The position numbers and the translations under genes were made by a program. Below are positions 1 through 64,000 of a DNA stretch of 64,000 nucleotides, piece after piece (position 1 is the first letter of the stretch; each line of letters starts with the position of its first letter). Origin of the DNA: Arabidopsis thaliana. Lineage: Eukaryota; Streptophyta; Magnoliopsida; Brassicales; Brassicaceae. The stretch lies in the NCBI RefSeq assembly GCF_000001735.4, contig NC_003070.9:29497971-29561970 (forward strand), read 5' to 3'. The notes under the pieces were generated by a model. The model saw nothing but the letters and a program-made list of their open reading frames with translations. It made no database searches and was not told the DNA's origin.

Positions 1-310
1 TCGTCGTTTTTCAGCAAAATTAAAACAAAAGGCGAGTGGAGATATCAACTTTTACAATCCGCTGAAACGTTTATGTTTTATGACTTGGCCCAAACTTCTT
101 CTACTCGAGAGAATATAGCTGGAAATTATAACAGTTACTATCAAAGAAATTGATAAGATTTATTGTTCTCTTTCAAATCTTCACTTCCCTTTAGAAGGGT
201 TCAAACATGAACAAACTAAACGAGTGATCAGAGAATATCAGGAATTACAAATATAATAAAAGCTACGAAAAAACTAATCAGGATCATATAATAAAAACTC
301 AAAATGTGGA
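1..310. other. 3' flank of the polygalacturonase gene
   Basis: AT-rich sequence downstream of the minus-strand polygalacturonase stop codon. It probably holds that gene's 3' UTR and polyadenylation region. No coding segment, RNA gene or repeat was recognised. Confidence 0.6.
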
Positions 311-1736
311 TCACCGGATGCAAGACGGAGGAGAAATCTTGCCACCTATCCAACCGCCAACATTCTCACACACAGAGGTTGCTGGACCGTCTCTCCCACG
401 GTGCACTATGTTAATGTTGAAGAGCTGAACGTTTTTGCAAGGAACATTCTTGCTACATTGCAACTTCACTGCCTCCTTGGCCGTCGACGTTCCCCAAATG
501 TTTTGGAACTTCACGTCTCTTATCTGAATCTTTGAAAAAGACTACAATAAAAAGAAGAAAATCAAATTAGGTCATGTCAAAAAGACTAAAACCTTGTTTC
601 TTGTTAAGGAAGTTACCTGAAAGCTGCACGGTGGATTTGGACAGTATCGTTGATCTATGTTGATTGGGCTTTGGACATCAATCATCTGGAGATTCTTGAA
701 AAGAAAATTCGAAACTAAGTTCGGTTCACCCGGCGAAGGCCATGTCTTGATTCGTACTCCATTACTCGTACCATTAAAGATTGAATTCCTAACAATTAAT
801 CCCTGAACGCTCTTCTCACCTTTAAACTTCCCAAGACTTCCAACGCTGATTCCATGGCCCGGTCCACAGTTGACTTTGTTGATATCCAAATTGAAGGTTC
901 CCGACAAGATAGCGATGCAGTCGTCGCCAGTTGCTATGTCAACGTGGTGGATCTTCATGTGGTTTGATGAACCTATCTTGATTCCATCAGTGTTAGGGCT
1001 ATCTCCGGGAGCCTTAATGTTGACGCGTGTGATATCAAAGTGTTGGACTGAGAAGAAGTTGAGGTGGCCCATTTTGCTATTGATCGATTTGATGCGCGTG
1101 AGTCTCGAGAATCTCACGAACTGGAACCCCATGTTCATCGGTAGAGCCCGGCAATTATGGGTTTGGCGGCAATTGTTGAGTGGCCAAGAGTAGCTTCCTT
1201 GTCCGTCAAGGATGCCGCCGCCTGAAACCGTGAGATAGTCAACGTACCTAAAAATAATCCAGCTGTCTTGTTTGATGGCGTTAGGATCTTTTGGAGCTAA
1301 CAAAGTTCCTTTGATGATGAAACTAATCCGACTTTTACATGGTCCCGTGAAGGCTACAGCACCGAGGTAGAAGGTTCCAAATGGTATATACACTCTAGGT
1401 AATCCTTTCCATTGGCAAGCGTCTTTCCACGCCTTTGTAAATGCCTAAAACGCCAAATCAAGACAATAAGTCAAACATGTGTTAGAATTAATCAACAAAT
1501 TCAGAACATTAATGTTGAATAAGTTGGATCAAAAACAAAACTAGAAATTTCACTACCATAGTATTGTCTGTTTTGCCGTCACCACGAGCACCATAGCTTC
1601 GAACATCGAAGACTTTTCTTCCGACGAGAGCGGCTGAAGGGGCGGCTGAAATGCTACTAGCGACGGCAGCTATGAACAAAATTAAGCTAAAACCGGAGAT
1701 AGTGGACACCATTTCTTTGTTTTTGATAATTGACAA
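311..1736 (-). CDS. Polygalacturonase (glycoside hydrolase family 28), secreted
   Basis: Hydrolyses alpha-1,4-galacturonan of pectin in the cell wall. Three exons: 1736-1557, 1444-617 and 529-311, giving about 408 residues, normal for plant GH28. The N-terminus has a hydrophobic signal peptide (about residues 10-31), then the family start around DVRSYGARGDGKTDNT. The four GH28 signatures are present: NTDG (211-214), GDDC (233-236), GHG (256-258) and RIK (291-293). The catalytic Asp residues and the active-site His are therefore intact. Both introns are GT-AG and phase 0. It probably corresponds to At1g78400. Substrate preference and endo/exo mode cannot be told from sequence. Confidence 0.95.
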
Positions 1737-2309
1737 TGTACAAAAAAAAAGTAGTTATGATTGAGAGAATGATAGTATCGTATTGTGTTCCATCGTATTA
1801 TATACCAGTGCGATCTCTAGACACTTCTATAAGAAACCTACATCAGTGGCTGAAATTTTGGGTTGAAATTTAATGGTTTCGTCAATCATACAGATTGATT
1901 TATTTCTGAATTAATGTGTTTCTATAAGAGTACCAATTGATTTGTTTCTGACTGCTGATATGATTCTAAATTATAACGGTATATTTTAAAAATTCCTTAA
2001 ATATGAGCAGAATAATAGTATATAAGGTAAACTGTTCCAATCTTGTCGAACAATTTGTGGATCAAAATTATCAATAAATTGCTTCTGTACGGATCGATCA
2101 GTGTTTTCGCAGTAATTTAGGTTTCGAATTACAACAACCAAATTGGATCGGTTACCAAAAACAAGTTGTACATACCATAGATAGCATGGAAAATATCACA
2201 CCCGTATTAAATATTTGAATTAAAACCACTAAAAAGTTGTTTATAAGTGTATAGTTGTGTTAGGGCTTGGATAATTTATGTGGGCAATTTGGGTCTGAAT
2301 AACTTTTTA

Positions 2310-2437
2310 GATTAGCCCATGTAGCATAACACCCACCCAACAGAACACGCCACCAAACACCCATATTTTATTTGGGAAATATGGGCTTCACTTTTGTAAC
2401 AAACCCAATAACTTGTGCTACATGGGCTGGGCTAATC
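2310..2437. repeat. Nested inverted repeat (possible MITE remnant)
   Basis: The outer arm gattagcccatgtagca (2310-2326) is matched in inverted orientation at 2416-2437, where the partner carries a five-base extra segment (ctggg). Inside it, cccatattt (2360-2368) pairs with aaatatggg (2377-2385). Nested palindromes in AT-rich intergenic DNA suit a small foldback transposon. No clear terminal target-site duplication was found. Confidence 0.45.
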
Positions 2438-3294
2438 TCAAGACACAACTCTACACGATGTAACAAGCTAAACTCATAGTTTCGAATCTGATTGGAATTT
2501 AATTTTGTAAAGTAAAATATTACGGATTGTTTAAAAAAAAGAAATTGATCTTCGGTGAATTTTTATCTGCTATAAAAACAGAACAATAGTTAATTACTTA
2601 CTTATATTCATTCAAAGTTAAATTCCAAAATGCTGAAACTCAAATGGACATAACTTACCCCAGTCGAAATAGTTAACTATATATTACCGGCGGTAAAAGC
2701 TGAGATAAAATAACTAATCTGTTCAAACTTTGTATATACTTAATTTCAAAGGCGATCAAATAAAAAACAGTCAGGTTCCTGAGTCAAGATTTGTAGTCAA
2801 AACCTTACTCTGATCCGTTATAGCCAAACTTGACTTTCCCTTTGTATGTTCATCAGTCTATTAATATTGATATCAAAACTGTACGTACAATAACGTACTG
2901 CACCAAATTTTATCAACAAACAAAAAATAGACTATACATAATTACGTATCAACTTCTAAAAGTTGTAGTGTAGTGATAAATGATAACGGATTGATTTGTA
3001 TTTACCTTAAGGCTTAAACTGATCCATATATAATTTTATTCTTCATATGAAAATTTTGGTAAAGCCAATATAATTTTTGTGTGGTTGGTAACAACTGAAA
3101 ATAATTAGGGCTATCGCAAAAGTACAACCGTACAATGAACTAATTTGCAATTTCTGAGAAGAATTTTGTTAGTGAAAGTCTGAGTCAACAAAACAAAAAT
3201 TCAGGGAATTGAATGAATGATTGGGTCCCTTTATGAAACTCCCCATGAAACATCGTATGTAACTATCAGTGACTTCTTGTGCATCATGCTGAAC

Positions 3295-3334
3295 TTCTAA
3301 TCTCTTTTTTTTTTTTTTTTTTCTAATCTCTTTT
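3295..3334. repeat. Poly-T insertion with 10-14 bp direct repeats
   Basis: The sequence ttctaatctc occurs at 3295-3304 and again at 3321-3330, separated only by an 18-T tract (3305-3322). Up to four T may also belong to the duplication. This matches a target-site duplication around a pure poly-A tail on the minus strand. Confidence 0.6.
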
Positions 3335-4757
3335 AAATAGTAAAATCTACAAAAATATGATCCATTACTCATTTATATCAATATTTAAAATAAAATAAAA
3401 TCTATATATCAATATAATTCAAGATGCAAACATTTAAAATTTACCTTACAATGATGTGAGTATATGTTACCTCCTATTTTTTATGTTTTAAACCGTATAA
3501 AATTTTCATATGCTGTTGGCTGTGGAAAAAGGGAAAACATGGTTATTAACTAAAAGCCCCATTTGGGATGTTTTGATTAGAAATTTTTATCTTGAAAAAA
3601 TAAACTAAAGCCATTAGTGTTTTCTTTGTCGATGGAAAAAAAAGACATCACCTTTTGAAGAAAAAAATGACATCACCTTACTATTTTCTAGAAGCATAAT
3701 CAAAGACGATTATATTTTGTCATAACGAAATAGTGTGGGGGGACGTGCAAAATTCTACTCACGTGTAAATACTTGGTAAGTTTTCAGTAGTTTTTTCTTA
3801 GGCTGTTTCACGTGATGTAACAGGATTTCATCAAAGAAGGCGTGCTTTGACCCAATCTAATGAAAATACACTATGATTTTTGGTAATTTTAATACTTTTG
3901 ATGGTGATAGTGATATATAAATTTTAATGTTTGGTCCTTCAAGGCTGCTAGATTTTATTAACGGTCAACATGTCTTAATGATCAAAGGTCCTATCTATGC
4001 ACAAAGCCATGTGCTTTTCGATTGATCTCAGTAAATGTTGAATGATTGTTGCTTTGTATAACAAATAGTTACCTTGTTTAATATTCTCAACAATAGGTTA
4101 TAAAAATAATTATATGTAGTTAATCTTTGATTTTAAATAATTACTATTAAGTTATTTTCTTGCAGTTTCAAAATTGTTTTAAGTTTACCGTTGCTGTTAA
4201 ATTCTAAAGAATATACAGAATGCAGTAATTGTTTCATCAACAGATGTATAAAAAGTCTTTAATTAGTCAAAAAAATTCTTCATTCATAAAATTCATTGGT
4301 AAGCATTTCTAGACTAGAGCCGTAAATATTTTCGGCCAATATAATAATTAGGAAAATATTTATTAGGAATTCAACGAATATGATAAAAAACGTTGGTCGT
4401 CGAAAATGTATCATGACGTCAGGAAGAAAAAAAACAAGAAAAAAATAGGTCGTCACATATGTTTTCATGTAGGACAAGATTACGATTATAAAATCGTTTC
4501 AAAAAGAATACGAAAAAATTTACTTGAATGAGTCACTTCAGTACCCCACAGAGATTATATCTTTCTCTCTTTAATCTCTCTATAAATACCTAAGTATGCA
4601 ACTATGCATATAAATCTACAAAACATCTGAACACCCAAAGACACAGGAAGAGAGCTAAAGCTGATATATACTAAGTACTAAGATCATTTGATCAACCTAA
4701 TCATCAACACCACAAAATTTTCTTTTCTTGTTTCTCTAATCGATTAATTTAGTAATA

Positions 4758-5084
4758 ATGTCTGGAAGAGGGAAAGTGAAATCGGAGCCGATGAAGGTTG
4801 TGTTCATTAACACACAGTATGTTGAGACAGATGCTCGTAGCTTCAAGACCGTTGTTCAAGAACTCACCGGTAAGAACGCCATCGTCGCCGCCGGTCCTTT
4901 TGATTCGCCCTCTGCTTTCGACGGCCGTTGTTACGATGGCGGTAGTAAAATCGGTGAAGATACCAGACAGCTCCACGGCGGTGGCGGCGGAGGAGGACGA
5001 ATGGGGACGACGACGGAGTTCGATAGATTATTCAAAGAGATGCCTCACATGGAAGAATTGTATAAACTATGGTCAGAATATTGA
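4758..5084 (+). CDS. VQ10: VQ-motif protein (WRKY partner)
   Basis: Intronless gene of 108 residues. The VQ core FxxxVQxLTG is present as FKTVVQELTG (29-38). This motif binds the C-terminal WRKY domain of group I and IIc WRKY factors. A glycine run (residues 75-81) and an acidic, hydrophobic C-terminus follow. VQ proteins are nuclear cofactors of stress and defence transcription. A TATA-like box lies about 180 bp upstream of the ATG. The best match from memory is At1g78410, VQ10, reported to act with WRKY8; that link is knowledge of the family, not visible here. Confidence 0.93.
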   Translation: MSGRGKVKSEPMKVVFINTQYVETDARSFKTVVQELTGKNAIVAAGPFDSPSAFDGRCYDGGSKIGEDTRQLHGGGGGGGRMGTTTEFDRLFKEMPHMEELYKLWSEY

Positions 5085-6578
5085 GTCATTAATAATTTCT
5101 GTGCAATGATTTTTAAATCATTCGTTTTCTTCCAAAATCTTTTCTTTTTTATCTAATGAGATAATGTTGTTGTTGATTTGATTTAATCATCTTAACTGGA
5201 TCGTCACTCTTGAGATTAGGTCCAATAACGAATGTTGTGTTTTGGAAAGTAATTATGAGTTACCTTTCAGTACGGCCCATGTCTCCGAATTTTAAACGGG
5301 CTTATTATAGCTTTCATATGTTGTTTAAAAGGACCATGAAGCCCAAGTATATGCGAGATTAATACTTGGTTCTCTTATTTTCTGTGTATTTGGGTTTTAG
5401 AACCAATTATCAAAACAAGAAGTGTGAGTGTGTGACAAAGGCATTGAAAGCGACTAGCAGATTAAGAAGTCAGGCCTCAACTATGGGCTTTTCTCTATGG
5501 GGCGTCTTTGCTACCCAAGTCCAACTAGGTATTACTTTTTTTTCCATATTTTTTATATATTTATATTTCATGTTTTTCTTTTCTTGCAAAATAATGTTTT
5601 TAACTAAAAGAATTTTGATTTCACTAAAATTAGTAATTTCACTAAAAACTGTTTAATTCTTGTGACTATTTCACAATTTTTAGAATCCAACATGCGATAC
5701 AGTTCACAACAACCAAATGAAGCATTATATGAACTAATCTTCTTGTGTTTATATATAAAACAGGTTTTTGTGTAAGTGCGTAAATGGCTGAGGCAAATAG
5801 CAACAAAACTCATGGTTAACCTTCTCTAACCAACCTTAACCAATTTTGTGTTGGGTGAACCATTTCCTTTCATCAACCCAAAACACACTCACGATTTTAA
5901 TCGTCTCATCTACAATTCTTGTTTTATTTAACGTTCTTTCTTAATCTAGCTTTCTGGTAGTTATTTTCAGGGTTTTTTCTGGTATATAGTTGGGTTGATT
6001 CAACGATTATCCGAAACATTATACGTCAACATACAATACAAGTCTATTAAAAATTATTAGCTAATAGAAGTAGAACCTACTAAGCTATATTGTCGTCAAC
6101 AAGAACCATTTTTAAATTCAATTAAATATAACATTAACGCCGACTAATCTAGTTTATGAAATATCACCAAAACTTTGAACACATAATGAGTCTCGTAACA
6201 CACCAAAGATACTAACTTCTTTATTTTTTTCCATTAATAAATTTGATGGTAAATTACGAATATTGGACTATACAATTATGCAAATGCGACAAACAAAGAT
6301 ACAATTAAAGAATAAAATGTTAAAAAAGACATTATTCTGATCCAACTCGGTGCTTAAGACAAAACCGCCTTCACAAGATTTCGTATATTCTAATCCTTTT
6401 TTGGTCAACAAACAAAAAAAAACATAAATAAACGTAACGACGTCGTTTTACACGAAAATGAAAAACACACGCGAAGAAAGAAGCGCGTGGAGAGGAAGAA
6501 AGAAGCAAAGAGTTGGATTCTTTGGCTCGTCTCTTACTCCATCGTTTCCTGTTCCCTTTTAGCTTCTCCACATCATCA

Positions 6579-6617
<39 letters not shown>

Positions 6618-7307
6618 GAGATTTTTCCGTCGAAATATTAAAAAGAAATTTGCAGATACAGAACTTGTTCTAATCTCTCTCTGTTTTTTTTCCCTATGAA
6701 TTTTATATAATACGAAAGAGACACACAACACTGTATTATCTTTGCTTCTCTCTTCTCTCTCTTTCTATCTCTACAGAGTAAAGTTCTGATCGTGTCTCTT
6801 ATCGTTTACCCAAAAACCCTTGTTTGATCTCTCGTCTCTTGTTTTCTTCTGCCCTCGAAGTTTTCAGGTTTCTTTCTTCTCCGATTTATCCTTCTTTTTC
6901 CGTACTTTTTTATCAGAACTTGTAGGGTTTCTTCTGTTTCAATTCGTGGAATATTTTGCAACTTCGATACGTAAATTACGTAATTAGGGTTTGATAATGT
7001 TTTATGTAACCAGCCCCGAATTGAATTAGTTCCAAAGTTAGGGTTTTTCTCTCTCAAATTAGGGTTTTGCCCCAATTGTGTTCTTATATTGAATTTACCA
7101 TTTGCGCAGGTTATGTGGTGGAGGTTGTTTCCAATTTAAAGTATGTACCTTTAGGTTAGAAATTAGGCTTATTTGTTTCTCCAGTGGGTTTCATTGTAGA
7201 AACAAATTGAATTTTAGGTGTTAATGTGAGATTAGGAAACAGAATCTCTGCTTTTAACAAGGTAATAGGAGAATAGGGTTTAGTAGAAGAAAGGTTAAAA
7301 CTTTGTG
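5085..7307. promoter_or_regulatory. VQ 3' flank, DA2 promoter and leader
   Basis: Holds the VQ 3' UTR and the DA2 promoter and leader. The palindrome aacgacgtcgtt, with an ACGT core, lies near 6434. A long TC microsatellite (6582-6614) and pyrimidine-rich leader sequence follow. Possible 5'-UTR intron signals are a donor after ttttcag near 6866 and an acceptor after ttgcgcag near 7110. The 96-codon frame at 5366-5656 has no recognisable motif and was not called. Confidence 0.5.
6582..6614. repeat. (TC)16 microsatellite in the DA2 leader region
   Basis: An uninterrupted run of about 16 TC dinucleotides just upstream of or within the probable DA2 transcription start region. Pyrimidine-rich tracts are common in plant 5' UTRs and core promoters. 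Confidence 0.9.
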
Positions 7308-9302
7308 ATGGGTAATAAGTTGGGAAGGAAGAGGCAAGTGGTGGAAGAAAGGTATACAAAGCCTCAAGGTTTGTATGTGAATAAAGATGTCGACGTTAAA
7401 AAGCTCAGAAAACTGATTGTGGAGTCTAAGCTTGCTCCTTGCTATCCTGGAGACGATGAAAGCTGTCATGATCTTGAAGAATGTCCAATTTGTTTTCTGG
7501 TTTGTGAATTTCTCTCAGTCTCTGTAACTACTACATTCTTGTCATGTAAGATCTAACTTTGTGATATTTGCTTCTTGTGTTTCTAGTACTATCCTAGCCT
7601 CAATAGATCAAGATGTTGCATGAAAAGCATTTGTACAGGTAACACATTCAATAACACTTTAGCTTCTTTGTTCTATTCATGTTTCCATTTCATTTGACAT
7701 GGCATTCTTTGTTCATTTGTTGCAGAGTGTTTTTTGCAAATGAAGAATCCTAATTCAGCTCGGCCTACTCAGTATCCTTCATTTTAAATCCTTTGCATAA
7801 GCTTTTAGGGGCTTCTTTAACATTTGGCTTAATGTTTGAGAAAATTTCTTATTAATTTGATGGGTTTTTTCCCTTTTGTGTCCTCCTTGACATTTATGAG
7901 GTGCCCTTTTTGTAAAACTCCCAACTATGCTGTCGAGTATCGTGGAGTCAAGTCAAAGGAGGAAAAGGGCATTGAACAAGTTGTAAGTCTTAAAATTTCC
8001 ACACAACATAACTTTTTTCTAGATAAGCTTTGATGAAATGGTGCTTTACTCAAGTGGTATATTCTGTCACTGTATCTTTTTGCAGGAAGAGCAACGGGTA
8101 ATAGAAGCCAAAATAAGGATGAGGCAGAAAGAAATGCAGGATGATGAAGAGAAAATGCAGAAACGTCTTGAATCATGTTCCTCTAGCACAAGCGCAATGA
8201 CTGGCGAGATGGAATATGGTTCAACTTCAGGTCGGTTTATTTTTACTGCAAGAACGTGTTAAATCTTCCATCAGGAACAAACAAAGGCGGTTTTGACAGG
8301 CTTCCTTTTTGTCCCTTGGTTTGCAGCCATATCTTATAACTCCCTCATGGATGACGGGGAAATTGCTCCATCGCAGAACGCATCTGTTGTTAGACAACAT
8401 TCCCGCCCGCGAGGAAACAGGTCTGTCTTTCCATTGGCTGCTCTGTTTTTTTTTTTTGTCAACTTCATATATGGAGTAATGTAGTAGTTGTAACCATGAA
8501 ATTTCTGAATTACAATGACACCGTGATTAGACTTTTTTTGTTTTGTTTTTTGGAGCTAAGTGATATGAACACAGATTCACTTAGAAATGAAGAGTGATTC
8601 ATATATTTGATTTGTCTATAAACTCTTCAGGGAGGATGAGGTTGACGTTGACCTTGAGGAATTGATGGTCATGGAAGCAATATGGCTCTCTGTTCAGGTA
8701 AAATTATTTGTTTGTATAACTTTTGATATTAAATTTTTCAGTTCTCTCATAGCTTTTTAAACTGATTCTAACAGGAAACAGGGACGCAGAGAAATTCAGC
8801 TTCAGGGGAAATTACCTCTTCTAGGCAGTATGTAACAGATAATCATAGTTATGTTTCTTCACCACCACGAGTGACTCCAATCGTAGAACCAGCAACACCG
8901 TCTTCATCATCTGGTGGGCTTTCTTGTGCAATCTCCGCACTTGCTGAACGCCAAATGGTTGGCGAATCCTCCAGTCACAATCATAATCACAATGTCAACG
9001 TTTCTTCATACAGTATGCTTCCCGGAAATTGTGACAGTTACTACGACATAGAACAAGAGGTAGATGGCATAGACAACCATCATCATCATCGTCATCATTA
9101 CGAGATGGGAGAAACAGGAAGCAGCAACAGCTATGTAAGTTCTTACATGACAGGCGAGGGCTTCCACAACTTTCCTCCTCCTCCACCTCTGGTCATTGTT
9201 CCAGAGAGTTTTGAGGAACAGATGATGATGGCTATGGCTGTGTCTATGGCAGAGGTTCATGCCACGACGACATGTGCACCAACTGAAGTTACCTGGCAAT
9301 AA
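7308..9302 (+). CDS. DA2: RING-type E3 ubiquitin ligase DA2 (organ and seed size)
   Basis: Limits organ and seed size; DA2 is known to ubiquitinate and activate the peptidase DA1. Eight coding exons: 7308-7499, 7587-7638, 7726-7771, 7901-7982, 8086-8230, 8327-8420, 8631-8697 and 8775-9302, giving about 401 residues. The start [10 protein letters not shown] is the first ATG of the frame. The RING-type domain begins at Cys59-x2-Cys62, continues through the CC pair at 74-75 and CTEC, and ends in CPFCKT. An acidic, Gln-rich helical stretch ([20 protein letters not shown]) and a low-complexity tail with His-rich clusters (HNHNHN and DNHHHHRHH) follow. Symbol assigned from the RING sequence and position, as At1g78420. 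Confidence 0.95.
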
Positions 9303-11634
9303 ATAGGATAATAATGGAAACTCATGGGTCTGAATCTGATGATGATTATAACTTCATTCATATATGTCTGTTCCTATAGGAAGAAAGAAAAGAAACGAAA
9401 TGATTTCCAGTTTTAATAGAAAAAGGTTGGGTTGTGTTACAGCTTCTTTAATTCTTTGTGGTTCTTCTTTTTCAATCTGCATTGACAAAAAATTTGAAGA
9501 TCACTTGTTTTGTGTCTCTTTGATTGCAAATTTCTAAATGGAGAAGAGAAGGTCAAAGTTGGTGATTGTTGACCAAAGCAGTAATTAGGGGTTTAGGGTT
9601 CTAGAGTCGGCTTTTGTCAACATATATGTCTTCTAGAGTCTTTGTATGGGTTCGTTATAAGATGGAAATTATAAAAGATAATTAATGGATTATGATTTAT
9701 GACTAGCAGCTAACTAATTTTCAACATTTAATATCTTGATTTGAGCAGCTAATGTTTGTGTTAGTGTGTCTTATGGGGTTTCTTACTTTCTTCTATGAAT
9801 TTATGTTCGAAAAAGAGAATAATGGACCTCTAATTTCACAACTCCCAAAACTCAGTATCTTGATTTTTTTTGTTCTTTTGGGTACTGATTGATATGTAGT
9901 ACTCTTATTAGTTACTTGAATTATCAACAACATCATCATAAAAAGAACCAAAAGTTAAAGGTAGATGCTACTTACAATCAAAAATCATAGTGGCGCTGAA
10001 TTTTACTTACAATTTGCTCTGTACTATTTTCAATTGTCAACTTTTACTTTATACTACAAAAATGTAGTGAGTGATTAATGTTATGTAAAAAACATAAATA
10101 GATAGTTGGCACATAAAAGTGAAATAAAAATAATTAGTAGTGATTGATATTTCATCTTGAACACAGATTGTTACGGGGTTTTGTTTTTCAACATTGTGTA
10201 TGGGTTTCTTTAATATAAAGCTTGAATGTTGTACATTATATCCATTTTCATATAGTAGTGTTATGATATTTACCATTAGGAATCCCAAATTTGAAGTACA
10301 ATGAAACATTGAAACCTAAAATAATAGATATAAAAATGGGTATATTCATACATTAAGCTTAACATATATCAATATATTGGTTTACGGTTTTATAAAGTAA
10401 AAAAAATAAAAAGAGAACGATTGGAATATAAAAAGAAGAAGAGAAACTAAAAGAAAAGAGTTTGAACTTTGTTGAAACCGACAAAAAGAAAGAAACAATG
10501 TCAGACCGATTGATAAGGGTACCCACACATGCGTGTAATAAATTATTTATCTCTTAAACCATTTTTTGTCTTTATAAATAGAAGTAACATGATTTGATTC
10601 AAAATTTTATATTTAGCTCGTATGTTAGGTTTAGGGTTCTTAACTTCTTGTGTAATTGCCTTGTTTCCCATTTTTTGGCTGTCGTTTACGCCAAATTTTG
10701 TACTACATTTTGTGAAATTCAGTAGAAATCCGTTAGAATTTTTTTTAAAAAAACCTCCAATGAACGAAGGAATTGGTACAATTTGGCAACTTTTATAATC
10801 AAATCATGCAAAGATACGGAATCTTAATGTAGTAAAAGATAATTAAAAACAAAACATTATGATTACATGTAAATGTGGGACATCACCCTCCAAGACATGT
10901 AAATTACACTTTTGTCCTTTATCTTCCCCCAAAGGTCATTCACTTTCACCAGCTTTATTTCAAATCTTCCAACGTCTACTTTTTCAATATCTCTCTGCTT
11001 CTTGAATTGAGAGTCTCTCTCTCTGGACATAAAGCTACGACCTCTCTTTTCTCCACATTTTGGGTTTTCTTGTCTTCGTGTTCTTGTTTCTATCAACAAA
11101 ATTAATCACACCAGCAGCATATTCAAAAACAATTTCCTCTTTGTCCTTCTTTATTATTTCTCTGCTTGCATTACTTGTTAAGACTATATCGCAATCATTC
11201 TTCGTATTCAATTCCACAGGTGAAACCCCAGAAAGTACTCTACATTATCCTCAAGGTTAGTTTCTACAATTAGACCAACCCATTTACTTATGTGTGTATG
11301 CAAGATAAGAAACTTTTCCTCAAGAGAAATCTGATTCAAGTCTTGGTGAAAGATTGAAGTTTGTTATCTTAGATCTTCTAAAGCGTTTGGTGAAAGATTG
11401 AAGTTTGTTATCTTAGATCTTCTAAAGCGTTTTTGAGTAAAAGCAAAAGCAATGTGTTGTTATATCTCACTTGTGTCTGGTTTGACTCCAATAGTGGAAT
11501 CTGTTTAAGAGTTTCTCACTCTCACTTAGTGGCGCGTGGCTTACCAGTTCATATATCTGCTTTATTCTGAGGAATGTTTTCGTTTTCATCAGATCATTAA
11601 CCTTTGGAGAGTCAGCAACTTTGCATAAATCAGA
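9303..11634. promoter_or_regulatory. DA2 3' flank and promoter/5' UTR of the ROP-interactive gene
   Basis: AT-rich sequence. The last 600 bases look like a leader: pyrimidine-rich sequence from about 10980, a possible 5'-UTR donor after tcaag at 11255, and an acceptor at ttttcatcag (11592). That candidate intron contains a perfect 44-bp tandem duplication (11343-11430). No coding frame of substance was seen from 9303 to 10900. Confidence 0.5.
11343..11430. repeat. Perfect 44-bp tandem duplication
   Basis: Two adjacent copies (11343-11386 and 11387-11430) starting ttggtgaaagattg and ending taaagcg are identical over 44 bp. They lie in the probable 5'-UTR intron of the downstream gene, which points to a recent duplication. 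Confidence 0.95.
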
Positions 11635-12709
11635 ATGCCAAAACCAAGGTTAGGGTTTTACTTCAATTCTTGATGAAAAATGTGATTTAGATTTTTCTTG
11701 TTGTTAGTCTCTATGATCTGATATGTGTCTTCTTTGATCTGTGAGTAGTATTAGAGGTTCAGAGTTGCCTCAGAGGCAATCTCCTAGGCTAAGGACATCA
11801 CTGTTGTCCACTTCCTCTGATCCGCATCACCTCAGCCGTCCGATTACAGACCGGAGTCCAAAGCTCGGCCTTGACCGTAGATCTCCAAGGAGTGGTGGGC
11901 CTCATACAGATCCGCTGAGTCAGAAGAAGCTTGGAAGTCGCATCTCTGGCTTGGAGTCACAGCTAGGACAAGCCCAAGAAGAGTTGAGATTGCTCAAACA
12001 GCAGTTGGCTAAAGCCGAGGCTGCCAAGAAACGTGCTCAAGAAGAGCTTCATAGGAAGAAATCCAAGAAACCGAACACTCCTGCTCCGGAGAGAGATGAC
12101 ATTCCTGGAGATGGACATCAAGAGACAGATGTGTTCGAGGTTCTTGATGAGAAAGCAAAAGAAAGTGAGAAGACGAAGAATGATGAATTGGCTTCTAAGG
12201 AAGACCAAATCAATGTATTGAAAGCTAGATTATATGACTTGGAGAAAGAAAGGGTATCACTTAGCGAGGAGAATGAGACCTTGAAGGATCAGTTGAAGAA
12301 GACGGATACGGAAATGTCCTGCGCAAAGGCGAAAGAGGATGAGATAGCTTCAAAGGTGAGTCAGATTGGGGAAGAATTGGAAGAAAGCAATGAGACCACA
12401 GCGAAGCTAAAGAAGAAGCTCGAATCCGTGGAAGAAGCAAAAGAGACTCTAGAAGCTGAGATGAAGAAGCTGAAGGTCCAAACAGAGCAGTGGAGGAAAG
12501 CAGCAGATGCTGCAGCTGCGGTTTTATCTGGAGGGGTTGAGATGAATGGTCGGTTCTCAGAGCAGTGTGGGTCAATGGAGAAGCATTTTGCAGGCAGGTT
12601 TGTCGGATCACCGGGAATGGCTGATGATTCGGATGACGGGTCTGGGAAGAGGAAAAGTTCTGGGAAGAAGATGTTCGGTGACTTATGGAAGAAGAAAGGG
12701 CAGAAATGA
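11635..12709 (+). CDS. ICR4: ROP-interactive partner / interactor of constitutive active ROP (coiled coil)
   Basis: Scaffold that links active ROP GTPases to effectors and microtubules in cell polarity. Two coding exons: a 14-nt first exon (11635-11648, encoding MPKP plus two bases) and 11749-12709, giving 324 residues. The N-terminal family signature SIRGSELPQRQSPR is present, then a long Glu/Lys-rich coiled coil (about residues 65-270) and the C-terminal basic block KKMFGDLWKKKGQK, as in ICR/RIP proteins. The tiny first exon is inferred from frame continuity and the AG|gt donor. The locus is probably At1g78430; RIP and ICR numbering differs between naming schemes, so the symbol is less sure than the family. 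Confidence 0.92.
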
Positions 12710-13801
12710 AGTGATATAATAAATAAAAAGTAGCGTGTATTTCAAGAAAGCAGTGTGCTCTTTAACTTCGGATGATCTAAGTGTGTGTGTCGACGAAATG
12801 ATGGCTCATCATTTCCATAGATTCTTAGTAATGAAACATTTAGACAATGATTGTGTGCTGCTTCACAGAAGCTAATTTATCAAATTCCTATTCAACTGCA
12901 AAATCTGCTCACTTGTCTGTAATTTATTTCATTGATCAGTTACATCTTCTTTATGAGGATTGAATTAGGTGTCATTGTTAACGTAATTGCCATTGGAACC
13001 GGTTTAGGATTCTGAACAAGTTGGGACTTGGGACTTACCATACTCTTCCGGTTCGATATCTCCCAAGAGTGTAAGACTAGTATGAAGATTATTTTCTTTG
13101 AACTTCGACAAATTCAAGATTTTAAAACTTTCTAAGAATATAAAAACATTTGTCGACACTCGGCAAAAATAAGAATTATATGAAGTTTTGGTGTCGTTAT
13201 AAACTTTTATATATCAACGTTATGAACATATACAAGTTGGTCCATGGGATGATGTGGTATCATATGGCAAATATATACAATGACAAGTCGTTTTCCCTTT
13301 AAAGATTGGCGGAATTTCTAAGTATATGACGAATCATTTAAATATATGTCTATATCACTAAACATATTGGTGCCCAAAAGAAATTCTCGGACCACATTCG
13401 ACGTGTAATATTGAGATTTTCGGTTGTAATGTCTTTGTCGATATCTTTAATGTTGTTATAAAGTTATAAGAAAAAACTGTTACAAGATTTGATCCAACAA
13501 TATACTATCATGTGTACAAGGTATTTATCCACGCACCGTGTAGGACATATTTATTTTGAAATAATTTATATAACACAATAAGATGTACACATAAAGTAAA
13601 ATGTAGCTTACATCAAAACAGTGTGTTTAAACAACTTGATATTATCCATAAAAGATGGGAGCGATGTTGATATTACGAAACAAACAAACACACTCTTGCA
13701 TGTTTTTACAGTTATTGGATTAACAAATAACATTAACTTCAAAATATACAGATGCATTGTCTGTATGTAGCACACACTTATAGATTAAATAGATATATCA
13801 A
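12710..13801. other. Convergent intergenic region
   Basis: Separates the convergent 3' ends of the ROP-interactive gene and GA2OX1. AT-rich, with probable polyadenylation signals (aataaa near 12719). No coding potential or recognisable repeat was seen. Confidence 0.6.
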
Positions 13802-15020
<1,219 letters not shown>

Positions 15021-16265
15021 TGATATATTTCCTTGTTTGATAGAATTTTTTTGATTTTGATAGCTTTGAAGGCTGAGACATTGGGTTATGTACTCGGAGG
15101 AGTGTATATATAGCAGATGAGATGATAAAGATCTTACAACGACGTACGATCAAAACTGTTCAAAACTAAAGCTAATCACTTATTTTTTTCTCTTTTATGT
15201 ATCTATATCAATAAAATTGAATATATCGGGACGATATTTGCGAAAGCCTCCATTGTGATTAGTTATTTGCTAAATAGTAAAAAAATCGTTTAAAATGGTT
15301 TGTCAACAGTTTTTTGTTTTTGTTTTAATTATCATGGACGTCAATGTTTGGTTTTTGGGGTTAAAGTACAGAAGTCAAATTTAAAGAAGAATTATCGAGA
15401 TAAAACATACAATATTTGAGAGCGATAGGAATTTGATATTTTATGGGAGTTTGTTGGCTGACAACATAATCACTAGTTGCGTACTAGTTTTCCCTCATAA
15501 TTTATAAGTATCCTTTTTTTTATTATTATTGCTGATTTGCCTCCTCTATGTATTCATCACCTACTTTCGGTGATTATAACAACTCATGAGTCATGACCCG
15601 GCGACCAACCATGACCTCGTCAACCGGTCCGATGAATCTAATTCGTTCTTTATGTCCTTAAATGTTCGCAGAATGAACTTGAAATTTCGAAAGGGGTATG
15701 GTATGGCTTTTCGAAAGGATCCTAGTGTTTCTCTTTATTACCACATACATACTATACTTGTATATATCTCCGATGTGTTGATTTATAAAGTGTTTATATA
15801 AATACCTAAATTCGGACCACTTAATTAGAAGGATGATATTTTGATCCGAATTCAAATTTTAGGTGCCATTATCAAAAACTAGACTCAACCTTGGACAGAC
15901 CATGGAACAAATATGCGATATTTCACGGTTATATATAAGAAAGTGTTTATGAATAACCACATAAAAATAAATTTGTGGTCCATATATAGTTTTCTTAAGA
16001 CAGATTACTTAAATATTATATCAAAGATACAATGCATTATATCATAAATGATATAGTTATCCAAACATACAGTTTGGATTATGTTCTTTACTGTTGGGGT
16101 GCTCTCACATTTAAAAACTTAAGATTCCAAACAATATCAAGATTCATTTTTAGTGGAATATAATTGCTAAATCTGCTACAAATAGTTTTACAGAAAAATG
16201 GATCGATACTTCATTGTTCATCAACTTTAGACCATACTCTTTTTTGTGTGGAAATTAAAGATTCT

Positions 16266-16312
16266 ATACTTGACACTTATTTTTTTTATAGGCAAAATAC
16301 TTGACTCTTATT
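16266..16312. repeat. Short poly-T insertion with 16-bp direct repeats (one mismatch)
   Basis: atacttgacacttatt (16266-16281) recurs as atacttgactcttatt (16297-16312), one mismatch in 16. Between them lie 15 bases, ttttttataggcaaa, which on the minus strand read as a few bases ending in an A-tract. This is consistent with a very short retroposon. Confidence 0.55.
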
Positions 16313-16838
16313 CATATTATTAACATATGGGGTCATATAACAAAATCGACACGTTCACTAAGAAAGTTGCGGAGGCAGCTGTCACTGTCAAAGAATCAGC
16401 AATTAATAATATCTTTGTGGGTTTTGCATTCTTGAGACCGTTATTGTTCCACGTTGGTTATATGCCCGTTACTCCTTTTTCGGAAATACTTTCATGCTAT
16501 AAAAATAATTGTTGATAAATATGATACTCACCTGAATACCGCATTAAATATTTTTCAAAGGATTAAATGATTTCTTTTTCTTTTCATGTTCTGGTTAAAT
16601 ATTCTTAACTAATATTGCCGACTAAAATCAGTTCGTATCTATACCACAACACAACTGTGTTAATTTCAGTTTGTATTCAAGAATTTATCAAATAGATGTC
16701 CCAAAAATATGGGAGAAGGAAAATGATATCCCAAAACAAAAAAATAATTTGTAAGGAATATTTGATAAAATTTTAAAATCTTGATAATAATTAAATCGTT
16801 TTCTTAGTTTACAGTAGCGATAACTGATTAGTTCTGTT

Positions 16839-16894
16839 GAGAGGTAAACATTTTTTTTTTTTTTTTTTTTTTGTAAATCTAGAGAGGTAAACAT
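16839..16894. repeat. Short poly-T insertion with exact 13-bp direct repeats
   Basis: gagaggtaaacat occurs at 16839-16851 and, without mismatch, at 16882-16894. The interval is a run of about 21 T followed by gtaaatcta. On the minus strand this is a nine-base body plus a poly-A tail between target-site duplications. Confidence 0.7.
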
Positions 16895-18273
16895 ACACAT
16901 TATGTCAATTAACTTTAGCCTTATTAACTAACAGAATAACAGTCTAATACAGTGGTGTCAGCATTTCAATTTTCATAAATAGATAATAATTGAGATACAT
17001 TATTAATACTTAACTATATTCACTATTTAGAACATACACAGACATTATCCTCGAATAAAGTTTCTTGTTATAATATATGTTGAGCCTTGAGGGGTGGTGG
17101 TACATGAGAAGCCACGTAGGAGGCAATTCGATGAGAGAAATATATTTGAAAGAACACAATAGTTTCGCATGTAGGTTCCTTTTTAAAGATTGATGTGAAC
17201 TATAATGTTAGATTCTTTACCCAAAATAATAATGTTATATATAATAACAACTAAACATTTATTATTCGATATGAATAAAATCTTCTTTGGACGGACGTAA
17301 GCGATTGGATAGCCATAGAGGGACAGCCTGAGAAACAAGAACCGACATGTACGGGCCAAAAAAATCATATAAATATTTTTTTTGGTTGGTTAAACGGTTT
17401 AACTTAAACCCCATATAATTGTAGTAGGTAATACTATATCAGAATATAGCCCAAAAAAACTATAATGTAGGTTAGTTTATGTCGAGAAATATACATTTGA
17501 CGATTAATTAGAAAGAAGGACTATACGATTAATACCAATTACCAAAGTGACTTATATTGCTTTGTCTAAGAAACAATGTGGTTATAAGATTACCAAAATT
17601 CTTTCTTCTTTTATAAAGACCAAAGTAGATTATTGCTTTATAATTTGTCAAGGTGGTGATAAGAAGAGATTACAATCCAATCTTTATATTCAGGTGGTGA
17701 ATCGATAAAATATCCCACAAAATAATTTATTCGGGGGAAGACAAAAAAATGTAAGGATAATATCAAAGGGTGGTTTCAAGTTGTTTCGACTTATTTGGGT
17801 GTCTGGTTCCTTCAATTATGTGAGTGATGTCGGGCCAAAAATGACACTGGAGTTCCCTCATTGGTTTAAAAGTATATGATATTTAATGCTTTTCTTTTAC
17901 AGTTGTGTACTTTCTGTTCTTATATATATTTTTTTTTTCTGTTAGTATAATTGTACAGAGACTACAACGAACCTATAACAAAAAAAAAAAAAAGACACTA
18001 CAAGTCTACAACCAATGATTTGGATAGAAGCACGAATCATGAACGTAGCATAGAAGAACGAAGATGGGCCAATTTTGGGCCTTAAAGATGCCGATATTTT
18101 CGGAGCTACTTCATGATAGAAGTAAAAATCCTTCTTAAAAGGTCTCGACAATTTTTCGAAATCCTCAAGTATCTTGATCATACTAGATCCAACGGTTGAG
18201 ATAGAGATATTTTACAAATCTTCGAGAAGAATGGTACGAAAAAATGACCCACATTATGACATGTTTTGTATCA

Positions 18274-18313
18274 AGTGGCTTCGAGCCACGTGGGGAGTGG
18301 CTATATGCCACGT
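18274..18313. promoter_or_regulatory. Paired 18-bp palindromes with ACGT (G-box-like) cores
   Basis: agtggcttcgagccacgt (18274-18291) and agtggctatatgccacgt (18296-18313) share both arms and differ only in the centre. Each can form a small hairpin and each ends in a CCACGT element, the first within gccacgtggg. Such elements bind bZIP and bHLH factors. No transcript start is known here. Confidence 0.5.
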
Positions 18314-19176
18314 CCCTATATGATTCTCTGTCTGACTCCTAATTTTCCCTCTTCCAAATAAAAGTTCAATAATGAAAAATAGTACTAGTATAAAACTGTC
18401 ATGTTAACCTATTATGACCCGTATAAATGCTGGCAAAAAAAGGGACTATCTATAGAATAAAAATGAAATATAGACAGAGTTTTCAGTATTATGCTTGACA
18501 TAACACAGATTTCAAGTCTTATTTTTTCTTAAATCTGATTGAGTAGCGTTTTCAAAAGCAAATACGATCACTATTAGAGTGTATGTATACAGTATATGTG
18601 TTATTGGAGTGTCATTTTCAAAACTTTTTGCATTATGTCATTCTTAGAACATTTGAAAAGTCTGTGGGGATTTTGTCTCTCTTGAAATCAGTAAATCTTT
18701 CTTTTACTCTCCTGCTCATGTTAACATCAAAAGATTGAGAAAATTAGGGTTTCTTCTGCTCTTTTGTTGTCTTCATCGTTGTAAATAAACCAGGTGATTC
18801 AAGAATTCGGGTCTTTTCTTGAGGGGTGTTTCTATTAAGCGGTCTTATAATATGCTAGGTTCTTTGTGGATTTGAGTTTTCTATTGGTCTGGAACAAACG
18901 CGTAATCAGGAGTTCATTGATTAGAAGTTTTGTTCGATTATATAGATAGCTCTCATTTCTTACATAGGTGCTGTGAGTTGCATTGAGTATGTAGCCTCAG
19001 GTGGGTTATCACTTATCAGAAAAAAGTACTCTTTTGATTTTCTTTTCTTTAGGGAATGTGCTGACCAGAGTAAGACAATGGACAGTTATTTAACAACTTT
19101 TAGGAGATAGGCTTATCTCAATGGCTTTGCTTTGTCACTACACCATAAAAAGATAAAAAAGTGTTCATTTTTTTGT

Positions 19177-19940
19177 TCACTGAGTAACGATACTAACAGT
19201 TTCTTCATCTTCCATTTCAAACGGAAACCAAATCTCATTGACCCGCTGACTCCACTGGAACGGCCAGCTAAATTGCGCCACCGTGTAAGCCCAAGCCGAT
19301 CCGACACCGCCGGTTTCTCTGCTTTTCTCAATTGCCTTGGCCCATACGGTACCTTGTAGGCTCGCCTTCAGCTCAGCCACTTGTTTTCCAATTTTATGAT
19401 CCGCAACATATCCACTAATTTGCTTCACCGCCACGTACCTCGAGTCCCATCTCTGTACGTGGAGGTTGTTTCCCGGAGGTGGATCAGGTTGGAATGCCTT
19501 GGGAACGAAGAAAGAGACTATGAAGGTGCTCAAGTTCTGAGAGACTTGGGTGATATAAGGAAGTGCTATCTCTATCCTCTGGTGATAATCGTTGTTCCCG
19601 TTCATGTAATCAGACAATCTGCATACAAATTAGCAAAACGCATTTTGAATACGTTTTCGATTAAAAACCTTAGTTAATTTAGGAATGAATAATGAATAAA
19701 ATACTGGTTCCAACCGTTGCCAGAAGCTTCGTTGAGAGAGATATCTTGAATTGGTTCGGTAGAAATCCAAACGGTGGTGTTGTAGCGATGAATCTCGTAG
19801 CCATTCCCGGCGTGGACAACCTCATAACTCGGACACTCGGCTCGGTTACAATTCGGCGGCAACGAGTCGATAAGGTCTGAACCGCCGGAGAGAAGGGTGA
19901 GAAGGAACGAGAGCTTGAAGATGCTCAGAGCCGCTTCCAT
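19177..19940 (-). CDS. SOUL haem-binding family protein, secreted type (copy 1)
   Basis: Two exons, 19940-19705 and 19618-19177, giving about 225 residues. The N-terminus (LSIFKLSFLLTLLSG) is a likely signal peptide. The SOUL fold signatures follow: ECPSYEVVHAGNGYEIHRYN, a variable helix, then LHVQRWDSRYVAVKQISGYV, and a C-terminal VNEIWFPFEMEDEE. SOUL proteins bind porphyrins or haem; the role of this secreted plant subgroup is not established. The donor CA|gtattt was chosen because it keeps the frame and aligns the junction with the downstream copy. It lies about 1 kb from a second SOUL gene in the same orientation, a tandem pair. Probably At1g78450. Confidence 0.9.
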
Positions 19941-20576
19941 TGGCGGATTTGTTTTCCGTTGCGGCCATGCAACGTAAACTGATACAAGGTTTTATACATT
20001 TATGAAGAAAAACATAAACATTTTTTTTGTAACAGATAAGGTTTTATGTGTGTGGTTCATCTTCGGATAGGATTAAATTGCATTGTAAACACATGATTAA
20101 ATATAACAAGTTGGCCGACAAAAATAATATGCATTAAAAATATCGAAATTACATAAATTATCGCTTTAATTTATATTTTCCTAATATTTATTTTTCACTC
20201 TTTTTTTTCATGGTTTTGATCAGGTGCTTTCTTTTACAGCTTTATAAGTGTTCTAGAAAGCGAAACTGAAAAAAAAAAAAAGCGAAACTGAAAAAATCAT
20301 TTACAGTTTTTTTTTGATTCGATGATATTTAGGTTTGATTTTCAATTTTGATTCAATAATCTTAGTTATTATTTAATCTTTTATCAAACTTTTTGGTTAC
20401 AGTTTTCCCCACCTTTACAAAATAACAATATTAATCACCACTTAACCAGAGATACAATTTATACCGGTTAAACCAGAAGCTGCAAGCTGCTGTTACAGTA
20501 TCGATCGGTTCTAAACCACCTCTTCTAATCCAATTGCTACGTAACAATCAAATCGTGAGGGCGTCATTAACATGAT
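19941..20576. other. Spacer between the tandem SOUL genes
   Basis: AT-rich promoter of the first SOUL gene and 3' flank of the second. It contains gccgacaaaaataa (20114-20127), also found in a short insertion near 28612, and a poly-A duplication at 20257-20290. Confidence 0.55.
20257..20290. repeat. 12-bp duplication around a pure poly-A tract
   Basis: aaagcgaaactg (20257-20268) is repeated exactly at 20279-20290 with only A residues between. Both copies are followed by further A. This is either an insertion of nothing but a poly-A tail or a tandem duplication of a 22-bp unit. Confidence 0.6.
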
Positions 20577-21326
20577 CTACATGTTAAACGGAACCATGAT
20601 CTCATTAATCACCCTAGCCGTGGTATGAGATGGCGGGTTATAAACAGCGAGAAAATACGCCGGCAACTTTCCTTTGCTCTTCTCGATGGGCAAAATCCAG
20701 TTAGAATCCCGGAGGCTTTCCATCAGAGCCGCAGCTTCGTCCTTGGCTACATTGTTCGACACGTAGCCACCGATCTGTCTCACGGCTACGTAAGTTGGTT
20801 TCGTAGACCGAACGTGGAGATCATCGGCCTGAGGTGGGTTCTGTTGGTTCTTCTTCGGGAGGTAGAGTGAGACCGTGTAGACTGATCTTCCAGGCGTTGC
20901 TTGTGCGATCACCGGAGCTGTCATGTTCATCTTCACGTTGCTCTTGTTATCTCCTTCTATGTACCTATTTAATCTATAAACCCAAAAACGTAGTCAACTT
21001 CAGTTTATAATATAAAGAAACCGAAAGAACACCAAGTCTTATATATTCGATTTATTCATTTACCGTCGGAAACCGGTTTTGGTGGCTTGAGTCATGGATA
21101 GGGAGGGGATAGGACTAGTAGATATCCATAGGGCAGCGTCGTACATGCGGATCTCAAAGCCGTATCCGGCCTCTACCAATTTATAGGTGGGACACTCGTA
21201 GTGGTCACATGTCCCCGGACGAAACCCATTAGATGGATTCCATGGTGCGGGAGCCTGAGCATATGATCCAACCACGACTAGGCTGACGCATAGCGATAGC
21301 TTTAAGATGTTTAAACCGGTTTCCAT
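20577..21326 (-). CDS. SOUL haem-binding family protein, secreted type (copy 2)
   Basis: Two exons, 21326-21064 and 20973-20577, giving 219 residues. There is a predicted signal peptide (LNILKLSLCVSLVVVGSYA), then CPTYKLVEAGYGFEIRMYD, MNMTAPVIA and the C-terminal VINEIMVPFN. The single intron sits at the same position and phase as in the neighbouring SOUL gene, which shows tandem duplication. This copy keeps the canonical KMNMTAPV stretch, which is replaced in copy 1 (NGNNDYHQRIEIALPYI), so it is probably the less derived of the two. Probably At1g78460. Function beyond porphyrin binding is not known to me. Confidence 0.92.
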
Positions 21327-22892
21327 GATTGAATAGACTTAAATGAAAAACCAAAAAAAAAAAAAAAAGAAGAGAGTTAATTGAAAATCGTAGATCCGAA
21401 TTGGTAATGTTTTGTGTAAGTATTTATAGTTGTTTTTTTGGGCAATGAGATGATAAGAATAGAGTACAAGTTATTAATATCTTTGACTTGTTAAAGTTAG
21501 TAGTACAAGTTTGACCTCTAATAATTGGGTTCAGTTGGCAAGACAATTATGAAATCCTTTGAGGTATTAAATGTAGATTTTGATAAATGTTTGCCAAGTT
21601 TAGCAGAGATATTTGCCTAAATAAAAGTTAATTTCTTATGGATAATATATTAATTAGTCAGCAAAATTGATAGCCTAACAAAAATTAGGACTTCCATTTT
21701 TAAAAAGGCACAATATTAATTGTGTGAGTAAATATTGAACAGTTTTAAAAAAAATTAAGAAGCAACCTAAATTCAACTACATAATGGTAAAAAAGGATAA
21801 TTTTTTTTTTTAATAGAGAAAATCATTTTTTTTTCCCGATAAATATGATAAGATGAAACATAATTACCGATGTGTCGATGTCTTACTAAATGTTTCTAAT
21901 TTTGTATAATAAAATAGCATAGATCGATATAAGATATAATGTGGACTTGTCGAAGGAGATGAGAGCAGCCGCTGATATGGGGACCATTGGATTTGTCTGA
22001 AAACAGTAACGATAGATGGACTCAACTCAAGTGATGAAGATATTTTGTTTGGACTTGTAAGTTGTGAGAGGATCAATTTCACTAAAGAACCTAGGTTAGG
22101 ATGTAAACTCGCACATATTTGATGTTTCAGTTTCCACTGCAAACAAACTTGTTCTGTGCGGACCACTTAACTATTTGGACTGATTTACTTGTAGGGATTA
22201 GTTGGCGATCGGATATCTGATGCTAATTATAAAAGTCAAGATAATCATCTCTTCGTAGGAAACTGCAAATTGTGCCGCTCTACTGAATTACCAAAAGTTT
22301 AGAAACTAGATAGTAAACACCTAATTTCATTAAAGACATTTTGTATTTCTCAGTTCACTTTTACCAATCTACAAACTGAAAATGAATTTGACAGAAAACG
22401 CTAGATAAGTAAAAGAAATTGACACAATATGCATATTTAGCTATGTCCCAAGTATTACATATATACAGTACATCAAATAGCCTTCAATCTTCATAGTTCA
22501 TATATATATACAACAGACACTCTCCTAAAATTGCTACTATCGATCAAATAATGTCTCAATAAATGCATCATAACAATAAGTTTAATTTCAAAAAAAAAAA
22601 AAAAAAACACACAAATTTTGATGCCGAAATAAAATTTGATAAAATTATTTTCATGCCATGTATTACTAAACTATAATTCCACGTATTAAATGATTATTTT
22701 CTTTCTCATTTTGAAATGTAGACAAAAAATAATAATCAAAATTCTCCAATTGAAAAACGGGAAGGTAATTAATTAACCTGAATTGCCTTTTGTGTATATA
22801 TACTCTACGATGTGCCTCTTTGCAACAATAAAATCAAATAAGCTATACTTCCATTTCCTTAGTTTTTGAGTCAAACTCTCTTTTCTTCATTC
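21327..22892. other. Intergenic region between SOUL copy 2 and the F-box gene
   Basis: AT-rich DNA holding the two divergent promoters. Homopolymer A runs lie at 21353-21369 and 22591-22608. Nothing coding was recognised; the 100-codon frame on the minus strand at 21864-22166 has no motif. Confidence 0.55.
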
Positions 22893-25026
22893 ATGTCTCT
22901 CTTACAAAATGCATCCTCTATATCATCGAACAAAAGAATCAGTATCGATGCAATCGATAATGTTAATCAACTTCCTGACGATATGTTGTCCAAAATCTTA
23001 TCAGAATTGTCCACAGAAGAAGCGATAAAGACATGTGTTTTGTCCAAACAATGGGGGGATACATGGAAACAAGTGTCAAATCTTTGCTTTGACATGCGAA
23101 AGACCATCACCATCAACGGGATTGTCCTGCCACAATTATTAGATCGTGCCGCTAATCAGATAACCGAGTTTTTTTTTTTTTTTTTTGTCAATTATAACCG
23201 AGGTTCTTTTCATTTTTCTCTCAATATTCAATCTTACAAGTTTAAATCAGTTATTGATAAAAGGAATTTTGGATTAAAAGATGAAAATTGTTATATTGCC
23301 TTTGAGGACTTATAAGAAATTTCATACATATAAATGTGAAATCATAGACATGTATATGTATCAAATTTATGTTTTTTTTAAAAAATAAAATAAATAGCAA
23401 ATAACGGTATTTAACGGTATTTAGAGGGAAATAAATAACGGTATTTTTTTGAAACATTGTTACATTTAAAACAAATAACGGTATTTCGCCCGAAACGTTA
23501 TCTTATGTTAAACAAATTTATGATCAATAATCTAGAGAAGTATGATCTCATGCCTTTTTCTACATAGATTAATAAATACACACATACATAAAATTACATA
23601 TTAACAATTTTTCTATAAAATTCAACATATATATACGATATAAAGAGAAACACGTATAAATTGAAAACATAGACTCTTCATAATTGTTTGTCCTTATTTA
23701 AATCTTAATCATTTTTGCATTTTTCAGGTTATAAACAAGCACAATGGCCATTTAGAGACTTGCATAATATCCCATTATTCATACCAATTGGAAGACGGGA
23801 TGCTTGCTTCTTGGATCCAATCACTGACTAGTATGAAACACACCAAAAATCTTATCCTTGCAAATTTTAATGGTCGCTTCGCACCAACAGGTGAAGACAA
23901 TGTGCTCAAGCTGTCCACAGAGACATTCAACCATCCAAGCCTAAGAACACTCTCGCTATATCAATACATATTACAAGATGCACAAGCTTTTAACAATTGT
24001 AAAAATCTCAAGTACCTTGACCTGTTTCAAATCTTTGCTGAGGTTGATGTTTTCAACGAAGTCATCTCGTCTTGCCCCTCCCTCGAGGTTCTTATCCTAC
24101 AAATCATTTTCTTCAACCCCAGTGGTCATTTGAAGATTGATCATAAAACGTTAAGGATCTTGTCCATGTCATGCAACCAAATTGATAGCATTGAAGTGCG
24201 TGCAGCTCGTCTTGATATTCTCTCCATAGAATATATCCCATGTGAGAGTGATAACGTCGTTCTCGAAATTCCTAGACTCCAGTTTGGTAGAAACTATTGG
24301 GTAGCAGGAAGACTCTTGCCTCATACTAGCATCAACATCTCATGTCCCCCTCAGGTACAAGAAATTACACTTAAGGATATAAACATTTATATTTAGTTTG
24401 ACATGTTTGTTAATTGTGTATTTAAATATAGAAGCAAGAAAGCAACGGGATGGTGAAGTGGGATACCAACTATGCAACATCACCTGCATCTTTATCTGTG
24501 AGTTTAGATTTGAAGAATCCTCGAGAAGTAGAAGTGCTAAGGAAAATCTTAGCTGTGTGGACTGAAAAAATGATAGAAGTTGAAATATCATTTAAGGTAT
24601 ATGTTCATTTCATGTTCCATTTTAATTGGATGCTTTGATCTTTGATCTCTTTAAAATCACTTTTGTTATAATATTGATTGAGATTTGATACAATACTTTA
24701 ATTTGTTGTGAATGTAGAATAACAATCCTCTTGGGGAAGAAGGCAATTCTTCTGACGGTGGAGCACAAAACAATTTATGGGAGAAGGCAGAACCGTTTCC
24801 CAATGCTGACTTTCGTGTGGATACTATATGGATGCACAATTTCAAGGGTTCAAATAAAGAACAATTTGCACTAGCGTCGCGTTTCGTGATGCAAAAGACA
24901 GTAATGAAGAAGATGATGATTAAGACATCATTTGATGAAAAGAAGAAGAAAGAGATAGAAGCGGCAGTTGCCAAGCTAAAGGAACTTCCAAAAGGTAACG
25001 AGGAGCTTAGTATCGAATGCTTCTAA
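22893..25026 (+). CDS. F-box/LRR/FBD protein, first exon disrupted by a poly-T insertion
   Basis: Substrate-receptor type subunit for SCF ubiquitin ligases. The F-box is at about residues 25-70 (LPDDMLSKILSELSTEEAIK...LSKQWGDTWK). Leucine-rich segments follow (LRTLSLYQY, CKNLKYLDL, CPSLEVLIL, KTLRILSMSC), then a C-terminal FBD domain (ASRFVMQKTVMKKMMI). Exons 2-4 are 23728-24354, 24432-24596 and 24718-25026, all in phase 0. Without the insertion, exon 1 would be 22893-23168 and the protein 458 residues. In this sequence a 34-bp insertion (25 bases plus a 9-bp duplication) separates the old exon end from its GT donor. Splicing at the displaced donor after 23202 shifts the frame and soon meets a stop. 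A GT at 23187 inside the insertion would add six Phe codons and keep the frame. Functional status is therefore open. Probably At1g78470. Confidence 0.75.
23160..23202. mobile_element. Micro-retroposon-like poly-T insertion in an F-box exon
   Basis: ataaccgag occurs at 23160-23168 and again at 23194-23202. Between them lie 18 T followed by gtcaatt. On the minus strand this is a seven-base body ending in poly-A, with a 9-bp target-site duplication. The second copy sits directly before a GT donor, so the ancestral junction was gag|gttctt. Confidence 0.75.
23400..23490. repeat. Cluster of taacggtattt repeats in the F-box intron
   Basis: Four copies of taacggtattt lie within about 90 bp of the first intron. 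The last, continued as taacggtatttcgc (ending 23489), has an exact 14-bp inverse match at 26534-26547. This suggests a small dispersed repeat. Confidence 0.6.
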
Positions 25027-25573
25027 TGAGATTTGGTTTGAATCTATCTGTAAGGACTAAGAAGTTAGCCTTTAATCATTTGTGTGAAGATTATATATGG
25101 TCTCAACTTTCAAGTATTTAATGTTTTCGGTGTTTGTTTCATGTTGTAATATCTGGGATTTAGTTTGTCCTCAAAGTCATGCCTAAGGTATAGACATCTT
25201 TATATATATAATTGTTGATTTTGTAACTTTACTTTTGTTGTTCTGGCACATTTTGGAGTATAGTTCGTAGGATTTATTTTTAGTCTAAGAAAGTGACGAA
25301 GAACACCACATCATTGTTTAAAAATTTTCTTTCAAATATTTATTTAACGTACTAACTTAATATTTTGCATGTACGAATATAATCTTTAGAAATTAATACT
25401 CGATAACTTAATACCTCGATAAACCAACATTTATTTGGTTCAAATTAGTTCTTTAGGTTAATTAGTATATAGATAAATGAAGGGAATCATTTTTATAAAT
25501 TAATAAATATCATAATCACGTCATTATTAATTTAGAGATGATTTATTTATAAAAATATTTAAGCATTACCACT

Positions 25574-25621
25574 ACACATTGTTTTTTCTTTTCTTTGTGA
25601 ACCAGCCATTGACACATTGTT
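25574..25621. repeat. Short insertion with 10-bp direct repeats
   Basis: acacattgtt at 25574-25583 recurs at 25612-25621. The 28 bases between, starting ttttcttttc and ending agccattg, read on the minus strand as a short body ending in an A-rich tail. The structure matches the other poly-A-tailed scars in this window. Confidence 0.5.
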
Positions 25622-26097
25622 AAAAGTAGATATGCTTCAAAAGGAAAACAATATTAATAAAATGATATAAATTAGAAAAAATAAAATATGGTTTGGTAAA
25701 TATAATAATAAAAAGGAAAGCATTAATGTTTCCTTCATTTGTTGACTGAAAGAGAAGAATAAACTTAAATTGTTCAAACGAAAATTAAGAAGGAAATTTT
25801 ATGAATTAGAGTTTTAATTTCAACAACAACCACACATTTTTTTTGTGTCTCCTAGTCACTTATCAACAGAAAACATATAAGCGATCCATTCTCTTACATG
25901 TAGAGAATCTGAAATCAGAAAAGCTGTTATTATATTCATTTTTCTTTTTATTCGTGTCTCTCTTCTTCACTAAAGAATATATAAGATCTTAAGTCCACGA
26001 AAGAAACTGTAATGATTTGTGTTCTATTCTATCAAAAACGATGGAATGATTTGAAAAGAGAAATCTCATCTCTCATCGCATGAATCACAAAGCCCAC

Positions 26098-26336
26098 AAG
26101 GTCAGTTTTGTTTATCTCAACAATTTTCCCTTAGTGCTTTTTAGATAAATTACACGACTAGATCTTTTAACACGTTGTCTAAATTACACTTCATTTGTTG
26201 AAGGATCGCAAAGCCCAGGAGCCTTTCGTTAGATACTACTCATCATGTCACCAGATCTATGGCCAAGGTCAGTTTTGTTTATCTCAACATATTTTCTGTT
26301 AGTGCTTTTTGGATAAAGAATTTACACGAATAGATC
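26098..26336. repeat. Diverged direct duplication (about 70 bp units)
   Basis: 26098-26166 and 26264-26336 share aaggtcagttttgttt, atctcaaca, ttagtgcttttt and tagatct in the same order with small indels. The second copy follows atggcc directly, giving ATGGCCAAG|gtcagt, which resembles a start-codon exon with a 5' splice site. No downstream reading frame was found to support a gene. Confidence 0.55.
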
Positions 26337-27059
26337 TATAATATTTTAACTAACATGATGATCTATTACAAAACCCTAAGATAGCGTATCCATATTTATT
26401 GAAATTATCTTGTTTGTTGATTGAAATGCAATTTCTAGATTTTTATACATCACAAATTCACAACAACAAGAAAAATATGCTCTTATAATAATTTCAAACC
26501 TTGCTCATAAAATATAAAATCTACTATTTTCTTGCGAAATACCGTTAAGTCTAACGGTAGATTTTGAAACTGATAGATTTAAAAGATTGAATTTTTTTTT
26601 GTTAACTATTGTAGTGGATAAAAGATCTAGAAGATATGACCTCTTGCCACTTAGATTAAATACCTGCATACATAAAGGTACACCAACTTATGATCTATCT
26701 TAAATAGAATTTGTTGGATTACAATTTGGTATGCTTCTCAAAAAAGGACAATCCTAACTTGACTTGTATAGTATACAAATCCATATAACTTTACTGTAAA
26801 ATCCCAATCATAATTTAGCAGACACTAATATATTAATTTGAATCTGCTACTGACTTGGCGAAAAGATAGAACTAGAGAAGCAAATGTCGAAGGATTTTCA
26901 ACACCTTTACTTCCTTGGGATGAAACTTCATTTGTGGAAGAGATTTACTTTTCCCAGGTTAAAGACGCGATCATGTTTCTCAGACTGATTAGTAAAATGC
27001 ACCGGATTGTGACATTGATGGTTGAGATTTCCGCATGCCATTTATTTTGATTCCTTTTT

Positions 27060-27480
27060 TTTATTCGCTTGAATCATCTGAATATTTGAAAATATTGCTA
27101 CACTTATGGACACACGTTTCTCTTTCACATATCTTTGCAAGAAAAGATGCCAAAATAGGCTTTCTAGAGGCAACATCTTTGGACGTAGATGGTACTCTTA
27201 CAGATGGTGATCGTGAAAACAAACGGAGGAGTTTGTTTGTTGTACTCGGTCTAGTTCAAACCAAAACATCTTTGCAAATATGTATGGTTTGAGCTAGACC
27301 GATGTCAACAAACAAGCTGCTTCGTTTGTATTCACCATCAACATCTTTAAGAAACGCTGCACCACTCCTCTGGAAATACTATTTCGACATCTTCTCTTAA
27401 TCTCTTTCATAGATAGGTGAAGGGGCAACATGTGTTGATAAGTGTGGGGGCAATGTTTAGATGATTTAAGCGAAAACAAA
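27060..27480. ncRNA. Long imperfect foldback with miRNA-like core hairpin
   Basis: Two colinear inverted arms (about 27060-27263 and 27285-27480) surround a 21-nt loop. In the inner 66 positions (27198-27263 against 27285-27350) I count about 55 Watson-Crick pairs, 3 G:U wobbles and no gaps. Outer parts align with indels; shared blocks read left to right include cgctt.aatcatct, cacttat, tatct, agatg, aaatag and tttc.agagg. Such foldbacks can be diced into small RNAs, and young MIR genes arise this way. Expression is unknown, so the ncRNA type is an inference. The right arm lies directly 3' of the oxidosqualene cyclase fragment on the minus strand. Confidence 0.55.
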
Positions 27481-27559
27481 GAAAATGAAGCAAAAAAAAG
27501 TGGCACGAGGTTCAAGATTAGTTGGAAGAACTAGATTGATGGGAAACAACTTTCATTGT

Positions 27560-28263
27560 TGTAGATGAGCAAAAATGTCACGATCCAAGGCATCTTACTC
27601 GTCAGTTTACACGCATATTCTCGTCCTTCATCAGGACCTTCTCTGAGTATACGCAAGCATATGTAATTCAGTGCGGTGCAGAACATAAAGCTCTTGCCTT
27701 CAACATGTAACCCCCATCCACCATCATCGTTCTGCAAATTAAGGGAGAAAAACAGAACTCATGTGAGGATCTTCTCTGGTCAAGCTTCTTCTTTAAAATC
27801 TGCTGCAAGAATACAAGGTGACGATAGATATATCGAAGAATCTCTTCACGATGCTCAGCATCAAATATCTCCTCGAGATGTCCTATGAATCTGTGATATA
27901 CAGAAAAAAAATACATGCAGGAAAATTCTCTCCGTTTCATTGATTCCTCTTCATTATCCCTTCAATTTCTTATAATTTCTCGCGCAATAGAAACCTAAAT
28001 CTCTAATTCTAACCCTAAGAGTATTCGCCGATAGACGTAAAGTAAGAATCGAAAGGAAAACGAAGAAGAAACATACCAATGGAGGAAGGAAGAAGAGAGG
28101 TCCAGTGATTTCTCCAGGCCAGTGACCATCGGAGGCCTGCAAAGTCGAGAAGAAAGAAACTCCTCTCCGTAACGCATCCGTCGCGTTTCATGAGTTGTGC
28201 TTTCGCCGTCTTCAACCTTCACCGGCGGGATCACTTGCTCCACTTTTGCCTCCAATTCAAAAA
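27560..28263 (-). pseudogene. Truncated oxidosqualene cyclase fragment
   Basis: Homologous to exons 2-4 of PEN6 in inverted orientation: [43 protein letters not shown] and [12 protein letters not shown]. The first exon and everything after about residue 200 of a normal 760-residue cyclase are missing, including the catalytic DCTAE region. Lesions visible: about +2 bases near 28250 in the exon 2 start, a one-base deletion at about 28184 (ACG.CGACGG where the frame needs one more G), and a damaged start of the next exon near 27885, where extra bases containing a TAG lie between ATCACAG and GACATC. Exon order and QW-type motifs leave no doubt of the origin. It cannot encode an active cyclase. 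Probably At1g78480, sometimes annotated as a prenyltransferase-like gene. Confidence 0.85.
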
Positions 28264-30378
28264 CTGTGCCTACAGTCAAATCAACTGAGATCAAAATAAA
28301 AACATTCTTCGCGTTGAAAAGGAAAAAAAGAAGAAAAAAAGAAAAAAAGGGAAAGGAATAAAAACATGGTGTGAGTAATTGCACATGGCCCATTAACTTT
28401 TACGGCCCGAAATTAAAAAGCTTCATTTGAATAATTGTTTTTTCTTTACATTACGAAGAATTCCTTAAAATTATTAAATAATACATTTTTTTTTTTTCCC
28501 CTTAAAAATTAAAATGATACATTATTACCCTAAAAGATGCCAATCAAAAAATAAAGAGAGCTTTTCGTTCATGTACCAATCAAAGGTGGTGTCAAATAAT
28601 TGATGATAGTTGCCGACAAAAATAAAAAAATAATTGATGATAGTCAAAGACATTACTGTTTATGAAGAAGGCTTTTCTAAAAAGCTTTTTAATTATTGCT
28701 GAAATAAAAATTTAATCTCAACTATTAAAAAAATGCGTCTTTTACGAGTGCTAATTTATATTTAAACACCGAAAATTTTCAAAAAATCTATTTGAATTTT
28801 TGATATAGTACATAGTTATAAGTTAATATAAATATTAGTCAATGCTAATGATTACTGAGTCATATGACTCATGAATATTAACGTGACATATTTTTTAACT
28901 AAATCGATGCCGTTTAGTTATTTTGAATTTAATTTTCTTTTTTAAAATTAGCAAAAATTGAATTCAAAATAGCAAAATAACGTTGGTTTAGTTGAAGAAT
29001 ATACCACGTCAATACACATGTATCATTTGACTCAACAATCGTTAGAATTGACTAACATTTGTTAACGTTAACTCATAATTACGCAATACGTCAACAGTTT
29101 AGGTAGGTTTTTTGAAAATTTTACATGTTTAGGTATAAATCAACATTTCTCGTTTATACCGATTGAAAAACACATTCTCTAAATAGTCGAGATTGAAAAA
29201 AATATTTTCCCCCATTTTCTATAATGCTATAATTTATTCTAAACAGTAGACAAACTCGTCTTTGATGCATACCAATAATATAAAATATCGAGGAGACACA
29301 TTAGTGGATCCTTCAAGGACGAGTTGGTCGATTTGAGATAAGGAAGACAATATTTATTGACCCTCTTTGGCTTTCAATTTTGTTTGCTAATGGTTAGGGT
29401 TTATTATTATTTTTGGTTTAATATGATGCAAGTTTAAATAGGTAACTCGGTTTGGTTTATTTTATTTCGTTGGTTTCGACTATCACATCGATCTATAATG
29501 TCAAATTTACAATCAAATTCTTTTAAAACTTTTTTTTTTTTATAACTTATTTTAGTTTTATAAGGAATATACGGATTTCTCAAACAAACAAGAAAAGGTG
29601 TTATTTGAACACTTGGAAAGAATTCAAATTTTTTTTATAGTAGTTTTCCCGTTAAAAGTTCACATAAAAATATATCATCAATGTAAGACGATATTCAGGG
29701 AAATTGAAGATATTGGGTGCCTGACATGTGACAATATATGACAGCTTCTGTCGGTCCTGTTTCTTGTTTGTCACATGCGATTGCTTGGGGATTGTGATTT
29801 ATAACCACACAACTTATGGTACTTTGATATATGTAAATGGCGACGATGATTTTTTTTCTGTTGATGATTGACGTATTATTGTGAATCTTGTTTTCTTTTA
29901 TATGTTTCGTCTATCTCTTACAAAATTTGTTGATTTCCAACTTTTCATCATTTTAGTTTTTGACAATTATATATGTGTAAGAGGATTGGTGAATCATCAG
30001 TGATTTTCTTACTTTTCATATGCTTTCCAACTCTTCATCATCATAAATTTTTAATATTCACACTCCCTAGACTGGTCACAGCCAAAAGATCTCAAAAATC
30101 TGACCCGGACAAGTATACTAATAAAAGGAAAAAATATTGGGAGATATAGTGTCATGCATGGTGTGCAAGAGAAAAAACTATTAATTAATGTAGCTTATTA
30201 ATCTAGAACTTGCTATATACTAGAACAATTAAAACGTGACTGAAAATTTAGTACTTAATCTCTACAACACTATAACATCCACATATATTAATTTCTTCAA
30301 TTAACCTTGATAAGAGTTAAAAAAGTAAAAAACATCGAGAAGAGTTGTAGCTGTGGTCAACACTTGAGAGGCAGCACG
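28264..30378. other. Intergenic region upstream of CYP708A3
   Basis: AT-rich DNA between the cyclase fragment and the P450 gene. It includes a 17-bp duplication around a short A-rich insert (28594-28644) and long T or A runs near 28487 and 29530. It should hold the CYP708A3 promoter. No coding segment was recognised. Confidence 0.55.
28594..28644. repeat. Short A-rich insertion with exact 17-bp direct repeats
   Basis: aaataattgatgatagt occurs at 28594-28610 and 28628-28644 without mismatch. The 17-base insert is tgccgacaaaaataaaa. Its core gccgacaaaaataa also occurs at 20114-20127, so this is a recurring tail sequence rather than random filler. Confidence 0.7.
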
Positions 30379-32421
30379 ATGAGCTCCATATGGAACGTTG
30401 CAATGTTGATGGTAGCTTTGGTGGTTGTGAGGATCAGCCACTGGCTTTACCGATGGTCAAACCCTAAGTGCCCTGGCAAGTTACCACCTGGATCGATGGG
30501 TTTTCCAATCATTGGAGAGACTCTCGATTTCTTTAAGCCTTGTGGAGTCGAAGGTATCCCAACCTTTGTTAAGAAGAGGATGATAAGGTTAGATTTCAAT
30601 AATATGTAACGTACGGGAAGAGATTTTGTATATATATGGTAAGTTTTGTGTTTGTATGAATCTTTCTAGGTATGGGCCGTTGTTTCGAACAAACATTTTT
30701 GGTTCCAAAACCGTGGTTTCGACAGATCCGGATGTGATCCACCAGATTTTCCGGCAAGAGAACACGTCTTTTGAGCTAGGCTATCCAGACATATTTGTGA
30801 AAGTATTTGGAAAAGATAATTTGTTCTTGAAGGAAGTGTTCATCCACAAGTACCTCCAAAAAATCACTATGCAAATTCTTGGCTCCGAGGGTTTGAAGCA
30901 AACAATGTTAGGAAACATGGACAAAGCAACCCGCGACCATATTAGGTCCATTGCTAGCCAGGGGAGCTTCAATGTTCGTAAAGAAGTTGAAAACGTAAGT
31001 TTACACATCTTCATTTTTGTCTTTACCAATTTCAGCTCGTACCAAGAAAATCTTCCTTAATATTGCAGTTGGTAGTAGCGTACATGACACCAAAGCTGAT
31101 AAGTAACCTTAAACCAGAGACGCAATCAAAGCTTATAGATAATCTCAACGCCTTCAATCTTGATTGGTTTAAGTCCTTCTTAAGACTCTCTACTTGGAAA
31201 GCTGTCACCAAAGCCCTCAAGGTGACTTAAAACATTTCCTTTTTAGTTTTTTGGAACTTTTTATATTTAGTAATAATAAGTAGCACATGTTTTCTCAACT
31301 AATTGCTTGTTGTATTCAGTCACGCGAAGAAGCTATCCAGGTGATGAAAGACGTTCTCATGATGAGAAAAGAGACGCGAGAGAAGCAAGAAGACTTCCTT
31401 AACACGCTTCTAGAAGAACTGGAGAAAGACGGTAGCTTTTTCGACCAAGGATCGGCTATAAATCTCATCTTCCTTCTGGCGTTTGCCTTGAGAGAAGGTA
31501 CCTCTAGTTGTACTGCTTTGGCCGTGAAGTTCATATCCAAAGACCCGAAAGTGCTTGCAGAGCTCAAGGTAATATATAAAGAAACATGTATATATGGCTA
31601 TCGTCTTTAAGAACAAGTGTGGATGGATTTGATAGAGTCATATATATTGTGGCACAGCGTGAGCATAAGGCAATTGTAGACAACAGAAAAGATAAGGAAG
31701 CTGGAGTTAGCTGGGAAGAATATAGACACAACATGACTTTCACCAACATGGTAGATTAAATACCCCCATCTATATATATACATATTTGTATGAGATATTT
31801 ACAAGTGGAAGATATGACATTAATCTATAGGTTAGCAATGAGGTGCTTCGCCTAGCAAACACGACCCCTTTGTTGTTTCGAAAGGCGGTGCAAGATGTTG
31901 AGATCAAAGGCAAGTACTACTTGGAAGTTATACATGTATGTATAAAAATATTCTCTGAATCACTAGAAGAAACTTTAATCCTGGGCAGGATATACAATTC
32001 CGGCTGGTTGGATTGTGGCGGTTGCACCTTCAGCGGTTCATTTTGATCCTGCAATCTATGAGAACCCATTTGAGTTTAATCCATGGAGATGGGAGGTCTT
32101 AGTGATACACTTACTATAATTTTCAGCTGCTCTATTTTTTCTCTTTCTCCATCATCCTTTGTAAACCTATAGATGGGATTTGGTTGGTTGTGGCAGGGGA
32201 AAGAAATGATTTGGGGATCTAAAACGTTCATGGCGTTTGGATATGGAGTTAGACTTTGTGTAGGTGCAGAGTTTTCACGGCTTCAAATGGCAATCTTCCT
32301 CCATCATCTTGTGGCATATTACGATTTCTCAATGGTCCAAGACTCCGAGATCATTCGTTCACCATTCCATCAATACACCAAGGATCTGCTTATAAACATC
32401 TCTCAGTCTCCTACCAAGTGA
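30379..32421 (+). CDS. CYP708A3: Cytochrome P450, CYP708A family
   Basis: Membrane-anchored monooxygenase of the Brassicaceae CYP708A family, whose member CYP708A2 hydroxylates thalianol. Eight exons: 30379-30587, 30670-30994, 31069-31221, 31320-31568, 31658-31750, 31831-31909, 31989-32095 and 32197-32421, giving 479 residues. It has an N-terminal membrane anchor and the proline hinge CPGKLPPGSMGFPIIGE. ExxR is at 347-350 (EVLR), FNPWRW at 399-404, and the haem loop FGYGVRLCVG carries Cys426. The I-helix reads ALREGTSS (285-292), departing from the usual AGxDTT but keeping an acid and a Thr. Intron 6 has a GC donor (ATCAAAG|gcaagt); no nearby GT keeps the frame. It lies 1.25 kb upstream of PEN6 on the same strand, which suggests a triterpene substrate. 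Corresponds to At1g78490. Confidence 0.94.
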
Positions 32422-33017
32422 ACCATGCATGCAGTTTCCAAATCTTAATAATCAGATCATTATATGCAATAATCTCATTTCCTGCTTCCGCAAAATCTCT
32501 GGAGTCTTTTTATATGTAATATGCGATCTCTATAATTTTTAAAAAGTATCTATCTTGTCAAATGAGTTAAACTTTGTTTATATATGTCTTGAATCTGATC
32601 ACATGCATGGGTTCCTAATTCTATGTACTCTTTGCGGCTGTTTCTGTACTGATGACTTAAAAGTCACTCCAATGATTCATATTTTTTTTTGTACTAATTG
32701 CTCCGTTAGTTCTATACTCCCAACTACATCACGTACATAGATGAAGGAATTTAATCTGAAATAATAATAAATGAATAAATAAATAAATATTGTGAAATAA
32801 GTCGAAAAATATGGATGAAGAAGCCATATCAATTGGTAATTTATACTTTTGCTGTCAAAAATAAAATAAAACTGGTAATATTTTTTTTCCGCTAAATTTA
32901 TGAGTTATTGCAAATCGCATTAATGGACTAATTTATGGTCAAGTGCGCACATATACCCAAACGTTTTGAAAACAATAAAAACATTACTCCATATAGATTT
33001 ACGTTTGGACATAGGGA

Positions 33018-33094
33018 TTTGATGGATTTAGTCACTATTTATTACTTTATTTGATGGATTTAGTCACTATTTATTACTTTATTTGATGGATTTA
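33018..33094. repeat. 32-bp tandem repeat, about 2.4 copies
   Basis: The unit tttgatggatttagtcacta... begins at 33018, 33050 and 33082. The first two copies are identical over 32 bp; the third is partial (13 bp). It lies about 600 bp upstream of the PEN6 start codon. Confidence 0.9.
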
Positions 33095-33285
33095 AATAAC
33101 TTTTATTATTATTATATATGACTTTTTTTAGGAAAGAGAATATTTAATTTATTATAAATTTTGTTAGATGTTAATTTTAAAATTTAATGAAAATAAGTAG
33201 AAAAATAGACAAAAATTATGTCTAGCTTAATGTTATGCCTTTCCGATATGATGAAAACAAAGTATGTCCCATAGATATTTGTTTA

Positions 33286-33535
33286 AGATTTTTTTTTTTT
33301 TAATCATAATACCATAATGAAATCTAATGAAAGTTTGAGAGAAAAGGCACATGTCACAAAGAAAAGGCACTTCTATTAGTTTAATTGAATTTTATTTTAT
33401 TTATTATATAAGATTTAATGTTATCTCTTTCAAAAAAAGAATGATAGAAGCAAAAATGTATCTCCTTGATAGTTTCAAGATATTTTTTTAATATATAATA
33501 AAATTTAATAGAAGTTTGAGAGGAAAGACACATAT
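33286..33535. repeat. Diverged direct duplication in the PEN6 upstream region
   Basis: About 33286-33350 and 33476-33535 share, in order, aagat plus a T run, then aat.aaat.taat..aagtttgagag.aaag.cacat. The copies differ at scattered bases and in T-run length, so this is an older duplication than the adjacent 32-bp repeat. Confidence 0.5.
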
Positions 33536-33675
33536 TAGAAGAGGGATGCTAGGTGTCATCTTTCTCAGTGTGAGCTTGCGTTCAGAAACCTTACACAATA
33601 TGATGGCATTATTTATACGTGCTCCAATGTTTTACATGCATGTTCTTGTTGACTTTCTAAAAGGTTTGATACAAA

Positions 33676-36600
33676 ATGTGGAGGCTGAAGATCGGGGCTA
33701 AGGGCGGAGATGAGACTCACTTATTCACCACCAACAACTACACCGGAAGGCAGACTTGGGAGTTTGATGCCGATGCATGCTCTCCAGAGGAACTCGCTGA
33801 GGTCGATGAAGCTCGTCAGAATTTCTCCATAAACCGATCACGTTTCAAGATCAGTGCTGATCTCCTTTGGCGAATGCAGGTAAGCTTTAATTTTAACATG
33901 CATGATGATAATGAGAAAGTTCGGGACTTGATCTCTTGGGAGACACTACCATGTTAGTTAGTTGCAGCAGTAAAACTTGCATTTGGTTGAATATAAGTTT
34001 GTGTGTTTGGATGGATTTTAATAGTTCCTGAGGGAGAAGAAGTTCGAGCAGAAGATTCCGAGAGTGGAGATAGGAGATGCGGAAAATATAACGTACAAAG
34101 ACGCAAAGACGGCACTGAGAAGAGGGATACTCTATTTCAAGGCATTGCAAGCTGAGGATGGACATTGGCCTGCTGAAAACTCTGGTTGCTTGTTCTTCGA
34201 AGCTCCCTTTGTGAGCTATTCTTCACTCTCTCTACTAATACTATACTATTCTTTTGTTTTCTATTCATTAAATATATATGTAAAGTGTAATGATATGGTA
34301 CTTTTAGGTCATATGCTTGTACATCACTGGACATTTGGAGAAAATCTTGACTTTGGAACATCGCAAAGAACTATTGCGTTACATGTACAACCATCAGGTG
34401 AACTTATTATGTAACACATTTGATCACATATAGCTTCTTTTTAGTGATAAGCCCCTCTCTGATCTTTACTATGATAGTTTTCTGACGTTAACTACGAGGA
34501 TAATTATTTTGGTTTATAGAACGAAGATGGTGGGTGGGGAATACACGTGGAAGGCCAAAGCGCTATGTTCTGCACAGTCATCAACTACATTTGCCTACGG
34601 ATTCTGGGAGTAGAAGCAGATCTTGATGATATTAAAGGAAGTGGTTGTGCAAGGGCTCGTAAGTGGATCCTCGATCACGGTGGTGCTACTTATACGCCCT
34701 TGATCGGAAAAGCTTGGTTATCGGTATTATGCATGGCGGAATACTTATTTTATTGAAAAAAAAATAGTCTTATTATTTTCGAGGAGTTTTTTTTTTCAGT
34801 TGTATCATGGATTGTTTTGTGCCAATCAGATTCTTGGAGTGTATGATTGGTCAGGTTGCAAACCAATACCGCCTGAGGTGTGGATGCTCCCTACTTTTTC
34901 GCCCTTCAACGGAGGTTCCACTTCCACATTCTATTCTATAAATTGTTATGGTTTTGTTATATTTGCTTACTGGAGTATATATATGATCGGTCCAAGCATG
35001 TCTCTAATCAACATGTTTGTTAACAGGTACTCTATGGATTTATTTCCGGGACATTTTTATGGGAGTGTCATACTTGTATGGTAAGAAATTTGTAGCTACA
35101 CCAACACCTCTCATTTTACAGCTTCGGGAAGAGCTTTATCCTCAACCTTATGACAAAATCTTATGGAGTCAAGCTCGCAATCAGTGCGCAAAGGTAAAAA
35201 GTTGAAAAGTACATGAGACCAATGAAGTATCACATAATAATAATAATAAATGACATGATGCAGGAAGATCTCTACTATCCACAGTCATTTTTACAAGAAA
35301 TGTTTTGGAAATGTGTTCATATATTGTCAGAGAATATCCTGAATCGATGGCCTTGCAACAAGCTTATCAGGCAAAAAGCTCTTCGAACCACAATGGAACT
35401 TCTTCATTATCAAGATGAAGCCAGCCGTTACTTTACCGGTGGATGTGTGCCTAAGGTAAAATTTCCTCAATATACCGTATTAGTACAAATCATAACTAGT
35501 ACTATAACACTGTTCTTTGATTTTTGATATATAGCCGTTTCATATGCTTGCTTGTTGGGTAGAAGACCCCGACGGTGATTATTTTAAGAAACATCTTGCT
35601 CGAGTCCCGGATTACATATGGATTGGGGAGGATGGTCTGAAAATCCAAGTTAGTCATAAACTAAAGAGTATATATATTTTTTACTCTGTTTTGAAAATGT
35701 TGAGTTTTTAAATTAGAGAATGTCATTTGGTGCAGTCTTTTGGTAGCCAACTGTGGGATACAGCATTCTCACTTCAAGTCATGTTAGCTTATCAAGATGT
35801 TGATGACGATGATGATGAGATTAGATCAACGTTAATCAAAGGATACAGTTTCTTGAATAAATCTCAGCTTACACAAAATCCTCCTGGTGACCATAGAAAA
35901 ATGTTGAAAGACATTGCGAAAGGAGGATGGACATTTTCGGACCAAGACCAAGGATGGCCTGTTTCGGATTGTACTGCTGAGAGTTTAGAGGTTCTGACTC
36001 CAATGGTTATTAGTTTTTTAATTAAAGTACCCTTTTACCATCAATCAACTAACATTTGAGGATTAAACGCGGTTTACACTTGGCTGGCCAGTGTTGCCTT
36101 GTCTTTGGAAGCATGCCATCGGAGTTGATTGGCGAGAAAATGGATGTAGAGAGGCTCTATGATGCCGTTAATTTACTTCTCTATTTTCAGGTATTATAAT
36201 TTTATAACCAAAACTCCACAACGGCTAGTGATTAGTGATATTAATTTGTTACAAAATTTTAACAGAGCAAAAATGGAGGTATAACAGTGTGGGAGGCAGC
36301 TCGTGGAAGAACATGGTTAGAGGTAGTTATTTTAATTTGTCTTACTAGTTTGTGTTTTTTAGTGTAATACTAATGGCTCAAAATAAATTTCAGTGGCTTA
36401 GTCCAGTGGAGTTTATGGAAGACACAATCGTCGAGCATGAGTACTATCTTTACCACATCAATTTTTTTGTTTTCTTTTCTTTTGAAAAATGAATGATTTA
36501 TACTATGGAATATATGGAGCTTTGTTTAGGTATGTAGAATGTACGGGGTCAGCGATAGTGGCATTGGCTCGGTTCTTGAAGGAGTTTCCGGAGCACAGAA

Positions 36601-37207
36601 GGGAAGAGGTTGAAAAGTTTATCAAGAATGCTGTCAAATACATAGAAAGCTTTCAAATGCCCGATGGTTCGTGGTACGGAAACTGGGGTGTGTGTTTCAT
36701 GTATGGAACCTTTTTCGCGGTAAGGGGTCTAGTGGCTGCAGGCAAGACGTACCAGAACTGTGAGCCGATTCGTAAAGCGGTTCAGTTCATTCTGGAGACA
36801 CAAAACGTTGAAGGCGGTTGGGGTGAGAGTTATCTCTCTTGCCCCAACAAGAAATATACACTTCTAGAGGGAAACAGAACCAATGTGGTGAATACTGGAC
36901 AAGCATTGATGGTTCTTATTATGGGTGGTCAGATGGAGAGAGACCCTTTGCCTGTTCATCGCGCAGCTAAAGTGTTGATCAATTCTCAGTTGGATAATGG
37001 CGATTTTCCGCAAGAGGTAATTGTCATTTTTCTTTCTCCAACTTGCGCTTCAATCTGATACAAGATAACTCTATATACCACAAAATGCAGGAAATAATGG
37101 GAGTGTTCAAGATGAACGTGATGGTCCATTATGCAACCTATAGAAACATTTTCACTCTTTGGGCACTCACATACTACACAAAGGCGCTGCGCGTGCCCCT
37201 CTGTTGA
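33676..37207 (+). CDS. PEN6: Oxidosqualene cyclase (pentacyclic triterpene synthase 6)
   Basis: Cyclises 2,3-oxidosqualene to triterpenes. Fourteen exons: 33676-33879, 34025-34210, 34308-34397, 34520-34723, 34830-34914, 35027-35193, 35264-35455, 35535-35648, 35736-35990, 36092-36190, 36266-36322, 36394-36440, 36530-37016 and 37091-37207, giving 767 residues, full length for the family. The catalytic acid motif DCTAE is at 492-496. QW-type repeats include QAEDGHW (110-116), NEDGGWG, QMPDGSW and QNVEGGWG. The start [11 protein letters not shown] is the normal family N-terminus. All introns are GT-AG. From memory At1g78500 yields seco-amyrin-type products when expressed in yeast; that is literature knowledge. 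Its 3' end converges on SPS1. Confidence 0.96.
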
Positions 37208-37439
37208 AGACTTCGCATCCAAAGCTTATTCTATGAAACACTCTTGCTACTGTAGTAATGACTTCAACACTTGTCATTTTCTGCTAATTGCTGATTATCA
37301 GTCAAAAGATCTTTCCAAAAATCGAAATCATGTGTTATTACTTTTGAAATAGGAGTTACAATCATTCCTCTTTTGTGTGTGTTTTACTGTACTATAAGTC
37401 TATAAGCATGTCTCAGTGTTTCCAACTTCTTTTGGAAAG

Positions 37440-39193
37440 CTAATCAATTCTTTCGAGGTTATACAACACCATATCTTCTAGAGCCGACCTGAAGCCACTT
37501 CGAGGTAGACACTGTAGATTCTTTATAGCGTCATCAGCTTTCTCCCTAGCCAATTCTTGTGCTCTCTTAATCCCCCCACCTTTTGTCACCGCTTCAATCG
37601 CTTCTTCCAGAGAACCCGCCTCACAAAACTCTGACTCAATGATCTCTCTTAGCCTTGGCTCCCTCTCCAGAGCGAAAATCACAGGTGCTGTTAAGTTACC
37701 TTTAGCCAAATCACTCCCTGCTGGCTTCCCGAGCTGCTCTGTCGACTGAGTGAAATCCAAAATATCATCAACTATCTGGAAAGAGAGACCGAGATTCTTC
37801 CCAAACTCGTACATTTGTTCTGTCACATCAGGCTCAACTCTGCTGAAAATGGCAGCTCCTTTGGTGCTCGCAGCCACTAAAGAGGCTGTCTTGTAGAAAC
37901 TTTTGAGTAAGTACTCGTCGAGCTTGGTGTCGCAGTCAAATAAGCTGGACGCCTGCTTTATCTCTCCGCTTGCAAAGTCTTTGATCACCTGAAAACATGA
38001 AAAAAAGTTTGAGGCACAGCATTATTCAACGAAATGAGATTCATAGCTCAACCTCATAGAAAAACAATGTAAGAGTAACTAAGTACCTGACTGATGAGCT
38101 TAATAACTTCAAGATTCTCGAGATTTGCTAAGTACCATGACGCTTGAGCAAACATGAAATCTCCAGCTAGCACCGCTACTCTTGTGCCGAAAAGCTCATG
38201 AACTGTTTCCTTTCCTGCAATTATACACAGAGTTTAAACCAAACCAAACAATTTTATGACAAAAATAGATGAATCTCATAACTATTAACAAAACTCACCT
38301 CTTCGCATGTCACTCTCGTCTAACACATCGTCGTGTATCAAGCTTGCAGTGTGTATCATCTCGATGATCTCAGCCAAACGCCGGTGTTCTGTTGTTAGTT
38401 CCCTGCATCAAGACATCTGAATATGATCATTTTGTGATAAAAGATGGATACCCAACTGAATGAAAGGAATACCAACAAAATAAAGTAAAGTCTTTAGACT
38501 ACTCACTTTAGGCCTGCTAATTCCGCCGTGGCATGTGATACAAGGAATACCAAACCCGGTCTCATTCTTTTACCACCAGCTCCGAAAATCTGCTCAGCCG
38601 CAGATATCAAAACCGGATTTTCCGCACCAACAATCTATAAAGAACCACTTTGTTAGATCCCCTAGTGAAACTTCAAACACAGGATAGACAAAGACAGTGC
38701 CAGAAAGAGTTTATAAGAAACACTAACCGATAAAAGATTGTCATTCAAAGTCTGCAGATCAACAGCTACTAGCTCAAACAGAGTCACCAACGAAATAGGC
38801 TGTTTTGACTCTTGTTTCAAATCAAAACTCACTGTTTGAGATTGACCAATACCTACAATTCTCATGAGGCAATAAGCATAAACTCCAGTGATTCTTAAAA
38901 ATCTGTAACTATTGTAGAACAAGGTTCACGAACACTTAAAAACTAAATCAAATATCTAATCACATAAAACAAAAAGTTTAAGACTTTAAGTGAGAATCAT
39001 ACATACCATTGAGCAAAGAGATCTCCTTTGATTTCGTTGGCACCGCTTTGCAACTCCCCACCAGACCGCCATAGCTTCTATTGCTGCTAGTAAACTTACA
39101 AACAGTCTTCGCTAATGAAGGAAACTGACGACGGCCACAACCACATGCCATCATCATCGTACCTAAATCTATATTCCGACATGACGTCATCAT
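37440..39193 (-). CDS. SPS1: Solanesyl diphosphate synthase, plastid
   Basis: Trans-long-chain prenyltransferase that elongates a short allylic diphosphate with isopentenyl diphosphate to C45, the plastoquinone-9 side chain. Six exons: 39193-39007, 38852-38728, 38634-38507, 38402-38299, 38214-38087 and 37988-37440, giving 406 residues. The N-terminal 60-70 residues are basic and Ser-rich, like a plastid transit peptide. The two Asp-rich motifs are DDVLD (171-175), followed by the Arg of DMRRG, and DDILD (298-302). [10 protein letters not shown] is the family's region I. The start MMTSCRN is the first ATG in frame. The stop lies 232 bp from the PEN6 stop on the other strand. Corresponds to At1g78510. 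Confidence 0.95.
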
Positions 39194-40158
39194 TCTCACA
39201 AAACCCAGAATCCTTTTGGGCAACTAGGGATTATGAAGCTCTATAGAAAGTAACTGGAACTATGTAAAGATTCAAGCTTTAAAGCAAACGAAAAAGCTGA
39301 CTCCTTTTCTTCCACGGGAAATTGGGTGTATGGAAAAATTACAACAAAAAAAGGTACAAAAATACAAAATCAAGTGGGTGATTAAGTATCAGCCGATCGA
39401 GTTTTTTTTCTATAGTTTGTTGGGTGGACGAGACAAGCCCACATGAGATCATTCGGGAGGCACGAAAGTGACGACTGTGTTTTTGTTCAATACCAAGGAG
39501 AAGAGGGAAACGATTGATTAGTCTACGCTTATCTAATCTTGAGGCTAAGATTTCACCACGTGTCATTTATCCAATGGTTTAACATACTAACATTCGAGTA
39601 TATCGAAATACGTTACCTTTATAAAAAAAAAAAATCTTTAGAAATGCGTTAGTTTCTGACACCAAAGAAAAAAGAAAAGAAAACGTTACGTTGTTCTACA
39701 TATTTCCAAATGTTCATGTGGTGAAGAATTCAATTTTAAAAGCTTAATTACGGTAAGTTCTATGTTTACGGTCAGTACGTAATAAGGGTCATTACTGAAA
39801 ATGAGATGGAATAATTGTGATCAAATTTTGATAAGTGTTGGATACTTTCTTTTTTGCTTTTATGTTATCAAATTTGATTAATCAAAATCTGCGAACTTTG
39901 GAAATTTAAATTATAACTCATAAACATTGCAACAACAAGAAAACACATTCCTCTTCTGTTTGCTTGTAAGAAATATGGTTTTTTTTTTTCCTTTCTTGCT
40001 CATGTTTATTCATAGTAGCAGTTTCCATAGCCTACACATATAGAAAAAATGAAATTACCTTTAATATAATTAACCAGATACTTAAAGGTAAAAATGAAAT
40101 TACCTTTAAAACCACTTCTCTCTATATATAGATAGAGAAGTGTTTTTCGATAGCATAA
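39194..40158. other. SPS1 promoter and X8-gene 3' flank
   Basis: Holds the SPS1 5' UTR and promoter and the 3' flank of the X8-domain gene. A 20-bp direct repeat with a 45-bp period lies at 40045-40109. Nothing coding was recognised. Confidence 0.55.
40045..40109. repeat. 20-bp direct repeat, 45-bp period
   Basis: aaaaatgaaattacctttaa occurs at 40045-40064 and again, identical, at 40090-40109. The 25 bases between begin tataattaacc and end taaaggt. It lies just past the 3' end of the X8-domain gene. Confidence 0.85.
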
Positions 40159-40686
40159 TTAAAGAGAAAGAGCAAACTCACTCGGATTAGTTATGGTAAT
40201 GAGTCCGGAGTTCTTGAAATTGCAGTTCCAATAGTTTCTTCCATTGGCTTGGTAATAAAGATTCATGGCGATAGATGCATGGTTGATGAGGTTACTAGGG
40301 GAGTAACATGGACATCCACTCAAAAGAACACGACAATCAACATGAGAACATGCGAAGTTTATGTTATCTTGAAGTGCTACTTGATCGGAAGAAGGTTTAG
40401 CCACACACCAAGTCTTGGTCTATAACAACAACTTAGAACAAAAACTCATTGAGTAAGAAAAAAAAATCAGATAGCAATTTGATAGTTGGTCTAAGCAAAT
40501 ACCTCTGCGTTGACGTTGATGAAGTTTCGTTCTGTTAAAAGGAAAGAACATGAGGATGATACTGTTAATTAGGATTATTAAATTAATTAAACTAGGATGG
40601 CTGATTAGTGGTAAACTGGTAATTTATATACCTGAGACAAGGTAGAGGAAGATGAGGAAGGAAAGGCAGATCCATGCTTTAGCCAT
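40159..40686 (-). CDS. Small secreted X8-domain (carbohydrate-binding) protein
   Basis: Three exons: 40686-40632 (signal peptide), a 29-nt micro-exon 40531-40503, and 40419-40159, giving 114 residues. The N-terminus AWICLSFLIFLYLVSG is a signal peptide. The X8 (CBM43) domain begins KTWCVAKPSS and has the six conserved Cys residues plus the AMNLYYQ element. X8 domains bind beta-1,3-glucan and occur in callose-associated proteins. No glucanase domain is present, and the hydrophobic C-terminus is short, so a GPI anchor is not evident. Probably At1g78520. Confidence 0.9.
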
Positions 40687-41303
40687 TGTTTGATTTTTGT
40701 TTGAGTGAGAGAACTCTTCTACACTCTTTGGTGTATATAAATGATGAGCAAGTGAATCAATTTTATAAAATAAAACAATTTAAAAAGAAACAAAGATTTG
40801 TATTTCACTTTTTTTAGATATCTAATGCTAATTAATGTTTTTAGGATTTTGAGGTGAATAATCCAGCAAATTGCTTCTAGGAAAAGTAACCGTTTTAGCA
40901 AAAGTGTCGTTATATAAACGTAATGTTTGGTTTGGTTTTGCTAAGTAACAAAAAAAAAAGGTTGCTAATTGCTTCAAAAGGTTTAATGTAGTAGTGAGAA
41001 CATTTGGGATCAAATAACAAGACATCAAAACGTGAGCTGAGCTGTAAATTAGGGAAAAATTAAAGATCCAATGCCCACTTTGTACGAGAATCTTAAAAAA
41101 GAATAGTTGATATAAGGCTTTTTTGTGTGTAATAATCCTTTATTCCATACTAAAACAAATCAATTATAAATAATCTTTACTATACTAATATGGAGTATTA
41201 AATTACAATTTAGCTTTTCAAAGAAGCAGATCTCGAAATCTTTTTCTTCAGCAAAACTTTATTTTGGAACTGAATTTGATTATTTTTCTTGACAAGAGAA
41301 ACA
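40687..41303. other. Spacer between X8 and kinase genes
   Basis: AT-rich. Contains the X8-gene promoter (a tgtatataaa TATA-like element near 40732) and the kinase 3' UTR. No other feature was seen. Confidence 0.55.
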
Positions 41304-42711
41304 TCAAAAAGAGGAACGTGTGGAAAGTTTGATGTATTCGAGCAATTTGACAACCTCAGTCATGGCTGGTCTAATTGCTGGTTCGGGTTCAAGACACATC
41401 ATCGCTATACCAAACACATCGTTCATCTCTTCATTCTCTTGAACCGATGATCCTCTTAATCGGTTATCTATCACCACCTCTTCTCTTTGGTCTCTTACCA
41501 CTCCTTTAACCTGTATACAATTACACACCACAACGACGTCGCTTGAAACCAAACAAGATTAATAACTTATACAAGGAAAATAGATAGATAACTTTATACC
41601 CAAGTAACAAGCTTTGTTCCTTCTTCGAAAAACTCGTCATCTGTTGGTTTTCTTCCAGTTAAAAGCTCCAACAGAACAACTCCGAAACTGTAAACATCTC
41701 CTTTCATTGTCGCTTTTCCAGTATCGAAATACTCTGTTTATAACAAAAACAAACATGAACAAAATCGAAATGCAATCCAAATTTTGGTTTATATATTTGA
41801 ATCTATCAGTTGTGTACCAACCAGGAGCTAAATATCCGAATGTTCCAGCCACAAAAGTCGAAACATGAGTCTTGTCTGGCTCCATCAAAGTGGCTAAACC
41901 GAAATCAGAAACCCTAGCTTCCATGTTGTGATCAAGAAGTATGTTGCTAGATTTGATGTCTCTATGGATAATGTGAGGAATGCAATCATGGTGAAGGTAC
42001 GAAATCCCTCTAGCCGCTCCTACTGCGATTCTATATCTCGACGCCCAATCCAAAGCTTTTCTTCCTGCAAATAACAAAAAAAACTTGTGGCTAAAGAAAC
42101 CACTCAAATACACGTTTTGTGCTTAATGCTCTGTTTTATGTGTACCGTGTAGAAAAGAATCCAAGCTCCCATTAGGCATGAGCTCATAGATGAGAAGATT
42201 GTAATGTGGAGAAGTAAAGTAGCCATGAAGAGTTACAATGTTTCTGTGTTTTATATCAGCCATTGCTTCTAACTCTCTATGAAACCCTCTGTCTCTCTCA
42301 GAAGTTCCTCTGTTTAGCCTCTTCACAGCAAAAGTAGTTGAATCATCAATGACTAATCTGTACACAGTTCCAAATCCTCCAGAACCAAGAATGTCTTTGT
42401 TGCTTAGTTTATGTGTCTTCTTCATAAACATGTCGGAGGAAACAGAGTTAAGTAATTGAGATCTAAACATCACCATTTTTCCTCCTCCTTTGACTGCAAA
42501 ATTGTAAAACACAAAATTAAAACATTAGAGAAATGATTATTTCACATAGTAGCATAGATAAAGCTAGTTTAATACCTGGAAATCCATTTTCATGAATTGT
42601 GTGCTTTCTCTTCCATCTCTTGTAGAAAAGAAGAGCGATTACGATTTTGCCAATGACAAAAGCAACCACAGAGATTGTTATATAAAACGTTGTTTCCTTT
42701 GCATTAGCCAT
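41304..42711 (-). CDS. Receptor-like Ser/Thr kinase lacking an ectodomain
   Basis: Five exons: 42711-42576, 42493-42146, 42064-41822, 41733-41600 and 41510-41304, giving 355 residues. A single transmembrane helix (about 8-28, [22 protein letters not shown]) leads into a complete kinase domain. Key elements are the glycine loop GSGGFGTVY (82-90), Lys103, HRDIKSSN (195-202) and DFG (215-217). The RD motif suggests regulation by activation-loop phosphorylation. With almost no extracellular part it probably works as a membrane-bound co-kinase. The kinase domain resembles LRR-RLK relatives of the FEI type. Probably At1g78530. Substrate unknown. Confidence 0.93.
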
Positions 42712-43273
42712 TGTTTTTCTGAAAACTTGTAAACTTTTGTTTCCTTATTTCATTATCTTGATTTGAAAAAGAAGAGAAGACAAAGAAGTTGGTTACGTGA
42801 AAACGGAGATAGATAGAAAAAGAAAGTAGGTTTACAACTTTTTTTCATCCTCACCAACAATTGGACAGGCCACATAAGAAAACAGTTCATATATTATTAT
42901 TACGTATGAAATGAAAAATGAGTTTATACATAAAAATTCATCCGCTTTTTGTTGAAATTATTAAATGGAGAAGTAACACTTTATGAAAAAATTGTAATAA
43001 AAGAACTCGTGAAGTGGGTATCTTACCAGCTACTACCTAGTTTTTGTCGTTGACTTTATACTCAACATGTATAAGAAGATCAGTAATATTGCAAGATTTT
43101 ACAACTTTTGAGCCTCAACATCTAAAAGAAGATGAACAATTATTCAAAAAATCCTTGCAAATTGTGATTTTTACATTAATTTGAGACTGATTTAGCTAAG
43201 CCCTCTTAGCTTATACAAAATTTACTAACTGTAAGAGAGATTTAGTGTCTGTATATTGGAAAATGCATAACAT
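42712..43273. other. Spacer between kinase and SH2 genes
   Basis: AT-rich DNA with the kinase promoter and the SH2 gene 3' flank. No additional feature was recognised. Confidence 0.55.
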
Positions 43274-46200
43274 TCAGTGGCTTCTTTTGATCCTGCACAA
43301 ACAAAAATCCAAAGTAAAACAACGTTTCTCAGTCTCGAAATTCGGTTTTATATTTTGGTCTAACACAACAAAGAACCATTCTCACCTTCCTAACCGAGAG
43401 AGCTCAGGTTCAGCCAACAACATATCCTGCAGCGGTTTTGCATCCATGTACCTTTCACTACTTCTGCAGATAATAAATGTTATTTGAATCAGACATTTCA
43501 TGAAACAAGACGATTTTGTTTAGGGATGAGGATAAAATAGAGAGAAGTCTACTCGCAGATGTTATCGATCTTGAGTTGCTTATGATGAAGAGCGAAATCA
43601 TGACCGACATAAGTCACAACCAAACTACCAGCATCAGGGTGAGGCCAAGTTCTTGAAATAGGGAAACGTAGTATGAAGGTTCCTGGTTCTTGGCCTTGAA
43701 GCGAATGTTCAGCTTCTTCCTTGGTGATGAATCCTTCAATCCATTTAGGCGATGAAGAACGCCACATTCCGTTTATCAAGCCCCGGGATATGGAGTAAGC
43801 AACAGGGAACAACCAACACCACATTTTCTCAAAATTCTCCTGAGTTATGTACTCGTAGCATCCTGATATTCTCCTTAGAAGCTCAAAATCCTGGTGGGTG
43901 AGAGATCTACTGCTGCATTTTGAAATCCTCATGAAATGTTCTTCAATCTCATAGACCACATTATCCCAATGAACATGTTGATTGTTCCGAGATATCAATA
44001 TCCATGCATTTGTTCCTTCTGCTATTAGCTCTCTTGCCATGTTGATTTGATAGCTGAAATTTCGAAGAAAAAACAAACTTCATTTCACAATATCAGTATA
44101 TCACAATAAAGATTCTTTCTTAGTTTTCTTCTCTGGTAAGCATATGACCGTTAGGTTCAAATTACCTATGGTGTGAACATCCAGAGTACAGAGAAACCTG
44201 ATTTGCAAATTCCAAAACTTCATCGTCTGATGAGTTGTTTGTGATTTCCTTTAGAAGTAGAGCTTTGTCGATTAAGTTTCCAAGGCAGTACTTAAAGATG
44301 GTGGAATCTGAGATTGTGTATCTCATTTCCGAGTTCTCTGAATCAATTGAGGAGTTATCTTCTTCGTGCAATCTCATGCCATTTCCGTTCTCAAACTTCT
44401 CACAGCAAACAATGCAGAAACGGTAAAAGTTATAAGATATGTAACCAAAATTTTTATAAAAAAGTGATTCACTATATACCTGTCTCGAGGTTTGAGGATG
44501 AGAGTTGCATTGTTGATATGATTCCTCGCTTCCAGAAACACTTTCTTTTCCCAACCTGATTCGTTTAACTGACGAAGTGTTCTGTAGAAGATCCGGGGAT
44601 TCGGTACTTGATAGATGGTCAATATTGGTCAACCTTTTCGGAGTAACTGAAACTGGCTGGACTTCAGGACTGACCGAAATGCAACGGATTGGATTGGAAA
44701 CAGCTTGAAGGAAAGGATAATCTTTAGCATTTCGTATTCCAAATTTAATCCAGAACAATCTGTCATCACTATTGGAGGAAAGCTGGAAACAAATATTTAA
44801 CAACAATTCTTTACAGATTTCAGAAAAAGCGAAAAAATTGTAACCTAAATGGTCAGACTTTTCCACAAAAAGTGGTCGGAGAGAAGCAATACAAAGATAA
44901 ATAATATAGTAACAATGTTATTTTTACCTGAGAGATCTTTAGCTTAAAGGATGAGCGTCCATTTAATAGTTTGATCGGTCTATCATCAGATGAGAATTGA
45001 ACTCCTTCATCTCTTATCAAAAGAGGAGCCTCAGCTTCACCCATCTTGGCCTCCGGAAGTGTATCGGCATACAGTAGTGATGCAACAACCTTGCATTTTA
45101 AACCCAACCATGTAATCAATGATTTTCCAAACTAAAAAAGCAGGCAACTTAGTGCCAAAAGTGATGAGAAATTGTAAGAGAAATGAACCTCCACATCCTT
45201 GTGCACAGGCTGGCCAATGGCATTGGATAAAAGAACATCCAAGGAAAACATCTCCTTGCAAGATGCCTATAGAGCAAGAAAATAAGTGTTGACTGCGGAA
45301 ATGTAAATCGATGCTAGGAAAATTTCTAATGAGCTATAGAAAGTTTGACCTGCCAAACACCACAATCATCTAATTTGATCCCCGATGAGGATGATTTATT
45401 GACAGATAACATTAGAGGTGGGTCCTGGAAAAAATAGAAAAGAAACCTTAAGAATAATGGAAATAAACAAGCACAGAACAAGACTGTTTTAAAGGAAAAT
45501 AAGGGCAAGAGTTAAGCACTAAGCAGAAGACCTTCATATAATGATGCTCCACGTGATCACTAGCAGGTAAGACTTCTGCACATTGGATGAAACCTTGTAC
45601 GCTATAACCATCTCCGCCAACACTAAATAGCGATATCTTTCGAGGACACTCGGGATAGGCGTTCTTTGTCAGCAAAGAAGTCACGAACTGCTCTCCTTCC
45701 ATATTTCCATCAATAAAAAGCCTCATAAAATTTCTAGAAACCTGAGAAAAACAGCAGAATCAGCCATCTGAAAATGGAAACATAGGATCTTGCATTTTCC
45801 TGAGAAAATAGAGGAAACCGTACCTCACAACCCACATGAACCCATTTTTCAAGAGGAAACTTGGATTTTGTAGAAACGCTAGGAACTTGTGTCCAGGAAG
45901 AAGTGTCTACAGGATCAGGAGCTTCCTTGTGAAGGAGAGTCAATGGCAAAAGCATCATCTTCTTGTTTTCATCTAGCACAAGGAAAGGTGCACTAACACT
46001 CATGTCTGAGTGAACCTGTTAAAGACAAACCACTTGATCATGGAACTACTTGCTTATACAAGAGATTGAAAACTCTGGCGAAAAATCCTAATTCAACAAC
46101 ATCTACATTAAATCAGAGATAAAGAACAAAGTGAACCAATCCTATTTCCAACTAAATCTCTATATAAACAATAAAACAGAGAACTGGGCTTTCAAAACTT

Positions 46201-46604
46201 TACTCGAATACCTCACAACCAACTCAAATTTCATTTCTTTGTCACAGATACAAACAATCGAGGACGATAAATCACACCAAAGTCAAAAAGTTTGTAAATT
46301 TAGTACACAGGACTATAGGAGAATCAAACAAGTTACAGAACTAAGAGAGAAACAAACCAAGTCCGATGAATAAAGAAGGAACATTTCAGCAAACACCATG
46401 AGAAACAATAAAAAGAAGCTTTGATTGGATTCTGGGGAAAATCACCTGTCTAATGATGGTAGATGGGAATGTGGTGGAATTAAGAAGATAAACCCAGAAA
46501 CAAAGGGAGAAACTTTCGTATTCTTCATCGTCTACTTCAACATCAACATTAAAATCTTCTAATAAGGAGTATTTCTCCGTCTCAATTGTAGCTGCACTCG
46601 CCAT
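43274..46604 (-). CDS. SHB: Plant SH2-domain (STAT-like) protein
   Basis: One of two Arabidopsis SH2 proteins, with a STAT-type linker-SH2 module. Eleven exons: 46604-46446, 46015-45824, 45741-45532, 45424-45350, 45266-45189, 45131-44928, 44782-44480, 44398-44166, 44053-43553, 43463-43386 and 43292-43274, giving about 683 residues. The SH2 domain is near the C-terminus: WIEGFITKEEAEHSL, FILRF (with the phosphotyrosine-binding Arg of the FLxR motif) and SLVVTYV. The last exon holds only 19 nt. The C-terminal tail continues as ERYMDAKPLQDMLL. The N-terminal half has a lectin-like beta-rich region (KWVHVGCEV, FIDGNMEGEQ). Plants lack classical tyrosine kinases, so the ligand is uncertain. Probably At1g78540. 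The two last splice junctions are my inference. Confidence 0.9.
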
Positions 46605-47060
46605 TACTTCACCCCAAAAAAACTCGACTTTGTATACGAAACCCTTATAAACCAAGAAAACCCTCTCTTTTTTTGCTGGTTACAACTACAGACCTATCGA
46701 TTAGTTAAAAAGAGAAATGAAAAATCGTCGAAAGTGTTGATCCCTCGACTTTTTCTCTCCGGCGTCGCGTCTTGTGAACTTCGTCGACGGCTGTTAATAT
46801 AACGGTTCGTATCGTCTTCCGGTGGTTTACTGAGTTGTGTTTTGTGGGGAGAGAGGAGTGCTATAATCTGCTGCTTCGCGTCCATAGAAAAGCCCAATAG
46901 TCAGCCAATCCCTACACCTCTTTTTGTTCTTCTTACTTTTCTTCATTAACTGCCTTAATTAAAGCGTGTGTATTAATGTCTTTAATGACAAGAAGCAAGA
47001 TGAAAGATTTCTCTTAATTACAAAATTACGAAGAAACATGTTTTATGAGAGTCTTTTTCC
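46605..47060. other. SH2-gene promoter and dioxygenase 3' flank
   Basis: Short spacer with the SH2-gene 5' UTR and upstream region and the 3' flank of the SRG1-like gene. No other feature was recognised. Confidence 0.55.
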
Positions 47061-48390
47061 TTAAATACGCATAAGATCAAGGTGAGATTTCCCATTGAGT
47101 TTTTGAGTAAAGAAGGCATCAAAGTACTCTTGTGTGCTCATACTTTTGAACAAACATTGCTTCTGCCTATCTACAAGGCTTTTCGCAGGACGAATGATTG
47201 TCTCCTTTCCGGGACTATGAAACATCGCAACCGATAACCTCTCTTTCTCTGAATTCACCACCGCTCTATGCTCGATGCTTCGATATCTCCCGTTTGTTAT
47301 GATCTTTACAATAGCAAACAAAACACTCACATCAGAAGAATGCAGTAGCAAAAACTTCTTCATAGAAATGGGAAGAGGTTTCTAGTAATCTCTCTTACCT
47401 CTAAGATTTCGCCAACATTAACAACTAAAGCATCTCGAAGAGGTTTTACGACAACCCACTTGCCGTCTTTCTTGATCTGAAGTCCTTCCACTTGATTCAC
47501 CTGTAAGAGTATTGTGAGACCTGCAGCGTCTGAATGTTGAGTCAAACCCATAACTTGATCTGGCTGTGGACATGGCGGGTAGTAATTAATCTTGATAGAT
47601 TGCCAAACATCATCAAACAAATCTTCCATTTCTTCGTGTTTGATCTCTAGAACACTCGCCATTTTCGCAAACAGAATCTTAGCTATGCTCTTCACTTCAG
47701 AGGAGTAAGTCTCTAAAGTTTCTCTGAAAACAAAAACGGATTTTTCAGTTTACAGTTGTTAGAGACTAATTCGTAATCACACAACTACAACAAGACTCGT
47801 ACCTGAAAGGAGGAGGTAATTTGGAGAACAAGTGAGATTTACGTGATCGAATTGGTTCAGTGGTGAGGATAAACATGTCTCCCCAATCGAGTTTCTGATT
47901 CTCCGAGACAATGTTCACTTGTCCAAATCCTTCAAATTCACCACTTCTCTGCCACAACTTCTGCTTCTCTTTCATAGGGAGATTGAAGAATTCTTGAACT
48001 TCTGTCTCTAGTTTTTCCAAGAAAGACGAGTCTATTCCATGGTTTACCAACTGTAACCAGCAAGAGAGCATTTTCAAAAACAGAAGTCACGTTTTACGAG
48101 AAACACAAAGATTCAAGGTGTGTAAAGAGACTAACTTGAAAAAATCCCCAATCTTGGCAAGCGAAATCCAGCTTCTTGAGCTCGGAATCCATGGCGGAAA
48201 CAGAACACAACCGTGTCATGTCGATGACTGGAATCTCAGAACTAAGACTAGAATCATTTAAGATCTCAGTTTTTTCTTGATCAACCCGAACATACCTCGG
48301 AGGAATAGTTGTGAAGTTCTTCTCTTTCACTATCTCTAGAACAAAAGGTACTATGAGAGAACTCCACTGTTTTTCTCCTTCCGCCTCCAT
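47061..48390 (-). CDS. 2-oxoglutarate/Fe(II) dioxygenase, SRG1-like
   Basis: Four exons: 48390-48136, 48050-47803, 47723-47399 and 47303-47061, giving 356 residues. The N-terminal DIOX_N domain (EIPVIDMTRL, DWGFFQLVNHG) is followed by the 2OG-Fe domain. This has NYYPPCPQPD (214-223), iron ligands His231 and Asp233 (QHSD) and His288, and 2-oxoglutarate ligands Arg298 and Ser300. This is the DOXC-type specialised metabolism clade close to SRG1 (senescence-related gene 1). The substrate cannot be predicted. Probably At1g78550, the duplicate of the SRG1 region on the upper arm. Confidence 0.94.
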
Positions 48391-48875
48391 TGGACTTGTA
48401 GCACCAGAACAAAAGTACAAATCTCGTAAGCTTTGATCCACCCAACAACCAATTTTCCGGAAGAAAAAAACGAACAAAAATTGAAATTGAAATCAGAGAG
48501 AAAGGTGAAAGAAAATCGATTTGGAGAAGACGACTTAAAACGTCTTTTATCCTCTGCGACCAAGACTAGCTGTTCCTAATTGAAAACCCCAAAACTACCC
48601 TCCACAAATGTTAGAAATTACATATTAGCCTTTTCAACCTCATCACTTGATTCACGATGAACAAAATATGATTTTCATGTTTCGAATTCACAAAATTCTT
48701 TGAAGAATAACAAGAGAAATCTCAGACATAGAAAAAAAAAAAAAAATCTTCCAAAGCTTTACAAGACATAACCCGTTTTGGTTCATTTGTTCAACAAACT
48801 TAACTAAATGGTCCTGAAAGATGTTGAAATTGAGTAACACAGTGAGGACTTCATGAACTTTCCTTTGCTTTCTTT
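48391..48875. other. Dioxygenase promoter and BASS1 3' flank
   Basis: Spacer with the upstream region of the SRG1-like gene and the BASS1 3' UTR. An A14 homopolymer lies near 48732. No other feature was recognised. Confidence 0.55.
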
Positions 48876-50794
48876 TTAGTCTTCAAGCTGTTTTGGGGCA
48901 CTGCGTCTCCAAATTCCAGCCAAGACGCTACCGAGGATTGAGTGACAGACGCTAGAAACAGCGCACGGTACTGCAGTGAGTGGATTCCCAAAATGCTGTG
49001 TCGCAAGAACAACTCCAAGCACCGAGTTCTTCACCAATACAAAATGAAAAGAAAAAAAGCCTCAGTTGACATTGAGTTTTCAATAGCTCTGGTTACCGTT
49101 TCATTTAAGATACTGTTTAGTTACCTGCATGCCAACTTCGATAGAGATAGTTCTCGATGATGCCACATCAATTCCGAGTATTCTTGAAAACAGATACCCA
49201 AAGAGAAATCCAGAGATGTGAAGAAGGCATGAAGCCAAGACTACTTGTTTCCCAGACATGAGTATTGCAGATGCGTTCTGACCGATAGCATACCCACACA
49301 GGATTGCAACTGTTCCAACCGCAATTGGAGGCATCACAGGAGAGACGAATTTCACCAGCTTTTTAAAGTATTGGTTAAGAAATGCACCAGCCAACACTGG
49401 GAGAAGAACCACCTGTGACCACACACAAACAGGAGCCAAGAAGGGTAAAGTCAATGAACAAAAACTCGCTCGTTCTAATCCGAATAAGAAACAGACTGAA
49501 CCAACCAAACCTGTAGTGTTGACATTAGTAATCCAAGAGCATCAACTGTGATATACTGCTTGGCAAGCTTCGCCGTAAGAAGCGGTGTCATAATCTAGAA
49601 AACGGAATGGATTAAATGGGGTGTCTTTATCTACAAGAAGAATAGAAAAACCAATGTCATAATCTAGTAACTTACCACAGCTGAAACAGTGCTAGCTGCT
49701 GTCATCAACACTGATAGCGCAACATTTCCACTGTACAATGAAAAAAAAGAAACTCAGATCATCCAGTTGTATTATGGAACTCAAAAGTCGTTTCTTTTTG
49801 TTTGGATTACAAACCGCGCGATGTATGTGACAATATTACTAGCCGTGCCTTCAAACAACAAACGGAAAAGCATCAGAGCACCATACAAGTGTTAATATAA
49901 TGCAATCAAGTAAAGAATTGTATTTTACCGCCTGGACAGCAACCAACCAATATGAGACCGGCTGCGTAATGTGGTGGCAAATTTAAGAGTTTACTCACAA
50001 AAAATGCTGATAGTGGCATGACCTGCAACACTATTCATCAGCAAGCTATGAACTTATCCATGCTCTAATACTACTCTTTCAAAACTATAATTTGGTAAGA
50101 TCATAAAACAGGAATCATGAGCTCAAGCAATAACTCTAACTACTCCACAAGATTATGTTACCAAACCAAACAAACCTATTATCAGATCATCTATACCGGT
50201 TCCTTCAAGATCTCATCTTTCTCGATTTCTCTTCTAACTTGTGCATAATTCGTAACAATCGAACACTAAAGATAGAGCATTGAGAAGCAAACCAACCGAA
50301 TACTGCAACAGAAAGCCAGCGAAGAGCTCCTTGGGCATCGATAAAGCGCCACGAAGATCATCAAGGGTCAAAGTCATTCCCATTCCAAGCATAGTGATCG
50401 TAAGACCTACAATGGTCCAATTTGGAGTAACCCAATTGAAAGTACTTGGTCTCATCAGTCCCAACAAGCATCCCAGAGAAACCCATATCGGAAACGCCGT
50501 CGAAACCGCCTCTCCCACAAACTCAACCCACTCCCCAAAGCTCTTCTTTTTCTCAGTAGGCAAATCGTTCGACGAAATGCCGCAACGAGGAACGAAGTCA
50601 AACCTACTACGCCTACACGAAATAGGAACAGTAGATTGAGTTTTGAGAGAAATTTCGCGACTCGAGGGAGAGTAAGATAGTCTAGAACAAGAGATAGTTC
50701 GAAGATGAAGTGGAGTGAGTCTAGATTTGTGGAGCGAATTCGATTTCAAAGGCGTTGCTCCGTTTAAGAGAGAAAGAGAAATCGCCGACGCCAT
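48876..50794 (-). CDS. BASS1: Plastid bile acid:sodium symporter family carrier
   Basis: Seven exons: 50794-50297, 50022-49929, 49848-49815, 49730-49676, 49594-49511, 49412-49125 and 49028-48876, giving 401 residues. The first 70 or so residues are Ser/Arg-rich and uncharged by acids, a typical plastid transit peptide. The rest is a multi-pass BASS carrier of about nine hydrophobic segments ([59 protein letters not shown]). The signature [11 protein letters not shown]-x2-SN matches the family's conserved ion-binding region. BASS2 of this family carries pyruvate; the BASS1 substrate is less clear, with pantothenate-type acids proposed. Probably At1g78560. It is divergent from RHM1. Confidence 0.93.
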
Positions 50795-52139
50795 TTTCTT
50801 TTCTCACCGGCGATTCTCTCTCTCTGATCGGACCGATGAAGAAGAAACCAAAACAAGTACTCACGTGGTCTCACGTGCCTTTTGTCAATTAAACACGTTG
50901 TTTGCTAAAATGGTCCCTGAATTAAATTTGTTTCTCTACTCTACCCCCGTTAAACTATTTTTCACACAAATCATCCAAGGCGTCTTTAGATGTTAATGAT
51001 CAAAGAAATTAGGAAAATCAAATCAATTACAAATATTTTAGTTAATCATTCACTCTCACAAGATCACAAGTGACAATAATGGAATGTGTCGGTGATCTCT
51101 AATTAAGCATATGGGCAAGTGCAATAAATGATTACATATCCCATATTAAAAGACTATTATTAAAATATAGTAAGAATATCATTACAAATACAAATTCGAT
51201 TGCTATCTAATGACGAAAATGACCCTAGATCGTAAATGAAAGGTTTGAGAAGTTGAGAGCCACACATGGTACCTAACACGTATACCACAATCGCAAACGT
51301 AAACGCACTGTAGCCAACCGTCCCTTGTTTTACTTACCTAATTTTGTTTTTAACTTCATTGACTTTATTAAAAATCGTCAATAATCATTTTCTATTCTTG
51401 TTTTTTTTTCGTACAATCGTTACTTCATACTTCATATTCACATTTTTAGTCTTTTATAATTATAAAATTCCATTTTCTAAATCAAATCTAGACTAATTTT
51501 AGACTATAACATGTTAGTAATTAGCTGACATGCGAAGTTAATGTTTGACAAAACGCGCGATCATCAACACGCGAGTCAAGTCGTGTACCTACCCGCTATT
51601 GTAAAAGAGTGAAAACGAGAAGGGTATTTTCGTAAGTGCAAGCAGTATATAATGAATTCCCGTAGACTCTTCCCTCTCCAGGAGTCTTTAGTGTTCGTTC
51701 TCTTCTTCTTCTATTTTTGCTGTGTGACGAACGAGAAGACTCTTTTTTGAATTTTGATTCTTCTTCTTCTCCGTTTCTTTCGCTACTTCCTCAGCTTCGT
51801 CACCGTCGAAAATTCTTCACGTTTTCCTCGGAATTTTCCAATTGTCTTCTCCAATTCTCTTGCGATCGTTGAAGATCTGAAAAATTCGAAGGTATGTTTC
51901 CTGAATCTCTCGTCTTCCTTTATACTCCATTATCTCGAATTTTACATTGATCATAATGCTTCACTGAGTTTCATTTACCCTTTCGTACTCTCTCTCTTTG
52001 ATCCGATGGTCATAATCACAGAATCGAGATTTCGGATCTGGATCTAAGCTTTTATGCGTTTGATTTCCTAGATCTACTGATTCATTTCTGCGTATTTGAG
52101 TGTTTATGATTTCATTCTTCTTAAACGCAGCGTTTGATC
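50795..52139. promoter_or_regulatory. Divergent BASS1/RHM1 promoter and RHM1 5'-UTR intron
   Basis: The two genes are read away from each other across 1.35 kb. On the RHM1 side a TATA-like agtatataat lies near 51644. A 5'-UTR exon ends at tcgaag and its donor starts at 51892 (gtatgt); the acceptor is ttaaacgcag (ending 52130), nine bases before the ATG. The resulting leader intron is about 239 bp, a common expression enhancer in plants. Nothing else coding was seen. Confidence 0.65.
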
Positions 52140-54237
52140 ATGGCTTCGTACACTCCCAAGAACATTCTCATCACCGGAGCTGCTGGTTTCATTGCGTCTC
52201 ATGTCGCCAACAGACTCATACGAAGCTATCCTGATTACAAAATCGTTGTGCTTGACAAGCTTGATTACTGTTCAAATCTCAAGAATCTCAATCCTTCTAA
52301 GCACTCTCCGAACTTCAAGTTTGTCAAAGGTGATATCGCTAGTGCTGACTTGGTGAATCATCTTCTCATCACTGAAGGTATTGACACCATCATGCATTTC
52401 GCTGCTCAGACTCACGTCGACAATTCCTTCGGTAACAGTTTCGAGTTTACTAAGAATAATATCTATGGAACTCATGTCCTTCTTGAGGCTTGTAAAGTTA
52501 CTGGTCAGATTAGGAGGTTTATTCATGTTAGTACTGATGAAGTTTATGGTGAAACTGATGAGGATGCTCTTGTTGGTAACCATGAGGCTTCTCAGCTGCT
52601 TCCGACGAATCCTTACTCTGCCACGAAAGCTGGTGCTGAGATGCTTGTTATGGCTTATGGTAGATCTTATGGTTTGCCTGTTATTACCACTCGTGGGAAT
52701 AACGTCTATGGACCGAATCAGTTTCCTGAGAAGTTGATTCCTAAGTTCATTTTGCTGGCAATGAGAGGGCAGGTTCTTCCCATTCATGGAGATGGATCAA
52801 ATGTCAGGAGCTACCTCTACTGTGAAGACGTTGCTGAGGCTTTTGAAGTTGTTCTTCACAAGGGAGAAGTTGGCCATGTTTACAATATTGGGACGAAGAA
52901 GGAGAGGAGAGTGAATGATGTTGCCAAAGACATCTGCAAACTCTTCAACATGGACCCTGAGGCGAACATCAAGTTTGTCGACAACAGACCTTTTAACGAT
53001 CAGAGGTACTTCCTTGACGATCAGAAGCTCAAAAAGTTGGGATGGTCAGAGAGAACCACGTGGGAAGAAGGGTTGAAGAAAACTATGGATTGGTACACAC
53101 AGAACCCGGAGTGGTGGGGTGATGTTTCTGGAGCATTGCTTCCTCATCCAAGGATGCTGATGATGCCTGGTGGGCGACACTTTGATGGCTCCGAGGACAA
53201 TTCGCTGGCAGCTACTTTATCTGAAAAACCAAGTCAAACCCATATGGTTGTTCCAAGCCAAAGGAGCAACGGCACACCTCAAAAGCCTTCGCTGAAGTTC
53301 CTGATATATGGAAAGACCGGATGGATCGGTGGTCTGCTTGGAAAGATATGTGATAAGCAAGGAATTGCTTACGAGTATGGGAAAGGTCGGTTGGAGGATC
53401 GATCTTCTCTTCTGCAGGATATTCAGAGTGTTAAGCCAACCCATGTTTTCAATTCCGCTGGTGTGACTGGGAGACCCAATGTTGACTGGTGTGAGTCTCA
53501 CAAGACCGAGACTATCCGTGCCAATGTAGCTGGCACATTGACTCTAGCTGATGTCTGCAGAGAGCACGGACTCCTAATGATGAATTTCGCTACTGGTTGT
53601 ATATTCGAATATGACGACAAGCATCCGGAAGGTTCAGGAATTGGCTTCAAGGAGGAAGACACACCCAACTTCACTGGCTCTTTCTACTCGAAAACCAAAG
53701 CCATGGTATAACTAATTCTTGCTCTGTTACTCTAGCTTTATCGATATCTCCTTCTTTTTTAGTATGCTAATCTTCATTACGAATGTGTTACAGGTCGAGG
53801 AGCTGCTAAAGGAGTATGACAACGTATGCACATTGAGGGTAAGGATGCCGATCTCCTCGGATCTAAACAACCCGCGCAACTTCATCACCAAGATCTCCAG
53901 GTACAACAAAGTAGTGAACATCCCAAACAGCATGACTGTGTTGGACGAGTTATTACCAATCTCCATCGAGATGGCGAAAAGAAACTTGAAAGGAATCTGG
54001 AACTTCACAAACCCAGGTGTGGTGAGCCACAACGAGATCCTAGAGATGTACAGAGACTACATCAACCCTGAATTCAAATGGGCAAACTTCACATTAGAGG
54101 AGCAAGCTAAAGTCATTGTGGCTCCAAGAAGCAACAACGAGATGGATGCTTCCAAGCTCAAGAAAGAGTTCCCTGAGCTACTCTCTATCAAGGAGTCTCT
54201 GATTAAGTATGCATACGGGCCAAACAAGAAAACCTGA
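52140..54237 (+). CDS. RHM1: UDP-L-rhamnose synthase (trifunctional)
   Basis: Converts UDP-glucose to UDP-L-rhamnose for pectin (rhamnogalacturonan) and flavonol glycosides. Two coding exons, 52140-53705 and 53794-54237, giving 669 residues. The N-terminal half is the UDP-glucose 4,6-dehydratase: GAAGFIAS (13-20), the substrate-contact STDEVYGE and the catalytic Tyr159-x3-Lys163 (YSATK). The C-terminal half is the 3,5-epimerase/4-keto-reductase, with a second nucleotide site GKTGWIGG and YSKTK. The intron lies in the C-terminal domain. A second ATG just upstream in frame (52134) is less favoured because the conserved start is MASYTPKNILITG. Corresponds to At1g78570 (also ROL1). Confidence 0.97.
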
Positions 54238-54524
54238 AGAGAATGATTGTGATTCGTCATTAGATAATCACCTTTAATATCAGTTTCGTGTATTTTGTTT
54301 TGTTATTGTTTAATTACCCCTTCTTTCATTAGATTTGCTTAAGGGGTGTATTTGTAGTTCGAATATTATATGTAATAAGAGCTTGTTCTCATTTGTGTCA
54401 TAAGTTGCTCTACTCTTATTATATTAGAATCAAACCACTAAAGAGTCTGGTAATGGCTGCTTTTTGTTACAAAACAATAGTTTTTATTGGGTTACATGAA
54501 CTCACTTGACACTGTCTCGGGATA

Positions 54525-57500
54525 TTAAGGTGAGGAAGTGGTGTCAGCGAGCTTCTCAAGGAAGCAAACGACGTCGTCAGGTGAGCCAAGGAGATATCTA
54601 GCATTGGTGCGAGTACGACCCACAGCGCAAGAGAAGTAGTTCTCTCCTTTGAGGTCAAGCACATTCCATGAGATCTTCTCTGGTGAAGGACGTCTTGAGT
54701 TTCCTAAGCTATGGTTGGATCCACTTTTTCTCTCTGACTGAAGAGATCTCTGTGAGGACTTGTTGTTGTTGTTAGAGTTAGAGGATGATGAGGATTTTGA
54801 TCCACTTTTGTTGTTGTTATGTGTCGACTTTGAAGGTGGTCTTCGGTCTCCTGATGATGACTTGGCTCCACTGTCAGATGATGGTCTGGATCGTGCAATG
54901 GCTGGCATGTCGGATGGAAGTTCTGGTTCGAAGAAAGTGTAAACATCTTCGTCCTGAAAACAACAATGTCAGAGATATTTTGTATCAAAATCCCTCGAGA
55001 CTAAAGAATTAGATGTGGTATATCACCTTCCCCAAGAAATGACCAATGCACAAGACGTAATCGATTGGTGTAGTCATCGACTTGCTATGCACTATCTCTC
55101 CTAGAATACGATCAATTGCAGCTCCCTAAGGAAAAAAAGAATCCTGAATGTGAGAAGCTAAGGTGATATAGAGTAGACAGAAAAGACTAGAGCCGATTTA
55201 TTTTTCAACCTTTGTGACACCAACTGCACGGACTTCCACAGAGCGGCTTCCTTGGACAACATCAACTGATGCATTAGAGATTGGACCTGTCCATAAGTGT
55301 TGTAACAAATCTCTTGCTTGAAGTCTCCCGAATTCGATATCTACAGGGAAGAATGATATATTCAGTGTTTCAGCGTGATCAGAAAAGGCCGAAAACAATC
55401 AGGTAAAAAGATAGACAAGTACCTGCATATTTGTAGTTCCAAATAAGCGAAGTATCGCGAGTTTCAAAGTGTGACCTGGGAGTTCTCTCAGTGAAGTACT
55501 TGAAAACATGCTGCAAGAAGAGTAACTAGAATTCAGCAAAGAAGTTATTGAGTTTGAGATGCGGTTTAATTGAACCGCTAATATACTTTTACCTTTACGC
55601 TATCAACCCATTCCATGTTCAAGTGTTCTGGCATTGTAGTCATCCACTCTCCATTCGTAAGCCTTAGGAACATCCCATTTTCTGCTGCCAGCCACATGTC
55701 ATACTCTCCAAAGTTCTACGTTAAGTAAAACCAAGTCAGTCAGAGAAAATTATTAAAACAAGAAAAGAAAATCAGGAAACAGACAGAGAGAAATGATATA
55801 TACTTTGTCCAAAACACTTCTGCTGCTTCCGCTCAGAACAACTATGGTTGTACTTGGATCACTGCATAATGCCTTTAAGGGCCCTTTAAGCTCAGGGTGT
55901 AGATTAAGATCCATCTCCTTTATTTGATCACCTCTTCTCCCTTGATTATCCACTGGTTCAGTCAATGTTGCATTGAAACCCTGAATGTATTTACAGTTAC
56001 AAGATCATTAAAGCTTTAAAGGCAGCTCCCAAAACATAACTCTATACGGTAGATAAATGGATTATATAGAACTTACCAGGATTAGAAGCCTGTTGTTGGA
56101 CTTTGAATACCGTTGAATTGCATCATGCTGTGGAAGCTCTGGTGGGACTTTACTAATTCGTAGTTGCGCCTCAATTACAGTGTCATTTAGTTCACTGCAG
56201 ATTTTTTAAGAGTTGCATTTCATTAAGGAATTCTCAGATAATATAATTTTCATTTGAACAAATCAATGAGACACAATTGATTTGATTTCCATACCTGACA
56301 AAAGTTTCAGCCCATTCTTGAGCAGTGTGAGTTTTGACATGATGAAAATTATGGCGATGTCTTTTCTCTCTTTCTTCAGCTGTCATGTTTAGGGCTTGTC
56401 CAATGGAGGCAGCAACTTCTGTGATGTTCCAAGGATTCACAAGAATAGCTCCAGCACCCAGAGACTGTGCAGCACCTGCAAACTGTAAAACAAATGCAAT
56501 GTACTCTCATATATTAATCTCTTAAATTATAACTTTATTAAAAAGCTGCAAAGTAAGAGTTATTACTTCACTGAGAATGAGGACGCCCTTTTTGGCCTCT
56601 TGGCAAGCAACAAACTCATAACTGACAAGATTCATCCCATCTCTCAAAGATGTTACAAGCGCAACATCTGAAGCAAGAAAGTCAAAGAAAGTTATCAGAT
56701 GGCAGAAAGTAACATTTTTGAGAGTTGTAAAGTAGAATGCCATACAAAATGTAACCAGGTAGCCATACGATTACCTGTGACGGCATAAAGTGCACATAAA
56801 GCATGAAAGTCCAGAGACCGATCCTGAGAGGGAATGAGAATTTTATCAGCATTACGTCAGAGTTGAATTTTCAAAACTATAAGATCCAGAACACCGAATA
56901 TGTAGCATGATGCAGATGATATTTTCTCTATCAATGATACCAGAAATAATGGTCTGCTAAGACCATTTTCAATCCCTAAGGATGCAACTCACAAAATGCT
57001 AAGTGCCATAGAGTACTAACATTCAACATTATCACAGATCATTTTCCATTGGAGAAAAAAAAAAAGAAACTACAGCTCGTGAGAAATCATAATATCCAAC
57101 TCGCTGACCAAGCATAAAGAGTTTAAAAACAGACCAGATGATGTATTGGAACTGCAGTCAGTGTCCCAAAACGACCATTAATGCGTCCAACAATTTCATG
57201 AACTTGGCTTGTGAGTTTTTGATCTGTATGAGAAGGAAATATACATCCCGAAGAGCATCCATTAGCAATGGGTGACTAGAACAAGCTATAAATAAACTAA
57301 AAGGGACATTTTAGCAGATGTTTTGTATTGTTTCACGAGTGAAGCTAAATTATAAAGAGACTCCAAGAAAGAAAACCTACACTCAGGAACGTCAGTTCTT
57401 GTTGGCACCGCAATTTGCAATAAGACCACTTTATCACGCCAGTTTGCATTTTCCTCGAGAAATTTTTCGAATGCCAGAATCTTTTGTGGAATCCCTTTGA

Positions 57501-59512
57501 TCATGTCAAGACGATCAACACCTAACATCACCTGTCAACAGAAAAAATTAAGTAAAGAGAGTCAAATAAACACTTTTATGTGATACTTTCATTGACTTGC
57601 TTGAGAAGAGATTTCAAACAGATTGTAACACAGTTAGGGGTTTCTCATGGGAACTGGCTCTTTCGTACCTTTCTGCCAGCAAATCTTTCTTTCAATTCCT
57701 TCATGTGTTGTATGACTTCGGGGACCTCAAGTGCTCGTATAAACCGATCAGAATCTATGCCAATTGGAAACTGAAATCCGAAGCAAATACATAATTCTGT
57801 TACAAGGCTTTCAAACAATGACAAGGTATTATTAGCTTTTCTATCACTGCGGCATGATAAGTGTAAATGGTCAAAGTAATGAAATGGTCATACAGCAGCT
57901 ACACGAGTGAGCCTGCCTTGATCCTCAACTCCCTCAGGTGTTCCTTCAAGTCCAAGAATACGAGTGCACGCACTCACAAAGTGCCTTGCATAGTCATATG
58001 TATGGAAGCTGTAAAGTAAACAATGTGTCATGTTACTTTCCGAAAACAGAATAAAGATCCATCAGCTCATTACTAAAATAACCAATGTAGTATTTTTACC
58101 ATTGGATCCAAATTATACACAGTCAAAGTAAATTCTTACACCACCTAAAAGAACTGAATCATTACCAACAATCAGATCCTAGATATATCAAGCTACACAT
58201 GGTTAACTATTTCACCTCTATATATGTACCATGGAGATAAATTATTCGATATTTAGACTAGTTCTCAACCAGACAAACCACTTAAGATTGGTTGAAACAG
58301 TAACACATAGATTTGAACCTGTCACATGGAGCTAATACCATGGAAGATCACTTGCAATACATAGAAGCTAGTAGAGATTTTTACCCAACTAAATCAGCAG
58401 CAAGAACTGAGCGAAGGAGCTCTGATCGTGATGGAAGTGTCCTGTGTATCTCAGACGAAGGGAATGGTGTATGGAGAAACCATCCAACTTTCATCTTACT
58501 GTTGTACTCCTTAAGGCATTTAGGAAGGAACATAAGATGATAGTCATGGCACCAGACGACATCTCCCTCTTCATAGTGCTCATTTACAACATCAGCGAAC
58601 ATTTGGTTTGCCTTCTTGTATGCAGCAAATTGGGACTGAAAGCTTCTGGTTGTGGCAAGCCGATCTTCTTGCGGAAGTCCAAGGTAGTGAAACAGAGGCC
58701 ACAGAATATTGTTGCAGTAACCATTATAGTACTGATGAACAATCTCTTCATCAAGGAACACGGGAATACACCTCTGCAAGTTAAGAGCACATAATCAAGA
58801 AATCAAATGACATAGTCTATAATCATGAGGACAACAAATTAAAACTCAAGTATACACAAGGTGATTATCATTGGCAGCCACATGAGCAAGAGTTACTATG
58901 TACCTTCTCAGCCAAAGCTTTGCTAAGTGCCTTCTGTCCAACCTCATCAGGCACATTAACTCCAGCCCATCCTATCCATCTGGCCTCAAATTCCTTTACA
59001 CCTTCATAAGTTCATTCATTAATTTTATGTCAGCCTACTAAAACCTTGTTTCATGTTGTTCATTGCTGTCTTGGATACTGAACCAGTGATTAAAAATGAG
59101 AGCAGGAACGATAAGAGATTTATGACTTACCTAAGAGAGCACTGACTAGACCACCAGCACTGATCTCAAGAGACCATGAATCTTCACCTCTTCTCACGGC
59201 AGAAACTGGGAGCCTGTTAGCCACTACAAGTAGTCGTTGCCTATTATAAGGCCTAACTTCTTGCCTCTCACACGCATCATCGTGCGCCATTGCAGCAGCA
59301 GCCCCTTCCAAGTACTGTTCAACATACTGCCTTGAACTGTCACCTTCTAAACGCAAGTCATTCTCAGAGTTCTCGGAACTGCCAGCAACGTCATTAGGAT
59401 TACGAGCTCGGTTGCTCTTCCTCTTCTCTCTAAGCTCTCTATCTCTCAAGAGGCGTTCTGTTCGAGAGAGTGGGATATGAGAAGAACTGCAGTTGTACTT
59501 ATTTCCAGGCAT
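54525..59512 (-). CDS. TPS1: Trehalose-6-phosphate synthase 1
   Basis: Makes trehalose 6-phosphate from UDP-glucose and glucose 6-phosphate; T6P reports sugar status and is essential for embryogenesis and flowering. Seventeen coding exons: 59512-59131, 59001-58904, 58773-58385, 58008-57894, 57770-57669, 57531-57381, 57223-57135, 56823-56775, 56667-56567, 56482-56295, 56194-56077, 55980-55804, 55715-55593, 55510-55423, 55340-55210, 55125-55027 and 54953-54525, giving 942 residues. The Arg-rich N-terminal extension ([12 protein letters not shown]) is typical of class I TPS. The GT20 domain starts at [14 protein letters not shown] and includes WCHDYHLM and [10 protein letters not shown]. The TPP-like domain follows. 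The C-terminal low-complexity tail is rich in Ser and Asn. Corresponds to At1g78580. Confidence 0.97.
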
Positions 59513-62500
59513 ACGCTCACACCAAAACAGAACCAAAACACCACTCTATCAACGGTAACCTGCATTTTTTGTTGTCAAAGCAAATCAGGACATATCAAGA
59601 AACCAAGTGTCAAGTAAAAAAACATAAATAACATTAAAGAAGAAAAAAAAAAAAGGAAGAATATGAAAATGTCGTTGTCTATCACCATACACTGATATCA
59701 CTTGTGTCCCATCAGGCCAAGGAATAAGCATCTAAGGTTATTGAAAAAGAGGGAAAAAACACAAGATAGTGTCAAACACTGATGAAGAGGATAACAAAAA
59801 GAACAGGATCCACATGATCCTGAGGTCGTAATTAACTAGCCAAGAATTTGGAAACAGAAACAAAAAAAATGGCACAGAATAAATCCCAAGAAACGGAAAA
59901 AAATCAGGAATACCTTAAGCAGGGAAACAAAAAGGAAGAAAGGGCACCAGAATCACACACCTTCACGGCCACTCAAAAAAAAACAAAGGCTAATAATAAG
60001 TGAATGTGGTTTTGTTTGAGGTGGGTTTCATGTCGTTATCATCGAGAGAGATGGCAAGTAAATAGAGCCAAAAAGAAGAAACGAAAGAAATTTGGAAACG
60101 GACAGAAAGAAGGCGAAAGGAAACGGTGCAGAGAAGACATTATTATCGTAGAGAGAGAGAGAAGGAGAGATATTAGAGGGAAATTAAGGGGAGCAACAAA
60201 ATCCTCGTGTAAGCTTTACAGGCTACACAGAGCCTTCACAGCCATGCAAGTGATACATCAAAAGATTCGGTCTGAAAACAGAGACTTTTTATTTTTCCAA
60301 CCAAAAAAAAAAAAAATCTCGAAAACCTACAAATTTCGACCGGAACTATTTCAGTTATTTTAAAACACACCACCGTGAAGTAGATTATTAAACCAACAGT
60401 GATAAAAATCGCATCGCCCGGAGATTCGGGGCGGAGAGAGAGATCACCCTTCACCACACAGCACACACAAACAAACTTCGCAATCACGAGAAGATGTTTT
60501 TATTTTAAAAATTAGGTTTTTTTTTTTCTGATTACTTCTTAGACGAGATGACGTAATCGGTGGGTCCTCGCTCCTCTCTTCCTGACCAAACTTTTTTACT
60601 TTTTTTTGTAACCAAAGAGAAATTTATTTATGAGACATAGAAAAAAAAGTTGGATTTAAGCTGAATGAAATTGACCCCTCTCACTCGGCCGAAGCTGACG
60701 TTAGATTTGACTATGGGGAATACAACGTAGAAACATCTCCCTTTCTTCTTACTTGAAATGGAATTTTTTTTACAGACCAATAAAAAAGAAGAATGGAATT
60801 TTTACCCCTAACTAGCCAAAAAACAAACAAACTGAAGTCTCATGTAAACGTTAAACAAGCACTTGGTATGGACAGAGATGTTGTTGGTAGCCACAATGTC
60901 AAAAACACGTGTGAAAATAAGATTAATTAAACTCCAATTTGATATTCGTTATAGCTTTCAACCACTAACAAGTAAGGGGTCAAATCAAATTATGCATAAA
61001 GGAGGATGCTTAAGTTAGTGTCTTCTATAATGTTGCACAAAGACACCAGATAAAATACAATTTAACTAACCTTTTTCCCAAAGATTATAAGACTACTGTC
61101 AAGCAAATTAACTCTTGTTTAGTAACAACAGAAGAAAAGAGAATCGGATACCCGAGTCAGAAAGAAAAAAAGTGTTTCTTTTCCAAGCAGTGACCTGAAT
61201 GTGACTTTTGAAAAAGGGGGGTAAATTCGACAACTGACTTTCTACAACACACTCTCTTGCAGAGATAACAAATGTCAAACTTTTGAATGATATGCACATT
61301 AGAAAACAATGTACAGTAAGTAAGAAATGGCTTCAAAAGATCGATCATTCAACGTCTTTCTTGTCGGGGATGCAATTATTTTTGTTATAAACCTTACTGT
61401 TCATATATTGACTTTGAAAATAGATTAAAAACAAAAACTGTCGCATGATTTCCCAAGCTAACAACAAGCATGAGGACACGATGTTCCTTTTTTTATGGTA
61501 GAAGAAGAAGAAGACGACTTAGTGTTTATACACAGTAGTATTAGTGTGTGTGCGTGGACAACACATAATGCGTCCAATTGTATGTGTCGATAATTAAAAA
61601 AAAAAAAAACAAGGAAAAGTAAAGTATAAGAAACCGGTGGTCCACCTAATAAGACAGCAAATCTAAGGGCATCATATATTTATGCAAAAATAAAGTTATA
61701 CGATTTGCTCTCTCACTTTTGCTTTACGCCTATGTCCTGTAGTTTACAAATTTATAGTTGAAAGTCTAACTATATAAGTTAAGAAACCCCAAGAAACATG
61801 TGAGTGAAGTAAACAAAAACACACACAAGAAAACTCCCATGACTATGCAACAAGAATCTCTTACACCTTGCATCTGTTCTAATAACATCTAAGACTAAAA
61901 TGTAACCAAGTGGCACTGTTTCAACCAAACTAGATAGATAAACGAGAGATTGCATAAGAATGAAAATGCTTTTTCCCGTGAAGACTGCAGTGACCTCATT
62001 CAAGTAGGCACGGAATCCACAATCACTAGGACCCTACCAAAGATCTTCTATATTGAGTAAAAATATCCCTTTTGAAAAAGATGTAACAATATTTATCACT
62101 AAAAAAGATTGTGATTTGTTCTATGGAAAAGTTTACATGCAAATGAGTCTTTTAGTGCTAAAAAATACGAGATTATTATCCAATCAATAGTTGATGATGT
62201 TATAACTCAACCAACACACACCATCATTACTATACTTTTTGGATATTGAAACAGAAAGCATCCTATAATTTTAAATTTATGTATGTGGTGGTCATCACTC
62301 ATAAGTCATCAGTAAGTAAACCAAATAAGATTAGTAAACGCCTTAAACAGGAAACAAGATGTGTCACTCTAATCTAACGTAAATTAGCATTAGTCTACTT
62401 TTTATATGGATTATGATCCCATAAGATCAAGTTCTAGGATCCAAATACAATCACTTGCATATCAAATTCTACTTAAATTCCGGAAACTTATTCAAACAGA

Positions 62501-62950
62501 GCAAAATCGAATCCAATCATCTAATCAATTACTAGATATATTGATATGAATCAGAGATCAAACAAAATCGATATATATAGATATGATAATTTGAATCTGG
62601 AACCGTTTCAAAAACAGATCAGCAATCAGGGGGAAAAATCAATAGACGATCATCGCGATTGAAAATAAGAACAAAAACAAAACCGAATCCCAGGAGAAAC
62701 AGCTTAAACGAATCAAAATCAGCGAATCTAACGGAACACGATGAGATTAGGAGATCGAAGGCAGACGAGAATAAACGACTAACCTGGAAGCGGCGGGATC
62801 GACTATGATCGGCGAACGATGACGGAGAAGCGCACCAGCAAATCAGAGAACGAAGAAGAAGCGTATATGGAGATTTTTATGAGTAGAGTGAGAGATAGAT
62901 AGAAGCAGAGTTGGCTTGAGCCTTGTCTCTGGTTTATGGCCCAATCATTT
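59513..62950 (-). promoter_or_regulatory. TPS1 5' UTR with a probable 3.2-kb leader intron, and promoter
   Basis: An acceptor (aaaatgcag|gttacc) lies 49 bases upstream of the ATG on the minus strand, near 59561. A well-formed donor (cttccag|gttagt) occurs at about 62783, just after a pyrimidine-rich leader exon that extends to about 62900. Together they suggest a 3.2-kb intron in the 5' UTR. A second GA/CT-rich leader-like stretch near 60140-60480 may mark an alternative start. Between them the DNA is AT-rich without coding frames; a 12-bp duplication around an A-rich insert lies at 60757-60803. The intron is inferred from splice signals alone. Confidence 0.5.
60757..60803. repeat. Short A-rich insertion with 12-bp direct repeats
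   Basis: aatggaattttt occurs at 60757-60768 and 60792-60803. The interval contains acagaccaataaaaaagaag, an A-rich tail. It has the same layout as the other short scars in this window. Confidence 0.5.
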
Positions 62951-64000
62951 GGAGGGAATTTGTTCCCCCTTTTAAATTCCCTCTTCTTTTTTTTTTTCCT
63001 TTTGTTATTTCTTCTTTTTCGTCAACCAAAATATAAATATTCCCCCACTCACAACCAAAAGTAACCATATCAAATCTATATTATTATTGCTTCCGTATTT
63101 AAAACCTGTTTTTCTATTATTATCTTGATTTTTTATACAACATTTAATAGATCTTTTAAGAAAAATAACAAACAAATAAGATGAGGGATGACATGTGTTA
63201 TGCATTAGTCATTTAGTCTAATAGTCCAATACTCTTAAATGAATATATATTAGTATTTATTGGTTTAAAAGAGACAAAATAAATATTCATTGACATATAT
63301 TTCTTCCAAAATGTAAGTTAGGTATTTTCAACTGCTAGTCAATAAGTCTAAAACCACACTTCTTTTAACTCTAACATGGGAGTTCGAGCTAAAAAAGAGT
63401 TTGAGTTGACATTAAAGATTGAGCCATCATGCTAATCAACCATTGTCATGCAGTTGGTTTAGCCAGTCCAGTAGAAAGTGACTATTTAAATGCTATATAT
63501 ACCAATTAGTGTTATGCTTAGAAAAAATTATTTACGGCTTGTAAAACACAGCCATATACATAGTCTGAAGATAATTTGGATTGGATCTAAGTAATATTAT
63601 AAAATGAAAGTTCAATTTTATTTCTATTTCTGTTGCAGTAAAGTTTTGAACTTTCGTGCAAAAACTATTCTTAATAATTTAGAGCTAGCTGTTCGAAACT
63701 TTATAGTTTAAACATCCCTTAAAAACTGTTAAAGCAAACTCAAAGCTCTAAAATTTTCAGCAAAATATTATAGTACTCTTTCTTATGGTCCAAAAGCTTA
63801 ATCATCTGGAAAGTTTTAATGCATAGAATAATTTGATTGGTAGCATGAGAGACCACGACGAGGACCTTTACGTCAGCGTATAACTTTTGGTTCATGGGTA
63901 TCATCTGACTCATCATCGCATAAATTTCACTAACTAAACCAAATAATCGATTCCTATTTTGTAGCTATTGCTGTTATATATTAACCTTATTAATATTATC
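62951..64000. other. Intergenic region upstream of TPS1
   Basis: AT-rich sequence to the end of the window with T-runs near 62988. It should contain the distal TPS1 promoter. No coding segment, RNA gene or clear repeat was recognised. Confidence 0.55.

Follow-up and report, generated by a model that had tools for sequence, protein, structure and literature searches.

What is the long inverted repeat that lies beside a broken triterpene cyclase in the Arabidopsis thaliana genome, and which sequence gave rise to its arms? An earlier note, made from the sequence alone, read the repeat as a young MIR gene with a miRNA-like core. The window analyzed here is the whole stretch of 64,000 nucleotides around it (C1:29,497,971–29,561,970), and positions below are those of the window unless a chromosome is named. 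Genome searches covered 119,662,809 bases in 7 contigs and scored the best candidates only.

The foldback and its microRNAs

The inverted repeat is confirmed, and it is strong. Its gap-free core consists of two 68-nt arms, 27196–27263 and 27285–27352, which are 84% complementary and separated by 21 nt. This agrees with the 66 gap-free positions at about 83% counted before. The whole window contains 55 inverted-repeat pairs of at least 30 nt, and in a list of 25 of them the core pair stands fourth. The earlier note had proposed folding 27040–27500 on both strands, and a strong hairpin is seen on each: −198.9 kcal/mol with z −16.5 on the plus strand and −180.1 kcal/mol with z −18.8 on the minus strand, with 0 of 100 shuffled sequences folding as well in either case. 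The inner region, 27190–27358, gives z values of −14.1 (plus) and −12.6 (minus), and none of 200 shuffles per strand was as good. The core pairing is clearly better than that of shuffled sequence, the comparison on which the proposal had been staked.

The inverted repeat is larger than the two arms of about 200 bp described earlier. The palindrome extends over about 770 bp, almost double the earlier range, with the left arm at 26839–27273 and the right arm from 27276 to about 27610. Self-comparison of the palindrome aligned 510 columns at 69%. The minimum free energy of 26839–27612 is −293.5 kcal/mol on the plus strand and −265.0 kcal/mol on the minus strand, with 73% and 71% of bases paired, respectively. 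The 21-nt spacing had been taken as a loop. The spacing holds, but most of the 21 nt are paired with one another. In the plus-strand fold, the terminal loop is 27273–27276, at the palindrome center TTTG/CAAA near 27274, and the other unpaired bases between the core arms are 27264–27265, 27270, 27279, and 27284.

Published microRNA sequences are contained exactly in the inner foldback (27196–27352, plus strand), miR833a-5p and miR833-3p each matching once within the 64 kb. miR833a-5p corresponds to 27234–27255 on the plus strand in its 22-nt form (PMC4299684) and ends at 27254 in its 21-nt form (PMC1790633). The 22-nt miR833a-3p, as printed in PMC1790633, corresponds to 27295–27316 on the plus strand. 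When the 21-nt 5p was searched against the genome with up to three mismatches, five places were listed, one of them without mismatch. In the plus-strand fold, the pairs 27234–27314 and 27253–27295 give the 22-nt duplex a 2-nt 3′ overhang on either side, and two bases within it, 27243 and 27303, are unpaired. This pairing is identical in the three plus-strand folds (27190–27358, 27040–27500, and 26839–27612). The miRNA/miRNA* duplex of a plant MIRNA gene characteristically has 3′ overhangs of 2 nt and only a few bases unpaired, and miR833-5p/3p has this structure.

On the opposite strand, the 21-nt sequence that we take to be miR833b of miRBase matches exactly at 27314–27294. Its start, 27314, pairs with the start of miR833a-5p, 27234. 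The miR833b string is printed in no paper found, in either alphabet. The names ath-MIR833a and ath-MIR833b, presumably those of miRBase, are also used in the papers cited here. MIR833a and MIR833b overlap and were genotyped as one region (PMC10085913). They are among seven overlapping annotated MIR pairs, like MIR826a/b, MIR5998a/b, and MIR781a/b (PMC10085913). PMC1790633 designates both strands, 5p and 3p, as a miRNA pair, with sequences from both foldback strands. The figures in the available part of its table, which is without column heads, are small: 5 (2) for 3p and 2 (1) for 5p. Its statement on dcl1-7 is a general one (“most miRNAs”), without mention of miR833 in that passage. Scanned against Rfam at gathering thresholds, the whole window gave no matches.

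The exact published 5p and 3p, the duplex geometry, and the overlap of MIR833a and MIR833b together indicate that the locus is ath-MIR833a/b. The hairpin is thus an already catalogued gene, its identity is not new, and it differs in nothing from the catalogued locus. The miRNA-like core noticed earlier is borne out, small RNAs from the arms having been published already. A plant MIR gene was read correctly, while its catalogued identity was missed. Fold, exact published sequences, duplex geometry, and parental homology were computed here, and sequencing and AGO1 association come from papers. What is added to the catalogued locus is the parental gene segment and the extent of about 770 bp.

The parental sequence of the arms

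Besides its own locus, the genome search with the core reports a single place, Chr3 3,448,979–3,449,052, which is matched on both strands. With the 431-nt hairpin as the query, the match lengthens to 3,449,203. In the parental coordinates (L004, where 4480–4999 corresponds to Chr3 3,448,979–3,449,498, the end being approximate), blastn aligns the left arm with 4480–4999 and the right arm, up to window position 27580, with 4480–4814. Based on blastn, genome searches, and MAFFT, the left arm (26839–27273) copies the exon segment L004 4480–4999 of the parent in antisense, its alignment being interrupted by a gap of 74 columns. The right arm (27276–27610, outer end approximate, extended by MAFFT) copies L004 4480 to about 4853 in sense; it carries an 8-nt insertion and has several short deletions. 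The two arms are joined at the central TTTG/CAAA with practically no spacer. Identity to the same parental segment at ungapped positions is 340/435 for the left arm and 249/326 for the right arm. Conversely, a search starting from the parental exon, L004 4400–5481, reported itself and three pieces at the MIR833 locus, and nothing further in the genome at E up to 1 among the best candidates scored.

Two neighboring parental pieces match the Pfam family Dev_Cell_Death (PF10539; E 3.9e-21 and 1.1e-11), and they are taken as exons. The parental DCD-domain gene is presumably AT3G11000. Its frame, WFELDRGQTNKLLRLF, is open for 380 codons. It lies on the strand opposite to KRRSLFVVLGLVQT and KRSSLFVDIGLAQT, the related frames of the two arms that had been quoted as coding. 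The duplication of a coding segment is upheld, but those two frames read its antisense strand. Both arms are copies, on opposite strands, of one exon segment of a protein-coding gene and match it beyond the miRNA segment, as expected from the birth by inverted duplication proposed earlier. MIR161, MIR163, and other young Arabidopsis MIR genes likewise have arms resembling a protein-coding gene beyond the miRNA (PMC1790633). Unlike these, MIR833 has a DCD-domain gene as its parent.

The parent assignment and the 770-bp extent may be new, although priority is not claimed. At3g11 is absent from the main text of PMC1790633, as far as available, and MIR833 is not named among the 16 gene-similar foldbacks in the available part of its section 8. 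No paper linking MIR833 to At3g11000 or a DCD gene was found in a search outside the supplements, to which Table S3 of PMC1790633 belongs. None of the papers listed for At3g11000 is about microRNAs by its title, and none of them is among the listed papers on miR833 and Arabidopsis.

The order of events can be considered from the three-way MAFFT alignment. Outside gaps, identity is 78.2% between parent and left arm, 76.4% between parent and right arm, and 77.3% between the two arms, and the Jukes–Cantor (JC) distances are 0.258, 0.284, and 0.270, respectively. Such a near three-way split indicates that capture and inverted duplication were close in time. As the three distances are nearly equal, gene conversion between the arms is not needed. 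The 256 gap-free columns comprise 172 invariant ones, 26 in which the arms are alike against the parent, 21 changed only in the left arm, 33 only in the right arm, and 4 in which all differ. The 26 arm-shared changes are distributed 9/2/15 over the first, second, and third codon positions of the parent (chi-square p 0.008). Based on this skew, many of them probably arose on the parental side, in the coding gene, following the split. Both arms also share two 1-nt gaps, at L004 4512 and 4853. Since these are unlikelier as gains in a coding gene, they point to one captured, already non-coding ancestor or to conversion between the arms, and fit either. At a substitution rate of 7e-9 per site per year and under assumed neutrality, the arm–arm distance corresponds very roughly to 19 million years.

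The graded decay of the hairpin, best near the loop, had been considered as a possible sign of selection. As such a sign it is not supported: none of eight tests reached p < 0.05, the values ranging from 0.058 to 1.0. These tests concern substitutions only, and gapped columns (281 in the three-way counts) were dropped. Inner versus outer identity is 86% versus 77% between parent and left arm (p 0.07), 83% versus 74% between parent and right arm (p 0.16), and 83% versus 75% between the arms (Fisher p 0.19). Three-way invariant columns are 58/76 inside and 114/180 outside (p 0.058). For the miRNA duplex versus the rest, they are 18/24 and 154/232 (p 0.50), with pairwise p values of 0.62, 0.22, and 1.0. 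For substitutions, the pattern near the loop is at most a trend.

The neighborhood of the palindrome

The broken triterpene cyclase described earlier does adjoin the hairpin. The minus-strand fragment 27598–28427 abuts the right arm within about 10 nt and resembles the first (5′) part of a gene for an oxidosqualene (triterpene) cyclase, with 75.8% identity across 854 alignment columns. Its counterpart is Chr1:29,697,215–29,697,994 (L008 5995–5216; 78% in a separate comparison), a region that we take to be an oxidosqualene cyclase cluster. Among three stop-free pieces of the fragment, one matches the Pfam family SQHop_cyclase_N weakly, at E 0.00096 and with 18.9 bits where the cut-off is 26.2, and the other two are without a Pfam match. 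Because the fragment corresponds to the 5′ part of the gene and is only about 10 nt from the right arm, minus-strand transcription could, judged by the arrangement of the sequence, enter the hairpin from the cyclase side. It can be speculated further that one palindrome yields same-register microRNAs from both strands, miR833a-5p and miR833b, each antisense to the parental DCD-domain gene, and that the minus-strand precursor may be driven by the abutting cyclase 5′ end, so that the locus would combine a captured gene segment with a captured promoter. We consider this rather unlikely.

Several other repeats were observed nearby. The minus-strand cyclase-like sequence 27638–27738 has a plus-strand relative at 34513–34613 (inverted match of 101 nt, 74%), and the open frame beside the latter, 34025–34411, matched no Pfam family. 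To the left of the hairpin, 26097–26317 contains a direct duplication of about 50 nt with a spacing of 167–168 nt, its pieces being 94% and 89% identical. The genome search with the left flank, 26000–26845, reported only itself, and the literature under the neighboring names At1g78470 to At1g78480 gave only a terpenoid-gene listing. Just past the cyclase fragment is a second, longer palindrome, 28749–29145. Its arms 28830–28936 and 28954–29060 are 78% complementary, and the outer parts 28749–28826 and 29068–29145 are 74% complementary. It has 13 genome matches, 2 to itself and 11 spread over some eight other places, of which C5:10,596,670–10,597,092 is matched at nearly full length, and looks like a low-copy foldback element.

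Targets, variation, and alternative readings

Pairing between miR833 and the parental gene was scored with a penalty of 1 for a mismatch and 0.5 for G:U, doubled at positions 2–13. Without a bulge, the best penalties at sites starting in L004 4001–5500 are 10.5 for 5p, 10.0 for miR833b, and 8 for 3p. With one bulged target base, at starts in L004 4401–4600, they are 6.5, 4.5, and 14.5, respectively. The upper limit set in PMC1790633 is 4. Some microRNAs of this origin still target the parent, which is not required of them; for miR833 the best predicted penalty is 4.5 with a bulge. The bulge comes from the shared 1-nt gap at L004 4512. By such drift, through the bulge and mismatches, the parent is no longer a good predicted target, and PMC1790633 reports likewise for several of its 16 foldbacks. 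Other predicted targets are At1g77650 with penalty 3.5 (PMC1790633), At2g36890 with penalty 2.5 (PMC6784238), and an intergenic site in the Chr4 centromere region with penalty 2 (PMC5632664). The literature passages found contain no cleavage proof for predicted miR833 targets.

Published data on expression are scattered. miR833a-5p reached counts of 50 and 35 in two AGO1-IP libraries, compared with 17 for the empty vector, and is flagged as enriched (PMC6784238). miR833 is lowered in 35S:RTL1 plants, among young miRNAs (PMC4687873). Microarray changes of miR833 under fungal elicitors (PMC4299684), light and PIF effects on miR833 (PMC9776988), its entry in a light table (PMC5525271), a 2.94-fold value of miR833b in a salinity table (PMC4454879), and pseudouridylation of miR833 (PMC11832342) are also reported.

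The lineage restriction of miR833 is contested. Among the new sequences of PMC1790633, none shows conservation in rice, and in poplar only miR472 does; miR833a-5p is non-identical in 8/8 species tabulated in PMC4299684. miR833-5p was cloned from artichoke by RT-PCR, having been called Arabidopsis-specific until then (PMC3314569). That clone is weak evidence, since its primer contains 21/22 bases and the cloned sequence is largely primer (PMC3314569). A citrus list includes a miR833, the passages not showing its sequence (PMC4778066). Within Arabidopsis, MIR833 is counted as variable, with MIR833a copy losses expected in a varying number of accessions; MLPA confirmed most such predictions, and the passages on it do not name MIR833a among the exceptions (PMC10085913). 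This variability fits a dispensable young locus.

Instead of a captured gene segment, a palindrome of this size could be a foldback transposon or MITE, since similar-sized palindromes occur in such elements and the neighboring palindrome 28749–29145 belongs to a repeat family. The arms, however, match an exon of a DCD-domain gene, and whether the core, the 431-nt hairpin, or the parental exon served as the query, the best candidates scored were confined to this locus and one parental gene. Dispersed copies of 27050–27480 were not seen in the genome searches, within their sensitivity, and we give this reading hardly any credence. It is also improbable, though less so, that the locus is an endogenous inverted-repeat siRNA locus, the 770-bp palindrome being diced by DCL2/3/4 with the miR833 reads as its most abundant products. 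The folding energy and pairing over the whole of 26839–27612 would suit it, as would the overlap of MIR833a and MIR833b here (PMC10085913). Against it, the published 5p and 3p make an exact duplex with 2-nt overhangs, and both strands are named a miRNA pair (PMC1790633).

The other question is whether MIR833 is real but dying, its small RNAs doing nothing; this is compatible with the identity as ath-MIR833a/b, and we put it at a little below an even chance. The weak parental match (6.5 and 4.5 with a bulge), the duplex without significant excess conservation (p 0.50), and the variability with expected MIR833a losses (PMC10085913) all speak for it. It is countered by the AGO1 association (PMC6784238), by the responses to elicitors (PMC4299684), light (PMC9776988), and salt (PMC4454879), and by the target predictions At1g77650 at 3.5 and At2g36890 at 2.5, for which the passages found give no proof of cleavage.

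Almost certainly, then, the locus is the known, non-conserved ath-MIR833a (plus strand) and MIR833b (minus strand), originating from an inverted-duplicated exon segment of the chromosome 3 DCD-domain gene and since drifted from it. An exon segment would have been copied here by some copying mechanism and have become a head-to-head inverted duplicate with hardly any spacer. Transcripts across the palindrome, from putative promoters, would fold back; because the two copies lie head to head, the RNA has its 5′ arm antisense to the DCD-domain gene whichever strand is transcribed. Dicer, probably DCL1 by the published general rule, would cut the miR833-5p/3p duplex from the inner stem, and the duplex would then be loaded into AGO1, in line with the published association. 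The microRNAs have drifted from the parent by the 1-nt deletion common to both arms, which produces the bulge, and by two more mismatches in miR833a-5p. The locus may now be nearly dispensable.

A real microRNA gene can be picked out by a reading of the sequence only. The apparent origin from a chromosome 3 gene is a modest addition to the known MIR833 locus. If the parent is unreported, MIR833 would be one more case of inverted duplication in which the order of events is partly readable: capture, formation of the palindrome at about the same time, and then drift from the parent.
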